Assembly: GCA_018335655.1 (NCBI GenBank) | Contig: JAGXRX010000014.1 | Span: 1 to 64,000 of the forward strand | Reading direction: 5' to 3' | Source: Erysipelothrix sp. | GTDB lineage: Bacteria; Bacillota_I; Bacilli_A; Erysipelotrichales; Erysipelotrichaceae | Length of the DNA stretch: 64,000 nt | Shown: one piece after another, positions 1 to 64,000 of the stretch | Layout: each line of letters begins with the position of its first letter | Position numbering within the stretch: position 1 is the first letter of the stretch | The notes under the pieces: generated by a model | The model's input: the letters and a program-made list of their open reading frames with translations, nothing else | Told to the model about the DNA's origin: nothing | Database searches by the model: none | Program-made: the position numbers and the translations under genes

Positions 1-333
1 CACGAAAGTGTAGACATTCCTGCAAGTAAGGAAAAATTAGAAATTGTACGCATTTTAAAAGAAGAGGGCTTTGTCCTAGGATACACCACATCTTCAGACT
101 TTAAGAAGGTCATCACTGTTACATTAAAGTATGGTGCAGACAATCAAAAAGTTATTTCAGGAATTAAACGTATCTCTAAACCAGGACTTCGTGTATATGC
201 TGAAGTTGGTCAATTACCACGCGTCTTAAATGGCCTTGGTATTGCAATCATTTCAACATCTCATGGAGTTATGACAGATAGAGATGCTCGCAAGAAAAAC
301 GTGGGCGGTGAAGTCATCGCTTATGTTTGGTAA
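1..333 (+). CDS. rpsH: 30S ribosomal protein S8 (5' end outside window)
   Basis: The frame is open from base 1 to the TAA at 331-333 and gives 110 residues of S8, lacking the N-terminus. The conserved C-terminal part [14 protein letters not shown]...GGEVIAYVW is present. S8 binds 16S rRNA in the small-subunit platform, and in the spc operon it is classically the translational autorepressor. It lies directly before rplF with a 14 nt gap, in standard spc order. Confidence 0.97.
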
Positions 334-347
334 GAAGGAGACTATCA

Positions 348-896
348 ATGTCACGTATCGGTAATAAAGCGATTACCATTCCTGCAGGAGTCGAGTTTAT
401 CGTCGACGCTGGGAATGAAGTTACAGTTAAAGGTCCTAAAGGATCATTAACTCGTAAGTTTAGTGAAGTTATAACATTTAAAGTTGATGAAAATGTCATC
501 ACGGTATCACGTGCAAATGACTTAAAACATTCAAAACAACTTCATGGCACTACTCGTGCATTGCTCGCAAACATGATTGAAGGCGTTTCAAACGGCTTCA
601 CTCGTAATTTAGAGCTAGTTGGTATTGGTTACAAAGCAAACGTTGTTGAGGATAAATTAACACTTCTTGTTGGTTATTCTCACCCAGTCATCTTCACAAT
701 CGAACCAGGACTTACAGTTACTATGGGGAAACCTACAGAAATTAAAGTTGAAGGAATCGATAAACAACGTGTTGGTGAATTTGCAGCAAACGTTCGCGCA
801 GTACGTAAACCAGAACCATACTTAGGTAAAGGTATCAAATACAAAGGTGAAGTCATCCGTCGCAAAGAAGGTAAGACGGCTGGTAAGAAAAAATAG
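348..896 (+). CDS. rplF: 50S ribosomal protein L6
   Basis: 182 residues starting MSRIGNKAITIP and ending in a basic tail after the conserved EPYLGKGIKYKGEVIRRKEGK block. A TTG 21 nt upstream is in frame, but the site AAGGAG at 335-340 and the family start both favour the ATG at 348. L6 binds 23S rRNA near the factor-binding site. Third gene of the spc block here, 17 nt before rplR. Confidence 0.97.
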   Translation: MSRIGNKAITIPAGVEFIVDAGNEVTVKGPKGSLTRKFSEVITFKVDENVITVSRANDLKHSKQLHGTTRALLANMIEGVSNGFTRNLELVGIGYKANVVEDKLTLLVGYSHPVIFTIEPGLTVTMGKPTEIKVEGIDKQRVGEFAANVRAVRKPEPYLGKGIKYKGEVIRRKEGKTAGKKK

Positions 897-913
897 GAAG
901 GAGAGGCCATTAA

Positions 914-1270
914 ATGATAACAAAATTAGATCGTAATAAAGTGCGTCAAAAACGTCACGCACGTATTCGTAATAAGATTAGTGGTACAGCATCACGCCCT
1001 CGTTTAAGTGTGTTCCGCTCCAACGCTAATATTTCTGCTCAGCTCATTGATGATGTAGCAGGAGTAACTTTAGTATCAGCAAGCAGTCTTGACCTTAAAC
1101 TAGAAAACGGATCAAATGTTGCAGCTGCTATTGCAGTTGGAACTGAAATCGCCAATCGTGCGAAAAAATTAGAAATCAAAGCGGTTGTTTACGACCGTGG
1201 AGGCTACTTGTATCACGGCCGTGTGAAAGCACTCGCCGATGCGGCTCGTGAAGCCGGATTAGAGTTCTAG
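914..1270 (+). CDS. rplR: 50S ribosomal protein L18
   Basis: 118 residues with the L18 pattern: N-terminal basic segment ([26 protein letters not shown]) and C-terminal [27 protein letters not shown]18 binds 5S rRNA in the central protuberance. A GGAAGGAGAGG ribosome site precedes the ATG. It lies 8 nt before rpsE, consistent with coupled translation. Confidence 0.97.
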
Positions 1271-1278
1271 GAGGCACC

Positions 1279-1806
1279 ATGGAAAACAACAAACAACCAA
1301 GAACCTTCGTAAGAAGAGAAGTAGTGAAAGAATTTGAAGAACGTGTTGTCACGATTAACCGTGTCACCAAAGTTGTGAAGGGTGGACGTCGTTTCCGCTT
1401 CTCCGCTTTAGTGGTCATCGGTGACAAAAAAGGACGTGTAGGATTTGGAACTGGTAAAGCAAACGAAGTTCCTGATGCTATCAAAAAAGCGATTGAAGAT
1501 GCAAAACGCAACTTGATCGTTGTCCCTATTGTTAATAACACAACATTACCACATGCTATCACAGGAAATTTTGGAGCTGGATCTGTATTCTTACGTCCTG
1601 CTGCAGAAGGTACTGGGGTTATTGCTGGTGGTGCTGTGCGTGCAGTACTTGAACTTGCTGGGGTTTCAGATGTTCTATCTAAAAACCTAGGTTCACGTAC
1701 TCCAATCAACATGGTTCGTGCAACTTTCGCTGCTTTAACTCAATTGAAAACCATCAAATCTGTAGCAAAACTTCGTGAGAAGAAAATTGCTGAGATTCGC
1801 GGTTAA
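1279..1806 (+). CDS. rpsE: 30S ribosomal protein S5
   Basis: 175 residues: N-terminal dsRBD-like half ([31 protein letters not shown]) and the C-terminal S5 domain with [22 protein letters not shown]5 takes part in decoding accuracy and mRNA entry. Only 11 nt separate its stop from rplO, so the rpmD (L30) gene usually found here is missing. Confidence 0.97.
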
Positions 1807-1817
1807 GGAGAGAGCAA

Positions 1818-2258
1818 ATGAAACTACATGAATTACAATATAACGAAGGAGCTCGCTCCAATCGTAAACGCCTAGGTCGTGGACAAGGTTCAGGCACAGG
1901 GAAAACTGCGGGTAAAGGTCACAAAGGACAAAACGCTCGTAGTGGTGGTGGTGTATCGTTAGGATTTGAAGGGGGTCAAACGCCTTTATTCCGTCGTATA
2001 CCTAAACGTGGATTCACCAACCGCACTCGTAAAGAATATGCAATCGTCAATGTAAGTTCACTAGACATCTTTGACAATGGCACTGTTGTAACAACAGAAC
2101 TTCTTATGGAAGTAGGCCTAGTTAAGAAGACTTTAGATGGAATTAAGATTTTAGGTAATGGAGAACTTTCAAAGAAGTTAACTATTAATGCCAATAAATT
2201 TTCAAAATCAGCGGTTGTTGTGATTGAGAAGGCAGGCGGAAGTGTTGTGGTGATCTAA
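1818..2258 (+). CDS. rplO: 50S ribosomal protein L15
   Basis: 146 residues with the basic glycine-rich N-terminus ([20 protein letters not shown]) and the C-terminal [17 protein letters not shown] motif of L15, a late 50S assembly protein. A GGAGAG ribosome site precedes it. Only one base lies between its stop codon and the secY start, a tight coupling typical of spc operons. Confidence 0.97.
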
Positions 2259-2259
2259 T

Positions 2260-3549
2260 ATGATCAAACTACTCGTGGATATGTTTAAAAATAAAGATAT
2301 TCGTGGCCGTATATTATTTACGCTCGCAATATTCTTTGTTTACCGTCTAGGTGCAAATATTACTGCTCCGATGGTTGATAGCACACGACTTATTGGTCAA
2401 TTTGCTGATGACTCCATTCTTGGAATGATCAACCTATTAGGAGGAGGAGCTCTTCAAGAGTTTTCCATCTTCTCAATGGGTATTGGTCCATACATTACGG
2501 CGTCCATCATTGTGCAGCTCTTAGCGATGGATGTTATCCCAGCTTTAACTGAGATGACTAAATCCGGGGCACAAGGCAAAATGAAGCTAGATCGCATTAC
2601 ACGCTACTTTGCTTTAATTCTTGGATTACTTCAAGGGTTTACCCTTACATATGCTTTCCACATTAACTACGGTATTCTTAATAATCCTGGTATAGCGACA
2701 TACATGTATGTCACCATTGTTATTACAGCAGGTACTATGTTCTTGTTATGGTTAGCAGATAGAATTTCTGCCTTCGGGATTGGTAATGGTATTTCAATGA
2801 TTATCTTCGCTGGTATTGTCTCTGACATTCCATTTAGATTCTCACAAGCCTTCCAAACTTTAGTGGACACAAGTTCAAACGCTGCCATTTTCGGTGGTGT
2901 ACTTAACTTTTCTCTCTTTGTCTTGATGTATGTTGCGATCATTGTACTTGTCATCTTCATGTCAACTGCAGTGAGAAAAATTCCAATTCAATACACATCA
3001 TCCAGCGTGAGAAAATCAAATCAAGAGATTACATTCTTGCCTTTGAAGATTAACTCAGCGAGTGTGATTCCAGTTATCTTTGCGTCAGCAATCATGACTG
3101 CTCCAGTTACTGTTTTATCCTTCTTTAATCAAGGTGATTTCTTTCAAACTTTATCAACAATTCTTAACGTTTCACAACCAATTGGTTTAAGTATCTATAT
3201 CGCACTTATTATCTTCTTCACGTTCTTTTATACGAACTTGCAAGTTGATCCTGAGAAGATTTCAGATAACTTATCTAAGAGTGGCACGTATATTCCAGGG
3301 ATTCGTCCAGGGAATGAAACCAAAGAATATGTTGGCAAAGTGCTTAACCGCATTACAGTTCTTGGAGCTTTATTCTTAAGTTTTATTGCAGCCCTACCTT
3401 ATGTAATTCCAATGGTTACTAACTTACCTAATTCAGTGTCAGTTGGCGGTACCGGGATTATCATCGTTGTCGGTGTTGCGATGGAAACTATGAGAGATCT
3501 TCAAGGACGACTTACACAAAAGCAATATCGTGGCTTTGTGTCACGTTAA
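2260..3549 (+). CDS. secY: Protein translocase subunit SecY
   Basis: 429 residues, the normal SecY length, with about ten hydrophobic segments. The N-terminal signature region reads IRGRILFTLAIFFVYRLGANI, and the cytoplasmic loop carries VRKIPIQYTSSSVRK and YVDPEK-type elements (NLQVDPEKISDNLSKSGTYIPGIRPG). SecY forms the membrane channel for Sec-dependent export with SecE and SecG. It follows rplO without a gap and precedes adk by 9 nt. Confidence 0.97.
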   Translation: MIKLLVDMFKNKDIRGRILFTLAIFFVYRLGANITAPMVDSTRLIGQFADDSILGMINLLGGGALQEFSIFSMGIGPYITASIIVQLLAMDVIPALTEMTKSGAQGKMKLDRITRYFALILGLLQGFTLTYAFHINYGILNNPGIATYMYVTIVITAGTMFLLWLADRISAFGIGNGISMIIFAGIVSDIPFRFSQAFQTLVDTSSNAAIFGGVLNFSLFVLMYVAIIVLVIFMSTAVRKIPIQYTSSSVRKSNQEITFLPLKINSASVIPVIFASAIMTAPVTVLSFFNQGDFFQTLSTILNVSQPIGLSIYIALIIFFTFFYTNLQVDPEKISDNLSKSGTYIPGIRPGNETKEYVGKVLNRITVLGALFLSFIAALPYVIPMVTNLPNSVSVGGTGIIIVVGVAMETMRDLQGRLTQKQYRGFVSR

Positions 3550-3558
3550 GGACTGAAC

Positions 3559-4209
3559 ATGAATATTCTAATTATGGGAGCAGCGGGCTCTGGTAAAGGG
3601 ACCATGTCCAAGAAAATTGTAGAACAACATGATGTTCCTCATATTTCAACGGGTAACATGTTTCGTGATGCCATGAGAGCTGAAACGCCTCTTGGAATTC
3701 AAGCAAAGAAGTATATCGACAAAGGACTTTTAGTTCCCGACGATATTACGATTGCAATGATTCAAGAGCGTCTCAATCAACCTGACTGTCAAAAAGGATA
3801 TTTGCTGGACGGTTATCCTCGTACCTTGGTGCAAGCCGTAGCGTTTGAGGATATTGCAAAGAAGATTGGCAAACCTGTGCAAATTGTACTCAACTTATCA
3901 GTTGAACTTGATGCACTCATTCATCGCGTGATCGATAGACGCATGTGTGAAAACTGCAAAGCCATCTTCAACCTAGAATACCTTCCGCCTAAAGTCGAGA
4001 ACACATGTGACTTTTGTGGATCAACACTCGTACATCGCAGTGATGACACACTAGATCAACTTGTTGTTCGCTTGAAAGAGCACGTCTTTCTTACTAAACC
4101 TGTCCTAGATTACTATGGGTACAAGGGACTTGTTAAGTACATTGACGCTACAAAAAACATTGACCAAGTATGGATTGATGTTAAAGTCGCTTTGGAGAAG
4201 GTCCAATGA
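3559..4209 (+). CDS. adk: Adenylate kinase, zinc-binding LID type
   Basis: 216 residues. The P-loop GAAGSGKGT spans residues 7-15, and the nucleotide-binding LLDGYPRT is at 82-89. The LID domain carries Cys130, Cys133, Cys150 and Cys153 (CX2C...CX2C), a structural zinc site common in Gram-positive enzymes. The enzyme interconverts ATP + AMP and 2 ADP in the cytosol. Its stop overlaps the map start as ATGA. Confidence 0.97.
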   Translation: MNILIMGAAGSGKGTMSKKIVEQHDVPHISTGNMFRDAMRAETPLGIQAKKYIDKGLLVPDDITIAMIQERLNQPDCQKGYLLDGYPRTLVQAVAFEDIAKKIGKPVQIVLNLSVELDALIHRVIDRRMCENCKAIFNLEYLPPKVENTCDFCGSTLVHRSDDTLDQLVVRLKEHVFLTKPVLDYYGYKGLVKYIDATKNIDQVWIDVKVALEKVQ

Positions 4210-4952
4210 TTACCACTAAATCGCAACGTGAAATTCAACTTATGAGAGAAGCAGGCCGGATTGTGGCATTAGCTCATCAGACAGTTGCTTCGATGGTCGC
4301 ACCAGGCGTCACGACAAAACAAATCAACGACGCAGTTGAGCGTGTGATCATCGAGAACAATGCGACCCCCTCCTTTAAAGGATATGGGGGCTTCCCATAT
4401 GCTGTTTGTGCCTCGGTCAATAAAACCTTGGTTCATGGTTTCCCTAATCACAAACCCCTTGTGGACGGTGATATCGTATCGATTGATATTGGTGCGAATT
4501 ATAAAGGTTATCATGGAGATAGCGCATGGACGTATCCTGTTGGTGAAATTTCTGATGAAGCAAAGAAATTGTTAGAAGTCACCAAAAATTCATTATTTGT
4601 TGGTTTATCAAAAATACAACCAGGTGTCCATCTTGGGGACGTGAGCTATGCAATAGGGGAGTATGTTACTTCCTTTGGCTTCTCACTTCCGATTGAATAT
4701 TCGGGACATGGAATTGGCTCTGCCCTCCATGAAGACCCTTCTATTCCAAACATCGGCACTCCAGGCACGGGACCATTGCTAAAGGTCGGTATGACCTTAG
4801 CGATTGAACCCATGGTTCATGTGGGAAAACCACAGACCATCACATTAGTTGATGGGTGGACAGTGAATACGAAAGACGGTTCACTAAGTGCACATTTTGA
4901 GCACACAGTTGTTGTAAGTGACAATGGATATGAAATTCTAACAACACTTTAA
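4206..4952 (+). CDS. map: Methionine aminopeptidase type I
   Basis: 248 residues, type Ia without a zinc-finger extension. The expected dinuclear metal ligands are visible: Asp94, Asp105, His168, Glu201 and Glu232, plus substrate-side His78. The enzyme removes the initiator Met from nascent proteins. It overlaps adk by 4 nt, giving the common secY-adk-map-infA order. Confidence 0.97.
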
Positions 4953-4971
4953 TTCACACGAAAGGAAATCT

Positions 4972-5190
4972 ATGGGAAAACAAGACGTTATAGAAGTCGA
5001 AGGCATCATTGAAGATACATTGCCAGGCGCAATGTTTAAGGTGAAACTCACAAACGGACACGAAATACTGGCCCACGTTTCTGGCAAAATCCGCATGCAT
5101 TACATACGCATTTTACCAGGTGACCGTGTCACCGTTGAGATCTCACCGTACGATTTAACACGTGGCCGCATAACATTTAGACATAAATAG
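4972..5190 (+). CDS. infA: Translation initiation factor IF-1
   Basis: 72 residues, a single S1/OB fold ([45 protein letters not shown]). IF-1 occupies the ribosomal A site during initiation. A GAAAGGAAA ribosome site precedes the ATG, and rpmJ follows after 17 nt. Confidence 0.97.
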
Positions 5191-5207
5191 TCTAGGGAGA
5201 AAAACAC

Positions 5208-5321
5208 ATGAAAGTCAGACCATCAGTCAAACCGATGTGCGATAAGTGCCGCATCATTAAGCGTAACGGACGCGTAATGGTAATTTGTGAAAACCCTAAA
5301 CACAAACAAAGACAAGGTTAA
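5208..5321 (+). CDS. rpmJ: 50S ribosomal protein L36
   Basis: 37 codons, [20 protein letters not shown] to the TAA at 5319-5321. It is the zinc-ribbon (C+) form: Cys11, Cys14 and Cys27, with His32 as the fourth ligand (CX2C...CX4H). A GGGAGA site precedes it and AGGAGGT follows for rpsM. Confidence 0.97.
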
Positions 5322-5338
5322 TAGGAGGTAACACAACA

Positions 5339-5704
5339 ATGGCTCGTATAGCAGGAGTAGATATTCCGCGCGATAAGCGCGTAGTAATATCGCTAACATA
5401 CATATTCGGAGTTGGGAAACCACTCGCACAAAGAATATTAGCAGAAGCTAGTATTTCAGAAGATATCCGTGTAAAAGATCTTAGTGAAGATCAAGTGAAC
5501 GCCATTCGTTTACTTGTTGAAAAGGTCAAAGTTGAAGGGGATTTGCGTCGTGAAATTTCTTTAAACGTGAAACGTTTAATGGAAATTGGTGCGTACCGCG
5601 GTCTTCGTCATCGTAAAGGTCTACCAGTACGTGGTCAACGTACTAAAACAAATGCTCGTACACGTAAGGGACCACGTCGTACTGTAGCGAACAAGAAGAA
5701 ATAG
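5339..5704 (+). CDS. rpsM: 30S ribosomal protein S13
   Basis: 121 residues starting [14 protein letters not shown] and ending in the basic [24 protein letters not shown] tail. S13 sits in the small-subunit head and contacts the P-site tRNA. A strong AGGAGGT site lies upstream at 5324-5330. Confidence 0.97.
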
Positions 5705-5720
5705 AGTGGAGGACAATTAA

Positions 5721-6116
5721 ATGGCAAAAACAACAAAACCAACAACTCGTAAAAAACGGGTTCGTAAGAATATTGCCCGTGGTGTTGCACACATTCACTC
5801 AACTTTTAATAATACTATCGTTACTATCACTGACGAAACAGGCAACGTTATTGCTTGGTCCAGTGCTGGAGCATTAGGATATAAAGGTTCACGTAAATCA
5901 ACACCATTTGCTGCTCAAGTAGCGTCCGAAGCAGCGGCTAAAGCTGCAATGGAACATGGATTAAAACTCGTAGAAGTTAATGTGAAAGGTCCAGGCCCTG
6001 GACGTGAAGCAGCTGTTCGTGCACTTCAAACAACAGGTTTAGATATTAGTGCAATAAATGACGTGACACCAGTCCCTCACAATGGTTGCCGCCCACCAAA
6101 ACGTCCACGTGGATAA
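5721..6116 (+). CDS. rpsK: 30S ribosomal protein S11
   Basis: 131 residues with the conserved [22 protein letters not shown] and the C-terminal [19 protein letters not shown]11 is part of the platform and forms the mRNA exit path. It sits between rpsM and rpoA as in the alpha operon. Confidence 0.97.
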
Positions 6117-6138
6117 AACACAACAATAGGAGGTTGGT

Positions 6139-7101
6139 ATGCAAAAATTCGAACGTGCCAAAATTGAAGTTAAAGAATACGTTGAATCAGACCACTATGG
6201 GAAATTCGTAATAGAGCCGTTTGAACGCGGTTTTGGAACGACCATCGGGAATGCACTTCGTCGTGTGTTACTTTCTTCCCTTCCAGGTGCAGCTGTGTAT
6301 TCCATTAAAATTGATAATGTATTCCATGAATTCACTGCAATTTCAGGAGTTGAAGATGACGTTACTACGATCATTCTAAACATTAAAGATCTTGTACTAA
6401 AAATTTCAGATGAAAATGATGTATACACGCTTCAAATCAACGAAAAAGGACCTAAAGTTGTCACCGCTGGTGATATCTACTGTCCTGCTAACGTTGAAGT
6501 GCTAAATAAAAATCATGTAATCACAACACTTGAAGAAGGTGGTGAGCTCAAGATGGAAATGAAAGCACGTGTTGGACGTGGATATGTCAGTGCTGATACG
6601 AACAAACAGCTATATGCTGGTTCTTCGTTTGGTATTGGAACCATCTTCACAGATGCTGTTTACACACCGATTGAGAAAGTCTCATATACTGTTGAACCAA
6701 CACGCGTTGGACAAGACACTAAATTTGATCGCCTCATTATGGAAATCACAACCAATGGATCAATAACACCACAAATGTCATTGTCTTTGGGATCAAAGAT
6801 TCTAACAGATCATTTAGAAATTTTCACTAACATTCAAGAGAGCATTTCAGATATGGATTCTGTCATGAAAGATGGCACAAGTGATGCAAACAATAAAGGA
6901 TTAGTCATGATGATTGAAGATCTAGACTTATCTGTTCGCTCATATAACTGTCTAAAACGTGCAGGTATTCAAACTGTGGAAGAACTCACAATGAGAACTG
7001 AAGAAGACATGATGAGAGTACGTAATCTTGGTAAAAAATCACTAAAAGAAGTTAAAGACAAACTCCATGATATGGGGCTTGGCTTTAAATCGTATGAATA
7101 A
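6139..7101 (+). CDS. rpoA: RNA polymerase alpha subunit
   Basis: 320 residues. The N-terminal dimerisation domain holds the signature [24 protein letters not shown] linker near residue 240 leads to the C-terminal DNA-binding domain ([22 protein letters not shown] ... [15 protein letters not shown]). An AGGAGG site precedes the start. It is followed by rplQ after 17 nt. Confidence 0.97.
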
Positions 7102-7118
7102 GACAGGAGAGAGAACCT

Positions 7119-7481
7119 ATGCAAAATCGTAAACTCGGCCGTAACGCTGAACATCGCAAGGCTTTACTTCGTAATTTAGCGACTAGTTTAATTATCGCGG
7201 GACGCATTGAAACTACTGAACACAAAGCTTTAGAGCTTCGTAGTGTAGTGGATGAACTCATCACCCTTGCAAAGCGCAATGATTTACATGCTCGTCGTCA
7301 AGCTGCGAAGAAAATGTTTAATGTGGTGGCCAATGAAGAAACTGGTCAATTAGCATTACAAAAACTATTTGATGAACTTGGACCTCGTTATGCAGAACGT
7401 CAAGGCGGATACACACGTGTTTTAAAAACAAGTGTACGTCGTGGTGATGCTGCGCCAATGGCCATTATTGAATTAGTCTAA
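7119..7481 (+). CDS. rplQ: 50S ribosomal protein L17
   Basis: 120 residues with the typical [25 protein letters not shown] start and [24 protein letters not shown] end. It is the last gene of the long ribosomal operon. Its stop codon forms the first base of an intrinsic terminator stem. Confidence 0.97.
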
Positions 7482-7503
7482 AAGCGGCCAAGGCCGCTTT
7501 TTT
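7481..7503 (+). terminator. Intrinsic terminator after rplQ
   Basis: AAAGCGGCC (7481-7489), loop AA, GGCCGCTTT (7492-7500), then further T residues. It ends the ribosomal operon only 5 nt before the next start codon at 7509. Confidence 0.9.
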
Positions 7504-7508
7504 CCATT

Positions 7509-8117
7509 ATGATCACCTTACAAGATTTAAAACAAATTGCCTTAATCACGGATATTCCGATAATGTCTGATGAAACGATTGATACTATTTCCAAGGAAAT
7601 ATCGATTCATCATTGTTTTTCGCTGCTTGAAATTGGAACTGCGATTGGGTATTCAAGTTTATCATTAGCACATCTTCATCCTCATTTAAAAATTATTACA
7701 CTTGAAAAAGATGAAGACCGCTACTTTGAAGCATTAAAGTATAAACAAGACATTGATCATCGTAATCAGGTGACAATGATTTGCCAAGACGCTTTTGAGT
7801 ATGTTCCTCAACATTTAATGGATTGCATTATTCTTGATGGAGCTAAAGCTTCAAACAAGCGTTTCTTTCAACGATACTTTCCATTTTTAAAGTCATCAGG
7901 GGTAATGATTATTGACAATATTGATTTTCACGGTGAGCGTGAACAAGATATCAATCATCGATCACGACAATTTAGGAAAATGATTCATAAATTGAGTGCC
8001 TTTGAAGAGTGGATTATGAGTCTAAATCACATTAATGTCGAAAAAATAAATGTTGGTGATGGACTCTTGAAGATTACACATAAGCACTATGAAGAATCAT
8101 TTTATGGTAAAATATAA
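7509..8117 (+). CDS. SAM-dependent O-methyltransferase, TrmR/YrrM-like
   Basis: 202 residues of the class I O-methyltransferase_3 family. The SAM motif LLEIGTAIGYSSLSLA is near residues 40-55, with acidic TLEKDE after strand 2, the catalytic-loop ILDGAKA and IIDNIDFHG. The closest characterised relative by pattern is B. subtilis TrmR, a tRNA 5-hydroxyuridine methyltransferase; that substrate is inferred. The ATG lies 5 nt behind the rplQ terminator with no Shine-Dalgarno sequence. The residues before the SAM motif match the family, so I keep this start. Confidence 0.85.
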   Translation: MITLQDLKQIALITDIPIMSDETIDTISKEISIHHCFSLLEIGTAIGYSSLSLAHLHPHLKIITLEKDEDRYFEALKYKQDIDHRNQVTMICQDAFEYVPQHLMDCIILDGAKASNKRFFQRYFPFLKSSGVMIIDNIDFHGEREQDINHRSRQFRKMIHKLSAFEEWIMSLNHINVEKINVGDGLLKITHKHYEESFYGKI

Positions 8118-8119
8118 CA

Positions 8120-8515
8120 ATGAAATCATCGGTTAGAATTAAAAAACTACGAACACAGTCGTTTATCGAAAGTATGCGAGGAATATTTGATCGCACACGA
8201 TTTTTAAAGCGTCATAAACAAGAAAAATTAGAACATCCAACCAAAACAGAAACTATACCACTACATCCTTTGTTACTTCACGCATCCTTACCCCTTAGAC
8301 TCATTGTGTCGATCAAATATGGTGAAGATGTCATGAAAGCACTGGCTTTAGTAAAGGTTGATTATAGTCTTGTGGAAGTTAATGAAGATACGGTTCTTAT
8401 TGAAGTAAACATTCTCTACAATGAAGATAAATCAAGATTTATTGAAAACTTAAATTCATTGTCTCATCATTCTTTCCCTACCACCCTTGAGGAGCATAAT
8501 CATGTCAATCATTGA
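8120..8515 (+). CDS. Hypothetical protein in ECF operon
   Basis: 131 residues that I do not recognise. The N-terminal 50 residues are strongly basic (SSVRIKKLRTQSFIESMRG..RTRFLKRHKQEK). The C-terminal 65 look like a small alpha/beta domain (LPLRLIVSIKYGEDVMKAL..VEVNILYNED). It starts 2 nt after the methyltransferase stop and overlaps ecfA1 by 14 nt, so it is almost certainly translated as part of the run. No obvious ribosome site is seen. Confidence 0.65.
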   Translation: MKSSVRIKKLRTQSFIESMRGIFDRTRFLKRHKQEKLEHPTKTETIPLHPLLLHASLPLRLIVSIKYGEDVMKALALVKVDYSLVEVNEDTVLIEVNILYNEDKSRFIENLNSLSHHSFPTTLEEHNHVNH

Positions 8516-9305
8516 AATTAAGAATATTTCATTTTCCTACAACAACGTTGATTTAGCATTAAACGATGTTTCTTTAAGCATTCCACAAGGAAAGTATGTA
8601 ACGATTGTTGGTCACAATGGATCAGGTAAATCTACCATTGCGAAATGCATTATTGGATTGCTTCAAACATCCGCAGGAGAAATCATCGTCGATAATTTAG
8701 TGCTAAATAACGAAAATGTCGATGCGATAAGGTCTAAAGTTGGATTAGTTTTTCAAAATCCTGATAATCAATTTATTGGGTCTACAGTTAAAGATGATAT
8801 TGCCTTTGGTTTAGAAAATCGTCGAGTTGATCCAAAGGATATGGATGAGATTATTGATCGCTTTGCGAAAGCAGTGAACATGCATGAGTATCTTAATTTT
8901 GAGCCAACAAAGTTAAGTGGTGGGCAAAAACAACGCGTTGCGATTGCGGGAGCTTTAAGTATGACACCACAAATTCTCATACTCGATGAAGCGACATCAA
9001 TGCTTGATCCTAAAGGTAAATCTGAAGTCAATGATTTGGTAAAACAACTTCATTCTCAAACAAACATGACTATCATTTCAATTACCCATGATATTGAAGA
9101 AGCATATCAATCAGATATTGTTTATGTCATGAATGAAGGAAAAATCATTGAGTTTGGTGATCCTAAAGATGTTTTAGCAAAAGAAACACTACTTAAATCA
9201 ATTAAGCTTGATATTCCATTTGCTTTAAAGTTTAAATATGCACTTAATAAAGTGGGCATTATTGTCAACGATTCAAATCTAGAAGGGATGGTAAAAGAAC
9301 TATGA
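8502..9305 (+). CDS. ecfA1: Energy-coupling factor transporter ATPase A1
   Basis: 267 residues. Walker A GHNGSGKST spans residues 37-45, then FQNPDNQFIGSTV (Q-loop), signature LSGGQKQR and Walker B ILILDEATSML. The N terminus is fixed by TTGAGGAG at 8487-8494 and the ATG at 8502. It is the first of two ATPases that drive ECF-type vitamin/micronutrient uptake together with EcfT and separately encoded S components. Overlaps ecfA2 by ATGA. Confidence 0.95.
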   Translation: MSIIEIKNISFSYNNVDLALNDVSLSIPQGKYVTIVGHNGSGKSTIAKCIIGLLQTSAGEIIVDNLVLNNENVDAIRSKVGLVFQNPDNQFIGSTVKDDIAFGLENRRVDPKDMDEIIDRFAKAVNMHEYLNFEPTKLSGGQKQRVAIAGALSMTPQILILDEATSMLDPKGKSEVNDLVKQLHSQTNMTIISITHDIEEAYQSDIVYVMNEGKIIEFGDPKDVLAKETLLKSIKLDIPFALKFKYALNKVGIIVNDSNLEGMVKEL

Positions 9306-10153
9306 TTATTCAAGTTGATAAACTATCTTACGAATATTCACCAAATTCTGTCTTTGCCTACCATGCCTTAAGGGAAGTTACAACTTCTATTCAAGAAGGA
9401 TCATTTACCGCAATTATTGGGGCAACTGGTAGTGGTAAATCCACACTGGTTCAACACTTTAATGCGCTTGTGACTCCTACTGGTGGTTCTTTGACCGTTG
9501 ATGGTAAACATATTGTCGCAAATCAAAAAGTGAAGGAATTAAAACCACTTCGAAAGAAAGTTGGTTTAGTCTTTCAGTTTCCTGAGTATCAATTATTTGA
9601 AGAAACGATTCTTAAAGATGTTATGTTTGGACCACTAAACTTTGGTGTTTCAATTGATGATGCACGCTCTATTGCACAAGAATCACTCATTCGTGTTGGA
9701 CTTGATTCTAGTTTTTATGAGAGGTCTCCTCTAGAACTATCCGGTGGACAAAAAAGACGGGTTGCGATTGCAGGTATCTTAGCACTCTCTCCTAAGATTT
9801 TAGTTCTTGATGAGCCGACTGCAGGACTTGACCCTGAAGGCAGCGCATCAATGATGTCATTATTTCAAAATCTTAATGCGAGTGGAACGACTATCATTAT
9901 GATTACTCATGATTTGAATCATGTGCTTAACTATGCAACGGATGTTGTGATGCTTGATCAAGGTCATGTGGTGTTTGAAGGTCATAAAGAAACATTCTTT
10001 AATGAAACAGATCTTCATGAAGATTATGGTCTTGTAAAGCCACCACTACTTGCATTACGCGCACTTCTTAAAGAAGCTAAGATTTCTTTTGATGCGCATA
10101 CATTAGATGTAAATAAATTGGCACAATCCATTAAGGAGGGAAAGCATGTCTAA
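9302..10153 (+). CDS. ecfA2: Energy-coupling factor transporter ATPase A2
   Basis: 283 residues. Walker A GATGSGKST spans residues 40-48, with Q-loop FQFPEYQLFEETI, signature LSGGQKRR and Walker B LVLDEPTAGLD. It pairs with EcfA1 to form the ATPase heterodimer of the group II ECF module. It overlaps ecfT by 8 nt; AAGGAGG inside its 3' end is the ecfT ribosome site. Confidence 0.95.
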   Translation: MIIQVDKLSYEYSPNSVFAYHALREVTTSIQEGSFTAIIGATGSGKSTLVQHFNALVTPTGGSLTVDGKHIVANQKVKELKPLRKKVGLVFQFPEYQLFEETILKDVMFGPLNFGVSIDDARSIAQESLIRVGLDSSFYERSPLELSGGQKRRVAIAGILALSPKILVLDEPTAGLDPEGSASMMSLFQNLNASGTTIIMITHDLNHVLNYATDVVMLDQGHVVFEGHKETFFNETDLHEDYGLVKPPLLALRALLKEAKISFDAHTLDVNKLAQSIKEGKHV

Positions 10154-10946
10154 TATTGCCTTAGGACGCTACATCCCTACAAATTCTTGGATTCATCGCC
10201 TTGATCCTCGGATGAAGATTATTAATATGTTGTTTTTGATGGTTGCGGTCTTTCTACCAGCACGTTTTTATGGCTATGGAATATTAAGTGTAGTAGCAGT
10301 GTCTTTAGTGCTTGTTTCTAAACTCAAGTTTGGATTTATCTTAAAATCACTAAAACCTGTCTTACTTATGCTAATTTTCCTACTTGTCATTAATATCTTT
10401 GTCATTCGTACTGGATATGTCGTCATCAATATTTTTGGATTACTTGTCTTTAGTGATGCACTATTTCAAACAGCATATATTGTAATACGATTATTGTTAA
10501 TGATTATGATTACCACATTACTTACTGCCACAACTAAACCTCTTGACTTAACACTAGGAATTGAAGATTTACTTGCTCCTTTCAAGCGATTTAAAGTTCC
10601 TGCACATGAAATTGCGATGATGATTTCAATTGCACTACGTTTTATTCCAACACTCATTGAAGAATCTCAACGCATTATGAAAGCACAAGCATCTCGTGGT
10701 GTTGACTTAACTGAAGGAAAGATTAATGAAAAGATCGTTGCAATTTTGTCTCTAATTGTGCCACTTTTTGTGTCTAGTTTTCAAAGAGCAGAAGAACTTG
10801 CAGATGCAATGGAAGCACGTGGTTATTCACCAACAGCTAAAAGAACACGTTACAAACAGCTTCAAGTGACTCTAAAAGACTGGGTATCACTATTTCTTGT
10901 ATCGTGTGTGCTCATTGCGATTGGTACACTTGCATGGTTCGTTTAA
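10146..10946 (+). CDS. ecfT: Energy-coupling factor transporter transmembrane protein
   Basis: 266 residues with 5-6 hydrophobic segments and a cytoplasmic coupling region containing the EcfT signatures AQASRGVD and ADAMEARGY (Ala-Arg-Gly motifs that dock on the ATPases). No S component is encoded in the window, as expected for a shared group II module. truA starts inside its last 13 nt. Confidence 0.95.
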   Translation: MSNIALGRYIPTNSWIHRLDPRMKIINMLFLMVAVFLPARFYGYGILSVVAVSLVLVSKLKFGFILKSLKPVLLMLIFLLVINIFVIRTGYVVINIFGLLVFSDALFQTAYIVIRLLLMIMITTLLTATTKPLDLTLGIEDLLAPFKRFKVPAHEIAMMISIALRFIPTLIEESQRIMKAQASRGVDLTEGKINEKIVAILSLIVPLFVSSFQRAEELADAMEARGYSPTAKRTRYKQLQVTLKDWVSLFLVSCVLIAIGTLAWFV

Positions 10947-11671
10947 AAGTTACGATTTCATTTCTAGGATTAAACTATGAAGGTTGGCAAAAGATTAAGG
11001 GAAAGAAAACTGTACAAGATACCTTAGAGTGTGCCATTGCCTATATTGATGGAAGTGAAGTGTCAGTTGTTGGGTGTGGTCGTACTGATAAGCATGTCAG
11101 CGCAGATCACTATGTCTTTCATGTCGATGTTACAAAAGATCTTGGTGAAGCACAGTGGCTTAAAGCCATTAATGCTCGCTGTCCTAATGATATTCATGTG
11201 AGTGAAGTTAAAGTTGTGGATGAATCTTTTCATGCACGATTTAGTGTTAAAAAGAAACGATACGTCTATACGATTCGAACTGGAAACTATCAAGTTAAGA
11301 ATATTACTCATGAATATTTTCATCGCTATCCACTCGATGCTCAGAAAATGATTGATGCCGCAAAGTCATTTGTGGGAACCCATGATTTTACAGGGTTTAA
11401 TGTAACGCCAAAGCAACTTAAAGAGAATCAAATTCGTACGATTGATGAATGTCATGTCAGTGTTAGTAATGATACGATTGTGATTAGTGTACTTGGTAAG
11501 GCATTCTTACAATATCAGGTAAGAATGATGGTCGGTGTACTTATTGCGATTGGTTCGAATCAAGAAGATGTTGATTTCATTGATAAAGTACTTTCTCAAA
11601 AACAAAAAGGAATTAGTCGCTTCAAAGCTGAAGCCATAGGATTAACGCTTAAGGAGGTGTTCTATGATTAA
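10934..11671 (+). CDS. truA: tRNA pseudouridine synthase A
   Basis: 245 residues. The catalytic Asp is Asp52 in GCGRTDKHVSADHYVFHVD. This differs from the usual bacterial GRTDAGVHA, having Lys-His in place of Ala-Gly and Ser for His. The other blocks (FHARFSVKKKRYVYTI, FLQYQVRMMVGVLIAIG) fit TruA, which modifies U38-40 of tRNA anticodon arms. An in-frame start 30 nt upstream lies deep in ecfT; the ATG at 10934 matches the family N-terminus. Confidence 0.9.
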   Translation: MVRLKVTISFLGLNYEGWQKIKGKKTVQDTLECAIAYIDGSEVSVVGCGRTDKHVSADHYVFHVDVTKDLGEAQWLKAINARCPNDIHVSEVKVVDESFHARFSVKKKRYVYTIRTGNYQVKNITHEYFHRYPLDAQKMIDAAKSFVGTHDFTGFNVTPKQLKENQIRTIDECHVSVSNDTIVISVLGKAFLQYQVRMMVGVLIAIGSNQEDVDFIDKVLSQKQKGISRFKAEAIGLTLKEVFYD

Positions 11672-12428
11672 AGGGAATTATCATACACATACGAAGCGGT
11701 GTAAACATGCTTATGGCACTGATGAAGAGTATGTCATTGCGGCCATTAAAGCTGGATTTAGTGAACTTGCGTTCACGGATCACGCGCCATGGAATCTAAG
11801 AGATGATGAATCCGATCGTATTCGTATGCATATGCGTGAGATGCATGGTTATGTCGAATCGATTCGCTCACTAAAAGAAAAGTATGCAGGTCAAATCAAG
11901 ATTCTTATTGGCCTTGAGGCAGAATATTTTGAATCACGAATGGATGATTTACAATCACTTGTGCAAACTTATAACTTAGATCTTCTTGTGCTTGGAAATC
12001 ACTTTCATATTAAAGATAGTAATGATACGTACTATGGAAATTATAAAGACTTCAAAATGCTGTATGAGCATTACTTAGAAGATTCCATTAAAGCAATGCG
12101 AAGTGGGATGTATAAGATATTTGCACATCCAGATTTGTTCTTAAAAACGGTCAATATTATGAATGATCGTACTAAAGAATTGATTCATTCACTATGTGAT
12201 GTTGCGTTGGAGACCAATACTATCATGGAATACAATTTGGGTGGTAAACGTTATCGTGATTACTATCCAAATGATGCATTCTGGAAGATTGTGGCAGAGC
12301 GTGGTTGTACGATTATTGTCGGGGTTGATGCTCATGATCCAAGACATTTACTAGATACAGGAATGTATGACAAAGCAATTGAATTTTTAAGAAGTCATAA
12401 TGCGAATTTGATTACAGACATTGATTAA
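11664..12428 (+). CDS. PHP-domain phosphatase, histidinol-phosphatase (HisJ) family
   Basis: 254 residues. The PHP metal motifs are visible: YHTHT near the start (His7, His9), FTDHAPW, GLEAEYF, LGNHFH, FAHPDLF and GVDAHDPRHL. The family hydrolyses histidinol phosphate, but no other his gene is in the window, so the substrate is open. It overlaps truA by 8 nt and has its own AAGGAGGTG site, making it the last gene of the ecf-truA run. Confidence 0.85.
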   Translation: MIKGNYHTHTKRCKHAYGTDEEYVIAAIKAGFSELAFTDHAPWNLRDDESDRIRMHMREMHGYVESIRSLKEKYAGQIKILIGLEAEYFESRMDDLQSLVQTYNLDLLVLGNHFHIKDSNDTYYGNYKDFKMLYEHYLEDSIKAMRSGMYKIFAHPDLFLKTVNIMNDRTKELIHSLCDVALETNTIMEYNLGGKRYRDYYPNDAFWKIVAERGCTIIVGVDAHDPRHLLDTGMYDKAIEFLRSHNANLITDID

Positions 12429-12486
12429 TTAGTCGCATTTGGTATAAGAGTATAATAAAAGATAGGTCTGCTTTTAAATCTTTTCA

Positions 12487-12515
12487 TTGACTTTAGTCGT
12501 GATTTGAGATACTAT
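12487..12515 (+). promoter_or_regulatory. Promoter of rplM-rpsI
   Basis: -35 TTGACT (12487-12492), 17 nt spacer, -10 TACTAT (12510-12515), a sigma-A-type match in the gap between the PHP gene and rplM. Confidence 0.75.
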
Positions 12516-12519
12516 TTTA

Positions 12520-12565
12520 TATGGCACTTTATGCCAAATGTAGCCCCGGAAACTACATCTGGATA
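12520..12565 (+). promoter_or_regulatory. Possible structured leader of rplM
   Basis: Directly downstream of the promoter the transcript can form TGGCA-CTTTA-TGCCA (12522-12536) and then GTAG...CTAC (12540-12556), ending just before the GGATAGGAGA ribosome site. An autoregulatory L13 leader is known in Bacillota at this position. I cannot confirm that this sequence fits that consensus. Confidence 0.4.
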
Positions 12566-12577
12566 GGAGAAATTAAT

Positions 12578-13015
12578 ATGCGCCAAACTACTATGGCCAA
12601 ACCAAATGAAGTCGTTCGTCAATGGTATATCGTTGATGGAACAAACAAAACTTTAGGTCGTTTTGCGAGTGAAATCGCAACTGTCTTACGTGGAAAACAC
12701 AAACCAACGTATACACCAAACGTGGATACAGGGGATTATGTGATTGTTATAAACGCGGACAAAGTTGTTGTCACTGGTAATAAAGACGAAACGAAGAAGT
12801 ATTACGCTCACTCCCAATACCCTGGAGGGCTTCGCGTACGCACAACTAAACTTATGCGTGAAAAATACACCGTCGAATGGGTAGAAAAAGCAATCAAAGG
12901 TATGTTACCTCACACCAAACTTGGTGATAAGCAACGTATGCATTTGTTTGTGTATACAGGTCCAAATCATCCACATGCTGCACAACAACCTGTGGAATTG
13001 GTTATTAAAGGATAG
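12578..13015 (+). CDS. rplM: 50S ribosomal protein L13
   Basis: 145 residues, MRQTTMAKPNEVVRQWYIVD, with the L13 signature MLPHTKLGDKQRMHLFVYTGPNHPHAAQQP. An in-frame ATG 57 nt upstream falls in the leader hairpin; the AGGAGA site and family length support 12578. Paired with rpsI 12 nt downstream, as in most bacteria. Confidence 0.96.
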   Translation: MRQTTMAKPNEVVRQWYIVDGTNKTLGRFASEIATVLRGKHKPTYTPNVDTGDYVIVINADKVVVTGNKDETKKYYAHSQYPGGLRVRTTKLMREKYTVEWVEKAIKGMLPHTKLGDKQRMHLFVYTGPNHPHAAQQPVELVIKG

Positions 13016-13027
13016 AAGGGAAACACT

Positions 13028-13435
13028 ATGGCTGCAAAGAAAAAACAAGTTGTCATGTACCACGGTACAGGACGTCGTAAATCATCTACTGCACGTGTAT
13101 ATTTAACTCCAGGTACTGGAGATATCACGGTCAATGGAAAAAGCTTAGATGACTATCTACCTTTAGAGACGCAACGCATGCTCGTTCGCTCACCACTTGA
13201 AACAACTGATACATTAGGTGCTTTCAATGTGAACGTGAATGTGCAAGGTGGTGGATACACTGGTCAATCAGGCGCAATTCGTCATGGTATTTCACGTGCT
13301 TTACTTGTAGCAGGTCCAGACTATCGTGCAGTATTAAAAGCTGCTGGATTCTTGACTCGCGATCCAAGACAAAAAGAACGTAAGAAATACGGACTTAAAG
13401 GCGCACGTAGAGCTCCACAATTCTCCAAACGTTAA
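13028..13435 (+). CDS. rpsI: 30S ribosomal protein S9
   Basis: 135 residues with [19 protein letters not shown] at the start and the invariant C-terminal [17 protein letters not shown], whose last residues reach the P-site tRNA. A short [10 protein letters not shown]-terminal extension makes it slightly longer than usual. End of the L13-S9 operon. Confidence 0.96.
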
Positions 13436-13453
13436 TTCAATCTTTGGAACTAC

Positions 13454-13486
13454 AAACTCTCAGAATGTTTTCTGGGAGTTTTTTTG
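13454..13486 (+). terminator. Intrinsic terminator after rpsI
   Basis: Stem AACTCTCAGAA / TTCTGGGAGTT with one G-U pair and a short loop, followed by a run of T. Confidence 0.85.
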
Positions 13487-13612
13487 TATCACATCATTCT
13501 TAACGATGACTTAAGGTTAACTCTTCTTTTACTTCGATCATTAACAAGATTAAAGTGTTATTTTAATAGAGTTATCTAACTTAAAAAACATGAGAAAATC
13601 ATGCTTTTTTGG

Positions 13613-13641
13613 TTGACACTCCTATGTGTAAGTGGTATATT
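13613..13641 (+). promoter_or_regulatory. Promoter of tRNA-Ile/tRNA-Ala
   Basis: TTGACA (13613-13618), 17 nt spacer, TATATT (13636-13641) with an upstream TGG extension. It lies 22 nt before the tRNA-Ile 5' end. Confidence 0.8.
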
Positions 13642-13663
13642 TATTAAGCATTCAGCAAATGTT

Positions 13664-13740
<77 letters not shown>

Positions 13741-13758
13741 TACTTTTGAATGTCATAT

Positions 13759-13834
13759 GGGGTTTTAGCTCAGTTGGGAGAGCACCTGCCTTGCACGCAG
13801 GGGGTCATCGGTTCGAGCCCGATAAGCTCCACCA
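13759..13834 (+). tRNA. tRNA-Ala(TGC)
   Basis: 76 nt with encoded CCA. Acceptor GGGGTTT / AAGCTCC with two G-U pairs; anticodon loop TTGCACG. It lies 18 nt behind tRNA-Ile and is probably cotranscribed. This Ile-Ala pair is often found inside rRNA operons but is free-standing here. Confidence 0.97.
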
Positions 13835-13848
13835 TATGTAAACTAAAC

Positions 13849-13877
13849 GCGATGGCATAACCATCGCATTTTTTTTT
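13849..13877 (+). terminator. Intrinsic terminator after tRNA-Ala
   Basis: GCGATGG-CATAA-CCATCGC followed by A and a run of nine to ten T. It also sits immediately upstream of the MATE ribosome site GGAGGT. Confidence 0.9.
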
Positions 13878-13886
13878 GGAGGTTTC

Positions 13887-15248
13887 ATGTTTAAAAGGTT
13901 TATTGCTCCATCTTCATTTTACAAAGACGTGCTCGTTGTCGCGATTCCTTTTATGTTGCAACAACTTATCACATCTTCCCTAAATCTTGTTGATAACCTT
14001 ATGGTTGGTCAGCTTGGTGGGATTGCATTAGGGGGTGTTGCAATTACAAATCGTTTCTTTATGATTGCAGTTTTTGCTACTTTTGGAGTAACAGGTGCTG
14101 CTTCAATCTTTATAGCCCAGTATTTTGGAGCAAAAGATGAAGAAAATATAAAACAGGCATTTCGCTATTCACTAACTTCAGTCTATCTTGTATTGATTCC
14201 ATTCGTTATATTAGGGTTAATTGCACCACAAAGTGTGCTCGGTTTCTTTAGTCAAGATCCAGCAATTCTTCAAGTTGGTGGTGAATACATTCGTATTGTG
14301 GCGTTTGCATTTATTCCTCTTGGATTGACATTCGCACTAGCAAGTGCAATGCGCTCAGTGGGAGAAACTAAGATTCCGCTATATATAAGTATTGTGGCTG
14401 TTTCAATGAATGCAATCCTTAACTACATTTTGATTTTTGGACATTTTGGGTTTCCTCGATTAGGTGTTGCCGGTGCAGCATATGCAACCGTTATTTCAAG
14501 AACATTTGAAATGATTGCAATGCTTATCTCATTAAAGATTAAACATTTCTCTTTCAGCACAAAAGTTTCTCAAATATTCCATATTTCAAAATACAATCTC
14601 AAAACAATCACGATTAAGGCATTACCGCTAACTATCAATGAATTCTTGTGGGCAGGTGGTATGGCGACATTATTTAAACTATATGCAACACGTGGAAGCG
14701 AAGTTATTGCAGGTTTGTCGATTGCATCAACAACGGCCGACTTATTCTTCGTCTTGTTTGGGGGTATGGCAGTTGCGACAACTGTGATGATATCACAGCC
14801 TCTAGGAGCTAACGAGCTTGATGAAGCGCGAAGTCGTGGATATTACATGCTTGGGTTCAGTGCAGTTTTAGCATTACTTCTTGGAAGTGTTATGTTCTTT
14901 TCATCAATGATTGTGCCACAGCTCTATGATGTCACGCTAATAGAGCGTGAGATTGCATCCTCAATATTGAGAATCATGTCAGTTATGTTTGTAATCTATA
15001 TGAGTACTGCGGAGTGTTACTTCATTCTTAGAGCTGGTGGAGATATGAAGTCAACATTGATCATGGATTCTGTGTTCATGTGGGTGGTGAATGTCCCGGT
15101 GGTATTTGTCGTTGCTTATTATACGAATTGGCCAATTTTGGCTGTTTACCTAGCAGGTCAGTCGACCGATTTCTTAAAACTCATGGTTTCTTATGCATTA
15201 GTTAAGAAGGAAAAATGGGTAAAAAACTTGACGATACAAAACACTTAA
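13887..15248 (+). CDS. MATE-family efflux transporter
   Basis: 453 residues with about 12 hydrophobic segments arranged as two homologous halves. N-terminal half: VAIPFMLQQLITSSLNLVDNLMVGQLGG; second half begins TIKALPLTINEFLWAGGMATL. MATE proteins export cationic drugs or metabolites using Na+ or H+ gradients; the substrate cannot be read from sequence. GGAGGT lies just upstream. It sits between two tRNA pairs and has no visible promoter of its own after the tRNA terminator. Confidence 0.92.
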   Translation: MFKRFIAPSSFYKDVLVVAIPFMLQQLITSSLNLVDNLMVGQLGGIALGGVAITNRFFMIAVFATFGVTGAASIFIAQYFGAKDEENIKQAFRYSLTSVYLVLIPFVILGLIAPQSVLGFFSQDPAILQVGGEYIRIVAFAFIPLGLTFALASAMRSVGETKIPLYISIVAVSMNAILNYILIFGHFGFPRLGVAGAAYATVISRTFEMIAMLISLKIKHFSFSTKVSQIFHISKYNLKTITIKALPLTINEFLWAGGMATLFKLYATRGSEVIAGLSIASTTADLFFVLFGGMAVATTVMISQPLGANELDEARSRGYYMLGFSAVLALLLGSVMFFSSMIVPQLYDVTLIEREIASSILRIMSVMFVIYMSTAECYFILRAGGDMKSTLIMDSVFMWVVNVPVVFVVAYYTNWPILAVYLAGQSTDFLKLMVSYALVKKEKWVKNLTIQNT

Positions 15249-15275
15249 ATTGACGGTTTTTAGTTCAAAAAAGTG

Positions 15276-15304
15276 TTGCAAAGTGCTTATGGGTATGGTA
15301 TATT
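15276..15304 (+). promoter_or_regulatory. Promoter of tRNA-Asn/tRNA-Glu
   Basis: TTGCAA (15276-15281), 17 nt, TATATT (15299-15304) preceded by TGG, 12 nt before the tRNA-Asn gene. It resembles the tRNA-Ile promoter. Confidence 0.75.
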
Positions 15305-15316
15305 TTATAAGCACTT

Positions 15317-15392
15317 GCCTGAATAGCTCAGTAGGTAGAGCAACCGGCTGTTAACCGGTTGGTCACAGGTTCGAGTCCTGTTTCAGGCGCCA
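15317..15392 (+). tRNA. tRNA-Asn(GTT)
   Basis: 76 nt with CCA. Acceptor GCCTGAA / TTCAGGC; anticodon loop CTGTTAA; standard D and T arms. Confidence 0.97.
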
Positions 15393-15397
15393 TCAAT

Positions 15398-15474
15398 GGC
15401 CCGTTGGAGAAGCGGCTTAACTCACATGCCTTTCACGCATGCATTCACGGGTTCGAATCCCGTACGGGTCACCA
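15398..15474 (+). tRNA. tRNA-Glu(TTC)
   Basis: 77 nt with CCA. Acceptor GGCCCGT / ACGGGTC; anticodon loop CTTTCAC. It is 5 nt behind tRNA-Asn. Confidence 0.97.
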
Positions 15475-15484
15475 ATTGTCAATC

Positions 15485-15507
15485 AAACACCTTCGGGTGT
15501 TTTTTTG
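15485..15507 (+). terminator. Intrinsic terminator after tRNA-Glu
   Basis: AAACACC-TTCG-GGTGTTT with a UUCG tetraloop and a T run. Confidence 0.92.
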
Positions 15508-15571
15508 TGCATGCGTGAAAGAATGTCGATGATGTTACTTGTCATGACAATAATGTATGTTATAAAGTATG

Positions 15572-15600
15572 TTAACTAGCAGAAATAATGATGCTATAAT
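15572..15600 (+). promoter_or_regulatory. Promoter of the MDR oxidoreductase gene
   Basis: TTAACT (15572-15577), 17 nt, perfect -10 TATAAT (15595-15600), 20 nt before the start codon. Confidence 0.65.
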
Positions 15601-15619
15601 GATAAAAATGAGGTTAACT

Positions 15620-16525
15620 ATGAAAGCAATCATTCAAAATCGCTATGGCGACGAAAATACATTGGAACTTGTTGAAGTTTCTACACCAGTCATTTCCAAA
15701 CCAAATCAATTTCTTATTAAAGTAGCCTATGCGAATATTTCAAGTGGCGACAAAAATATAAATACAATTGATCAGCCATTTGTAATCAAGTTAATATTAC
15801 GTTTATTGTTTGGGTGGAATGGACCTAAGTCAAAGATACGTGGCATTAGTGGAAGTGGAGTAGTGGTAGAAGTTGGTAGTGATATCACTGGCGTTAAAGT
15901 TGGAGATCACGTTAACTTTATTAATTCAATGAAAGCAGGTGTGCTTGCGGAGTATCTTGTGCTATCAAGTGATTCTAAGTTCGCTGTGGTTGATTCATCT
16001 GTTGATCTTGTGGATGCTGCTCCTATAGCCTTTGGTGCAATGAGTGCTTACCATTTCATTAATGAGCAAAATCTTAAAGAAGGATATGATATTTATATCT
16101 ACGGAGCAAGCGGTGCTGTAGGAACCTATGCGCTTAGTTTAGCAACCCACTTTAAAGCAAATATCACGGCTGTAGCTAGTCAAAAGCATCATGAGAAACT
16201 TAACGTGTTTCCTGTTCAAAAATTCATTGATTATAAAAACCAAAATCCATTTGATATTCAACAACGCTTTGATGTTATCTTTGATGCGGTAGGGAAGATA
16301 AAGAAAACTGATATTCAACATTTACTGAAGCCAAATGGGAAGTTTTATAGTATTAAGTCACCGACCAAAGAAGACTCTCAACGACTTACGCATCTTAATG
16401 AATGGTTAAGTCGGGGATCACTTAAGACAATAATAGACAAGGTTTATGATTTTGAAGACTACAAACAAGCTCACGCTCATGTGTATGCAGGGCATAAAAG
16501 TGGGAATGTTATTATAAAGATTTAA
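15620..16525 (+). CDS. MDR-family NAD(P)-dependent alcohol dehydrogenase / quinone oxidoreductase-like
   Basis: 301 residues. It has the N-terminal GroES-like domain (MKAIIQNRYGDENTLELVEV...ISSGDKNI, GISGSGVVVEVGSDITGVKVGDHV) and a Rossmann domain with IYGASGAVGTYALSLA near residues 140-155. The cysteines that hold zinc in classical alcohol dehydrogenases are absent, as in quinone oxidoreductase-like members. In-frame starts upstream overlap the -10 box; GAGG before 15620 supports this ATG. It sits 18 nt before the kinase-like gene. Confidence 0.88.
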   Translation: MKAIIQNRYGDENTLELVEVSTPVISKPNQFLIKVAYANISSGDKNINTIDQPFVIKLILRLLFGWNGPKSKIRGISGSGVVVEVGSDITGVKVGDHVNFINSMKAGVLAEYLVLSSDSKFAVVDSSVDLVDAAPIAFGAMSAYHFINEQNLKEGYDIYIYGASGAVGTYALSLATHFKANITAVASQKHHEKLNVFPVQKFIDYKNQNPFDIQQRFDVIFDAVGKIKKTDIQHLLKPNGKFYSIKSPTKEDSQRLTHLNEWLSRGSLKTIIDKVYDFEDYKQAHAHVYAGHKSGNVIIKI

Positions 16526-16543
16526 CTATTGAGGGAGATATTG

Positions 16544-17278
16544 ATGGAACTAAAAAACCTTAAGCATATAGGACAAGGAAAGATTGCATCTGTTTTAAGT
16601 GATGGCATATTTGCATATAAAGTCTTTCCATCTTGGTATCCAAGTGAGTGTATTGAAGATGAAGTCAAAGTATATAATGAAATCGAAAAGCATACTTCGT
16701 TACATATAGCTAAGTGCGAATTACTTAAAGAAAATCATGCGATAAAAATGACACTTGTTAAAGGAGAAACTATAGCTCACAAAATGAAAAAAGAGAAGTT
16801 TCCTTTAGGTATCGAAACATTGATTCAGTGTCAGAGTCAAATATTCCAGTATCAAGGACTCAATCTAGAGGATGCATTTTCAAGTTTTGAATCAAAAATT
16901 AGTTCATCTTCGCTTGAATACAACATCAAAGTAAAAGCACTTAAGTCACTCCATTCCATTGAGAAATCAAAAAGACTTTGTCACTTCGACTTACACCTTG
17001 AAAACATAATGATGAGTGAAGAAAACATAATAATCATTGATTGGGTGAATGCAAAGCTTGGTAATCCTGTAATGGATATTGCTCGAACTTATGTCATTTT
17101 ACTTCAATACGTTAAGCGTAAAGCTAATCTATACTTAAAAGAAATATGTAAAGCACTTGATTATGACACTCATGATGTCATGAAAGCTGTTCCCTTGATG
17201 GCAGCTTTAAGGTTGCTTGAGAATGATGCGAACTCATTTCATGAGACATTAAAACAACTTATTCTCTTCGAACAATAA
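16544..17278 (+). CDS. Aminoglycoside phosphotransferase/choline kinase-fold protein
   Basis: 244 residues. The kinase-like core is visible: a catalytic loop LCHFDLHLENIMM (Brenner-type HXDXXXXN) and a metal-binding IIIDWVNAKLGNPVMDIAR. The usual HGD becomes HFD. The N-terminal lobe is short (IGQGKIASVLSDGIFAYKVF). Members phosphorylate aminoglycosides, choline or other small hydroxylated compounds, and no specific substrate can be assigned. GAGGGAG at 16531-16537 supports the ATG at 16544. Likely cotranscribed with the upstream oxidoreductase. Confidence 0.85.
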   Translation: MELKNLKHIGQGKIASVLSDGIFAYKVFPSWYPSECIEDEVKVYNEIEKHTSLHIAKCELLKENHAIKMTLVKGETIAHKMKKEKFPLGIETLIQCQSQIFQYQGLNLEDAFSSFESKISSSSLEYNIKVKALKSLHSIEKSKRLCHFDLHLENIMMSEENIIIIDWVNAKLGNPVMDIARTYVILLQYVKRKANLYLKEICKALDYDTHDVMKAVPLMAALRLLENDANSFHETLKQLILFEQ

Positions 17279-17281
17279 TTC

Positions 17282-17309
17282 AACTAAGACGTTATGTCTT
17301 AGTTTTTTT
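17282..17309 (+). terminator. Intrinsic terminator after kinase-like gene
   Basis: AACTAAGAC-GTTAT-GTCTTAGTT and a T run. Confidence 0.9.
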
Positions 17310-17344
17310 GATTTATAGAAAGTAAACTAAAATTTTCACACAAC

Positions 17345-17362
17345 ATGTGATTAATATCACAA
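17345..17362 (+). promoter_or_regulatory. Rex-like redox operator upstream of hydrogenase operon 1
   Basis: The 18-bp palindrome ATGTGATTAATATCACAA fits the published Rex consensus TTGTGAANNNNTTCACAA at 15 or 16 of 18 positions, including both TGTGA/TCACA cores. It overlaps the -35 position of a possible promoter whose -10 is TATGAT at 17370-17375. Rex represses NADH-related genes when NAD+ is high, which suits an NADH-linked hydrogenase. CRP/FNR-type sites share TGTGA-N6-TCACA, so that family is the alternative. Confidence 0.6.
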
Positions 17363-17414
17363 TTTATGATATGATGATGTTAATTATGCAGATGATGTGA
17401 AAGTAGGTGATGTC

Positions 17415-17930
17415 ATGAACATTCAAGAAGTCTTGGATATCACTTCACTTGATGCAGACAAGCTCTTAGAGCTTGAAAACTTCATTAATCAATGTGAAAA
17501 TCCAAAACACGAACAGCTTATCCACGTCTTACACAAAGCCCAACATCTATTTGGTTACTTACCTCCTAACTTACAACGTCATATTGCACTTAAACTCAAT
17601 TGTTCAAGTGCTCTTGTGAATGGGGTGGTTACATTTTATTCGTTTTTTAATGAACATAAAATGGGTGAATTTACCATTAGTGTGTGTATGGGTACCGCAT
17701 GTTTTGTAAAGGGATCTGATAAAATCATTGACTTAGTATACAAAGAGACAAAGACATCTAAAGGTGTTATGTCTGATGATGAAGTGTTTAGTGTTAAAGA
17801 TGTACGTTGTATTGGTGCTTGTGGTTTAGCCCCAGTACTTAGTGTGAATGAAAAAGTGTTTGGTCACGTAAAAGGGAAAGATGTTGCAGATATCGTTAAC
17901 ATCTATCGTAAAGAACATGACAAGAATTAA
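17415..17930 (+). CDS. hydC: NADH-dependent [FeFe]-hydrogenase, NuoE/HydC-like subunit (system 1)
   Basis: 171 residues of the 24-kDa NuoE family with a thioredoxin-like [2Fe-2S] fold. The four ligands are in CMGTAC (CX4C) and CIGAC (CX3C, within CIGACGLAP). The N-terminal helical region carries LHKAQHLFGYLPPNLQRHIA. A GTG 18 nt upstream is in frame, but AGGTGA at 17405-17410 favours the ATG at 17415. First gene of the hydrogenase operon; it overlaps hydB by 14 nt. Confidence 0.92.
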   Translation: MNIQEVLDITSLDADKLLELENFINQCENPKHEQLIHVLHKAQHLFGYLPPNLQRHIALKLNCSSALVNGVVTFYSFFNEHKMGEFTISVCMGTACFVKGSDKIIDLVYKETKTSKGVMSDDEVFSVKDVRCIGACGLAPVLSVNEKVFGHVKGKDVADIVNIYRKEHDKN

Positions 17931-19743
17931 ATCAATCGAATCCTTTAATACCTTTCAAACATTATTAAAACCACGCGAAGATATTAGAATTAAACTATAC
18001 ATGTGTGCTGGGACATCATGTTTATCATCAGAAGCTGATGTGATGATACAAATGTTTCAGTCATTATGTGACTCTCACGATTTATCTCATCATTGTGCCA
18101 TTATCAAAACAGGTTGTTTTGGTTTTTGTGGACAAGGTCCAATCTTAAGAATTGAACCAGGAGATTATCATTATGTTCAAGTAAAAGTTGAAGATGTCGA
18201 TGAGATTTTTAATGAACACATTTTGAATAAACGTATTGTAGAGCGCTTATTGTATCGTAACCCTCATAGTGATGAAGTTGCTACTGGTGCCTCAGGAATG
18301 GATTTCTATCAGAAACAACATCGTGTAGCACTAAAGAATTGTGGTCATATTGATCCTGAAATCATTGATGAATATATCGCAAATGGTGGATATACTGCTT
18401 TATCAAAAGTATTAAGTGAAATGACACCTTTTGAAGTTATCTCATGTATCAATGAATCTGGTTTACGAGGCCGTGGTGGTGGAGGGTTTTCCACTGGGGT
18501 TAAATGGGAAGTTGCCTTTTTGGAAGAAAGTAGTGAGAAGTATATTATTTGTAATGCAGATGAAGGTGATCCTGGAGCATTTATGGATCGAGCAATTTGT
18601 GAAGGTGATCCTCACGCTATCATAGAAGGAATGATCATTGCCGCGTATGCTACAAAAGCAACACGAGGATTCATTTATATTCGAGCTGAGTATGCACTTG
18701 CGACACAGCGGCTTCAAATTGCCATTGATCAAGCAAAAGCATATGGACTTTTAGGAGCAAACATCCTTGGTACACTAATGTCTTTTGACATTTCAATTAA
18801 AATTGGTGCAGGCGCTTTTGTGTGTGGTGAAGAAACCGCACTTATTCGCTCTATTGAAGGCGGACGTGGTGAACCAAGAAACAAACCACCATATCCATCT
18901 GTAAGTGGATATCATCAAAAGCCAACTGTAGTTAACAACGTAGAAACACTTGCAAATATTGCAAATATCATTAATAAAGGAAGTGCTTGGTTTAGAAATA
19001 TTGGAACATCAACATCACCAGGAACAAAAGTCTTTGCGCTTGCAGGTCATGTGAGAAATATTGGACTTGTTGAAGTACCGATGGGTACTACATTTCAAGA
19101 AATTGTTTATGACATTGGTGGTGGACATCCAGAAGGAAGAAGAATCAAAGCCATTCAAATTGGAGGCCCTAGTGGAGGTGTTATTACACAACCTTACTTC
19201 AATACTCCTATTGACTATGAATCACTCAAAGCTATTGGGGCAATGATGGGTAGTGGTGGAATGATTGTTATGGATGAAGATTCAGATATGGTTGAAGTAG
19301 CAAAATTCTACTTAGATTTCACTCAAGATGAATCTTGTGGACAATGCACTCCATGTCGCATTGGAACCAAACGCATGCTTGAAATATTAGAGAGATTAAC
19401 ATCCATGCAAGGAAGCATTGAAGATTTGGAAAGTTTAAGATCTCTTGGTGAAATCATTAAATGGTCATCTTTATGTGGACTTGGTCAAACTGCACCAAAT
19501 CCTGTACTTTCCACACTCATTCACTTTAGAGATGAATATGAAGCTTATGCATATCGCACTAAGAAGCGTTCTTATAGTATTGATCCTGTGAAATGTATTG
19601 GGTGCACGAAGTGTGCTCGTATTTGTCCAGTAACTTGTATTGAAGGTAAAGTTAAACAACTTCATATTATTGATGAAGCGAAGTGTATCGCGTGTGGTGC
19701 ATGTTTCACAGCTTGTCCTGTCCATGCTATCATTCGACCTTAG
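17917..19743 (+). CDS. hydB: NADH-dependent [FeFe]-hydrogenase, NuoF/HydB-like subunit (system 1)
   Basis: 608 residues. The N-terminal thioredoxin-like [2Fe-2S] domain has Cys30/Cys35 and Cys67/Cys71. The central FMN/NADH domain has SGLRGRGGGGFSTG and NADEGDPGAFMDR. The SLBB region is followed by the [4Fe-4S] motif ESCGQCTPCR and a later Cys in LCGLGQ. A C-terminal pair of ferredoxin clusters follows (CIGCTKCARICP, CIACGACFTACP). In bifurcating enzymes this subunit takes NADH electrons at FMN. The ATG at 17917 lies inside the preceding gene. Confidence 0.93.
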   Translation: MTRIKSIESFNTFQTLLKPREDIRIKLYMCAGTSCLSSEADVMIQMFQSLCDSHDLSHHCAIIKTGCFGFCGQGPILRIEPGDYHYVQVKVEDVDEIFNEHILNKRIVERLLYRNPHSDEVATGASGMDFYQKQHRVALKNCGHIDPEIIDEYIANGGYTALSKVLSEMTPFEVISCINESGLRGRGGGGFSTGVKWEVAFLEESSEKYIICNADEGDPGAFMDRAICEGDPHAIIEGMIIAAYATKATRGFIYIRAEYALATQRLQIAIDQAKAYGLLGANILGTLMSFDISIKIGAGAFVCGEETALIRSIEGGRGEPRNKPPYPSVSGYHQKPTVVNNVETLANIANIINKGSAWFRNIGTSTSPGTKVFALAGHVRNIGLVEVPMGTTFQEIVYDIGGGHPEGRRIKAIQIGGPSGGVITQPYFNTPIDYESLKAIGAMMGSGGMIVMDEDSDMVEVAKFYLDFTQDESCGQCTPCRIGTKRMLEILERLTSMQGSIEDLESLRSLGEIIKWSSLCGLGQTAPNPVLSTLIHFRDEYEAYAYRTKKRSYSIDPVKCIGCTKCARICPVTCIEGKVKQLHIIDEAKCIACGACFTACPVHAIIRP

Positions 19744-19755
19744 GAGGTGAAAAAT

Positions 19756-21510
19756 ATGAGTATAATCAAAAGAATGGTCACCTGCTATATCAATGATATT
19801 CCAGTGACAGTTCCAAAAGGCACAACCATTCTTCAAGCAGCCGCGAAAGTAGGCATGCATATTCCAACATTATGTCATCTTGATTTACACGATATTGGCG
19901 TAGTCAATCGCCAAGCTTTATGTCGCATTTGCGTTGTGGAAGATGAAAAAAGAGAATTGTTAGTACCATCATGTGCTCAAGAAGTAACATCCGGTCAAAG
20001 AATACTTACTGACTCTAAAAAAGCCGTTATGGCACGTCGAATAAATCTTGAACTATTACTTTCGAATCATCCTCAGGATTGCTTAATGTGTGTTAAGAAT
20101 CTCGATTGTGACTTACAAAGTCTTGCACATGAGATGAACATTCGCCAAATTCATTATCCAGGTGAAAAAACGAATCATCCTATTGATGAATCATCTTTCT
20201 CAATTTTTAAAAATCCTAACAAATGTATCATGTGTCGTCGCTGTATTACCATGTGTAATGAGATGCAAACAGTAGGTGTACTATCTGCTGTTAATCGTGG
20301 ATTTGATTCTACAGTATCGACGGCCTTTAATCTTGATCTTCAAGATACAAGCTGTACGTATTGTGGTCAATGTGCTTCAGTATGTCCTACAGCTGCACTT
20401 GCTGAAATTGATTCAACACCTCTTGTTTGGCGTCAAATTAATAATCCTAAGAAGCATGTTAGTGTTCAAGTTGCCCCTGCTGTTCGTGTTGCGATTGCGG
20501 AAGCCTTTGGACAAGAACCAGGTACGATTTCTACAGGTAAAATTGTTACTGCACTTCGTCGTCTAGGATTTGATAGCGTATTTGATACTAACTTTGCAGC
20601 GGATTTAACGGTCATTGAAGAAGCTCATGAATTTGTGGAACGAGTTAAAGCAGGGAATAGACTTCCGATGCTGACATCATGTTGTCCTGCATGGGTTAAT
20701 TTTATAGAACAACAGTTTCCTGACTTAGTCAATGTACCATCAACGTGTAAATCTCCTCAACAAATGATGGGGGCGATTACAAAAACATATTATGCTCAGG
20801 AAGCAAATTTAGATGTTCAACAACTTGTTACTGTGTCTATCATGCCATGTGTCGCAAAGAAAGCAGAATCCGCTAAAGAAGGATTTAATGATGAAGGCTT
20901 TATGGATGTGGATTATGTGCTCACCACTCGTGAGTTAGCACGTATGATTAAGGAAGCTGCTATCGATTTTAATCAACTCCATGAAAGTGAATTTGATTCA
21001 CCATTAGGAGAGTCTACAGGAGCTGCAGTCATCTTTGGTACCTCTGGTGGAGTAATGGAGGCTGCTATTCGAACGGCTTATGAAATGATTACAGGAAAAC
21101 CTTTAAAAGAAGTTAAGTTTGAATCACTTCGTGGTTTCGATGGAATTCGTAGTGCAAGTATTGATGTGGGTGGTAAAACGCTCAATGTTGCGATAGCTCA
21201 TGAGCTAGGAAATGCTCGTAAACTTCTTGAAGCGATATCGAATGAAGAAGTTCATTATGACTTACTTGAAATTATGGCTTGTCCTGGTGGTTGTATTGGT
21301 GGAGGAGGACAACCTTATCATCATGGTAATGTTAATATATTAGAAAAACGTCGTGCTGCTATTTATCAACTCGATGCGGATGCTCCTTTAAGAAAATCTC
21401 ATGAGAATCCTGCGATTATTGCGTTGTATGAGAAATTTCTCAAACAACCTGGTAGTGATGTTGCCCATAAATACTTACATACTCACTATAGTCCTAAACC
21501 AAGAATCTAA
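19756..21510 (+). CDS. hydA: [FeFe]-hydrogenase catalytic subunit (system 1)
   Basis: 584 residues with the full modular layout. An N-terminal plant-type [2Fe-2S] domain is followed by the HX3CX2CX5C cluster (HPQDCLMCVKNLDC) and two [4Fe-4S] clusters (CIMCRRCITMC, CTYCGQCASVCP). The H-cluster domain has L1 TSCCPAW (Cys309/310), L2 MPCVAKK (Cys365) and L3 MACPGGCIGGGGQP (Cys509, Cys513). It makes or oxidises H2. AGGAGGTG at 19742-19749 points to the ATG at 19756. No maturation genes (hydE/F/G) are in the window. Confidence 0.95.
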   Translation: MSIIKRMVTCYINDIPVTVPKGTTILQAAAKVGMHIPTLCHLDLHDIGVVNRQALCRICVVEDEKRELLVPSCAQEVTSGQRILTDSKKAVMARRINLELLLSNHPQDCLMCVKNLDCDLQSLAHEMNIRQIHYPGEKTNHPIDESSFSIFKNPNKCIMCRRCITMCNEMQTVGVLSAVNRGFDSTVSTAFNLDLQDTSCTYCGQCASVCPTAALAEIDSTPLVWRQINNPKKHVSVQVAPAVRVAIAEAFGQEPGTISTGKIVTALRRLGFDSVFDTNFAADLTVIEEAHEFVERVKAGNRLPMLTSCCPAWVNFIEQQFPDLVNVPSTCKSPQQMMGAITKTYYAQEANLDVQQLVTVSIMPCVAKKAESAKEGFNDEGFMDVDYVLTTRELARMIKEAAIDFNQLHESEFDSPLGESTGAAVIFGTSGGVMEAAIRTAYEMITGKPLKEVKFESLRGFDGIRSASIDVGGKTLNVAIAHELGNARKLLEAISNEEVHYDLLEIMACPGGCIGGGGQPYHHGNVNILEKRRAAIYQLDADAPLRKSHENPAIIALYEKFLKQPGSDVAHKYLHTHYSPKPRI

Positions 21511-21535
21511 GTTTTACTCATAATTTTTACTCACT

Positions 21536-21562
21536 TTGATAAGTTTTAATTTATGATATAAT
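21536..21562 (+). promoter_or_regulatory. Promoter of the TM2 gene
   Basis: TTGATA (21536-21541), 15 nt, TATAAT (21557-21562). The spacer is short but the -10 is perfect. Confidence 0.55.
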
Positions 21563-21586
21563 AGTCATTAATTAAAGGAGAAGTGT

Positions 21587-21931
21587 ATGTATTGTAAATC
21601 TTGTGGGATTAGCATGGGTGAGAATGTTTCTTATTGTCCATCGTGTGGTGAACCAACAGGGATTGCTTCACATACACAAGCATATAATCCAGAAGCGAAA
21701 AGCCGTATGATTGCAGGGGTTCTAGCACTATTTCTAGGTTATTTAGGAGTTCACAATTTCTATTTAGGACATACGGGCAAAGGTATTGTTCAATTACTTC
21801 TCACGACTGTTGGATGGATCTTGTTCTTTACTGGTCCAATGATTGCGGGGTTATGGTCCTTTATTGAAGCACTTCAATTGTTCCTAGGATCTAAGAATGT
21901 AGATGCGAAAGGAATAAGACTTAAAGATTAA
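21587..21931 (+). CDS. Zinc-ribbon and TM2-domain membrane protein
   Basis: 114 residues. An N-terminal zinc ribbon (YCKSCGISMGENVSYCPSCG, CX2C...CX2C) is followed by a TM2 domain: AGVLALFLGYLGVHNFYLGHTGKGIVQ and a second segment ending in WSFIEALQLFL. TM2 proteins are widespread small membrane proteins of unclear role. AAAGGAGAAG precedes the ATG. Confidence 0.9.
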   Translation: MYCKSCGISMGENVSYCPSCGEPTGIASHTQAYNPEAKSRMIAGVLALFLGYLGVHNFYLGHTGKGIVQLLLTTVGWILFFTGPMIAGLWSFIEALQLFLGSKNVDAKGIRLKD

Positions 21932-21935
21932 ACAT

Positions 21936-21967
21936 ATCGGATTGAGTGGTTCACTCAATCCGATTTA
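21936..21967 (+). terminator. Hairpin after TM2 gene
   Basis: A 13-bp perfect stem (ATCGGATTGAGTG / CACTCAATCCGAT) with loop GTT, followed by only three T. It may stop transcription or protect the mRNA between this gene and the GH13 gene, whose AAAGGAG lies 7 nt further on. Confidence 0.7.
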
Positions 21968-21986
21968 AACATTAAAGGAGTATCCT

Positions 21987-23462
21987 GTGAAATCATTACT
22001 AATGTTTTTAATATTATTTATATTTCTGTATGGATGTAGTCCAATCATTGATGAGTGTGGACCATATGCTCAAACTGTTAATGATGGATGTGGCATAAAA
22101 ACAACACTTAAAGATATTGAAGTTATTGCTCCACGACTTATTGGAGCAAATCATGCAATAAGAACATCATCTTTGCCTCAAGCGAGTTGGCTTGATAAAG
22201 CGGTGATTTATGAAATCAATGTTCGCCAATATTCAAAAGAAGGAACGTTTGAAGTAGTTACAAAAGACTTAGAACGCATTAAGGAAATGGGTGTTACCAT
22301 TATATGGCTTATGCCAATTCATCCAATAAGTGAAGTGAATCGAAAAGGGACTCTTGGTTCATATTACTCAATTGCAGACTACTATGGGGTTAATCCTGAG
22401 TTTGGAACCATGGAAGATTTTGATAATTTAGTGAGTACTGCACATTCTTTAGGTCTTAAAGTGATTTTAGATTTAGTCATAAATCATACGGGTTGGGATC
22501 ATCCTTGGATTAGTGAGCATCCTGAATATTATGTTCAAGAAAACGGTCAAATTATTCATCCTCGTGGAACTGATTGGGATGATGTTGCACAACTTAATTT
22601 CTCAAATCCTGATCTTGTCGACGAACTTGTCGCAATGACGACATATTGGGTTGAACAACATAAAGTTGATGGATATCGCGCTGACGTCGCGGGGCTTGTT
22701 CCTGTAGCGGTTTGGGAGAAAATTCATCAAGGCTTAATTCAAGTTAATCCTGAAGTGTTTATGTTAGCTGAAGATCATACAGTGTTAAACTGGTTTGATG
22801 TCTTTCATTCTAATTATGGTGGATGGCCACTTATGCGAGTGTTTCGTAGCATTGCGAATGGTAATGATAATGACCAGTTGTTCCTTGATTATTTAAGTGA
22901 TTCACATCGTATGTATCCTAGAGGTAACTTTCCAATGATCTTTACGACCAATCATGATGAGAATTCTTGGAATGGGCTTCCTAAGGATCAATACAAAGAT
23001 CATTTAGCGTTAGTCAATGCATTAACATTCTTACTTCCAGGACTTCCGCTTATTTATAATGGACAGGAATCAAGTCTTGAAAAACAATTACTATTCTTTG
23101 AAAAAGATGAGATAGACTGGAATAACTATGATTTAATGCAGATGTATGAAGAGTTAATTGCGCTTAAAAAAGCTAATGAAGCTTTAAATACAACCAATCA
23201 TGTTCATTCTACAGTGTGGATTGAAGATACAAATCCTTCAGTATTATCATTCTTAAGAAAGTCTTCAACTGATGAAAACAAAGTCCTGGTGCTTGCCAAC
23301 TTGTCTAAGAATGAACAAAATGTTGTAGTTCATTTATCTGATGAACATTCGGGTATGTATAGCGTTTGGAAAGAAGAAAATGTAATCATGCTACCTAAAC
23401 TATTTGAAGTAACGTTGCAACCATTAGAACTAAAAGTGTTTACACACTCAATTAATCCATAA
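21987..23462 (+). CDS. GH13 alpha-amylase family lipoprotein
   Basis: 491 residues from a GTG preceded by AAAGGAG. It has a lipoprotein signal (MKSLLMFLILFIFLYGC) with Cys17 as the anchor. The GH13 barrel shows GVTIIWLMPIHP, LKVILDLVINHTG, the nucleophile Asp233 in DGYRADVAG, the likely acid/base Glu262 in LAEDH, and Asp324 in TNHDEN. A C-terminal beta domain follows. It probably degrades alpha-glucans outside the membrane; the exact specificity cannot be read. Confidence 0.93.
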   Translation: MKSLLMFLILFIFLYGCSPIIDECGPYAQTVNDGCGIKTTLKDIEVIAPRLIGANHAIRTSSLPQASWLDKAVIYEINVRQYSKEGTFEVVTKDLERIKEMGVTIIWLMPIHPISEVNRKGTLGSYYSIADYYGVNPEFGTMEDFDNLVSTAHSLGLKVILDLVINHTGWDHPWISEHPEYYVQENGQIIHPRGTDWDDVAQLNFSNPDLVDELVAMTTYWVEQHKVDGYRADVAGLVPVAVWEKIHQGLIQVNPEVFMLAEDHTVLNWFDVFHSNYGGWPLMRVFRSIANGNDNDQLFLDYLSDSHRMYPRGNFPMIFTTNHDENSWNGLPKDQYKDHLALVNALTFLLPGLPLIYNGQESSLEKQLLFFEKDEIDWNNYDLMQMYEELIALKKANEALNTTNHVHSTVWIEDTNPSVLSFLRKSSTDENKVLVLANLSKNEQNVVVHLSDEHSGMYSVWKEENVIMLPKLFEVTLQPLELKVFTHSINP

Positions 23463-23468
23463 ACAAAC

Positions 23469-23500
23469 AAGGCCATTAGATTAATATCCAATGGCCTTTT
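23469..23500. terminator. Bidirectional intrinsic terminator
   Basis: AAGGCCATT ... AATGGCCTT with T on the right and A on the left. It serves the GH13 gene on + and the YgaP-like gene on -. Confidence 0.85.
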
Positions 23501-23506
23501 CTATTA

Positions 23507-23707
23507 TTATCTTTGATCAACTGGGCATGTAGTAATGCCAAAAAGTTTGTATAATCCACATAAGCCAACATAAGCAGTGATTGCCATCGCGGCTGCGAAG
23601 ATTAAAAGTGGCGTTCTAAATGCTGGTAGCAAGAACGCTCCTAACAGTGAAACGACCGCAACTCCATAGCGAATATTTGCATCTTTTTTTCCTACGTTTT
23701 TTTTCAT
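23507..23707 (-). CDS. YgaP-like transmembrane domain protein (DUF2892)
   Basis: 66 residues read on the minus strand. The start MKKNVGKKDANIRYGVAVVSLLGA and the end GLCGLYKLFGITTCPVDQR are typical of the DUF2892/YgaP transmembrane domain, with two membrane helices. YgaP itself couples this to a rhodanese; here it stands alone. It has AGGAGGATAA before its ATG. Role unknown; possibly sulfide or thiol related. Confidence 0.88.
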   Translation of the reverse strand: MKKNVGKKDANIRYGVAVVSLLGAFLLPAFRTPLLIFAAAMAITAYVGLCGLYKLFGITTCPVDQR

Positions 23708-23775
23708 AATTTATCCTCCTGTGAGTCTGATTATAGTCTTCTTATACTAGAGATACAAAGAATATGAACTAAAAC

Positions 23776-23803
23776 TTGAAAAATCAAATGAGAGTGGTAT
23801 AAT
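23776..23803 (+). promoter_or_regulatory. Promoter of tRNA-Lys
   Basis: TTGAAA (23776-23781), 16 nt, TATAAT (23798-23803) with upstream TGG. Confidence 0.75.
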
Positions 23804-23814
23804 CAAATAGCAAT

Positions 23815-23890
23815 GTCCTGTTAGCTCAGTTGGTAGAGCAACTGACTCTTAATCAGTGGGTCGTGGGTTCGAGCCCCTCACGGGACACCA
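23815..23890 (+). tRNA. tRNA-Lys(CTT)
   Basis: 76 nt with encoded CCA. Acceptor GTCCTGT / ACGGGAC; anticodon loop CTCTTAA. Confidence 0.97.
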
Positions 23891-23900
23891 TTTAACATTT

Positions 23901-23929
23901 AGCCATGATTTATCATGGTTTTTTATTAC
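23901..23929 (+). terminator. Terminator of tRNA-Lys; first copy of a duplicated element
   Basis: CCATGA-TTTA-TCATGG and six T. The 29-nt block 23901-23929 recurs with two mismatches at 25064-25092, beyond the epimerase gene. Confidence 0.85.
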
Positions 23930-24031
23930 CTTAAAAGTAGAACTATAGTTTTTAAAGAAACAGTGAATTATCATGTTATTAATGATTATCATTTCAAAGA
24001 AGGTTATTTCTTGGTCAAGAACAATAAGTGG

Positions 24032-24037
24032 TATAAT
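24032..24037 (+). promoter_or_regulatory. -10 box of the epimerase gene
   Basis: Extended -10 GTGGTATAAT; a weak TTGGTC at 24011-24016 is 15 nt upstream. The start codon follows at 24055. Confidence 0.5.
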
Positions 24038-24054
24038 CTTTTTAGGTGATCAAC

Positions 24055-25029
24055 ATGAAAGTATTATTGACGGGAGCAACTGGCAATGTTGGGTTTGAAA
24101 CTTTAAAGAAATTGATTGAACATAAACACGAGGTTACTGTTCTAGAAATTAAAAGTGCTAAAAATAAGAAGAAATTGAATCAATATAAAGATAAGATTTT
24201 CATCGTGTTTGGATCGGTAACTGATGAAAACTTAATTAGTGAACTAATCGTTGGTAAAGATGTGGTGATTCATTTGGCTGCAATTATTCCACCACTAGCA
24301 GATGTAAAACCAGAATTAGCAAGACAAACCAATGTTTTTGGAACGCTGAATATTGTTAATGCGATAAAGAAGCAAATTAAGAAACCTTTTTTAATATATT
24401 CATCATCAATTAGTGTTTATGGTGATCGTTTAGAAAATTATGGCATTCAAGTTGGGGACATGTTGAAACCTAGTTTTGGTGATCATTATGCTGAAACTAA
24501 AATTGAAGCTGAGAATATCATTTTAAACTCAAATATTGAATATACTATATTTAGATTAGGTGCAGTAATGGGTAATCCTAAAATTAATCCATTAATGTTT
24601 CATATGCCTTTAAAAACGAAATTAGAAATTGTAAGCAATGTCGATGTTGGTGAAGCTTTGGCAAAATCAATCAATCACATAGAGGATTTAAAAGGGCAAA
24701 TATTTTATCTTGGTGGTGGCGAAAAATGTCGAACAAGTTATCACGAATTTTTGGAAAATATGTTTAAAATATATGGTTTAAAAACTCGAGGTATAAACTT
24801 GGATGCGTTTGCATCTAACAATTTCCACTGTGGATATTATATCGATGGTCATAGATTGAACAATATTTTACACTTTCAAAATGATACGCTAATAACTTAC
24901 TATGAAAGATTGAAAAAAGAAACTCCTATTCACAAGAGATTTATAACTAATGTATTTAGTCAACCTATTCTTTATTATATGCAAAGAAAATCCATTTTCT
25001 TAAAACATGATAATGTGACTAGGAGATAA
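24055..25029 (+). CDS. NAD-dependent epimerase/dehydratase family protein
   Basis: 324 residues of the extended SDR family. The Rossmann motif TGATGNVG lies at the N-terminus, with HLAA and YSSSISVYG in the middle and the catalytic YAETK. The C-terminal half is poorly conserved and no sugar substrate can be assigned. AGGTGAT places the start at the ATG at 24055. The gene is AT-rich compared with its neighbours and is bounded by two copies of the tRNA-Lys terminator block, so it may be an inserted cassette. Confidence 0.87.
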   Translation: MKVLLTGATGNVGFETLKKLIEHKHEVTVLEIKSAKNKKKLNQYKDKIFIVFGSVTDENLISELIVGKDVVIHLAAIIPPLADVKPELARQTNVFGTLNIVNAIKKQIKKPFLIYSSSISVYGDRLENYGIQVGDMLKPSFGDHYAETKIEAENIILNSNIEYTIFRLGAVMGNPKINPLMFHMPLKTKLEIVSNVDVGEALAKSINHIEDLKGQIFYLGGGEKCRTSYHEFLENMFKIYGLKTRGINLDAFASNNFHCGYYIDGHRLNNILHFQNDTLITYYERLKKETPIHKRFITNVFSQPILYYMQRKSIFLKHDNVTRR

Positions 25030-25063
25030 TCTTAGATTTCCATAAAATGAATCCTTTCAAATT

Positions 25064-25092
25064 AACCATGATTTATCATGGTTTTATATTAC
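25064..25092 (+). repeat. Second copy of the tRNA-Lys terminator block
   Basis: 27 of 29 positions match 23901-23929, including the loop and the ATTAC after the T run. It can act as terminator for the epimerase gene. Confidence 0.75.
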
Positions 25093-25153
25093 ATTCAAAC
25101 ATATTTAGTCTTATGACGTTTAGAATGATAGAATAGATACAAGGACAGCAATT

Positions 25154-25492
25154 ATGAATGTACAAAGACTTATTAATGAAACAGAAGATTATATTGAACA
25201 ACATTTAAGCGAGAAGATTACACTTGAAAAGCTCGCAAGTCATTTAAACATTTCAAAATATTACTATCATCATTTATTTAGTCAAAACAGTAATGAAACT
25301 CTAACTAAGTTTATCACTCGCATTAAGATGGAGCGATCAGCAATTTATATGATTGTATCTAAGAATACAAGTATTACTCAAATTGCATATCAATATGGAT
25401 ATAGTGATTCTAGTTCATTTAGTAAAGCTTTTAAAAGACATTATAAAGTAAGTCCACAAGAATATCGAAAAGCAAGAAAAGACAAGCAATGA
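25154..25492 (+). CDS. AraC-family transcriptional regulator, DNA-binding domain only
   Basis: 112 residues, just the tandem HTH domain: LASHLNISKYYYHHLFSQ as the first HTH and ITQIAYQYGYSDSSSFSKAFKRHYKVSPQEYR as the second. There is no effector domain. A GyrI-like protein starts 38 nt downstream, so the two probably form a split version of AraC-GyrI regulators. No strong ribosome site is seen, although AAGGA lies upstream. Confidence 0.9.
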   Translation: MNVQRLINETEDYIEQHLSEKITLEKLASHLNISKYYYHHLFSQNSNETLTKFITRIKMERSAIYMIVSKNTSITQIAYQYGYSDSSSFSKAFKRHYKVSPQEYRKARKDKQ

Positions 25493-25530
25493 AGTAAAGT
25501 TTAACTATAATGAAGTTAGGAGGAATGATG

Positions 25531-26016
25531 ATGAAACACCCTACAATAGAGATTAAAGAGATTGAATTTAAAGTTATCTATGTTCGTTTTAAAGGTAGTT
25601 ATCTCGAGTTTAGAAAAAATGCAATGAAGATGTTTAAAACGTTAGAAAAGTATGCTAAAAAGAATAATCTTATCGTTGATAATGAAACAAAGGTTATGAC
25701 ACTTTATCATGACAATCCTTTTATTACAGATCAAAGCAATTTAAGAACAAGTGTTGCTCTCTCAGTGCCACTATCCTTTAATGTGGAAGATCATGATGAG
25801 ATAGGGCAACTAACTATAAAAGGGAAGTACGCAGTACTGCATTATTCATTAACACTTAGAGACTATGAAGAAGCTTGGAAGTATTCGTATCATGAATGGC
25901 TATTTAAGAGCCATCATAAACCAAGAGACACATTTCCTTTTGAATTATACGTCACTAAACCTCCAAGAAATTTCAAAGACACAAGTCTTACGGATATCTA
26001 TATACCCATTGAATAA
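25531..26016 (+). CDS. GyrI-like/AraC effector-binding domain protein
   Basis: 161 residues. The pattern (EIKEIEFKVIYVRFKGSYLEF ... LSVPLSFNVEDHDEIGQLTIKGKYAVLHYSLTLRDYEEAWKYSYHEWLFK ... PFELYV) fits the GyrI-like small-molecule-binding fold. Four in-frame ATGs are close together; AGGAGG at 25518-25523 best suits 25531. It probably senses a ligand for the adjacent AraC-type protein. Confidence 0.85.
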   Translation: MKHPTIEIKEIEFKVIYVRFKGSYLEFRKNAMKMFKTLEKYAKKNNLIVDNETKVMTLYHDNPFITDQSNLRTSVALSVPLSFNVEDHDEIGQLTIKGKYAVLHYSLTLRDYEEAWKYSYHEWLFKSHHKPRDTFPFELYVTKPPRNFKDTSLTDIYIPIE

Positions 26017-26027
26017 ATGACAAAGAG

Positions 26028-26049
26028 AACCATGGAAACATGGTTTTTT
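26028..26049 (+). terminator. Terminator after the GyrI-like gene
   Basis: AACCATG-GAAA-CATGGTT followed by T. The GNRA-type loop gives a stable hairpin. Confidence 0.85.
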
Positions 26050-26156
26050 GATAACTGAAACAATTTACATTAAATAATGTAAATTTTCTTTTTAAAGTGT
26101 TGTATTTCACTAATTTTTCATATATGATTTATTCATCATTTTTAAGGAGAAAGAGA

Positions 26157-27305
26157 ATGAAAAAAATGTTAATGATGCTCGCAAGCATGTTTGTGCTTTT
26201 TGCGACACTTACTGGATGTGCACCCACATCCGACACCATTAAAATTGGTGTCAATTTAGAGCTAACAGGCCCTGTAGCAGTTTATGGGGTTCCAGAGAAA
26301 CTTGCCTTTGAAATGGCGGTTGATGAGATTAATAAAAAAGGTGGCATTAATGGCAAACTTGTAGAGCTTGTTATCTATGATAATGCCTATGATTCAGCCA
26401 AAGCTGTTGAGAATGCTACAAAGCTTGCAACAGTAGATAAAGTTGTCGCGATGCTTGGTGCCGCAACGTCAGCACCTTCATTGGCAATTGGTCCACTAGC
26501 AAAAGAATTTGAAGTATTATCCTTTACACCATCAGGGACTAACTTAATGGTCACTCGCGATGGTGACAAAGTTAATCCATTTGTGTTTAGAGCAGCTTTT
26601 ATTGACCCATTCCAAGGAAAAGTTCTCGCAAACTTTGCGACTGAAGGACTTAGTGCTACACGCGCTGTCATTATGGGTTCTAACTCATCAGACTATGCCA
26701 AAGACTTAGCTTCCATCTTTAGTACTCAGTTTGCTGCTAATGGTGGGACAGTGCTCAACACACTATACTACTCTGATCCTGATAAAGACTTCAGTGCTCA
26801 ACTTACAGCAATCAAAGCTTTAGGTGAGTTTGATGTATTATTTGTTGCCGACTATGCAGAGCGTGCAGGTCTAATTATTGGACAAGCTCGTGCAGCTGGA
26901 TTAATGATGCCAATTATTGGACCAGATGGTTTTGAGTCACCTGACCTTAATGGTCTAGCAGGTGGAGCAGCCAACGTCTCCGATGTCTTCTTCTCAACAC
27001 ACTTTACAACACTTAGTGATGATCCAGTGGTTCAAAACTTTGTGACTGCTCATAAAGCATTCACAGGAAATGATCCTTCAGCACTATCTGCACTTGCCTA
27101 CGATACCATCTACATGTTATTTGCAGCGATTGAAAAAGCAGGAACAGATCCTGTTAAAATTCGCGATGCACTTGCAAGTACAACTGGCTTTAAAGGAGTA
27201 ACAGGAACCATTAGTTTTGATGCTTTCAATGATCCAGTAAAATCTGCTGTCATTGTTGAACTTCAAAATGGAGAAGCTGTTAACGCAACAGTCGTAAATC
27301 CATAA
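26157..27305 (+). CDS. livJ: ABC transporter substrate-binding lipoprotein, branched-chain amino-acid family
   Basis: 382 residues. The lipoprotein signal MKKMLMMLASMFVLFATLTGC anchors at Cys21. The mature part starts KIGVNLELTGPVAVYG and shows MAVDEINKKGGINGKLVELVIYDNAYD, the periplasmic-binding type I pattern of LivJ. The ligand may be branched-chain amino acids or another small amide/amino acid. AAGGAG selects the ATG at 26157 over an upstream in-frame start. First gene of livJHMGF. Confidence 0.92.
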   Translation: MKKMLMMLASMFVLFATLTGCAPTSDTIKIGVNLELTGPVAVYGVPEKLAFEMAVDEINKKGGINGKLVELVIYDNAYDSAKAVENATKLATVDKVVAMLGAATSAPSLAIGPLAKEFEVLSFTPSGTNLMVTRDGDKVNPFVFRAAFIDPFQGKVLANFATEGLSATRAVIMGSNSSDYAKDLASIFSTQFAANGGTVLNTLYYSDPDKDFSAQLTAIKALGEFDVLFVADYAERAGLIIGQARAAGLMMPIIGPDGFESPDLNGLAGGAANVSDVFFSTHFTTLSDDPVVQNFVTAHKAFTGNDPSALSALAYDTIYMLFAAIEKAGTDPVKIRDALASTTGFKGVTGTISFDAFNDPVKSAVIVELQNGEAVNATVVNP

Positions 27306-27316
27306 GCTGTGTGATC

Positions 27317-27351
27317 AAACAGGTGGGACAATCTCTCACCTGTTTGTTTTT
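27317..27351 (+). terminator. Intercistronic hairpin between livJ and livH
   Basis: AAACAGGTG / CACCTGTTT with an 11-nt loop, followed by GTTTTT. As a partial terminator or 3' stabiliser it would give more binding protein than permease. Confidence 0.75.
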
Positions 27352-27364
27352 AAAAGGAGAAGGT

Positions 27365-28243
27365 ATGACGCAATTTTTACAACAAATCATTAACGGTTTA
27401 TCCATTGGTAGTGTGTATGCGCTTGTCGCATTGGGCTATACAATGGTTTATGGTATTATCAAACTCATCAATTTTGCACATGGTGAGATTTTTATGGTTG
27501 GTGCATATCTTGCTATGATATTAATAACAGTATTTAACTTTCCCTTATGGGCTGCAATGCTTGGTTCAATGGCAGGAAGTGCACTTCTAGGTATCGTCAT
27601 TGAAAAGGTAGCTTATAAGCCTTTAAGAAAAAGTTCACGCACAGCAGCTTTAATTACAGCAATCGGTGTGAGTTTCTTACTTCAAAACGTAATGTTGCTT
27701 ATCATGGGAGCTCGTATTTATACTTTTCCACAAGTATTTCAAAATACAGCATGGATCGTCTTTGGGTTACGTATCAACACACTTCAAATTATGATGTTTC
27801 TGACTTCAATTGCCTTAATGATATTACTTCAATTTATCGTCTTAAAGACAAAAGTAGGTCGTGCTATGCGCGCTGTTGCGGTCGATAAAGAAGCAGCTGC
27901 ACTCATGGGGGTTGATGTGAATAATACCATATCAATGACGTTTGCCCTTGGTAGTGCGCTAGCTGGAGCTGCTGGGGTGATGGTAGGGTTGTATTACATA
28001 TCCATGACACCATATATGGGATTTGCTCCTGGACTTAAAGCCTTTGTGGCAGCTGTCTTTGGGGGTATTGGGATTATTCCTGGTGCGATGTTTGGTGGAT
28101 TTGCGATTGGTATTATTGAAACATTAGTCGCAGGATATGGAAGTACTTTATTTAAGGATGCTGTGGTGTATGCAATCTTAATTATTGTCTTGCTTGTGAA
28201 GCCAAGTGGTTTATTTGGAAAAGGAGGCAAGGAAAAAGTATGA
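27365..28243 (+). CDS. livH: Branched-chain amino-acid ABC transporter permease LivH
   Basis: 292 residues, about eight membrane segments. The N-terminal pattern IINGLSIGSVYALVALGYTMVYGIIKLINFAHGEIFMVGAY is diagnostic. The cytoplasmic loop GRAMRAVAVDKEAAALMGVDV contacts the ATPases. AAAAGGAGAAGG gives the start at 27365. It overlaps livM by ATGA. Confidence 0.95.
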   Translation: MTQFLQQIINGLSIGSVYALVALGYTMVYGIIKLINFAHGEIFMVGAYLAMILITVFNFPLWAAMLGSMAGSALLGIVIEKVAYKPLRKSSRTAALITAIGVSFLLQNVMLLIMGARIYTFPQVFQNTAWIVFGLRINTLQIMMFLTSIALMILLQFIVLKTKVGRAMRAVAVDKEAAALMGVDVNNTISMTFALGSALAGAAGVMVGLYYISMTPYMGFAPGLKAFVAAVFGGIGIIPGAMFGGFAIGIIETLVAGYGSTLFKDAVVYAILIIVLLVKPSGLFGKGGKEKV

Positions 28244-29208
28244 ATTTCATTAAAAAGAATCAAAAGATTATTCTTTATGTTGTACTTTGGTTGTTTGTCC
28301 TCATAGGAGTCAATGCCCTCATTGACGCAAGAATTATTAATCCTTATTATCGCTCAGTGTTATATGGCATTGGAATAAATGTCATTTTAGGAGTAAGTCT
28401 TAATATTATTATAGGACTTAGTGGACAGCTTTCACTTGGTCATGGTGGCTTTATGTCAATTGGTGCTTATAGTGCAGCGATTATGTTAAGAAGTAATCCT
28501 ACATTAAGTGGATTAGCCCTTGGTGTTGGGTTAGGACTTATGATTTCATTTGTAGTCTCATACATGGTTGCAATGCCAACACTTAGACTAAAAGGGGATT
28601 ACCTTGCGATTGCAACGCTCGGGGTAGGAGAGATTATACGTATTGTCATTCTTAATCTAGATGTCACAAATGGTGCTAGTGGAATATCGAATATCAAAAA
28701 CTTAATGAGTTGGCCAATGATGTTTATTGTGGCAAGTATTGCAGTGATACTAACATTAAGATTTAAGTATTCAAAGTGGGGTCGTGCAGCAATCTCAATT
28801 AAAGAAGATGAATTAGCTTCAGAAGCCATGGGTGTGAATGTAACCCGCATTAAGGTTATTGCCTTTATGTTTGGTGCACTCCTTGCCGCCATTGCAGGGG
28901 CGATGTATGCAACGACTTACTATGTCGTAAAACCTGAAACCTTTGGTATTGATATGTCGATTAGTATTCTCATTATCGTTGTACTTGGTGGTATGGGATC
29001 ATTGAGTGGTTCTATGGTAGCAGCTGTGTTTGTTGGGGTTGTAAACATGTTTCTTCAAAGCTTTGGACAAGTTAGAATGCTTATCTATGCTCTGATTCTT
29101 ATTCTTGTGATGATCTTTAGACCTGAAGGACTACTTGGACTTGATGAATTGTCATGGAGCACATTAAAGAAGCGACTCTTTAAAAACGTGAAGGCGGTGA
29201 AATCATGA
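28240..29208 (+). CDS. livM: Branched-chain amino-acid ABC transporter permease LivM
   Basis: 322 residues, hydrophobic throughout. Diagnostic stretches are NIIIGLSGQLSLGHGGFMSIGAYSA and the loop GRAAISIKEDELASEAMGVNVTRIK. It pairs with LivH in the membrane channel and overlaps both neighbours by 4 nt. Confidence 0.95.
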   Translation: MNFIKKNQKIILYVVLWLFVLIGVNALIDARIINPYYRSVLYGIGINVILGVSLNIIIGLSGQLSLGHGGFMSIGAYSAAIMLRSNPTLSGLALGVGLGLMISFVVSYMVAMPTLRLKGDYLAIATLGVGEIIRIVILNLDVTNGASGISNIKNLMSWPMMFIVASIAVILTLRFKYSKWGRAAISIKEDELASEAMGVNVTRIKVIAFMFGALLAAIAGAMYATTYYVVKPETFGIDMSISILIIVVLGGMGSLSGSMVAAVFVGVVNMFLQSFGQVRMLIYALILILVMIFRPEGLLGLDELSWSTLKKRLFKNVKAVKS

Positions 29209-30002
29209 AACCACTACTTAGCGTAACACGTCTTAATAAAGCCTTTGGAGGTTTACTGGCAGTCTCAGATGTAAGTTTTGATGTGAATGAGTTTGAACTT
29301 CTAGGACTAATTGGCCCCAATGGAGCAGGAAAGACGACACTCTTCAATGTCATTAGTGGTTTATATGTGCCTACTTCAGGCAGTATTACTCTTAATTCAT
29401 CAGATAAAGTTAAAGTCATTAGTGGATTAGCTCCATATAAGATTACACGTCTTGGTATGGCGCGTACTTTTCAAAATATAAGACTCTTTAAAAATATGAG
29501 TGTGCTCGATAATATTAAAGTGGCCATGAGTGAGCAAGTTAAAACACCACTTTGGACAACTTTACTTCGCTTACCTCACTTCTACAAAGAAGAAGCGCGT
29601 GTTAATGAACAAGCCCATGCTTTTCTTGAAAGTGTTGGACTTGATCATCTTGCGGATCAAAGAGCATCATCACTTCCTTATGGGAAGCAAAGACAGCTTG
29701 AGATTGCACGTGCCTTAGCGACGGGTGCTACCACATTACTTCTTGATGAACCCGCAGCAGGGATGAATCCTCAAGAGACTGAAGCATTAGCAGCATTTAT
29801 AAAGACTATTCATACCTCAAGAGCACTGACGATTTTACTCATCGAGCATGATATGAATTTAATCATGAAGATTACTCAACGAATCATTGTCTTGGATTAT
29901 GGAAAAGTTATTGCGAATGATATTCCTGAAAATATTAAGTTAAATAAACGTGTTATTGAAGCGTATCTAGGAGAGGAGCAAAGTGAGTATGCTCAAGATT
30001 AA
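29205..30002 (+). CDS. livG: Branched-chain amino-acid ABC transporter ATPase LivG
   Basis: 265 residues. Walker A GPNGAGKTT, the LivG-type insertion with ARTFQNIRLFKNMSVLDNIKVA, signature LPYGKQRQLEIARAL and Walker B LLLDEPAAGMNP. The canonical LSGGQ is LPYGK, normal for LivG. Confidence 0.95.
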   Translation: MKPLLSVTRLNKAFGGLLAVSDVSFDVNEFELLGLIGPNGAGKTTLFNVISGLYVPTSGSITLNSSDKVKVISGLAPYKITRLGMARTFQNIRLFKNMSVLDNIKVAMSEQVKTPLWTTLLRLPHFYKEEARVNEQAHAFLESVGLDHLADQRASSLPYGKQRQLEIARALATGATTLLLDEPAAGMNPQETEALAAFIKTIHTSRALTILLIEHDMNLIMKITQRIIVLDYGKVIANDIPENIKLNKRVIEAYLGEEQSEYAQD

Positions 30003-30696
30003 TGATTTGCATGTTCACTATGGTGTGATTCATGCGCTTAAAGGTGTTAGTATAGAGGTGAATGAGGGAGAGATTGTAACACTCATTGGTTCTAATGGTG
30101 CTGGTAAAAGCACTTTACTTAAGACGATCTCAAACTTACTTCCTTCCACAAAAGGATCGATTATGTACTTAGGACAAGACACAAAGCTTGTGCCTAGTAA
30201 GACACTTCCAGCATTAGGTTTAGTTCAAGTTCCTGAAGGACGAAAAATCTTCTCAGGGATGAGTGTTAAAGAGAATCTACTTATGGGAGCTTATTTAAGA
30301 AAAGATAAAGAAGGAATCAAAGAGGATCTACAAAAAGTTTATGATCGCTTTCCTATTTTAAAGAAAAGGCTTAATCAAGATGCTTCGACACTCTCTGGTG
30401 GCGAACAGCAAATGCTTGCGATGTCGCGAGCACTCATGGCTCGTCCTAAGCTTTTGCTTCTTGATGAACCTTCAATGGGACTAGCACCACTTCTTGTGAA
30501 GGAAATCTTTCGACTTATTGAAGAGATACATGCGACAGGGACGACAATCCTGCTTGTGGAACAAAACGCGAATCAAGCACTCAAGATTGCTCATAAAGCT
30601 TATGTGCTTGAAACAGGAAGTATCGTCTTGTCAGGCAGTGGGAAAGAATTATTATCAAGTGAAGATGTGAAACGCATCTATTTAGGAGGTCATTAA
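29983..30696 (+). CDS. livF: Branched-chain amino-acid ABC transporter ATPase LivF
   Basis: 237 residues. Walker A GSNGAGKST, VQVPEGRKIFSGMSVKENLLMGAY, signature LSGGEQQMLAMSRAL and Walker B LLLLDEPSMGLAP. Start is either GTG 29983 or ATG 29989; AGGAGAGGAG just upstream allows both. It overlaps livG by 20 nt and abuts the CBS-ACT gene. Confidence 0.94.
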   Translation: MSMLKINDLHVHYGVIHALKGVSIEVNEGEIVTLIGSNGAGKSTLLKTISNLLPSTKGSIMYLGQDTKLVPSKTLPALGLVQVPEGRKIFSGMSVKENLLMGAYLRKDKEGIKEDLQKVYDRFPILKKRLNQDASTLSGGEQQMLAMSRALMARPKLLLLDEPSMGLAPLLVKEIFRLIEEIHATGTTILLVEQNANQALKIAHKAYVLETGSIVLSGSGKELLSSEDVKRIYLGGH

Positions 30697-31328
30697 TGTA
30701 CGTTAGTGCGCATATGAGTAAACAACTTGTCACTATATCTCCAAAGGAGACTATTTCTTTAGCACTAGAACTGATGAAGATTCATAAGATTCATCGTCTT
30801 CCTGTGGTGATTGATGGTATTCTTGTAGGATTAATTACTGAAGGAATGATATCGCGTTATATGCCTTCAAATGCGACATCACTTGATATCTTTGAGCTTA
30901 ATTTTTTACTTTCTAAAACAAAAGTGGATGACATTATGCTTACACGAGTGATTACTGTATCTTTGGATACTTTACTTGAGAAGGCAGCGGATTTGATGGT
31001 CACTAAGGATATTGGATGTCTACCAGTGGTTGATGAGCGTAAGCGAGTATTAGGTATACTTACAACCAATGATGTTCTTAACTCCTTTGCCCATGTGATG
31101 GGATTTCATAATGAGGGCACACGGGTCGTGCTTGAGTTTGCGCTTGATCATATTGGTTTAATGGCTGAAGTGAGTTCATTGTTTTTCAAGAATGGTTTCA
31201 ATATTACTCACATTATGGCTTTTAATGATGAAAAGGTTCAAATGGTTATTAAGACGTCTTCCTTAGATAAGAAAACGATTAAGGAGATGTGTGAAGCAGC
31301 TAAGTTTAAGGTGGTATCAATAACATAG
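30696..31328 (+). CDS. CBS-pair and ACT domain protein (AcuB-like)
   Basis: 210 residues. Two CBS domains (MSKQLVTISPKETISLALELMKIHKIHRLPVV and VDDIMLTRVITVSLDTLLEKAADLMVTKDIGCLPVVD) are followed by an ACT domain (LEFALDHIGLMAEVSSLFFKNGFNITHIMAF). CBS pairs bind adenosyl compounds and ACT domains bind amino acids. The ATG overlaps the livF stop by one base, so it likely senses the transported amino acid or energy state. It resembles AcuB in domain order. Confidence 0.88.
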   Translation: MYVSAHMSKQLVTISPKETISLALELMKIHKIHRLPVVIDGILVGLITEGMISRYMPSNATSLDIFELNFLLSKTKVDDIMLTRVITVSLDTLLEKAADLMVTKDIGCLPVVDERKRVLGILTTNDVLNSFAHVMGFHNEGTRVVLEFALDHIGLMAEVSSLFFKNGFNITHIMAFNDEKVQMVIKTSSLDKKTIKEMCEAAKFKVVSIT

Positions 31329-31362
31329 CAAAAGAGGGTTACAAATATTTGTAACCCTCTTT
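31329..31362 (+). terminator. Terminator of the liv operon
   Basis: A 16-bp perfect inverted repeat, AAAAGAGGGTTACAAA / TTTGTAACCCTCTTTT, with a 2-nt loop. Likely bidirectional. Confidence 0.92.
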
Positions 31363-31387
31363 TAACATGCCTTGCCTAGATACGCAT

Positions 31388-31395
31388 GGTATAAT
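31388..31395 (+). promoter_or_regulatory. Extended -10 of the HAD gene
   Basis: TGGTATAAT about 33 nt before the start at 31429. No good -35 is seen. Confidence 0.45.
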
Positions 31396-31428
31396 AAACA
31401 TACTTAAGACGCTCTTGTGGAGGTGTGT

Positions 31429-32187
31429 ATGTATAAAACGTTAGTTAGTGATTATGATGGAACGCTTTTTATTAATAATATCGTTGAAGAGCGGGATGTG
31501 TCAGCCATTCGTACATTTAAAGAACATGGTCATCATTTTGGGATTGCAACTGGTCGTAGTTTAGGATCAATTCTGGAGCAAATTGCAAAGTTTAATATTC
31601 CTTTTGATTTTGTGATTGCGAATAATGGAGCAATCTCGATTGATTCTAAAGGGGTTATTCTTCATAAGACGATTGTTGATATGAATATTGTGCATGAAGT
31701 TTTAGCATCTTTAAGTAGTGATGGAATTCAGTTTTTTGGACTCAGTGATGGAATTAGTGTAGGGCTTCATGACACACTTAATAAAAATGTGGATGTGCAT
31801 GTGAATCAGATAAGTTTAGATGAGATTATGACTTCACAAGAAATTGTCGGGATGTATATTAAGTTTATTGATACACAATCTGCACTTAAGCATGCTGCTC
31901 AAATTAATAAGAAATATAAAGATAAACTTAAGGCATATTCTTTTTATGAGTATAATGATATTCTTTCACCTAATACTTCAAAAGCAACAGGGATTTTATC
32001 AGTTGCGAAAGCTTTGAATCTTCATGAGCGTATTCATACTGTAGGGGACTCATTTAATGATATTCCAATGACACGAATGTTCAAAGGATATGGCATATCT
32101 ACTGGAGAAGCTGTCCATATTAAGGAATCGTTTAAGGTGTGTAATAATGTGAGTGAAGTCATTGAGGATTTGTTAAAAAGTGATTGA
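31429..32187 (+). CDS. Cof-type HAD hydrolase
   Basis: 252 residues. HAD motif I is DYDGTLF (nucleophile in VSDYDGT), then TGRS, a large C2B-type cap, and motif IV GDSFNDIPM. Cof-like enzymes dephosphorylate sugar phosphates or cofactors such as FMN; the substrate is not assigned. GGAGGTG supports the ATG at 31429. Its last codons share 18 of 19 bases with the start of the tRNA-Leu promoter region at 32594-32612. Confidence 0.92.
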   Translation: MYKTLVSDYDGTLFINNIVEERDVSAIRTFKEHGHHFGIATGRSLGSILEQIAKFNIPFDFVIANNGAISIDSKGVILHKTIVDMNIVHEVLASLSSDGIQFFGLSDGISVGLHDTLNKNVDVHVNQISLDEIMTSQEIVGMYIKFIDTQSALKHAAQINKKYKDKLKAYSFYEYNDILSPNTSKATGILSVAKALNLHERIHTVGDSFNDIPMTRMFKGYGISTGEAVHIKESFKVCNNVSEVIEDLLKSD

Positions 32188-32246
32188 TTAATGTTTGTGT
32201 ACTTGCTTAATGGTTTAGGAAAACAGGGTTTTTATTCTGATTAATA

Positions 32247-32273
32247 GGGGTTCGAGTCCCTTCATCCGCACCA
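32247..32273 (+). repeat. Exact 27-bp copy of the tRNA-Leu 3' end (copy A)
   Basis: Positions 32247-32273 are identical to 32701-32727, the T arm, 3' acceptor strand and CCA of tRNA-Leu(TAG). No 5' tRNA part is present. It lies 454 bp upstream of the intact gene. It is either a truncated tRNA pseudogene or an attachment-site scar. Confidence 0.85.
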
Positions 32274-32602
32274 ATTTAATATCGCATTGACGAGTACTTT
32301 GGTGTTTTTTATTTGTTCAAATAACTAAAGGAATTGTGCATGTTAATAGAACGTGCTCAAAAAAGTGATATTTTTGTGCACATAAATTAATCGGGAATTT
32401 TTTTTATTTATTACTTAATTAATTTGAATTATTTAAATCTTCTCTGGCAGACTTAAGTATTTTGACATATATTATTGTAAGCTTCTGCTGAATTATAAAA
32501 ATATAGAATGTTGAAAAATTTGAGTCATTGAACTCAATCTTGCGAGCATATTTAAAGAATGTTGTCATGTGAAAACAGTAGATTCAATTTTTCAAAAAGT
32601 GA
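32274..32602. other. AT-rich spacer between copy A and the tRNA-Leu promoter
   Basis: No open frame of note on either strand, no hairpin with a T run, and no recognised RNA. It may be the remains of an element flanked by the two tRNA 3' ends. Confidence 0.5.
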
Positions 32603-32630
32603 TTGATAAATGAAATGAGTGTGCTATAAT
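32603..32630 (+). promoter_or_regulatory. Promoter of tRNA-Leu
   Basis: TTGATA (32603-32608), 16 nt, TATAAT (32625-32630), 12 nt before the tRNA. Confidence 0.75.
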
Positions 32631-32642
32631 AATAAGGCACAT

Positions 32643-32727
32643 GCGGATGTGGCGAAATTGGCAGACGCACTAGACTTAGGATCTAGCGCCTTACGGCATG
32701 GGGGTTCGAGTCCCTTCATCCGCACCA
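32643..32727 (+). tRNA. tRNA-Leu(TAG)
   Basis: 85 nt with encoded CCA and a long variable arm. Acceptor GCGGATG / CATCCGC; anticodon loop CTTAGGA. Its 3' end and following terminator are the source of the repeat family seen over the next 24 kb. Confidence 0.97.
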
Positions 32728-32740
32728 TTCTGATACAGAG

Positions 32741-32768
32741 ACCATGGGATCGAACCCATGGTTTTTTT
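32741..32768 (+). terminator. Terminator of tRNA-Leu (reference for the repeat family)
   Basis: ACCATGGG-ATCGAA-CCCATGGT plus T run. Stem, loop and upstream spacer are all found again in copies B-F. Confidence 0.92.
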
Positions 32769-33005
32769 GTTTTGCAAACATCATTAATTGAGTAATATAG
32801 AATGTGGAATAAGATATATTTGCATCTATAATACAATAACGTATAGTTGTTCAATTGAATAACGGAAACACTTTATACAAATCTGTTGAATGCAAAATTC
32901 ATGATGTCCAACTCATAGCAACTTACTTCATTTCAAATGCATCTTGTCATTAAATTAGAGAGTTTAAATGAGTTTAACCTATAATAAGTTCAAAGGAGTG
33001 ATTCT

Positions 33006-33452
33006 ATGAAACTCAAAACATTAATTGCCATGTTATCCATATTGCTTGTGCTCACCGGATGCTCAGCTGCCGCAGGAGATTTAAACAACTCAGAATTGGC
33101 GGATGGTGATCGCATGATGCCGGTATACTTAGAATTTGAGAATAGTGTTGTTACCGACCAGACTACACCGCTGAAGTTTACGATTAAAAACAATACCCAG
33201 AATGTATATACATACGGGTTGATGTTCACCTTATTTCAATATGACGGAGCTAAGTGGGTTGAAGTTGAAATGAAGGAAGAAATGTTCTTCATTATGATTG
33301 CTTACAATCTCAATCCAGGTCAAACTATTGAAGGTGGTTTGGACTTGTCATTCTTCTATAACGAACTTCCTAAAGGTTTCTATCGTTACGAGAAGAAAAT
33401 GATGTCCGAAGACGGTGATGTGCTTGCTTTCGGCGAATTTAATATCGAATAG
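33006..33452 (+). CDS. Small lipoprotein with a bacterial Ig-like domain
   Basis: 148 residues. The lipoprotein signal MKLKTLIAMLSILLVLTGC anchors at Cys19. The rest (PVYLEFENSVVTDQTTPLKFTIKNNTQNVYTYGLMFTLFQYDGAKWVEV ... LPKGFYRYEKKM) fits a single Ig-like beta-sandwich often found in small lipoproteins of Bacillota. Function unknown. AAAGGAG precedes the ATG. First gene in the block behind tRNA-Leu, monocistronic. Confidence 0.85.
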   Translation: MKLKTLIAMLSILLVLTGCSAAAGDLNNSELADGDRMMPVYLEFENSVVTDQTTPLKFTIKNNTQNVYTYGLMFTLFQYDGAKWVEVEMKEEMFFIMIAYNLNPGQTIEGGLDLSFFYNELPKGFYRYEKKMMSEDGDVLAFGEFNIE

Positions 33453-33456
33453 TCTT

Positions 33457-33476
33457 AAAGGGCGAAAGCCCTTTTC
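33457..33476 (+). terminator. Terminator after the lipoprotein gene
   Basis: AAAGGGC-GAAA-GCCCTTT then TC. GAAA loop. Confidence 0.85.
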
Positions 33477-33508
33477 TTATGAAAAAAAGAGCTTTAGCTC
33501 TTAATACT

Positions 33509-33616
33509 TTATTGTTTTTCGAATTTCTTTAGAAGATTTTGAAGTTCACTTTCTTCAGCCTCATTGAGAACGATGATGACAGATCGCATATAATCAAGTG
33601 GTATGGCAACACTGTA
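33509..33616 (-). pseudogene. C-terminal fragment of a helical regulator (MarR-like?), minus strand
   Basis: On the minus strand a frame reads DYMRSVIIVLNEAEESEL and QNLLKKFEKQ, then TAA (33509-33511), followed by its own terminator (AAGAGC-TAAA-GCTCTTTTTTT in that direction). Nothing coding is left upstream, since an in-frame stop lies about 35 codons before the end. The sequence looks like the last helix of a MarR-type regulator, but the family is uncertain. Confidence 0.35.
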
Positions 33617-34176
33617 TTAGGCACTTGCTATGTTAGCACTATTCTAATAAACTAACCTATTCATGTCAATTTAGAATCTTTTCGATTAAAAAAGCAAACT
33701 CAATTGATTCAATAAAAACGAATATGATGGCATCTATTACTTATATCAAAGTTTTGTAAAGCCGGGTAAATGCCGGATAAATCTTATTAAAGATCTTTAG
33801 AGATCTATTGAAATTATGTTAGACTATATAAATGGAATCAAATAGATAGACATCTATTTGAATCTTTGTGCATATGTTGGGATAACCTTCATCCGAACCA
33901 TTCTGAAACAGAGACCATGGGATCGAACCCATGTTTTTTTAATATCGTAATCAATAGTTTAAACAAATACTTCGATGAAAACTTTGAAACAAAGTCTGAG
34001 CTGATAAAACTGCTGTATGCTACTTAGAGTATTTTGCTCAACTATCAGGTTTGTCAGTTATGATGTAACTGGGTTTAAAACTAACTAAGTATTTTGTCTA
34101 AAAAGTGTTGCCATACTACTTTACAATCCAAAAAGACTTAACAAAGAGATAACTGTAAATTTCCTGTGTAGTTTAA
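33617..34176. other. Non-coding spacer with copy B
   Basis: Apart from copy B, there is an inverted repeat at 33839-33860 (CAAATAGAT-AGAC-ATCTATTTG) without a T run. No gene is supported on either strand. Confidence 0.5.
33886..33940 (+). repeat. tRNA-Leu 3'-end/terminator copy B
   Basis: Matches 32713-32768 with two substitutions and one deleted base, covering the last 15 nt of the tRNA, the spacer and the terminator hairpin. It is the least decayed copy after the original. Confidence 0.9.
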
Positions 34177-35937
34177 TTAAGATATTAATTTCATGAAAGC
34201 TCTAACAACGGCAGGATCAAAATGATGACCAGACTGATCTCTTAAGTATTGAAGAACATTTTCTTTCTCCCATGCTTTACGATAGTTTCTGTCACTTTTT
34301 TATGCATCATAAACATCCACTATCGCAAATATTCTAGCAGATAAAGGAATTGATTCATCCTTTAGTTGATTTGGGTAACCAGTTCCGTCCCATTTTTCAT
34401 GATGGCAGTAAGGAATGTCTACTGCATCACGCAAGTACTCAATTTGTGAAAGCATATTATAAGCATAGATTGGATGTTTTTTGATTTCATCAAATTCTTC
34501 ATCTGTAAGTTTGTCTGGTTTTAATAATACGGAGTCTGGTACACCAATTTTGCCAATATCGTGAAGAATTGCGCCATATTCAAACATCTTCATTTTCTTA
34601 GTTGGATATTTCATTTCTCTAGCAAGTTTTAATGCAAGTTTTGTGACTCTTTGAGAGTGTGCTTCGGTTTCATCATCTTTTAAAGATAGTGCGTGTGCCC
34701 ATCCTTTAATGGTTTCTTTATATGCACTATTAAGGTCAGCATAGGATTTTTCTAACTTATGCTCAAGTTTGGTTAGCTTTGTGATATCCATCATTGTACC
34801 AATGATTCTAGTAGAACAACTATCAACATAATCAATGTTACCAGTATCATAAATCCACTTCTCAGTGTGATTGTTTTTAGTTATAATTCTATAACGCAAA
34901 TGATAAGGTTTATTGTTTTTTATAATATTGTCGTGTGCTCTTAATACTCTTGATCTATCTTTTGGATGGATTAGATCCTCCCAAACACTCATCGGCTTTA
35001 TATCATTGTCACTTATCTCTAATATATCGTTTAATATCTTTGAACTATGACATGTATCTTTAATAAGATCAACTTTATAGACTCCCATTTTCGCATTGAT
35101 TTGAGCAGTTTCAAGAATATGGTTATTCTCTTCCAAATCTTGAATAAGTTTCCTTTCTTGAGTCAAATCAATTCCAGTCGATATGATTTCAATAAGATTT
35201 CCTTGATCATCAAAAACTCCATGTTCGGTCCATTTGACCCAAAATACATTATCATTATCATTTGATTTCTCAAACTTAAATATACTGGTTCTTTGTGGTG
35301 TTTCAACATCCAATGAGTTAAGCATATCAAGAATATCTTGATGTTGGTCTTCAGGGTAGAAGGTTAAATATTTTAAACCTATCAACTCTTCTTCTGATTT
35401 GTTTCTAAATTTACAATATGCTTTATTGACATAAAGTAAAGTAGTGTCTAATTTGGATCTACAAATCAGTTCATTCTGAGTATTTAATATATTATCCAGA
35501 TATACTTCTTGACTTTTCAACTTTAGTTCGGTTTCTTTTTCTTTTGTTACATCCCTAGCTCTAGTGAGATGACCAATAACTTGAGCATTTTCAGTTACTG
35601 GTTTTGTAAACGCATGAACCCAACGAATGTTACTTTCTTTGTCTTTGACTCTAAAGCATAAATCAAACTCCTGATTTTCTAAATAAGCATAATGAGCTTG
35701 CATAACTTTTTCTCTATCTTCATCCAGTATAAAATCTAAAAATGAAAATGGGTGATCATAAAGATATTTATTCGAACCACCAAGTATCTTTTCATATGCA
35801 GAAGAGGCATAAATAACCTTTGTAAAATCCAGATTGTGGTAATAAAAGGCTTCGCTATTGTCAAATTCTATCTCGTGCTTAATCTTATCAATAACTCTAT
35901 CTTTAGTTATCAATAAACTGTTAATTGCATTACTCAT
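34177..35937 (-). pseudogene. PAS-PAS-PAS-HD-GYP protein interrupted by one in-frame stop
   Basis: On the minus strand, GGAGGC precedes the ATG at 35937 (MSNAINSLLITKDRVID). About three PAS domains are followed by an HD-GYP domain with LHDIGKIGVPDSVLLKP and HHEKWDGTGYP. At VDVYDA a TAA stop (34300-34302) replaces the expected Leu. The frame then continues without further error for 40 codons (KSDRNYRKAWEK ... GHHFDPAVVRAFMKLIS) to a TAA at 34177-34179. HD-GYP proteins hydrolyse cyclic-di-GMP. The truncated product lacks only the conserved last helices, so activity is doubtful. Confidence 0.88.
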
Positions 35938-36288
35938 AAAAAGCCTCCATTCCCTATTTGCCGATAATAACACACTTGATTTTTCTAGCAAAAAACGTTC
36001 ACTCTACTTAATATTGTTAATTACATTATACTGATAGTTAACAATAAAAAAAAGTAATAATTTCAAGAACAAATAATACCTTTTCTATGGAAAATATTGA
36101 TTAAAATTAGGAAAGCTTACATTATAAATAGGAAAAATTTTCTTTGAATCCTTGACGACTTTAGTAACTTAAAGTATTTAGTACTCTACTGTTTAGGTTA
36201 TTATAATAGCAAGAAAACCTTCTTATTAGTGTATTATTTAGACTATTAGTGTGACTATTAGATATAAATGAAGTAGAAGAAATAGATT
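35938..36288. other. AT-rich spacer
   Basis: No gene, RNA or terminator is seen between the HD-GYP gene start and copy C. Divergent promoter signals for the HD-GYP gene should lie here; no strong -35/-10 pair stands out. Confidence 0.5.
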
Positions 36289-36346
36289 CTCTTCATTCGC
36301 ACCATTCTGATTCAGAGACCATGGAATCGAACCCATGGTTTTTTGT
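36289..36346 (+). repeat. tRNA-Leu 3'-end/terminator copy C
   Basis: Matches the tRNA-Leu 3' end, spacer and terminator with three substitutions (one in the acceptor, one in the spacer, one in the stem) and a shorter T run. It forms the left boundary of the hydrogenase 2 block. Confidence 0.88.
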
Positions 36347-36531
36347 GTTTGTAGAGATTAACCTTGTAAAGATTAGAATTCTTATGAAATCTTTCTAGAA
36401 TTATTACACTCTTTACTAACATCCTGCCTAATTAATGAATTTCTCATTACAGTACAAATACTTAATGAACATCTTAAAAAATGGGGTATGAATATATCAG
36501 CAACCACTTGATAAAATTTGCTTCATAAAGT

Positions 36532-36549
36532 TTGTTAAAATTCTAACAA
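36532..36549 (+). promoter_or_regulatory. Rex-like operator upstream of hydrogenase operon 2
   Basis: TTGTTAAAATTCTAACAA matches the clostridial Rex consensus TTGTTAANNNNTTAACAA at all but one fixed position, and the flanking T/A extend the palindrome to 20 bp. It ends 5 nt upstream of the -35 box of the operon. Confidence 0.7.
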
Positions 36550-36554
36550 AGTCA

Positions 36555-36582
36555 TTGTTTATTTTAATGATTATGATAAAAT
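36555..36582 (+). promoter_or_regulatory. Promoter of hydrogenase operon 2
   Basis: TTGTTT (36555-36560), 16 nt, TAAAAT (36577-36582). The 5' UTR is long, about 140 nt, and holds an inverted repeat CAAACAA-TTAAG-TTGTTTG (36695-36713). Confidence 0.5.
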
Positions 36583-36729
36583 GAAATCAAATAGAACCGA
36601 TTTACCCATCCATAATCAGCCAATAATTGATTAGAACATGAACAATTCATCCAGAGAAAACATAATTTTTTTAATATTTATGTGATTGAAATTTCAAACA
36701 ATTAAGTTGTTTGTTAATGGAGGTAAAGC

Positions 36730-37227
36730 ATGCTTCAAGAGGAAAGAGTTCAACCAGGTAGTCATCATTCATTTGACCATCAACAAGACATTGACAAGAT
36801 TATTGATTTATGTGGCAGAGATCGTAGTAATTTAATTCAAATCCTTCATCAAATCCAAAACATTCAAGGTTTTTTACCCTTGGAGACATTAAGACAAGTA
36901 GCAATCAAACTCGATATGCCACTGTCTGAAGTTGCAGGGGTAGTCTCTTTTTATTCCTTTTTCTCAACAGAACCACAAGGAAGACATACGATTCGTGTCT
37001 GTTTAGGTACGGCTTGTTATGTTCGAGGCGGGAAAAAGCTTATTGAAAAACTACAGGAGCAACTTGGTATAGAACTTGGACAAACCACCAGTGATCAACG
37101 TTTTACCTTTGAAATCGCACGATGCATTGGGGCATGCGGTTTAGCTCCAGCTGTCATGATTGATAATGAAGTATACAGGCAAGTCAATGTTAATAAGTTA
37201 AAATCTATACTTGCTAAGTATGAGTAA
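36730..37227 (+). CDS. [FeFe]-hydrogenase-associated NuoE/HydC-like subunit (system 2)
   Basis: 165 residues, the same family as the subunit at 17415. [2Fe-2S] ligands are in CLGTAC (CX4C) and CIGAC (CX3C). The helical part has LHQIQNIQGFLPLETLRQVA. GGAGGT precedes the ATG. It passes electrons between the flavin subunit and the rest of the complex. First gene of hydrogenase operon 2, 9 nt before the fused NuoF-GltD gene. Confidence 0.92.
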   Translation: MLQEERVQPGSHHSFDHQQDIDKIIDLCGRDRSNLIQILHQIQNIQGFLPLETLRQVAIKLDMPLSEVAGVVSFYSFFSTEPQGRHTIRVCLGTACYVRGGKKLIEKLQEQLGIELGQTTSDQRFTFEIARCIGACGLAPAVMIDNEVYRQVNVNKLKSILAKYE

Positions 37228-37236
37228 GGGGGATTT

Positions 37237-40200
37237 ATGAACCAAATAATCAAATCGATTCATCAACTGAATCAACTGAAAACTCAATACCTCTTTGATC
37301 TATCCGTATATAGTCATCAGATACTAATTTGCGGTGGTGCAGGATGTGTTTCTTCAAACTGCGATATGATCAACAGTATTGTCAATGATGAACTTAATCG
37401 CCTTAACATCGCGGATAAAGTTAAGGTGTATCAAACCGGGTGTATGGGAACATGTGCAGTAGGTCCGGTCATGCTGATACTACCTGAAAAAACATTCTAC
37501 ACCAACTGTACACCTGAAAGCGTCAAGAAAATTATTGAAAGCCACTGTGTGAATAAAAACATACTTATGGAATATACGTACTATGATTATTCACTAAAAA
37601 GACATGTACCGTGTATTGATGATATCGAATTCTTTAAAGCACAAGTTAAGATTGCGTTGCGAAACTGCGGGATGATTGAAAATGATTCGATTCAAGCTTA
37701 TATCGCAAAAGATGGCTATTTCGCTATCGCAAGAATCCTCAAAGATTTTAGTCCTGAAAAAGTAATTGAAGAAGTAACAAATTCAGGATTAAGAGGTCGG
37801 GGAGGAGCAGGCTTTCTTACAGGGGTAAAATGGAAAGCTGGGTTTCAAGCCAAAAGCAATCAGAAATATATGATTTGCAATGCAGATGAAGGAGACCCAG
37901 GAGCATTTATGGATCGTTCAATCATTGAAGGCGATCCACATTCCGTCATAGAAGGCATGATGATTGGAGGATATGCGATCGGTGCTTCTAAAGGGTATAT
38001 CTATATTCGTGCAGAGTATCCTTTAGCTATCAAACGCTTGAGTTATGCGCTTAAAGAAGCCAAAGAAGTTGGCTTGTTAAATCGAAAGATCTTTGAAAGT
38101 GACTTTAGTTTTGATATTGAGATACGTATTGGTGCAGGAGCATTTGTATGCGGTGAAGAAACCGCGCTAATTGCATCAATTGAAGGACAACGTGGTGAAC
38201 CAAGACAAAAACCACCTTATCCTTTCCAAAAAGGTTTATTTGGTATGCCAACCATCATCAACAATGTAGAAACCTTGGCAAGTATTGCGCCAATTATTCT
38301 TAAAGGAGCTCAGTGGTACAGTCAGTTCGGTAGTGAATCAAGCAAAGGTACAAAGGTATTTGCCTTAGCTGGGGATATCGTAAATACTGGAATTGTTGAA
38401 GTTCCAATTGGGACTCCAATAGGTGACATATTGTTTAATATCGGAGGTGGGATTAGCGGAAAGAAACGATTCAAAGCGGCTCAAATCGGTGGTCCATCAG
38501 GTGGGTGTATTACACTGGAAAATCTTAACACAGCAACCGACTACGACTCATTGGCAAAACTAGGAGCTATCATGGGATCTGGTGGTTTGATTGCTATGGA
38601 TGAAGACACATGTATGGTTGATACAGCACGATTCTTTATGGATTTTATCCAGGATGAGTCTTGTGGGAAATGTTTGCCATGTCGTCTTGGAACTAAACAG
38701 ATGCTGGAAATTCTAGAAAGAATCACACAAGGCAAAGGTGTCGAAGGTGATATTGAACTTTTAGTCGAGCTTGGTGAGACAATTCAACAAACTGCGATTT
38801 GTGGATTAGGTCAATCAGCTCCAAATCCAGTATTAAGTACAATAAGATACTTCAAAGAAGAATATCAGCAACATATCACAGATAAATATTGTAAAGCAGG
38901 GGTTTGCTCAGATCTGTTTATTTCACCATGTGAGAACACATGTCCTGCAAACATAAACGTACCAGGGTATATTCGATTGATTGCGGCTGGAAGATTTGAT
39001 GATGCATATCAATTAATCCGTCAGGAAAATCCTTTCCCAGCAGTTTGCGGTCGTATTTGTACTCGCCCTTGCGAATCTAAGTGTCGTCGATCCATGACTG
39101 ATGAAGCCATCGCGATATGTGATTTGAAACGCTTTGCAGCCGACTATGCTTATAGAAACGAAAAAGAAGTCATCATGGATTCAGTTATGGCTAAAAACGG
39201 CAAAAAAATAGCTGTCATTGGAGCAGGAGCTTCTGGATTAACATGCGCGTACTACTTAGTCAGAAGTGGCTATGAAGTTGACGTTTTTGAGCAAGAAAGT
39301 ATCGCAGGAGGCGTTTTAGCCTTTGGAATTCCAGAATACCGCTTGCCTAAAAAGGTATTAGCTCATGAGATATCACTCATTGAAAATGCAGGTGTGCGTA
39401 TCCACTTAAATTCTCAGATTGGCAAAGATATTGATTTCGATCAGTTAAAGAAAAACTATGATTCAATTTATATTGCAACTGGTACTCAATTTCCTGAAAA
39501 AATCAACATTGAAGGAGAAGACTTACCAGGTGTCATCCATGGTATTCATTTTCTAAAAGAAGCCAACATGAATCTGAAATACCAGACGGGGGATAAAGTC
39601 GTAGTCATCGGTGGTGGTAATACAGCAATCGACTCCGCTCGTACGGCGTTGCGCTGTGGAGCAAAAGAAGTGACCATATTATATCGAAGAACCATTGATG
39701 CGATGCCTGCTTATGAAGCAGAAATCCATGAAGCACTTTTAGAAGGTGTTAAAATTATCGAACTTGCATCGCCTAAACGATTCGTCGCTGATGCGAATCA
39801 AAGAATCAGTCATATAGAGTGTGCTAATATGCGATTGGCAGAATTCGACGCTTCAGGAAGACGTAAATCTAAACCGATTGAGAACTCTACGTTTTACCTT
39901 GATGCGGACCTTGTCATTGTCGCTGTCAGTCAGTATTCCGATTTACCGTTTATTAAAAAAGACGAAATCGGCGTTACTCGTTGGGGAACATTTGTCATCC
40001 ATGATAAAACATTGATGACGACCATGGATGGTGTTTTTGCTGGAGGAGATGTTGCGCGTGGACCGGATACGGTCATTCAAGCCATTGCTGATGGCAAGCG
40101 GGCTGCAGAGTCCATAGACAGACACCTTGGTGGAAAAGGACTGTTAAACAAAGGATTATCTATAGAAATACCAGATGTTGCAGACGAAGACGAAATCGTT

Positions 40201-40335
40201 GCGTTGAATCGTTTCCCTCTGGATGTGCTCGATATTGATAAGCGAACAGACAGCTTTGATGAAGTAGTACTGGGGTATCACAAACTTAATGCGATGGCAG
40301 AAGCTATGCGATGCCTTCATTGTGATCGGAGGTAA
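37237..40335 (+). CDS. Fusion of NuoF/HydB and GltD/NfnB-like NADPH oxidoreductase
   Basis: 1032 residues joining two enzymes. Residues 1-540 are NuoF/HydB-like: thioredoxin-type [2Fe-2S] (Cys32, Cys37, Cys69, Cys73), FMN/NADH domain with GLRGRGGAGF (184-193) and NADEGDPG (215-222), and a [4Fe-4S] site (Cys476, Cys479, Cys482, Cys522). The usual C-terminal ferredoxin pair is absent. Instead residues 545-1032 form a GltD/NfnB-like module: CENTCPANINVPG and CGRICTRPCESKC clusters, an FAD motif VIGAGASGL near 660, and an NADPH motif VVIGGGNTAID near 790. This suggests linking H2, NADH and NADPH pools in one complex. Confidence 0.92.
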   Translation: MNQIIKSIHQLNQLKTQYLFDLSVYSHQILICGGAGCVSSNCDMINSIVNDELNRLNIADKVKVYQTGCMGTCAVGPVMLILPEKTFYTNCTPESVKKIIESHCVNKNILMEYTYYDYSLKRHVPCIDDIEFFKAQVKIALRNCGMIENDSIQAYIAKDGYFAIARILKDFSPEKVIEEVTNSGLRGRGGAGFLTGVKWKAGFQAKSNQKYMICNADEGDPGAFMDRSIIEGDPHSVIEGMMIGGYAIGASKGYIYIRAEYPLAIKRLSYALKEAKEVGLLNRKIFESDFSFDIEIRIGAGAFVCGEETALIASIEGQRGEPRQKPPYPFQKGLFGMPTIINNVETLASIAPIILKGAQWYSQFGSESSKGTKVFALAGDIVNTGIVEVPIGTPIGDILFNIGGGISGKKRFKAAQIGGPSGGCITLENLNTATDYDSLAKLGAIMGSGGLIAMDEDTCMVDTARFFMDFIQDESCGKCLPCRLGTKQMLEILERITQGKGVEGDIELLVELGETIQQTAICGLGQSAPNPVLSTIRYFKEEYQQHITDKYCKAGVCSDLFISPCENTCPANINVPGYIRLIAAGRFDDAYQLIRQENPFPAVCGRICTRPCESKCRRSMTDEAIAICDLKRFAADYAYRNEKEVIMDSVMAKNGKKIAVIGAGASGLTCAYYLVRSGYEVDVFEQESIAGGVLAFGIPEYRLPKKVLAHEISLIENAGVRIHLNSQIGKDIDFDQLKKNYDSIYIATGTQFPEKINIEGEDLPGVIHGIHFLKEANMNLKYQTGDKVVVIGGGNTAIDSARTALRCGAKEVTILYRRTIDAMPAYEAEIHEALLEGVKIIELASPKRFVADANQRISHIECANMRLAEFDASGRRKSKPIENSTFYLDADLVIVAVSQYSDLPFIKKDEIGVTRWGTFVIHDKTLMTTMDGVFAGGDVARGPDTVIQAIADGKRAAESIDRHLGGKGLLNKGLSIEIPDVADEDEIVALNRFPLDVLDIDKRTDSFDEVVLGYHKLNAMAEAMRCLHCDRR

Positions 40336-40340
40336 TTGCC

Positions 40341-42152
40341 ATGATCAACCTTACCATCAATAATAAACGGATAAATGTAGAGGATAATACGACCATTATT
40401 GAGGCTGCAAGACTTAATGGCATCAATATTCCTAGTTTATGTAAACTTAATGATGTGTGTAATTTTGGTACATGTAGAATGTGCGTGGTTGAAGTTGAAA
40501 AAGCAAAAACTCTTCAAGCAGCCTGCGTTACCATGGCTCAAGAAGGAATGATTGTCAAAACCAATACAGCAAAAGTTCAAAGAATGCGCAAAGTGTTGTA
40601 TGAACTGTTGTTGTCAGATCATAAGCAACAATGTTTGAGTTGCTCAAGAAATCTGACGTGTGAATTACAAGCACTTGGCAAGACCCTTGGAATCACTGAA
40701 AGCCGCTTTAATAACAACCAGTCCCACCGAAAGAGTGAGACAACATACTCAATTACACGTGATATGGACAAATGTATCCTGTGTCGCAGATGTATTAGCG
40801 TGTGTAATGAAATACAAGGTGTTGGGATTTTGAATGCTCAAAACCGAGGTTTTGATACAGTGGTATCCGTCGCACAGCAAATGAACATGGCTGATACGGA
40901 TTGTATATACTGTGGACAATGTACGCTAGTTTGCCCGGTCGGTGCTTTGATGGAAACTGATGCTATCTCTATTGTTAAGCAAGCATTAAGTGATCCTGAC
41001 ATTCATACCGTCGTTCAAGTCGCACCTGCTGTTAGAGTTGCAATCGGGGAAGAATTTGGTTATCCCGCTGGAACTGCGGTTACAGGAAAACTATTCAGTG
41101 CTTTGCGAGATATCGGATTCGATGATGTATTCGACACGAATTTCGCTGCTGACCTCACTATCATCGAAGAAGGAACAGAGTTTTTAGGTCGACTAAAGAA
41201 TGTGATGATCAATAATCAGAATTTACTACCAATGATCACTTCCTGTTCACCTGGCTGGATAAAATTCTGTGAACATAACTTCCCGCAGCATCTTCATTTG
41301 CTTTCGACCTGTAAGTCACCTCACATGATGTTGGGTGCTTTAGTAAAGTCATACTATGCTAAAAAAATAAATGTTGATCCAAAGAAAATGTTTGTTGTCT
41401 CAATTATGCCTTGTACAGCGAAGAAATTTGAAATCTCTCGTGATGAGTTGGTATCAGATGACATGGCAAATGTAGACGCTGTACTTACTACCCGTGAGTT
41501 GGCGGCAATGATTAAAGAATCAGGCATAGAGTTTACGATGTTACCAGAGGGTGATGTGGATAATCCACTAGGATTTAGCAGTGGAGCAGCCGATATTTTC
41601 GGTGTGACCGGTGGGGTTATGGAAGCAGCCTTGAGAACAGCTTACGAACTGATTACAGCTCGTGAATTTCCATTTGAACAACTTCGCTTGAAATCCATTG
41701 AAGGTTTCGCTCCAATCAAAGAAGCTGAAATCACGATTAACAATCCAGTGCCTGCATTTAGTTATCTAGAAGGTCAGACATTAAGAATTGCTGTTGCGAG
41801 TGGAGCAAAAAATGCAGAGATATTAATGAAACAAGTTGCTGAGGGGACATCTCCATATCACTTTATTGAGATTATGGGTTGTCCGGGAGGATGTATCAAT
41901 GGTGGAGGGCAACCTCGCTGGAAAGATCCGACAACTCCTCAAAAACGGTTGGAAGGATTATTTGCGGAGGATAGTCGCAAGTCAATACGTAAATCTCATC
42001 AAAATGACTTTGTTAATGAGTTGTATGAAGAATTTCTATCAAATCCAAACAGTCATGTAGCTCATCATTATTTGCACACTCATTATGTCAAACGTGGAAA
42101 GTTTAATGAATATATTCCTCATTCCATCTTTACTGATCATACAGATAAATGA
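40341..42152 (+). CDS. hydA: [FeFe]-hydrogenase catalytic subunit (system 2)
   Basis: 603 residues with the same modules as the first HydA: [2Fe-2S] domain (CKLNDVCNFGTCRMC), HX3CX2CX5C (HKQQCLSCSRNLTC) and two [4Fe-4S] clusters (CILCRRCISVC, CIYCGQCTLVCP). The H-cluster domain has L1 TSCSPGW (Cys302), L2 MPCTAKK and L3 MGCPGGCINGGGQP. L1 has Ser where HydA 1 has a second Cys. It has a C-terminal extension of about 20 residues. The start is 5 nt after the fusion gene, with GGAGGT. Confidence 0.94.
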   Translation: MINLTINNKRINVEDNTTIIEAARLNGINIPSLCKLNDVCNFGTCRMCVVEVEKAKTLQAACVTMAQEGMIVKTNTAKVQRMRKVLYELLLSDHKQQCLSCSRNLTCELQALGKTLGITESRFNNNQSHRKSETTYSITRDMDKCILCRRCISVCNEIQGVGILNAQNRGFDTVVSVAQQMNMADTDCIYCGQCTLVCPVGALMETDAISIVKQALSDPDIHTVVQVAPAVRVAIGEEFGYPAGTAVTGKLFSALRDIGFDDVFDTNFAADLTIIEEGTEFLGRLKNVMINNQNLLPMITSCSPGWIKFCEHNFPQHLHLLSTCKSPHMMLGALVKSYYAKKINVDPKKMFVVSIMPCTAKKFEISRDELVSDDMANVDAVLTTRELAAMIKESGIEFTMLPEGDVDNPLGFSSGAADIFGVTGGVMEAALRTAYELITAREFPFEQLRLKSIEGFAPIKEAEITINNPVPAFSYLEGQTLRIAVASGAKNAEILMKQVAEGTSPYHFIEIMGCPGGCINGGGQPRWKDPTTPQKRLEGLFAEDSRKSIRKSHQNDFVNELYEEFLSNPNSHVAHHYLHTHYVKRGKFNEYIPHSIFTDHTDK

Positions 42153-42251
42153 TATTGTAGCAGTAGGTTTAGGTTACGAATTAGGAATAGGAAAAAGAAA
42201 GAGGAGCAACAAGCAGCTAAAGATGATATTAGTAAACTTGTTAGATAAAAC
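42153..42251 (+). pseudogene. Truncated gene tail between hydA 2 and nfnA
   Basis: A frame ending at TAA 42246-42248 reads RNRKKKEEQQAAKDDISKLVR, a basic-acidic tail like the end of a membrane protein, with stops further upstream. It ends 3 nt before the nfnA ATG, the spacing expected of an upstream operon partner. No start or ribosome site is present. Family not recognised. Confidence 0.4.
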
Positions 42252-43046
42252 ATGAGCTATAAAGTTATAAGCAAACGTCAATTAAATAAACTCACATTTG
42301 CCATGAAAATTGAGGCTAAAGAAATTGTGACAAATGCAAAAGCGGGTCATTTTGTCATGATTAGGGTTCACCAACAAGGTGAGCGAATTCCTTTAACAAT
42401 TGCAGATGCACATGGGGAATGTATTGAGGTGATTTTTAAAGTAGTAGGTGATACAACTTCTAAACTAGGTCAACTTGAAGTTGGTGATAATGTCTATGAG
42501 ATTATCGGACCATTGGGTAATCCCTTTCCTATGCCAACAATTCAATCACTGTGTGTTATTGCCGGTGGGGTTGGCTGTGCAATAGGTTATCCAGTTGCAA
42601 AGCAATTCATGCAAGAAGGTGTTAATGTGACATTTATTGCTGGATTCAAAGATGAGAGCGAAATATTTTATGCGCAAGAGTTTCATCAAGTAAGCAATCA
42701 GTGCATAATCACAGTTGAAAATAAAAGTGACAACTACATACAAGGCACAGTTGTTGATGCCTTAAATAATCTTCTTTTGACTCAAAAAGTTGATGCTCTA
42801 TTTGTTATTGGATCATTACCAATGATGAAAGCAATCACTAAGATTGGTGAGCAACATCAAATCTTAACAGTTGTTAGTTTAAACCCGATTATGGTAGATG
42901 GTATTGGTATGTGTGGTGGCTGTCGTGTAAATGTTGGTGGTCAAGCACATTTTGCATGTGTTGATGGCCCAGAATTTGATGGTCGTTTAGTTGACTTTGA
43001 TACATTGATAGCACGCAATCAAGCGTATGATTGTAGGTGGAAATAA
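42252..43046 (+). CDS. nfnA: Ferredoxin:NADP oxidoreductase subunit alpha (NfnA/SudB-like)
   Basis: 264 residues. FAD-binding RIPLTIADA and the nucleotide-binding CVIAGGVGCAIGYP match the PyrK/NfnA family. The C-terminal [2Fe-2S] ligands are in MCGGC and the later Cys of HFACVDGPEFDG. NfnAB reversibly couples NADH plus reduced ferredoxin to NADPH by electron bifurcation. No Shine-Dalgarno precedes the ATG, consistent with coupling to the lost upstream gene. Overlap or close coupling with nfnB. Confidence 0.9.
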   Translation: MSYKVISKRQLNKLTFAMKIEAKEIVTNAKAGHFVMIRVHQQGERIPLTIADAHGECIEVIFKVVGDTTSKLGQLEVGDNVYEIIGPLGNPFPMPTIQSLCVIAGGVGCAIGYPVAKQFMQEGVNVTFIAGFKDESEIFYAQEFHQVSNQCIITVENKSDNYIQGTVVDALNNLLLTQKVDALFVIGSLPMMKAITKIGEQHQILTVVSLNPIMVDGIGMCGGCRVNVGGQAHFACVDGPEFDGRLVDFDTLIARNQAYDCRWK

Positions 43047-43048
43047 AC

Positions 43049-44392
43049 ATGCGAAATGAACCAAGTGTATTAGAAGCTAGTTTGCGAAAAGATACTTTCG
43101 ATGAAGTTAGTCTTGGTTTTAGCAAGCAACAAGTAATGGCAGAGGCCGATCGTTGTTTAAAATGTAAATCACAGCCCTGTGTCACAAGTTGTCCGGTTCA
43201 TGTTGATATTCCTACTTTTTTAGCACAAATCAAGCAAGATAAAGTTGATGATGCTTTAGCAACAATTCTAAAGACAAATCCTTTACCAGGAGTTTGTGGA
43301 CGGGTATGTCCACAAGAAAGCCAATGTGAAGCAGCTTGTGTTTTAACAAAGGTTAACAAAGCAGTCAACATCGGTCAATGTGAGCGTTATGTTGCTGATC
43401 ATGGTACGTGGACTTCAACAAAGAAAAAAGCAATCAATAAAAAAGTAGCAGTAGTGGGGGCAGGACCTGCCGGGATAGCATGTGCCTACACCTTAAGCAA
43501 TGCTGGAATTTCAGTTGATATTTATGATAGTTGGGACCAGATGGGTGGAGTACTACGCTATGGGATACCAGATTTTAGACTTCCAAAAGCAGTGGTTGAT
43601 CTAGAGATTGATCGCTTAATGAATGAATTGATTACCTTTAAGAAGAACACAGTAGTTGGTAAAACCATTACTTTAGATCAATTAAAACAACAACAAGTCG
43701 ATGCAATTTTTATAGCAAGTGGTGCAGGGTTACCTGAGTTTGTTGAAATGGAGCATAGTGATGCCATTGGTGTTTTTTCAGCAAATGAATTTCTCACAAG
43801 AATCAATACATTTTCAGCTCATTTAGATGATCATGATACACCTTTATATCCAATGAAAAAAACAATAGTTATTGGTGGTGGTAATGTTGCACTTGATGCT
43901 GCTCGTTGTGCTTTGCGCTTAAATGTTGATGTTTGCATTGCGTATCGAAGAACCATTAATCGTATGCCAGCTCGCTTAGCTGAGGTAGAGCATGCACTTG
44001 ATGAGGGTATTGAAGTTAAAGAATGTTTATCACCAAAAGCAGTAATTGTTGATGAACACTATAAGATGACTGGAATTTTATTTCAACCTACTAAATTTGT
44101 CATGGTTGATGGGAAAGAAAGAGTTGTGGAAGATGTTGAGCAACAACCAATTATTATCGAAGCAGATAGCTGCATCGTCGCTGTTGGAACAAGTCCAAAT
44201 CCATTATTTAACTCAACCTTACCACAGCTTAAACTGAATAAATGGCATTCAATTGAAGTGGATGAGCACTTAGAAAGTTCGATTCCAATGGTTTATGCTG
44301 GAGGCGATGCGGTGTTAGGGTCTGCTACAGTCATTGCAGCATTAGGACAAGGGAAAAAAGCAGCCTTAAGCATTATTGCGAAACTTTGTTAA
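43049..44392 (+). CDS. nfnB: Ferredoxin:NADP oxidoreductase subunit beta (NfnB/GltD-like)
   Basis: 447 residues. N-terminal clusters: CLKCKSQPCVTSCPVHVDIP and CGRVCPQESQCEAAC. FAD motif VAVVGAGPAGIACAY, then GGVLRYGIPDFRLPK, NADPH motif IVIGGGNVALDAAR and the C-terminal GGDAVLGSATVIAALGQGK. AGGTGG at 43035-43040 supports the ATG at 43049; a GTG within that site is an unlikely start. It is a distant paralog of the GltD half of the fusion at 37237. Confidence 0.92.
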   Translation: MRNEPSVLEASLRKDTFDEVSLGFSKQQVMAEADRCLKCKSQPCVTSCPVHVDIPTFLAQIKQDKVDDALATILKTNPLPGVCGRVCPQESQCEAACVLTKVNKAVNIGQCERYVADHGTWTSTKKKAINKKVAVVGAGPAGIACAYTLSNAGISVDIYDSWDQMGGVLRYGIPDFRLPKAVVDLEIDRLMNELITFKKNTVVGKTITLDQLKQQQVDAIFIASGAGLPEFVEMEHSDAIGVFSANEFLTRINTFSAHLDDHDTPLYPMKKTIVIGGGNVALDAARCALRLNVDVCIAYRRTINRMPARLAEVEHALDEGIEVKECLSPKAVIVDEHYKMTGILFQPTKFVMVDGKERVVEDVEQQPIIIEADSCIVAVGTSPNPLFNSTLPQLKLNKWHSIEVDEHLESSIPMVYAGGDAVLGSATVIAALGQGKKAALSIIAKLC

Positions 44393-44417
44393 TGTTAAGA
44401 CTACTATAGTAAGTATC

Positions 44418-44474
44418 TTCTGATATAGAGCGACAACACTGAGACCATGGGATTGAAACCATGGTTTTTTTGTG
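44418..44474 (+). repeat. tRNA-Leu terminator copy E, behind nfnB
   Basis: The hairpin part 44441-44474 matches the reference with two substitutions in the loop region. The spacer has a partial duplication: TTCTGATATAGAG, then 10-13 extra bases. The tRNA part is gone. It also serves as nfnB terminator. Confidence 0.8.
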
Positions 44475-44514
44475 TTTTTTGTGGATGACTTGTTATTACA
44501 GTTTAAGAGTATGT

Positions 44515-44700
44515 CTAATCTTTGTTTTTTATTAAAGGGAACATAAATACTAAACACGCAATAAAAAATATAATGCTTCCTATTAAGTTAATCCAGTCTT
44601 GCGAGAGAATACTTGAAATTATGTATAAAATACTGCATAGGACAAATAGGCCCCAACCAATTAATTGAATCTGTGTTGTGTTCGGTTTCTTTTTTAACAT
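44515..44700 (-). CDS. Small two-helix membrane protein
   Basis: 61 residues on the minus strand: MLKKKPNTTQIQLIGWGLFV, then two hydrophobic segments (LIGWGLFVLCSILYIISSIL and WINLIGSIIFFIACLVFMFP) and a short charged tail. It resembles small conserved membrane proteins of unknown function found next to transporters. GGGGAT lies 8 nt before the ATG. Confidence 0.65.
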   Translation of the reverse strand: MLKKKPNTTQIQLIGWGLFVLCSILYIISSILSQDWINLIGSIIFFIACLVFMFPLIKNKD

Positions 44701-45627
44701 CTTTGTGATCCCCTTTTTTTCATCTGCTTTAATATTTAATTGTAATCATTTCCCTATCTTTTATAAAAAAAAATTAGTACCATAACATAAAGTTTAATGA
44801 TTTATCATATGTTGCTTTTTAGCTGGTTAAATCATTTTTAAGCTCTGTCATTTGCTTTTCTCTATCTTGTGTTTATTCTTGTATGTGATCTAATTATAAT
44901 TGTGACATGGGTTGCAGTTAGTGATCTTGTGTAATCTCATCATTTATCCCATGATTTTGTAGCTCTCTATTTAACTATCTGTGTTTTGGCCTTTGCTAGA
45001 AACTATAGCATATCCTGGGTTCATAGGATTGTACATCTATGCAATATCTATACTCATGTATATACTGTGTTTGCATACCGTATATTCAAATTTTACACTT
45101 TTGTATCAATAAGTCAAAAAACTATTTAAACATTATTTTGTTTGTTTTGCACTTAAAGGAAATTTAATGGCTCATGATATTTCTATCAAGTAACTCTCTT
45201 AAAGTCAGAAATGGTGTATCGGAATTTTTCATAAAGAAAGATATATTAGAGGTACAACAGAAGTGTATCAAAATCTTTAAAACATACTGACAAATTCCTT
45301 CCATTTGTACTGAAAACAGCCTAATAATGTCATATTTTGACTATTTATCATATGTATGGACAATTATACTCAACACTTCAATTCTCTTCATCCACACCAT
45401 TCTGATACGTAGACTATGGGATCGAAACTATGGTTTTTTTGTGAAGTAAATATTGCATGAATGATTCAAACTACTATATGATGAATCTAAGATTAATATT
45501 GATGAAATTCCAATATGAAGTAATGGTTTTTAATAAAAGCAACTATCAGTTGACACATTTCCATAAATGTTGGTAGACAATGCAAGTGTTTTTTTATAGT
45601 ATGTTGGTAGAAAAGGGTGGTTCGATT
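44701..45627. other. Long non-coding, AT-rich stretch with copy D
   Basis: Besides copy D (45384-45443) I see no supported gene on either strand. The stretch is rich in stop codons and short hairpins. It may be decayed accessory DNA. Confidence 0.5.
45384..45443 (+). repeat. tRNA-Leu 3'-end/terminator copy D
   Basis: CTTCATCCACACCATTCTGA, the spacer and the hairpin are recognisable with about six substitutions from the reference. The stem changes keep pairing through G-U pairs. Confidence 0.85.
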
Positions 45628-46122
45628 ATGACAGAGAAAATATATAAACTAAGAAAAGAATTGAGCTTGACGCAAGATGAGTTTGGAGCAATGTTGTCGG
45701 TTTCAAGACAAGCGGTTTCAAAATGGGAGTTGGGTCAAAGCACTCCTGATCTTGCAACACTTCGAAAAATGAAGCAAGTGTTTAATGTTTCGTATGACGA
45801 GTTATTAGAGGATGATAAGATTATTGAGCATAATAGTGATTTGATAGTCAATTTAAGAAACAAACGAACCTTCTTTTACTACAGCATTATGTTAATAGTA
45901 ATCTCACTTCTATTTTTCTTGTATTATATAACCATTCGACTTAATGGTTACTATGATGGGTTTATATTAAAAACTCAATTTGAATTAATTCAATCTCAAC
46001 AAGGCTACGACTGGTTCTATTACTTTATTACGACTGGATTATTGGCGATTTCCACAACTACTTTCTTATTTGGATTATTGTTCATTTATCTGTCTCAAAG
46101 AAAAAACATTTCTAAGCATTAA
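45628..46122 (+). CDS. XRE-family regulator with two membrane segments
   Basis: 164 residues. The N-terminal HTH (IYKLRKELSLTQDEFGAMLSVSRQAVSKWELGQSTPDLATL) is followed by two membrane helices (FFYYSIMLIVISLLFFLYYI and FITTGLLAISTTTFLFGLLFIYL). HTH plus membrane tail is common in Bacillota and often encodes a self-regulated membrane or toxin-antitoxin related factor; no partner is evident. An AAGGGTGG site supports 45628 over an earlier in-frame ATG. Confidence 0.88.
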   Translation: MTEKIYKLRKELSLTQDEFGAMLSVSRQAVSKWELGQSTPDLATLRKMKQVFNVSYDELLEDDKIIEHNSDLIVNLRNKRTFFYYSIMLIVISLLFFLYYITIRLNGYYDGFILKTQFELIQSQQGYDWFYYFITTGLLAISTTTFLFGLLFIYLSQRKNISKH

Positions 46123-46147
46123 AAAGTCGTCTATAAAGACGATTTTT
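46121..46147 (+). terminator. Terminator after the XRE gene
   Basis: AAAAAGTCGTC-TATAAA-GACGATTTTT with one G-U pair. Confidence 0.8.
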
Positions 46148-46430
46148 CTTTGGTTTACACATCTACATAGGATGTATTATGTTGTTATTAAAACATCTAG
46201 TAATCTCAATAAATACTTGTTGAAACCCTATGGGAAGGATGCTATTATGATATTAACATACGGGGGAATAGGTATGAAGCAATCAAGGAATCATCTCATT
46301 CAACGATCAATAATGCGTTGTTTTTTTCGTTCTTTGATTGATAAAGCTTAGAATTATGATTCGACTTTAAAGATTAATTGATTTTTACTAATTAATTGAC
46401 AAAAGATCAATTTCCATTGAGAGGAATCCT
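46148..46430. other. Spacer before the CXCX2C protein gene
   Basis: A near-perfect inverted repeat (CAATCAAGGAA ... TTCTTTGATTG, about 46280-46342) encloses a 25-codon frame with a GGGGG-rich site. Neither is strong enough to call a gene. Confidence 0.35.
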
Positions 46431-46904
46431 ATGATAATTGCAATTGGGCATTACAAACTAGATGTTGACGTGAGTCGCACAAGAGCAGCTAACTCATTGC
46501 TTAAACCACCGAATCAAGAATGTGAATGCGATGTTTGTCAAAACTTTGCACCTTCAATTTCTAAAGCAGATTCTAAAATATTGGATTTTTTTGAGAGTTT
46601 TGGACTTGATCCAAAAAAAGCTTCTGAAGTCATGCAATATGGTCCAGTTAACAATGGCGAAATGTTGTGTGCAGGGTTATTTCATATTGTAGGCGAGATT
46701 ATTGAACTTAAAGAGAGTAATCGAAATGATAATGTGAAGATTAGTTCTTATGAAATTGATTCAGAAATTATACTCTCAGAAAGATTCAAAGTAGGATTTA
46801 CAAGTGATTGCTCTTTAGTTCCAGAAGCATTTCCTAAACCACACTTTCAATTAAATATTACAATTTTACTACCATGGGTAATGGATTATCCACCTGAAGA
46901 CTAA
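46431..46904 (+). CDS. Conserved hypothetical protein with CXCX2C motif
   Basis: 157 residues: MIIAIGHYKLDVDVSRTRAA, then CECDVCQNF (CXCX2C), SKILDFFESFGLDPKKASEVMQYGP, and a C-terminal beta part ending LLPWVMDYPPED. I recall similar uncharacterised proteins in clostridia with the same CXCX2C and a Phe-X-X-Cys-stop region, often as single genes. AGAGGAA precedes the ATG. Soluble, function unknown. Confidence 0.8.
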   Translation: MIIAIGHYKLDVDVSRTRAANSLLKPPNQECECDVCQNFAPSISKADSKILDFFESFGLDPKKASEVMQYGPVNNGEMLCAGLFHIVGEIIELKESNRNDNVKISSYEIDSEIILSERFKVGFTSDCSLVPEAFPKPHFQLNITILLPWVMDYPPED

Positions 46905-46969
46905 TTACAGAATATTGCAAATGATTTAGCTTTTACTCATAAAGATATCTTCATGGGGAGTAAAAAAAT

Positions 46970-47578
46970 ATGAAAAAAATCTTTACTATCATCACTATCA
47001 CTATAGCTATACCTATTGTGCTTATATTTGCGTTAGTCCTCTCATCAGAAGTAATAGGTGATTGGTATTTTGATAAGAATCAATTTGAGATGGCAGAATC
47101 ATCCTATGCTTTAAGTTACAGCTTTTACAGCAATTTCAGTAGTCTAGAAAAGTTATCTATTTCAGCACGCCTTCTAGATCATTATGAACTTCAAGTAGAA
47201 TATTTACCTATCTTGCTTAAAGAAGGAAAGGCTAGACTTAGTGATGTTGATTACAATCAGTTTCTAATTGATTATATTACTTCATTGTATTATGTTGGTC
47301 GTATAAGTGATTACAAAGTAGAATACCGCGCAAATATACATACATTGAAGCAAACAACAATTGGTCTACTTCCACTAGAACCATTGCTTTACGACATCAA
47401 TGCAACAAACGAAGATTTCATTTGGGCTACAGAAATATGTTATGAGTTACTTAATGGAACCGATAATAAGCATGTTAAGTCTGTCGTGTATTCAGTACTT
47501 TTCGATATCTATTCCAAACTTGGAGATGATCTAAAAGCTCAGGAGATGCTAGAACTATCTGAGAGTGTTGCGAAATAA
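46970..47578 (+). CDS. Hypothetical membrane-anchored helical-repeat protein
   Basis: 202 residues. One N-terminal membrane segment (IFTIITITIAIPIVLIFALVL) is followed by helices that look like TPR-type repeats (YFDKNQFEMAESSYALSYSF, LLDHYELQVEYLPILLKEGKARL, DIYSKLGDDLKAQEMLELSE). A GGGGAG site precedes the ATG. Family not recognised. It could be an outward-facing scaffold. Confidence 0.75.
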   Translation: MKKIFTIITITIAIPIVLIFALVLSSEVIGDWYFDKNQFEMAESSYALSYSFYSNFSSLEKLSISARLLDHYELQVEYLPILLKEGKARLSDVDYNQFLIDYITSLYYVGRISDYKVEYRANIHTLKQTTIGLLPLEPLLYDINATNEDFIWATEICYELLNGTDNKHVKSVVYSVLFDIYSKLGDDLKAQEMLELSESVAK

Positions 47579-47730
47579 GTTTATTGATGGTATATAAATA
47601 ACTTTTCTTATTCATTATTTAATGAGGTTTAGAAATGTGTTGAAAACTAACTATTGTTCAATTCCCTCGACGATAAATTGGGGATTAGATAATACTTTAC
47701 ATTTAAAAGTAAAGACATAAAGGAGAAAAA

Positions 47731-48315
47731 ATGCCACAAGAAGAAAACGTATTCCAGTCAAAAGGGATCCAAGATAATGATTTAATGTCATATTTGCTTG
47801 CTTCATATAGAGATAAAAAGATTATTCTTGTTTATACAAATATTGATAGGACGGATTTCTTTTCAGCGGGAATAGTATCTGAAATATTCGATAATGAGGT
47901 TATAATCAACCACTATCTACCAAATGGCAAATATGATGGTTTTATAGTTAAGCAAATATCAAGTATTTACAAAGTCATAGCAGAATCAAAATACGTAAAG
48001 AAAATAGAAAAACTAAGCGAAATAGAAGAAGTAAAACATGATAAACTACGAAGAATTAAGAACGATGGGGTTTTAACTTTATTAACGTATGCATATGAAA
48101 CTAAAAAAGTTGTGAGTATCGAATTATTTGAAAGTGATAATGAAGATGCAGTTGGGTTTGTTACTCAGATTAATGATAAATATTGCACTATATCATTACT
48201 TAGTGACTACGGAGAAAATGATGGAGTAACGATATTTAATATTGAGGATATTTCACACTTAGCGTGTGATTCAGACGATGAATATGTTCTTAAGCAGTTA
48301 CATGAACATTTGTAG
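47731..48315 (+). CDS. Hypothetical protein with two tandem beta-barrel-like repeats
   Basis: 194 residues built from an internal duplication. Repeat 1 contains KKIILVYTNIDRTDFFSAGI, EVIINHYLPNGKYDGFIVK and ISSIYKV. Repeat 2 contains KKVVSIELF, DAVGFVTQI, YCTISLLSDYGENDGVTIF and IEDISHLACDSDDEYVLKQL. The PYG.xDG pattern resembles small Sm/SH3-like domains in uncharacterised Bacillota proteins. AAAGGAG precedes the ATG. Confidence 0.78.
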   Translation: MPQEENVFQSKGIQDNDLMSYLLASYRDKKIILVYTNIDRTDFFSAGIVSEIFDNEVIINHYLPNGKYDGFIVKQISSIYKVIAESKYVKKIEKLSEIEEVKHDKLRRIKNDGVLTLLTYAYETKKVVSIELFESDNEDAVGFVTQINDKYCTISLLSDYGENDGVTIFNIEDISHLACDSDDEYVLKQLHEHL

Positions 48316-48352
48316 AATACTTGGCGTAAAAACACAATATGATTAGTAAGAA

Positions 48353-49201
48353 TTAAATGCTTTCTCTAACCCAAGTAAATGCGTAGTACATATTTAAAGG
48401 TAGTTCACTAAAAGGATTTAGGTCAAAACTAAACTGACCATTAATACCTACTTCTTTCATAGCTAAGTCAAAATGAGCTGCCGCAATACCGATATCAATT
48501 CTTTGAATATCATATGGGAATACCTGGCTATAGCCAGGTTCTTTATATTCAAAGAAATGGAAATTATTATTCTCTATCACAATTCTCCAAGGTTGCTTAT
48601 TTGAAGCAGATGGTCCTAAGCGAATCATTTCTAAGGCAAAAGCATAGTCATTTGCTGTGTTTTGTCTTAGTGATGTATTAAAGTCATTTAAAAAGAATAA
48701 CTGATCCCATGGTTTTCGCTTATCAGCATTAATGATTTTTCTCATTGCGATTTCAGTTACGTGTCGAGTGGGTTGTGCATAACCAATAGGAGTAATCGCT
48801 GGAAACATCTCATCACTTTCAATGTTCATAACTTTTGAAAATCCTTTGCGATCAAAAGTTCCACCTAACCAACAAGTACCAAGACCTAGATGCGCTAAAT
48901 ATAGAATTAATACTTCCATTTCATAACCGAGGGCTTCTAAAGAATAAGGTTCTAGTTTTATACTTGCACCAATGTATTGACTTGCCCCTTTAATGACACC
49001 ATAAGTTCCAAGTTTTTGAGGTTGCTGTGTGTCATTAAAGTTTAGAAAGTGATACTTAACTTTCACATTAAATGGATTACTAAGATTTTGAATGAAGTTC
49101 TTAATATTAATAATTGTTTCTTCATTAATGGATTGTGAGGTGTAGTTTCTAACACTAACTCGCTTACTAATAGTATCTTTCACATCAAATAGATTGTTCA
49201 T
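48353..49201 (-). CDS. Nitroreductase-family protein (TM-nitroreductase type)
   Basis: 282 residues on the minus strand. The N-terminal SKRVSVRNYTSQSINEE and central YLAHLGLGTCWLGGTFDRKGF and GPSASNKQPWRIVI are the FMN-binding blocks. The length and duplicated layout fit the putative TM-nitroreductase group. It likely reduces nitro or quinone substrates with NAD(P)H. AAAGGAG precedes its ATG at 49201. Confidence 0.88.
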   Translation of the reverse strand: MNNLFDVKDTISKRVSVRNYTSQSINEETIINIKNFIQNLSNPFNVKVKYHFLNFNDTQQPQKLGTYGVIKGASQYIGASIKLEPYSLEALGYEMEVLILYLAHLGLGTCWLGGTFDRKGFSKVMNIESDEMFPAITPIGYAQPTRHVTEIAMRKIINADKRKPWDQLFFLNDFNTSLRQNTANDYAFALEMIRLGPSASNKQPWRIVIENNNFHFFEYKEPGYSQVFPYDIQRIDIGIAAAHFDLAMKEVGINGQFSFDLNPFSELPLNMYYAFTWVRESI

Positions 49202-49622
49202 TTTTAACTCCTTTATGAGTTTATATCTTTTTCATTGTCTATTTCTATTCTATCACTAATATGATTCCGAATATTATCTTTAACTATTAATTCTAGTTAG
49301 TCTCGAAACACTCCAAATTGAGTTTCTCCTCATAGACCATTTACCAAAGCAACCAATGGATTAAGTTCATTGAATTAAATACTAAAGTATCTTTTTATCA
49401 TATTTCGATAAAAAATGCTAAAATCCACAATTATTGGATTGCGTTGATTTAACGTTATCTACCACACCAAAAGATGCAAAAACATAGGGATGATACTTAT
49501 AATAAACAGTACACTTTGTAAATATATGTGTAACAGGATGAATGACCGGTATAGTTTTATATATATGTTATAGTTTTTACATACATATAAATGAATAAAT
49601 TTATAAGTAAAAGGAGATTAGT
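49202..49622. other. Divergent intergenic region
   Basis: AT-rich and without a gene. It must contain promoters for the nitroreductase (-) and the sulfur operon (+). A possible -10 (TATAGT at about 49551) and an ACCGGT palindrome at 49544-49549 are visible. Confidence 0.4.
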
Positions 49623-50975
49623 ATGTACTTTAAAAAAATTGAAACAGAAGGTCTTGCACATTATTCGTACATGATTGGGGAAGGTGATGAAATTGCCGTA
49701 ATCGATCCAATGAGAGATGTTGAAGTGTACATGCATGAGGCTAGAAAAGCTGGGAAGAGAATTAAATACATTCTAGAAACTCATCGAAATGAAGATTACA
49801 TTAGTGGGTCAAGAGAATTAGCACATTATACTGACGCAATGGTTTATATCTCTGATCATGAAGATTTAGGACACGTGTATGGTAAAAAGATTAGAGATGG
49901 TTTTGAACTTGAAGTTGGATCACTTACCCTTAGAGCAATTCACACACCAGGTCATACTTTAGGGCATTTAAGTTTTGCGTTATATGAAGAAGATAAAACA
50001 AAAGCATACATGGTTTTCTCAGGAGACAGTTTGTTTATGGGTGACTTTGGAAGAACTGACTTTTATGGTGAAGAAAATCTAATTAAAATGACAGAGCATA
50101 TGTATAAAACTGTATTTGAAAAATTACTACCACTAGGAGATCATGTCCTTTTATGTCCCGCACATGGTGCAGGATCGGCATGTGGAGATTCTTTAGATGA
50201 TCGACCTTACTCATCCTTAGGATATGAAAAAGCAACAAACAAACTTTTAAAAGTAAAATCTAAAGAAGAATTTGTAAAGAAATTTGCAAGTATGAGAGAT
50301 CGACCAAACTACTTTGAACATATGAAAGTCTTAAATGTAAAAGGAACTGATTATGTTGGTAATACCGTTGCACTAAATACATTGACGGTTAAAGAAATTG
50401 TAAAAATGAAGGATGATGTATTGCTACTGGATGCTAGAACTAAAGAAGGTTTTATTGGTGGTCATATCCCAGGATCTGTATACCTTCCAAAGAATAACCT
50501 AATTAGTTTTATGGGATCGTCTTATCCTGTAGATAGCAAATTAGTCTTCCTAATTGATAAAGAAATGGGAGAGATGGAAGAAATTTACTGGTACTGTCGC
50601 AGAATTGGTTTTGACAACATTATAGGATACTTGCCAGATAGTATTGAAATGTGGCAAGAAAATGGTCATAAGATCGAACAGCTTCCGACCATCTCAGCAA
50701 AAAAATACAAGAAAATGAAAAAAGATAATGACTTCATCCTCTTGGATATTAGAAACATTGATGAAATGGAAAAAGAAGATCCAGATGAAAATAAAATGAG
50801 TATATCATTTACGACTTTATTTGAAGACTTTAATAAGTTAAATAAAGATAAGACAATATACGTTCTTTGCGCTTCTGGTAACAGAGCAACAACCGCAACT
50901 TCGTTTTTAAGATTAAAAGGATTTAATGCGGTTGTGATAACTGGTGGAGCAGAAATGTACAGAAATTTTGTATGA
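49623..50975 (+). CDS. Metallo-beta-lactamase-fold and double-rhodanese protein (persulfide dioxygenase-like)
   Basis: 450 residues. Residues 1-240 are an MBL fold with ETHRNEDYISGS, HTPGHTLGH, FSGDSLFMGDFGRTDF and CPAHGAGSACG, the layout of persulfide dioxygenase/CstB proteins. The metal motif HXHXDH reads HRNEDY, so one His is Asn and another Tyr. Two rhodanese domains follow: the first (LLLDARTKEGFIGGHIPGSVYLP) lacks a catalytic Cys; the second has VLCASGNRATT with the Cys. It probably handles persulfides or thiosulfate. AAAGGAG precedes the ATG. First gene of a sulfur operon. Confidence 0.88.
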   Translation: MYFKKIETEGLAHYSYMIGEGDEIAVIDPMRDVEVYMHEARKAGKRIKYILETHRNEDYISGSRELAHYTDAMVYISDHEDLGHVYGKKIRDGFELEVGSLTLRAIHTPGHTLGHLSFALYEEDKTKAYMVFSGDSLFMGDFGRTDFYGEENLIKMTEHMYKTVFEKLLPLGDHVLLCPAHGAGSACGDSLDDRPYSSLGYEKATNKLLKVKSKEEFVKKFASMRDRPNYFEHMKVLNVKGTDYVGNTVALNTLTVKEIVKMKDDVLLLDARTKEGFIGGHIPGSVYLPKNNLISFMGSSYPVDSKLVFLIDKEMGEMEEIYWYCRRIGFDNIIGYLPDSIEMWQENGHKIEQLPTISAKKYKKMKKDNDFILLDIRNIDEMEKEDPDENKMSISFTTLFEDFNKLNKDKTIYVLCASGNRATTATSFLRLKGFNAVVITGGAEMYRNFV

Positions 50976-51013
50976 GTATGAACTAGTTTGCACTAGAGCA
51001 CAGTAGGTAAGCT

Positions 51014-52801
51014 ATGAACATGGATGTGATCATTGTATTTGTCATATTAGTTGCAGCAATGATTATGTTTTCCACGGAGAGAATAAGAAATGACGTGGCA
51101 TCGATAATCATAATGCTTTCTTTAGCATGGACAAAAGTTATCGACATTGATCAAGTCTTTATTGGTTTTTCATCAAATGCGGTCATCGCTATTATCGGTG
51201 TCATGATTATTGGTTATGGAATAGAAAAAACAGGCATCATGAACGATTTAGCCAATATGATTATTCAAAAGGTTGGGTCTAAAGAAAATATTATTGTAGC
51301 AACGATAATGGCTTTAACCGGAGTAATATCATCGTTTTTGCAAAACATCGGTGCAGTAGCTTTATTCTTACCAGCAGTTAAAAAAATAAGTAGCAAATCA
51401 GGGGTCAATTCACAACGACTCATTATGCCAATGGCTTTCTCTGGAATTCTTGGAGGAACGCTTACTTTGGTTGCTTCAGGTCCACTTATAATCCTAAACG
51501 ATTTACTTTCGGAAGGTGGACTTGAGGCATATGGTATGTTTAGTGTAACTCCTATTGGTATAGGACTTCTAATAACAGGGATATTGTATTTTTTCTTCTT
51601 TTCAAAGATTGTCTTACCAAGTAAAGATAAAGAAGCTAACACAAGTGTGGATAAACTCTCAGACATTTATGATCTTCCTAATAAAATATATGAAGTAGAT
51701 ATTGAGAGTAACAATGAGCTTGTTGGAAAAACCATTGAAGAACTTAACATATGGAATGAATATGGAATTCATATACTAGCAATTTCAGAATCAGACAGTA
51801 AAGTCTATATACCGTGGCGTGAAACCACATTTAAACAAGGACAAACCTTAGCACTATTTGGTGAAGAAGAAGAGATTGATAAGTTTTTCAATACCTTTGA
51901 CATGAAACCTAAAGAACACTTGGTTGTCTTTAAAGAACTTAGTGATGATGAGGAAGCAGGATTCGCGGAAATCATACTCCTTTCTGATTCGAGTCTAAGA
52001 GGTAAAACCTTAAAAGAAATTGCACTGAGGAAAAACTACAAGATTGAACCTATTATCTATTTTGATAATGATGCTAAGCGTTTGTCCTTTGTGGATTGGC
52101 AACTCCAACCAGGACTTAAGGTTATTGTCTTTGGTCGGTGGGCAGATCTTGCGCGACTTAAAGAATCAAAAGAATTTGTGGTCATTAGTCAGATAAAAAC
52201 TCCTGAAAGTAACTCAAGAGCAAACAAAAAGATTCCTGCTTTAATAATTCTAGCAGGAGCAATTGTTTCGATACTATTTGGGGTACCACTACCAGTGAGT
52301 TTTCTTACTGCAGCTATCCTAATGCTCTTCACAAAAGTTATTCTCAAGGAAGAATTATACAAAGCCATTGATTGGAAGACGGTCTTCTTACTTGCAGGAT
52401 TAATACCTTTAGGTATTGCCTTTGATCAAAGTGGTGCAGCAAGTCTTGTGGCGGAAACAATCATAAGTATCATTGAGTCATGGCCTGTTCCATTAATCTT
52501 ACTTGCAATAGGTTTAATAACATCTTTCTTTTCACTATTTATGTCAAATGTTGCCGCTACGGTGTTACTAGTGCCATTAATCTTAATAATGGGAGAGAGC
52601 TTTGGTCTTGATCCTCGAGGTCTTGCACTATTTGTGGCAGTGACAGCTTCAAATTCATTTATATTACCAACTCATCAAGTGAATGCGTATGTTATGACAG
52701 CGGGTAATTATAAGAATTCAGATTTCATCAAAGCGGGAGGAATCATGAGTATACTCTTTCTTCTTGTGTCAACCGCGATTATCTACTTGCTTTATATTTA
52801 A
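51014..52801 (+). CDS. SLC13/DASS-type permease with two RCK_C domains
   Basis: 595 residues. N-terminal membrane segments (VIIVFVILVAAMIMFSTERIRNDVASIIIML) and a hairpin SSFLQNIGAVALFLPA are followed by two TrkA-C/RCK_C domains (about residues 215-290 and 300-385). A second membrane half contains SNVAATVLLVPLI and TASNSFILPTHQVNAYVM. This is the arrangement of SLC13-like sulfate or dicarboxylate carriers. Its position between a persulfide enzyme and YeeE proteins suggests a sulfur oxyanion. Confidence 0.85.
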   Translation: MNMDVIIVFVILVAAMIMFSTERIRNDVASIIIMLSLAWTKVIDIDQVFIGFSSNAVIAIIGVMIIGYGIEKTGIMNDLANMIIQKVGSKENIIVATIMALTGVISSFLQNIGAVALFLPAVKKISSKSGVNSQRLIMPMAFSGILGGTLTLVASGPLIILNDLLSEGGLEAYGMFSVTPIGIGLLITGILYFFFFSKIVLPSKDKEANTSVDKLSDIYDLPNKIYEVDIESNNELVGKTIEELNIWNEYGIHILAISESDSKVYIPWRETTFKQGQTLALFGEEEEIDKFFNTFDMKPKEHLVVFKELSDDEEAGFAEIILLSDSSLRGKTLKEIALRKNYKIEPIIYFDNDAKRLSFVDWQLQPGLKVIVFGRWADLARLKESKEFVVISQIKTPESNSRANKKIPALIILAGAIVSILFGVPLPVSFLTAAILMLFTKVILKEELYKAIDWKTVFLLAGLIPLGIAFDQSGAASLVAETIISIIESWPVPLILLAIGLITSFFSLFMSNVAATVLLVPLILIMGESFGLDPRGLALFVAVTASNSFILPTHQVNAYVMTAGNYKNSDFIKAGGIMSILFLLVSTAIIYLLYI

Positions 52802-52826
52802 AACTTCTTTGAAAGGAGGATAATTA

Positions 52827-53339
52827 ATGAATTTCTTAACATTTGAAATGTGGTCACCTTATGTTGTGGGTGTGCTCATTGGCCTTCTAAATCTTGGTTC
52901 AATGCTAGTTTCTAAAAAACCATTAGGTGCATCCACAAGTTTTATGAAAATAGGTGGAATTGGCTTTGGTTTATTCAATAAAGAAAAAGTTGAATCGAAC
53001 GAGTACTATCAAAAAAATGAACTTGAACTTGACTGGGGTATTTTGCTGATTGTGGGTATTATCATTGGTGCTTTCATATCTTCAATCTTATCAGGTAGTT
53101 TCAGTCTTACTGCTGTTCCAACAATGTGGGCAACTGAGATTTCGGATAGTGTTTTTCTAAGATTTCTTATAGCACTTATTGGGGGTCTATTTCTTGGAGT
53201 TGGATCAAGATGGGCTTCAGGGTGTACTAGTGGCCATGGAATAAGCGGTACAAGTCTTTTATCAGTTATTAGTTGGGTGGCATCAATAGCTTTCTTTATT
53301 GGTGGAATTGTGGTTGCCTTTCTAATCTATGGAATGTAG
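52827..53339 (+). CDS. YeeE/YedE family protein, first half
   Basis: 170 residues, four or more membrane segments. The conserved Cys motif is SRWASGCTSGHGISGTSLLS. AAAGGAGG precedes the ATG. Together with the next gene it forms a split YeeE/YedE (TsuA-type) transporter, a family linked to thiosulfate or sulfur transfer across the membrane. Confidence 0.9.
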   Translation: MNFLTFEMWSPYVVGVLIGLLNLGSMLVSKKPLGASTSFMKIGGIGFGLFNKEKVESNEYYQKNELELDWGILLIVGIIIGAFISSILSGSFSLTAVPTMWATEISDSVFLRFLIALIGGLFLGVGSRWASGCTSGHGISGTSLLSVISWVASIAFFIGGIVVAFLIYGM

Positions 53340-53350
53340 AGGGAAACTCA

Positions 53351-53893
53351 ATGAAAAACACTAAAAGATTAATGCAAGGATTATTGATAGGGTTACTGTT
53401 TGGCTTTCTTCTTCAAAAGGGAGGAGTTGCGAATTACAATATCATCATGGGACAACTTAGACTCACTGATTTCACTGTAATTAAAATTATATTTACTGCA
53501 ATCATTGTAGGCATGTTAGGAGTGAGTTACTTGTTTCCTAAAGGATTGGTTTCTGTTAAGACCAAAGCTGGTTCTATAAAGAATGCAATCATTGGTGGCC
53601 TACTATTTGGTGCTGGTTTTGGACTTCTTGGATATTGTCCAGGAACCATTGCTGGGGCAGTAGGAACCGGTGCATTGGATGCAATTACAGGTGGGTTTAT
53701 TGGGATTATTCTAGGTACAGTTCTCTATGCAAATATGTTTAAAACATTAAAAGATAAAGGAATTCATACAACTGATAAATACAGTGAATTCAGTCTATTC
53801 CACAAGATACCTGGCAATCCATTTAGATACACTCTGCCTATTAGTGCAGTTCTTGTAGTTGTCTTGCTTGTAATCGAGTCTGTAGGACTTTAG
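53351..53893 (+). CDS. YeeE/YedE family protein, second half
   Basis: 180 residues with LLQKGGVANYNIIMGQLRLTDF and the Cys motif FGLLGYCPGTIAGAVGTGALDA. An in-frame start 78 nt upstream lies within the previous gene; the ATG at 53351 follows GAGGG and gives the family N-terminus. Complements the preceding gene as the second half of the transporter. Last gene before copy F. Confidence 0.9.
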   Translation: MKNTKRLMQGLLIGLLFGFLLQKGGVANYNIIMGQLRLTDFTVIKIIFTAIIVGMLGVSYLFPKGLVSVKTKAGSIKNAIIGGLLFGAGFGLLGYCPGTIAGAVGTGALDAITGGFIGIILGTVLYANMFKTLKDKGIHTTDKYSEFSLFHKIPGNPFRYTLPISAVLVVVLLVIESVGL

Positions 53894-54328
53894 TTATATA
53901 ACCACTAGGTTTAAAGATCATTTTTGATTAGTCGTTGATTATTTACTTTAGGTATCTAAGGTATAGGTAGGGGGATTGGTAGTCTTCTCTCATCCATACC
54001 TTTATGATATAGAAACCATAGGATCAAACCTATGGTTTTGTGCTTTTATAATGTTTTATGGTAAGTGAAATGATGATATTTCATAAAGACTTGATGAGTG
54101 ACTTAAGCAAATTATTGTTAAATTAACAACTTGTATCACAATTAAATCAAAGAAATCATTCAATTCAAAACTCAGTTTAATCACTGAAATAACCAAATTA
54201 TATCAATTAACCCCAATTTGAATGCAATCACCCCAAAAACGGTTAAAGATACTAGATTTTGATAAAGTAGGGATTGTAAAAATGTGATGTTTTGCACAAA
54301 ATTTCAAAAAGGATGGAGGGTAAACCTA
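53894..54328. other. Spacer with copy F, upstream of the surface protein
   Basis: Only copy F is recognised. The rest is AT-rich, with no gene. A promoter for the surface protein should lie here but I see no clear -35/-10 pair. Confidence 0.5.
53984..54042 (+). repeat. tRNA-Leu 3'-end/terminator copy F
   Basis: CATCCATACC, spacer and hairpin align with the reference at about 36 of 45 positions. The stem has become CCATAGG / CCTATGG through matched changes on both arms, so the hairpin is conserved although the sequence is not. Confidence 0.75.
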
Positions 54329-56899
54329 ATGAAATTGATGAGTGATATAAGTAAGCGATTTACAGTATTAATGATGGTATTTACAATGTTGGTGGGATTA
54401 GCTCAATTTGGAGTTTACTCACAAGCAGTCACAGTTCCAGAAACAGGAGTGACACAAACATTTGATTTATCAATTGGCAATGTAACGATTAACAGTCCTG
54501 GAACATATGTCATTACACAAAGTGTAGAAGGTGTTACTCGTAATACAATAATCATCAATAGTAATGCAACGGTTTATCTTAGTGGTGTTAATATTCAGGT
54601 TTTAAAGCCAGTTAGCAGAGATGACTACAGTAAACCAAATCCAATAAATATTAGTGGATCATTTACTGTGGATTTATATCTAGTTGATGGCTCTACAAAT
54701 ACACTTGCTTCTGAAGAGGGTACAATAGTTTCTGGGGGATGGATTAGAAATGGTAGTGGTAAGGCAGCACTTCGAGTTCCTGCTGGTGCAACACTTAATA
54801 TCTATGGTAGTAGTGGGGTATTACATGCCACTGGTGCACAAGGAAAGAATCATTACGATTATGCTGCTAGAGGTGGTGGGGGATCTGCCATTGGTGGTAA
54901 TGGAGGAATCAATAATAGTGGGGAACACTATTTTGAACCAGCTGAAGCCAGTGGACGTGTAAACATCTATGGTGGAACCATTGTAGCTTTAGGGGGAGCT
55001 GCAATGGGTCATCATGGACAAGGGGGTAATGCTATCGGTTCTGGTGGTTTGGAATATGATGGTGTACCAGTTGCAAATGGTGCTGTAAGCATATATGGAG
55101 GGAATGTATCTCTAACGGGTGGACTAGGCACGTGGAGTCAACGCTCTGGATATGCAGTTGCGGGAGATCTACATTACCATGGTGGTAAGCTAGTTGCTAA
55201 GTCAGCACCAGAGGGAAATACTCTTGTGTCACCACTAAGTAAAGCACCACTAACTACTCCAATTCAATATGCGTGGAGATTAAATGCAGTGGATGAATTG
55301 GAAGTGTCTTATGTTAGTGCATATACTTTTGAAAGTACTCAAAGATTTGTCGAATTACAAGAAGATTTCTCAGGTCCATACAATGTTAATGCAGCAAAAA
55401 CTGCAGCACAAAATGCAAGTTATTTGGATACAACACAAGCTATCGCAACTTCAGAAACAATCATTATTAATACACTAAAAGAGGTTGCAGAACTCGCGGT
55501 CAATAATGATGAAATTACAGTAAGTGTGAATAAAGTAACTTATGTATTACCAACTGCAGGGACATCTGCAAAACCATTAGGGACAGATGGAAGTTATGCT
55601 TTCACGATTACGCTAACTCATGGAGAATACATCCTAACCACAGATGAGTTAGCAATCGCAATTGTTGCGACAGCATTTGATGGAGTGAGTGATGTGGATG
55701 CAGTCGCAGCTGCAAAACTAGCTGCTCAAAATGCAAGTTATTTAGATACAACCCAAGCTGTGGCTATAACAGAAACAGTGATTAGGAATACTTTAAAAGT
55801 AGTTGCAGAATTAGCAATCAGTAATGAAAGTATTGCAGTTACAATAAATAGAATTAAGTATGTATTACCAATTGCAGGAACATCTGCAAATCCATTAGGA
55901 GTTGATGGAAGCTATACCTTCACAGTTACGGTGAGTAAAGGTGATGAAACCTTAACGAGTGATGAAGATAGTATTGCGATCATTGCCACTGCTTATGAAG
56001 GAGTGAGTGATGCTCATGCTGTAGCCACTGCAAAAGCAGCAGCAGAAGCTGCAAAGTATCTTGATACAACTCAAGCAATCGCAACCTCAGAAGACATCAT
56101 AAAAGATACATTAAAGGATATTGCACAATTAGCAGTTAATGATGAAGCGATTACTGTTAGTGTAAACATTATTTCCTATGTCTTACCAATAGAAGGAACA
56201 CCTTCAAATCCAACTGGGATTGATGGTAGTGTTACATTCACCATCACAGTAAGTAAAGGTGATCAAATTTTAACTACAGAAGAAATGATAATCATCATCA
56301 AAGCGACACATACGAAACTGTATAACCCAGATGTTATTGTCGAAAAAGATGAGAATGCTTTTGAGTTCGACGCATCAGGACTAGAACATGTCGTTATATT
56401 TAGTGATGAAGAAAGAGTTCATGAAGTGTTTGTTAAACTAGTATTCTCAGTATTAACAGGAATAAATGTTCCAACAGAAGATAAGAATCTCATCGATACT
56501 TTCATCAAGACTGTACTAAATTATAATAAGTCTGAAGTATTCTTAGTTGATATTTCACTTTTCAAAATGGTCGGTGAAACATCAACTCCAATCACTAATA
56601 CATTAGAAGAGGTAACCATTAGTTTCACTTTACCAGTTGCATTTAGAGGTGTGGAGTTTGATTTAATTCGTGTTCATGATGATGAAGTAGAAGTGATCGA
56701 GTATATCCTTGATGAAGAAACATATGTAATCACATTTACAAGTAATAAGTTTTCAACATTCTCACTTGTTTCCCAGTTAGAGGAAGAAATCGTCTTACCA
56801 GAAACATCAGATAGTTCAAAACTGTTTAATTGGTTATTGATGTTGCTAGGATTTGCACTACTAGCTGTAAGTGTAGGGTTTGATAAGAAGAGTGATTAG
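54329..56899 (+). CDS. Cell-surface protein with beta-helix-like N-terminus and three tandem repeats
   Basis: 856 residues. Signal peptide (MKLMSDISKRFTVLMMVFTM ...). Residues 35-310 resemble carbohydrate-binding beta-helix proteins, with glycine-rich runs such as RGGGGSAIGGNGG and VNIYGGTIVALGG. Then three repeats of 106 residues starting AAQNASYLDTTQAIATSE (about residues 359, 465, 571). The C-terminus has LPETSDSSKLFNWLLMLLGF followed by FDKKSD, a sorting-signal layout (LPXT, membrane helix, basic tail) with Ser for Gly. GGAGGG supports the ATG at 54329. Confidence 0.85.
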   Translation: MKLMSDISKRFTVLMMVFTMLVGLAQFGVYSQAVTVPETGVTQTFDLSIGNVTINSPGTYVITQSVEGVTRNTIIINSNATVYLSGVNIQVLKPVSRDDYSKPNPINISGSFTVDLYLVDGSTNTLASEEGTIVSGGWIRNGSGKAALRVPAGATLNIYGSSGVLHATGAQGKNHYDYAARGGGGSAIGGNGGINNSGEHYFEPAEASGRVNIYGGTIVALGGAAMGHHGQGGNAIGSGGLEYDGVPVANGAVSIYGGNVSLTGGLGTWSQRSGYAVAGDLHYHGGKLVAKSAPEGNTLVSPLSKAPLTTPIQYAWRLNAVDELEVSYVSAYTFESTQRFVELQEDFSGPYNVNAAKTAAQNASYLDTTQAIATSETIIINTLKEVAELAVNNDEITVSVNKVTYVLPTAGTSAKPLGTDGSYAFTITLTHGEYILTTDELAIAIVATAFDGVSDVDAVAAAKLAAQNASYLDTTQAVAITETVIRNTLKVVAELAISNESIAVTINRIKYVLPIAGTSANPLGVDGSYTFTVTVSKGDETLTSDEDSIAIIATAYEGVSDAHAVATAKAAAEAAKYLDTTQAIATSEDIIKDTLKDIAQLAVNDEAITVSVNIISYVLPIEGTPSNPTGIDGSVTFTITVSKGDQILTTEEMIIIIKATHTKLYNPDVIVEKDENAFEFDASGLEHVVIFSDEERVHEVFVKLVFSVLTGINVPTEDKNLIDTFIKTVLNYNKSEVFLVDISLFKMVGETSTPITNTLEEVTISFTLPVAFRGVEFDLIRVHDDEVEVIEYILDEETYVITFTSNKFSTFSLVSQLEEEIVLPETSDSSKLFNWLLMLLGFALLAVSVGFDKKSD
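55403..56356 (+). repeat. Three in-frame tandem repeats of 318 bp
   Basis: Units begin at about 55403, 55721 and 56039, each exactly 106 codons. Units 1 and 2 are closer to each other at the protein level than either is to unit 3 at its end. Confidence 0.85.
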
Positions 56900-56960
56900 T
56901 CAAACAAAGACTAATTGAAGAATACTTGGTTTTTTTACCCAAAAGATATATGTTGAGATT

Positions 56961-56988
56961 GAACCATAGGATAAAACCTATGGTTTTA
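56961..56988 (+). repeat. tRNA-Leu terminator-like copy G, behind the surface protein gene
   Basis: GAACCATAGGATAAAACCTA and TGGTTTT. It matches the hairpin of copy F with one or two differences. The tRNA-derived part is not recognisable. It also works as terminator of the surface protein gene. Confidence 0.6.
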
Positions 56989-57140
56989 GTATCTTTATAT
57001 ACATGTATGTAATTCGATGAATTCAACACAATCTATTCATTAATAACCTCTGATTAAATTGGCTCATTGTTCTATATTCAGATATGTACAATCAGTAAGT
57101 GGTATAATAGGGATATTAAAGAGATAAGGAGTGTCACACC

Positions 57141-57563
57141 ATGATATTCATTACAGAGTTAAAAAATAAGAAATATGCTCATGCTTTTTCAGAATTAAAA
57201 CTATTCGAAAAGATCGGTCAGTTTGCGAAAGCGGCTGGAATTAAAGTTATTTATGGAGCATTAATACTCTTTTACACTTTACAAGAGCATGCAACTCCTA
57301 AGCTAGCTAAGTCAATTATCATTGGTGCACTTGGTTATTTTATCTTGCCTACTGATTTCATACCTGACTTTTTACCAATAGTAGGATTCTCTGATGATTT
57401 AACAGCACTAATTGCAGCGCTTGTAGCCGTTGCATTATATGTGACTCAAGAAATTAAGTTTAAGGCAAAAGACAGACTTCATGTTTGGTTTGGTGAGTAT
57501 GATCATGAGATACTTGCAGATCTTGAAAAGAAAATAGACGCTTCACAAAGAAAGACTCGATAG
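57141..57563 (+). CDS. DUF1232 (YkvA) membrane protein
   Basis: 140 residues. The DUF1232 signature ALGYFILPTDFIPDFLPIVGFSDDLTAL is near residues 80-107, flanked by hydrophobic segments. Function unknown. An extended -10 TGGTATAAT (about 57102-57110) and AAGGAG precede it. Confidence 0.9.
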   Translation: MIFITELKNKKYAHAFSELKLFEKIGQFAKAAGIKVIYGALILFYTLQEHATPKLAKSIIIGALGYFILPTDFIPDFLPIVGFSDDLTALIAALVAVALYVTQEIKFKAKDRLHVWFGEYDHEILADLEKKIDASQRKTR

Positions 57564-57587
57564 ACACAAACGTGTCTATCTTTTTTT
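57559..57587 (+). terminator. Terminator after the DUF1232 gene
   Basis: GATAGACAC-AAAC-GTGTCTATC plus seven T. The stop codon is inside the stem. Confidence 0.92.
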
Positions 57588-57786
57588 GAGTAAATAGAAT
57601 TATTACCTTTTTAATTATTATCTGATATAATATGGCAAGTTAATCCATTGATATTCAAAGTATTTTTGGTTTAGCTTATCCTATGAAAAATTTCAAACTG
57701 TCTTGTCAGCATTCTGCTTTATCAAAGTGAATCTGATAAACAGTTTATTCTTTAAGATTATTACACTAACATGATTGGAGAACTCC

Positions 57787-59034
57787 ATGTTTTTTTTAAA
57801 TAACCCACAAAGCATCAAAACCAGACCAGTTAACCCATTTAGATATATTATCTTAGGAATACTCATTATGCTGATGATTGGTACTGTATATACATACAGT
57901 GTTTTTAGAGTTGCCTTAGAAGTGAAATTTAATCTTTCAACATCTTTAAGTGGACTACCATATATGGTTGCGTTGGCTTCATATGCACTTTTCATGTTAA
58001 TCGGTGGGAAATTTGTCCATACAACACATCCAAGAAATATGATGCTTGTAGGAGGATTTTTGGTTGCGTTAGGTTGGATACTATCTTCGTTTACGACTAA
58101 TATCGTACTCTTCACATTAACATATGGATTAATAAGTGGTGCAGGTGTAGGAATAGTATATGGTGTCCCAATGGCAGTAGTTGCTCGTTGGTTTCCACAC
58201 AGAAAAGGATTGGTTGTAGGAAGTGTTCTTATTGGATTTGGATTATCACCTATTATTACTGCTCCTTTAGCCAGTACTCTAGTATCTCAATTTGGTGTTA
58301 TGAATGCATTCTTGTATCTTGGATTAGGATTTCTTGTTTTACTTCCACTTTTATCATGGACATTCAAGTATCCAGAGGATCAAAGATCACTTCAAGAACA
58401 TAAACATGCTTCATCACAACTATCAAATATGAACACAAAAGACATGATTAGAAGTAAAACATTCAAAGGGCTTTATCTTAACTTCATACTAGGTACAACA
58501 ATCGGTCTAATGTTGATAGGTCTCACTGCGAATGTAGGGATTCAGTTTATTGGTCTTGAGACATCTGAGGTAAGTCAATGGATGGCATTATTTGCAATAT
58601 TTAATGGAATAGGAAGACCAATCTTTGGATGGTTAACAGACAGACTTGATTCAAGAGCTGCCATGTTGATATCCTATACATTCATTAGTATCGCTTCACT
58701 CACATTATTATTTTGGGGTAAAGATAACTTTACTGTTTACATCCTTGCATTTTGTATATATTGGTTTAACTTAGGAGGGTGGCTAGCTATTGCGCCGACA
58801 TCAACACTTCGCTTATATGGAATGAAAAACTACAGTCAAAACTATGGAGTAGTATTTACAGCATATGGCTTTGGTGCAATTCTAGGTGTGCTCTCTTCTG
58901 GAGTAATTCTTGATTTGTTTAATAATTACCAGTTCGTCTTTATTTTCATTATTGCATTATGTTGTCTAGGCATTATTATTACGAAACTATTCTTTAATGC
59001 TAATTCAATGATGTCAAAGAATCAATTATCGTAG
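57787..59034 (+). CDS. MFS transporter, oxalate/formate antiporter-like (OFA family)
   Basis: 415 residues, 12 membrane segments. N-terminal RYIILGILIMLMIGTVYTYSVFRVALE, the MFS loop ARWFPHRKGLVVGSVLIGFGLSP and the second-half GIGRPIFGWLTDRLDSR match the OFA group. Members carry small carboxylates. A TTGGAGA site points to the ATG at 57787. Substrate not assigned; formate would suit a hydrogenase-bearing fermenter, but that is a guess. Confidence 0.88.
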   Translation: MFFLNNPQSIKTRPVNPFRYIILGILIMLMIGTVYTYSVFRVALEVKFNLSTSLSGLPYMVALASYALFMLIGGKFVHTTHPRNMMLVGGFLVALGWILSSFTTNIVLFTLTYGLISGAGVGIVYGVPMAVVARWFPHRKGLVVGSVLIGFGLSPIITAPLASTLVSQFGVMNAFLYLGLGFLVLLPLLSWTFKYPEDQRSLQEHKHASSQLSNMNTKDMIRSKTFKGLYLNFILGTTIGLMLIGLTANVGIQFIGLETSEVSQWMALFAIFNGIGRPIFGWLTDRLDSRAAMLISYTFISIASLTLLFWGKDNFTVYILAFCIYWFNLGGWLAIAPTSTLRLYGMKNYSQNYGVVFTAYGFGAILGVLSSGVILDLFNNYQFVFIFIIALCCLGIIITKLFFNANSMMSKNQLS

Positions 59035-59237
59035 AACTCTATTTATTAGATACAACTTAATCATTTAGATAGAAGGACTAGTTTATTAGTCCTTTTAATT
59101 GGTTAAAAATAAGGACATTAGCTAAGTATTGTCTTCATATAATTAGTAATGGAATGTTTTTATAGATGTAATGATTGAGAAAAACGTTAATAAATAAGTC
59201 TAAATGCTACAATGAAGTTAAATGGAGGGTATAAACA

Positions 59238-59447
59238 ATGAAACTGGGGTTAAGAAAAACTAGTCTTAAGCAATCTCTAAAGGCAAGAACTACGGGGAAG
59301 CTTAAACGTAGTATTAAGAAAACTGTAAATCCACTTTATGGGAAAAAAGGGGTTGGATTTGCTACTGATCCTAAAAGAGCAACATATAGTAAAGTCTATA
59401 AAAAAACATCATTTGACCTAATGAAATTCTTAGGATTAAGGAAATAG
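59238..59447 (+). CDS. Small basic conserved hypothetical protein
   Basis: 69 residues, very basic: MKLGLRKTSLKQSLKARTTG, LKRSIKKTVNPLYGKKGVGF, then TDPKRATYSKVYKKTSF. I recall similar short proteins in Bacillota with the YGKKG.G...DPK.A.YNK.Y.KT pattern; the function is unknown. GGAGGG precedes the ATG. Followed by a 39-codon hydrophobic frame. Confidence 0.75.
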   Translation: MKLGLRKTSLKQSLKARTTGKLKRSIKKTVNPLYGKKGVGFATDPKRATYSKVYKKTSFDLMKFLGLRK

Positions 59448-59455
59448 TAATAATT

Positions 59456-59575
59456 ATGAAAATGGTAATGAAATTCATATTAATACTACTTGGAATAGTA
59501 TTAGCTGTAGCGGTTGCTTTTATAGGAGGAATAATAATGGCAGCAAAACAACAAAAGTTCCTAAATAAGCGGTAA
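59456..59575 (+). CDS. Possible 39-residue membrane peptide
   Basis: MKMVMKFILILLGIVLAVAV and the rest AFIGGIIMAAKQQKFLNKR, a single hydrophobic helix with basic ends. The start is 9 nt after the basic protein's stop; AAGGAA is rather far upstream. Composition looks real but evidence is thin. Confidence 0.4.
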   Translation: MKMVMKFILILLGIVLAVAVAFIGGIIMAAKQQKFLNKR

Positions 59576-59764
59576 TTCAAAGTCATAAAAAAACATAGAC
59601 TTGGAATCATTATGATTGATAAGCAAATCCATTCATTTTAGATATTGAACTATGAAACGATTCATACAATTTTCATTATTTACATAATTATTTATTTATA
59701 TTATCATAAGCTTAATGCATAATATAAAACTCACACAATCAATTTTTATTGAAAGGAGGTTTTC

Positions 59765-61024
59765 ATGGACAAAAGCCACAGTTTTGATAGTGCAATCGTA
59801 GGTGCACTTCATGCAGGGACATGGGAGTGGAACGTTCAAAGTGGTGAATTGAGAATCAATGAACGTTGGGCAGAAATGATTGGATACACACTTGAAGAAC
59901 TAGAACCTATAAGCATTTCAACATGGTTGAAGTTTGCTCACCCTGAAGATTTAAAAAAATCAGTCATTGAACTAAAAAAACTATTCTCAAAAGAGATTCA
60001 AACATATTCCTTTGAAGCAAGAATGAAACATAAAGATGGCCATTGGATTTGGGTGTTAGACACTGGAAGTGTTATTGAGTGGACAGATAGTGGTAAACCT
60101 TTAATAGCACTTGGAGCACACATTGATATTACTCAACGCAAAGAGATTCAATTCAAGCTGCAAGAAAACGAAAAAATGCTTAGACAAATTATTGATAACT
60201 CAAATGATGTTATTTATCGCTTATCCGTTGATGGTAAGTTTACTTATTTATCAATCGCATGGCAATGCATGTTTGGGTATACTGTTGAAGAGGCGATAGG
60301 AGAATCTTTTGAGAAGTACATTCATCCAGAGGATTTAGAATTGGCTAAAAGTTTTTTGGAGAAAGTTACCAAAACAAAGAAGACTCAACAGTTTAGAGGA
60401 TATCGCTTTTCTGATATAAATGGTCAATGGATTTATCTTGAAACCAATGCATCTCCGATTATTGAAGATGACAACATTGTTGGATTTGCGGGAGTAGCTA
60501 GAAATATTACGGAGCTAATTAAGAAGCAAAAAGAAATAGAATATTTAAGTTATCATGACCAATTAACACGATTTAAGAATCGACATTTCTTGGTTGAATT
60601 TGAAATTGAGATAAATAAACCAGAGAATTTCCCATTAAGTATTATTTCAATTGATATTAATGATTTAAAAGTTATCAATGATAAATATGGACATCATCGT
60701 GGAGATCAACTGATTCAAAAAGCAGCAGAAATTGTTCAAAGCAATATTCCGTTTAAAGATTACATGTTTAGAATGGGAGGGGATGAGTTTCTAATTTTCC
60801 TGCCTCAAACGACTAATGAAGAAGCTAAGAAGATTAAAACTACAATAGAACAAGAAATCCAAGCAAATAGTTCTGATGAGTTTCCATTGTCACTCGCCAT
60901 TGGCTTCCATATTAAAGAAACACCATCATTAGACTTATTTGATGATGTGAGAAAAGCAGATCAACATATGTATAAGAATAAAGAAAAATCAAAGAAGAAG
61001 ATTCTAGGGTTGTTTGGTACGTAA
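59765..61024 (+). CDS. PAS-PAS-GGDEF diguanylate cyclase
   Basis: 419 residues. Two PAS domains with PAC motifs (WEWNVQSGELRINERWAEMIGYT..; VIYRLSVDGKFTYLSIAWQCMFGYT..) and a GGDEF domain with intact FRMGGDEFLIF near residues 337-347. No membrane segment. It should make cyclic-di-GMP. The usual RXXD inhibitory site upstream of GGDEF is absent (FKDYMFR). A strong AAAGGAGG precedes the ATG. It is the synthetic counterpart of the broken HD-GYP gene. Confidence 0.93.
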   Translation: MDKSHSFDSAIVGALHAGTWEWNVQSGELRINERWAEMIGYTLEELEPISISTWLKFAHPEDLKKSVIELKKLFSKEIQTYSFEARMKHKDGHWIWVLDTGSVIEWTDSGKPLIALGAHIDITQRKEIQFKLQENEKMLRQIIDNSNDVIYRLSVDGKFTYLSIAWQCMFGYTVEEAIGESFEKYIHPEDLELAKSFLEKVTKTKKTQQFRGYRFSDINGQWIYLETNASPIIEDDNIVGFAGVARNITELIKKQKEIEYLSYHDQLTRFKNRHFLVEFEIEINKPENFPLSIISIDINDLKVINDKYGHHRGDQLIQKAAEIVQSNIPFKDYMFRMGGDEFLIFLPQTTNEEAKKIKTTIEQEIQANSSDEFPLSLAIGFHIKETPSLDLFDDVRKADQHMYKNKEKSKKKILGLFGT

Positions 61025-61063
61025 TGAATTCCTACCAAGTTTTGTCCATTAATATACACTAAG

Positions 61064-61094
61064 ATAATAGTCATGAAAATGACTATTATTTTTG
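61064..61094 (+). terminator. Terminator after the GGDEF gene
   Basis: ATAATAGTCAT-GAAA-ATGACTATTAT then T. GAAA loop, 11-bp stem. Confidence 0.92.
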
Positions 61095-61289
61095 TGGTAT
61101 AAATCAAAGATGACCATGGTTTTGATCTCAAGTCATCACTCATATACAGACTAGATCTAATGTATCAAAAGATACAATCATGTCACTTTTCTTTCACGAA
61201 TCTGAAACACAAATCACTTTTATGAAAACACTGTAAACACTTTATCTTAATGCTCTCTTATGGTACACTTCTACTGTTATGAGGTATCT

Positions 61290-61369
61290 AGATGAAATAC
61301 TCGTCAGACTTAACTCTATCAAGTCCTTTATCTAGCTAAGCATAGATCGTTATCACGACTATGTTTTTT
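61290..61369 (+). ncRNA. Unidentified structured leader with terminator
   Basis: CTAGAT (about 61289) can pair with ATCTAG (about 61331), enclosing GACTT-AACTCTATC-AAGTC. Then CATAG-A-TCGT-TATC-ACGA-CTATG and six T (61341-61369) form a terminator. The arrangement of aptamer-like stems plus terminator upstream of the purine riboswitch suggests another attenuator, but I do not recognise the class. Confidence 0.35.
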
Positions 61370-61387
61370 GTTTCATAACACTCTATC

Positions 61388-61458
61388 GTTTTGTATATCT
61401 GTGGAAATATGGTCCGCAAGTCTCTACCTCCTTACCCTAAATGAGGAGACTACAAAAC
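61388..61458 (+). ncRNA. Purine riboswitch aptamer, guanine class
   Basis: P1 pairs GTTTTGTA (61388-61395) with TACAAAAC (61451-61458). The core elements ATATGG, TCTCTACC and GACTAC are at the expected positions, with CCGCAAG and CCTAAATG loops like those of the xpt riboswitch. The base equivalent to position 74 is C (61450), which gives guanine/hypoxanthine specificity. Confidence 0.9.
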
Positions 61459-61496
61459 AAACGTAGGCTTTTTTAGCTATTTTTGTTTTTCACTAG

Positions 61497-61522
61497 AGAC
61501 ACCAGCCAAGGTGTCTTTTCTA
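61497..61522 (+). terminator. Riboswitch-controlled terminator before purE
   Basis: AGACACC-AGCCAA-GGTGTCT plus T run, 39 nt after the aptamer. With guanine bound P1 is stable and this hairpin can form, stopping transcription. Confidence 0.75.
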
Positions 61523-61537
61523 TTGAAAGGAGTGTTT

Positions 61538-62020
61538 ATGAATCCAATTCAAATCTCAGTCGTGATGGGTTCCATCAGTGATTACACGATCGTCCAAGAA
61601 ACAACCAAAATCCTTGAACAATTTCATGTTCCCTTTGAAAAGAAAGTGGTAAGTGCTCATCGTACACCACTTGATATGGTTGAGTATGCAACTCAAGCAT
61701 CTTCAAAAGGAATTCAAGTCATTATTGCAGCTGCAGGAGGTGCGGCTCATTTACCAGGGATGATTGCCTCATTAACCACCATTCCTGTCATAGGAATTCC
61801 TATAGAAAGCAAAGTCTTAAAAGGCATGGATTCTTTACTATCCATTGTGCAAATGCCTGCAGGAGTTCCAGTCTTAACAGTTGCGATTGGAATTGCAGGT
61901 GCTCGAAATGCTGCACTAGCTGCAATATCAATTTTAGCGCTTAATAATCAAGACCTAGCCACCGCATTAAAAGCCTATCGTGAAGATATGGCAAATCACG
62001 TGCGTGAAAGTGTTCTATGA
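61538..62020 (+). CDS. purE: N5-carboxyaminoimidazole ribonucleotide mutase
   Basis: 160 residues: [35 protein letters not shown] and [24 protein letters not shown] are the class I PurE blocks, including the SAHR active-site loop. It converts N5-CAIR to CAIR in purine synthesis. AAAGGAG at 61526-61532 supports the ATG at 61538. Overlaps purK by ATGA. Confidence 0.95.
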
Positions 62021-63093
62021 TGACTATCGGAATATTAGGGGGAGGTCAGTTAGGACTCATGATGGCACAAAGTGCAAAAAAACTTGGTCATAAGATTGTG
62101 GTACTTGATCCACATCTTCATTGTCCATGTGCTTCAATTGCTGATTTACATCTTTGTGCAGCCTATAATGATGCGAAAGCATTTAAGCATTTTGTAGACC
62201 AATGTGATGTGTGTACTTACGAGTTTGAGAATGCTGACGCAGTGCTTGTATCTCAATATGAATCGAAGTTTCCTCAAGGCTCACAAGCACTTAAGGTATC
62301 ATCACATCGTTTTTTAGAAAAAAACTTTGCAAGACAATGTGGATTTAACACACCAGATTTTTTTCTGGTTCAACAAAAATCTGATTTAAATAAGATCACT
62401 TCATTTCCTGTCATTATCAAAACATGTCGCTTTGGGTATGATGGCAAAGGACAATGGTTTATTAAAGATAAGACACAACTCAATGAGCTTGATCTAGATT
62501 TCACACATGAATATATCGTTGAATCCTTTATATCATGGAGTCATGAAATAAGTGTAATTGTATCACGCTCATCAAATGAGGTAGTCACTTTCCCTCCATT
62601 TGAAAACACACATATTCAAGGCATCTTAAGCTTAACGCAGTGCCCAAGTTCAGTCTTTGAATCTCTTCAAGCACAAGCACTTCAACAAGCACAAACACTC
62701 ATACAGTCTCTTGATTATTATGGTGTTTTAGCCGTTGAGTTCTTTATTAAAGATGATCAACTCATCTTTAATGAGTTTGCCCCAAGACCTCATAATAGTG
62801 GACACTGTACCATTGAATGTTTCTCACATAGTCAGTTCGATGTTCATGTGGCAGCAATCACTAAATCATTAATGCCTCAACCAGTTCAGATTCATCAAGG
62901 CATGATGATTAATATTCTAGGACAACACTACGAGTATGCTTATAACTTATTTAAATCACTCAATCATCCTCATTTAATATTCCATGATTATGGTAAGAAA
63001 GAACACAACTTTAATCGAAAGGTTGCCCATATCACATCGACAATTATGGACAAAGATTTATTAACTCAATTCACTTTAGGAGTAGAACTATGA
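62017..63093 (+). CDS. purK: 5-(carboxyamino)imidazole ribonucleotide synthase
   Basis: 358 residues, ATP-grasp fold. [21 protein letters not shown] at the N-terminus, [17 protein letters not shown] (ATP-binding), [15 protein letters not shown] and [22 protein letters not shown]. It makes N5-CAIR from AIR, ATP and bicarbonate, the substrate of PurE. It overlaps purE and purL by 4 nt each. Confidence 0.95.
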
Positions 63094-64000
63094 ATCGATT
63101 TTTCATTCAAAAGAAGCCTCATTTAGATGCTAACAGCAATAACTTATCTAAACAACTTTTTGATCAACTTGCACTTGATGTGCAAGTGTTTCTAATGAAA
63201 GGGTATGAAATAGATTCATTTGATCCTTCTTTAATGAATCAAGCTTTAACGCAAGTTTTGTCTGAACCTATGAGTGATATTGTGTATTCCCAACTTCCTA
63301 AGTCACTTGGAAGTGTCTTTATTAAAGAACCTCTTCCAGGACAGTTTGATCAACGAGCTGAGAGTACCTTACAATGTCTTAAACTCATGGATGTTCATAC
63401 TAAGGCGACTGTAAAGACCTTTGAAGTTGCTTCTTTTAATCGACAGTTATCGGATGAAGAATCAGAACAGTTTATATCATTATGGATTAATCCAATTGAA
63501 TCACGATTAAAAGACCTTAATGAGCAATCTAGTATGGATGAGCGAATGATTGATGATGGTTATATTGAAGATTTCACTTCCATGAGTGACGCTCAACTTA
63601 GCCTTTTTCTAAGTGAGCAATCTGCTGCCATGTCCCTTGATGATATTAAACTCATTCAAACATACTTTAAAGATCATGAAACACGCCAACCAACCATGAC
63701 TGAATTCAAAGTCTTAGATACATATTGGTCTGATCATTGTCGTCATACTACATTTGAAACTCACTTAGATCACATTGTTTTTGAAGAAGGACCACTTAAG
63801 AAAGTTATTCAAAACACCTTTGAAGAATATAAAGCATTAAGAACATCTACAAAAAGATCGCATAAACCAATCACACTTATGGACATGGCTACGATTGCCG
63901 CAAAAGCCATTAAAGATGAGCGTGTTGATTTAAGTGATGAAGTAAATGCATGCAGTGTCAAAGTGTCCTTAGAAGATCACAACAATGAAGAATGGTTAAT
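63090..64000 (+). CDS. purL: Phosphoribosylformylglycinamidine synthase (3' end outside window)
   Basis: The first 303 residues. The N-terminal domain reads [20 protein letters not shown] and the motif TYWSDHCRHTTFETHLD (about residues 211-227) marks PurL. The N-terminal region before that motif is about 210 residues, as in the single-chain enzyme of roughly 1200-1300 residues rather than the PurLQS split form. Cut by the window end. Confidence 0.93.
   Translation, partial: MNRFFIQKKPHLDANSNNLSKQLFDQLALDVQVFLMKGYEIDSFDPSLMNQALTQVLSEPMSDIVYSQLPKSLGSVFIKEPLPGQFDQRAESTLQCLKLMDVHTKATVKTFEVASFNRQLSDEESEQFISLWINPIESRLKDLNEQSSMDERMIDDGYIEDFTSMSDAQLSLFLSEQSAAMSLDDIKLIQTYFKDHETRQPTMTEFKVLDTYWSDHCRHTTFETHLDHIVFEEGPLKKVIQNTFEEYKALRTSTKRSHKPITLMDMATIAAKAIKDERVDLSDEVNACSVKVSLEDHNNEEWL

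Follow-up and report, generated by a model that had tools for sequence, protein, structure and literature searches.

The window analyzed here, 64,000 nucleotides from Erysipelothrix sp., is part of contig 14 of a draft genome measuring 1.65 Mb and runs into a purine operon at its 3′ end; the leader parts and purine genes described below lie on its forward strand. purE (61538–62020), an open reading frame recognized through PurE relatives, is followed by purK (62017–63093) and purL (63090–64000, continuing past the window end), both identified by protein reading. Proteins read further along the contig were those of purC, F, M, N, H, D and B, giving the order purEKLCFMNHDB with purE first, by its predicted proteins a complete operon for the full route to IMP and AMP. 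Both formyl-THF users, purN and purH, are inside it. The purE leader is preceded by a GGDEF-type gene that has a terminator-like hairpin of its own near 61065–61094. Among named relatives, the nearest is Erysipelotrichaceae bacterium UBA6182, with a PurE identity of 92%.

The guanine riboswitch before purE

An earlier note on this DNA had called a clear purine aptamer with C at the specificity position, and both points held. Rfam model RF00167 matched 61371–61472 with 77.3 bits (E 4.8e-12), exceeding the gathering cut-off of 37 bits, and the aptamer itself spans 61388–61458. C61450 occupies the specificity position of J3/1 (motif ACUA), making the aptamer guanine type. Its P1 stem pairs 61388–61395 with 61451–61458 and reached a probability of 0.36 in unforced folding. 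A predicted hairpin at 61452–61490 uses the 3′ strand of P1 and competes with it; T2, a second terminator-like hairpin before purE (61495–61518), was predicted alike with and without P1 and lies at the same place in relatives. This platform (61452–61518) is unusual in that the P1 competitor stands beside T2, not overlapping it.

Between the upstream terminator T1, described below, and the aptamer, UUCAUAACACUC (61372–61383) can base-pair, leaving one bulge, with the Shine-Dalgarno (SD) and start region of purE, GAGUGUUUAUGAA (61530–61542). The pairing is retained with another bulged base in L116, the only other species of the genus with purE, and missing in g8. Through it, the guanine switch might also control purE translation in this genus. 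The genome has a second purine riboswitch copy before a permease-like gene, with a promoter directly 5′ of its aptamer and nothing between. Within RF00167, the window aptamer is an ordinary guanine-type member, and only its upstream partner is unusual.

A short leader ORF ending at a terminator

Upstream of the aptamer, the earlier note had described paired stems followed by a strong terminator and had read them as another ligand sensor. The stems overlie a short ORF preceded by an SD of its own. An extended −10 promoter element, TGGTACACT (61261–61269), lies 31 nt 5′ of the ORF start codon, and transcription is expected to start near 61276, ~16 nt before the ORF. The SD, GAGG (61281–61284), stands 7 nt before the AUG, in the same position as in relatives. 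The ORF (61292–61339) has 15 codons, encodes MKYSSDLTLSSPLSS and ends in a UAA (61337–61339) that abuts the intrinsic terminator T1 (61338–61369). T1 consists of AAGCAUAGAUCG-UUAUCA-CGACUAUGUUUUUU followed by a run of six U (61364–61369).

Folding of 61270–61372 gave −23 kcal/mol (z −2.1), with 7 of 200 shuffles equally good. T1 was not picked up by a simple consensus terminator scan, probably because of its bulged A and low G+C. Comparison of 14 sequences from 9 genera gave 98.0% paired cells against 90.0 ± 1.5 in shuffles, 7 double-change cells against 1.8, and a covariation score of 0.414 against 0.267 ± 0.029, with none of 500 shuffles as high. Both fold and covariation bear out a terminator at this place, and the alignments indicate that the hairpin is conserved and covarying across genera. 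The stems before it fared less evenly: a hairpin, H1 (61288–61335), is indeed predicted between the ORF start region (61288–61296) and the ORF 3′ end (61327–61335), but in this form it is confined to the genus and not carried into other genera. Its pairing segments are identical in L116, so that the covariation analysis the note had called for is uninformative for H1. In addition, GUUAUGA (61276–61282), at the expected transcript 5′ end, is complementary to UCAUAAC (61373–61379) right behind T1, which gives the latter segment two possible partners.

Rfam searches of the stretch upstream of the aptamer yielded nothing credible, at the gathering cut-off or even at E ≤ 10; in particular, the ykkC/PRPP/ppGpp and ZTP (RF01750) classes had no match up to E 10. 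A DNA search of the genome found no further copy of the upstream element, the next-best match lying inside a coding gene.

Conservation and rearrangement across the family

PurE was sought across 273 family genomes, and the reading of purE upstream regions covered 90 of them. The order promoter, SD, ORF of 11–21 codons, T1, guanine aptamer and purE recurred in 14 genera; the arrangement is thus conserved in relatives, where its absence would have counted against a functional element. Under a strict rule (SD match ≥5, 8–32 codons, stop at −16 to +20 relative to the terminator), ten genera whose hairpin precedes the aptamer passed, compared with 1–9% of dinucleotide shuffles per locus. Genera g20, g44, g60 and g18 failed solely on SD score, SD spacing or hairpin delimitation; their leaders were assigned by visual reading. 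Start codon and T1 are a nearly constant distance apart (44–60 nt), and the stop ranges from about 14 nt before T1, as in g8, to about 17 nt inside it. An other-frame ORF in g8 that ends inside T1 (VHVTEG...) was rejected: a one-base length change in L119 destroys it, and the MNRIFG frame was retained as the leader ORF.

All 23 loci of the 14 genera have the promoter motif TGNTANNNT 31–39 nt 5′ of the leader-ORF start (shuffle chance 0.02–0.28 per locus). Between ORF and aptamer, an extended −10 was absent from all 23, and no matching promoter was found between T1 and the aptamer in the window. With the sole extended −10 located 5′ of the first element, polymerase must get past T1 before it reaches the aptamer, which upholds the earlier proposal of two attenuation steps in series. 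The same observations bear on another reading, in which T1 is just the end of a separate small transcript and purE is transcribed from a promoter of its own downstream of T1. The ORF might itself be a small gene, but the 23 loci offer no such promoter, the aptamers of L144 and L159 start within a few nt of the T1 U tract and leave no room for one, and the module keeps to purE; we regard this reading as extremely improbable. Among purine riboswitch loci of the same genomes not linked to purE, all 14 that could be classified were without such an ORF, most having a promoter directly before the aptamer. The module is not obligatory, as the g71 species L126, L127 and L129 keep the aptamer without it.

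Outside the family, an order search gave no additional purE leaders of this kind, and none was present in 20 purE upstream regions of a sister family. There (L243–L262), the usual layout is purE immediately after a gene read as fhs (10-formyl-THF synthetase), with neither leader nor riboswitch. Within the family itself, another genus has a ZTP riboswitch (RF01750, called in L187 and seen by eye in L188 and L190) before purE.

In g15, g37, g39, g40, g48 and g63, the modules are swapped, with the aptamer first and ORF and terminator right before purE; loci with this order are L141, L142, L138, L131, L162 and L181. A further group of purE leaders has ORF and terminator only, without an aptamer. 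The commonest rearranged type begins GGAGGTCTTACTTATGGTCTTAAGAAGATT (MVLRR...). A pattern scan for this MVL type hit 19 of 268 genomes, once per genome and in 13 genera, with zero hits for the reversed control pattern; in every case with a mapped purE, the hit is just in front of that gene, and one hit is at a contig end. The MVL-type hairpin around SD and AUG had 92.5% paired cells (against 72.6 ± 2.2) and a covariation score of 0.433 (against 0.113 ± 0.031). A one-base insertion in L178 shifts the peptide frame and keeps the stem, indicating that the RNA, not the peptide, is conserved. Its loop, UGGUCU, is mostly conserved (L177, L167, L195, L158, L154 and others). Rfam has no entry for the MVL-type leader, and on this comparison its hairpin appears a good motif candidate in its own right. 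The purE leaders of L196 and L198 share a conserved start, GGTAACGGA-ACCC-GTCGGGT-AAGGATGGAGCTATGGCG, and have longer leader ORFs (~35 codons) and no Rfam match.

A covarying hairpin of this kind, together with the stem segments conserved in the two species of the window's genus, could speak for a ligand- or protein-binding RNA in 61276–61340 that controls ORF translation or T1 and is a real second sensor. The upstream stretch of the window, however, has no Rfam match and no conserved unpaired, aptamer-like core across genera, and the middle of the ORF is variable. We therefore consider a second sensor improbable, and the idea of a first element sensing PRPP, ppGpp or ZTP gives way to a different description, in which the conserved parts are the promoter, SD, start codon, a short ORF with its stop at T1, and T1.

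The peptide, the ribosome and the signal

Leader peptides are not conserved across genera, as illustrated by MNRIFGSTKSK, MTLTNARSCPILNSTV, MTLLSKYTVSLSSTIN, MFLDVRKSTFSKTYQ and MITNRLNQLHDVMIFLGT. The UBA6182 ORF matches that of the window in length and place but reads MKCFSILTLPRSLSS, with six codons different, all non-synonymous. Close species pairs twice gave 0 synonymous and 6 non-synonymous codon changes, although such pairs are few and a weak measure of selection on the peptide. On the sequences compared, the leader peptide appears to be under no visible selection, with the middle of the ORF free to change. These data weigh against an amino-acid attenuator or arrest peptide, in which stalling at certain codons or on the peptide would set T1. 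A leader ORF plus terminator would suit it, as would the serine codons of the window peptide (6 of 15). Yet no amino acid is common to the leader peptides of all genera (serine occurs in 11 of 14), and besides the substitution pattern in sister species, pairing of the T1 arm with a trp-like antiterminator was not above shuffles across loci. The stop-to-T1 spacing is also unlike that of amino-acid attenuators, which keep more than 20 bp between stop and terminator (PMC4824070). This makes the amino-acid or arrest explanation very improbable. Two specific pairings were tried and rejected: AUCUA (61330) can pair with UAGAU (61343) in the window and showed no enrichment across loci relative to shuffles; the T1 3′ arm pairs well with AAACAAACGUAG behind the aptamer in g1 and g8, but this low-complexity pairing is not retained in g53 and g71 and was dropped.

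Conserved SD, start, in-frame stop placement, terminator and one linked gene place the element in the general class of leader-ORF attenuators. The upstream element is probably a translation-coupled, pyrBI-like transcription attenuator, acting in series with the guanine riboswitch and controlling the whole purEKLCFMNHDB operon. Promoter, SD, ORF, the stop next to T1, T1 covariation and the purE link are established by comparison; readthrough of T1 by ribosome blocking, and the signal, we infer. T1 would be closed by default and opened by a ribosome close behind the polymerase. With the polymerase ahead of the ribosome, T1 would fold right behind the ORF and transcription would stop; with the first ribosome reaching the ORF end, its footprint would cover the T1 5′ arm and the polymerase would read through. 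The act of translation, not the peptide, would count. Past T1, the transcript would meet the guanine aptamer, and plentiful guanine would lead to termination or a block of purE. The logic gate on purine synthesis proposed in the earlier note would thus survive as "ribosome keeping up" AND "no guanine", without ligand sensing as its first input.

The stops lie so near T1 that a ribosome could block it. In E. coli, the ribosome represses a terminator that follows a stop codon by only a few nt, and termination is complete only when the gap exceeds 27 nt (PMC4824070); by these spacing data, window-type stop-to-T1 distances fit the pyrBI class. Early in an E. coli reading frame, within its first 100 bp, terminators are seldom blocked, as coupling is not yet established, and normal UTP leaves the pyrBI terminator active (PMC4824070, PMC5021804). 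In B. subtilis, RNA polymerase outruns the ribosome (PMC9226507), an uncoupling that we take as a caution against a ribosome-coupled reading. Further points against it are that the SD in the window is only GAGG, that the AUG lies inside the predicted H1 and that the g8 stop, 14 nt before T1, is at the edge of a ribosome footprint.

The likeliest signal would be a polymerase slowed by shortage of purine nucleotides, as a purine counterpart of E. coli pyrBI, which would give feedback of the right sign. Only tentatively do we propose the fuller picture, in which such a counterpart senses polymerase slowing in series with the guanine riboswitch (an AND NOT gate), its module exchanged within one Firmicutes family and standing ahead of the riboswitch, behind it or without it. 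The second likeliest signal would be translation-initiation capacity (fMet-tRNA and 10-formyl-THF, itself a purine precursor). With the same anatomy, low fMet-tRNA through short 10-formyl-THF, or low initiation capacity, would leave the ORF untranslated, T1 closed and the 10-formyl-THF-requiring purine pathway off. The strongly covarying hairpin that holds SD and AUG of the related MVL-type ORF favors this signal, as do the formyl-THF users in the operon, the sister-family purE genes directly behind fhs, and a Streptococcus fthC uORF motif proposed as a fMet-tRNA sensor (PMC11109978). It is without a direct link to fMet, however, and the covarying SD hairpin differs from that of the window; we consider it rather unlikely.

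Leader-ORF attenuators are already a known kind. The window element resembles E. coli pyrBI (pyrL), where a leader ORF of a nucleotide operon is translated to an intrinsic terminator that ribosome proximity, not the peptide, opens (PMC5021804, PMC4824070), the likeness here being one of anatomy only. pyrBI is a pyrimidine operon with a 135-bp ORF containing the terminator, whereas the window has a purine operon and ~15 codons ending at T1; the serial guanine riboswitch is particular to the window, and the NTP-sensitive pause of pyrBI is putative here. The fthC motif (uORFC-39-1, PMC11109978) likewise has SD and AUG by hairpins, a stop in a hairpin, a terminator behind, a one-carbon-linked gene and translation initiation as proposed signal. 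It differs in gene and lineage and in having its stop in a separate hairpin, P2, rather than at or in the terminator, and no serial riboswitch is reported for it. The ilvB-II and trp-type attenuators share leader ORF and terminator, but the window has no regulatory codon run or antiterminator, and its stop adjoins the terminator. Guanine–PRPP tandem riboswitches, already known (PMC5912903), also set a guanine aptamer and a second input before purine genes as a two-input gate; their second input is a PRPP aptamer of the ykkC type, with one shared terminator, unlike a leader ORF with its own. A literature search, incomplete in coverage, returned no purE leader ORF, nor one combined with a guanine switch.

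A leader ORF whose peptide changes freely is easily overlooked by RNA-motif or protein searches, and Rfam holds none for purE. The natural rearrangements, with the module before, after or without the aptamer, provide existing pairs for testing how attenuators in series combine. If the reading is right, purine control would have a second, translation-based input, and guanine riboswitches a new partner in a two-input gate.
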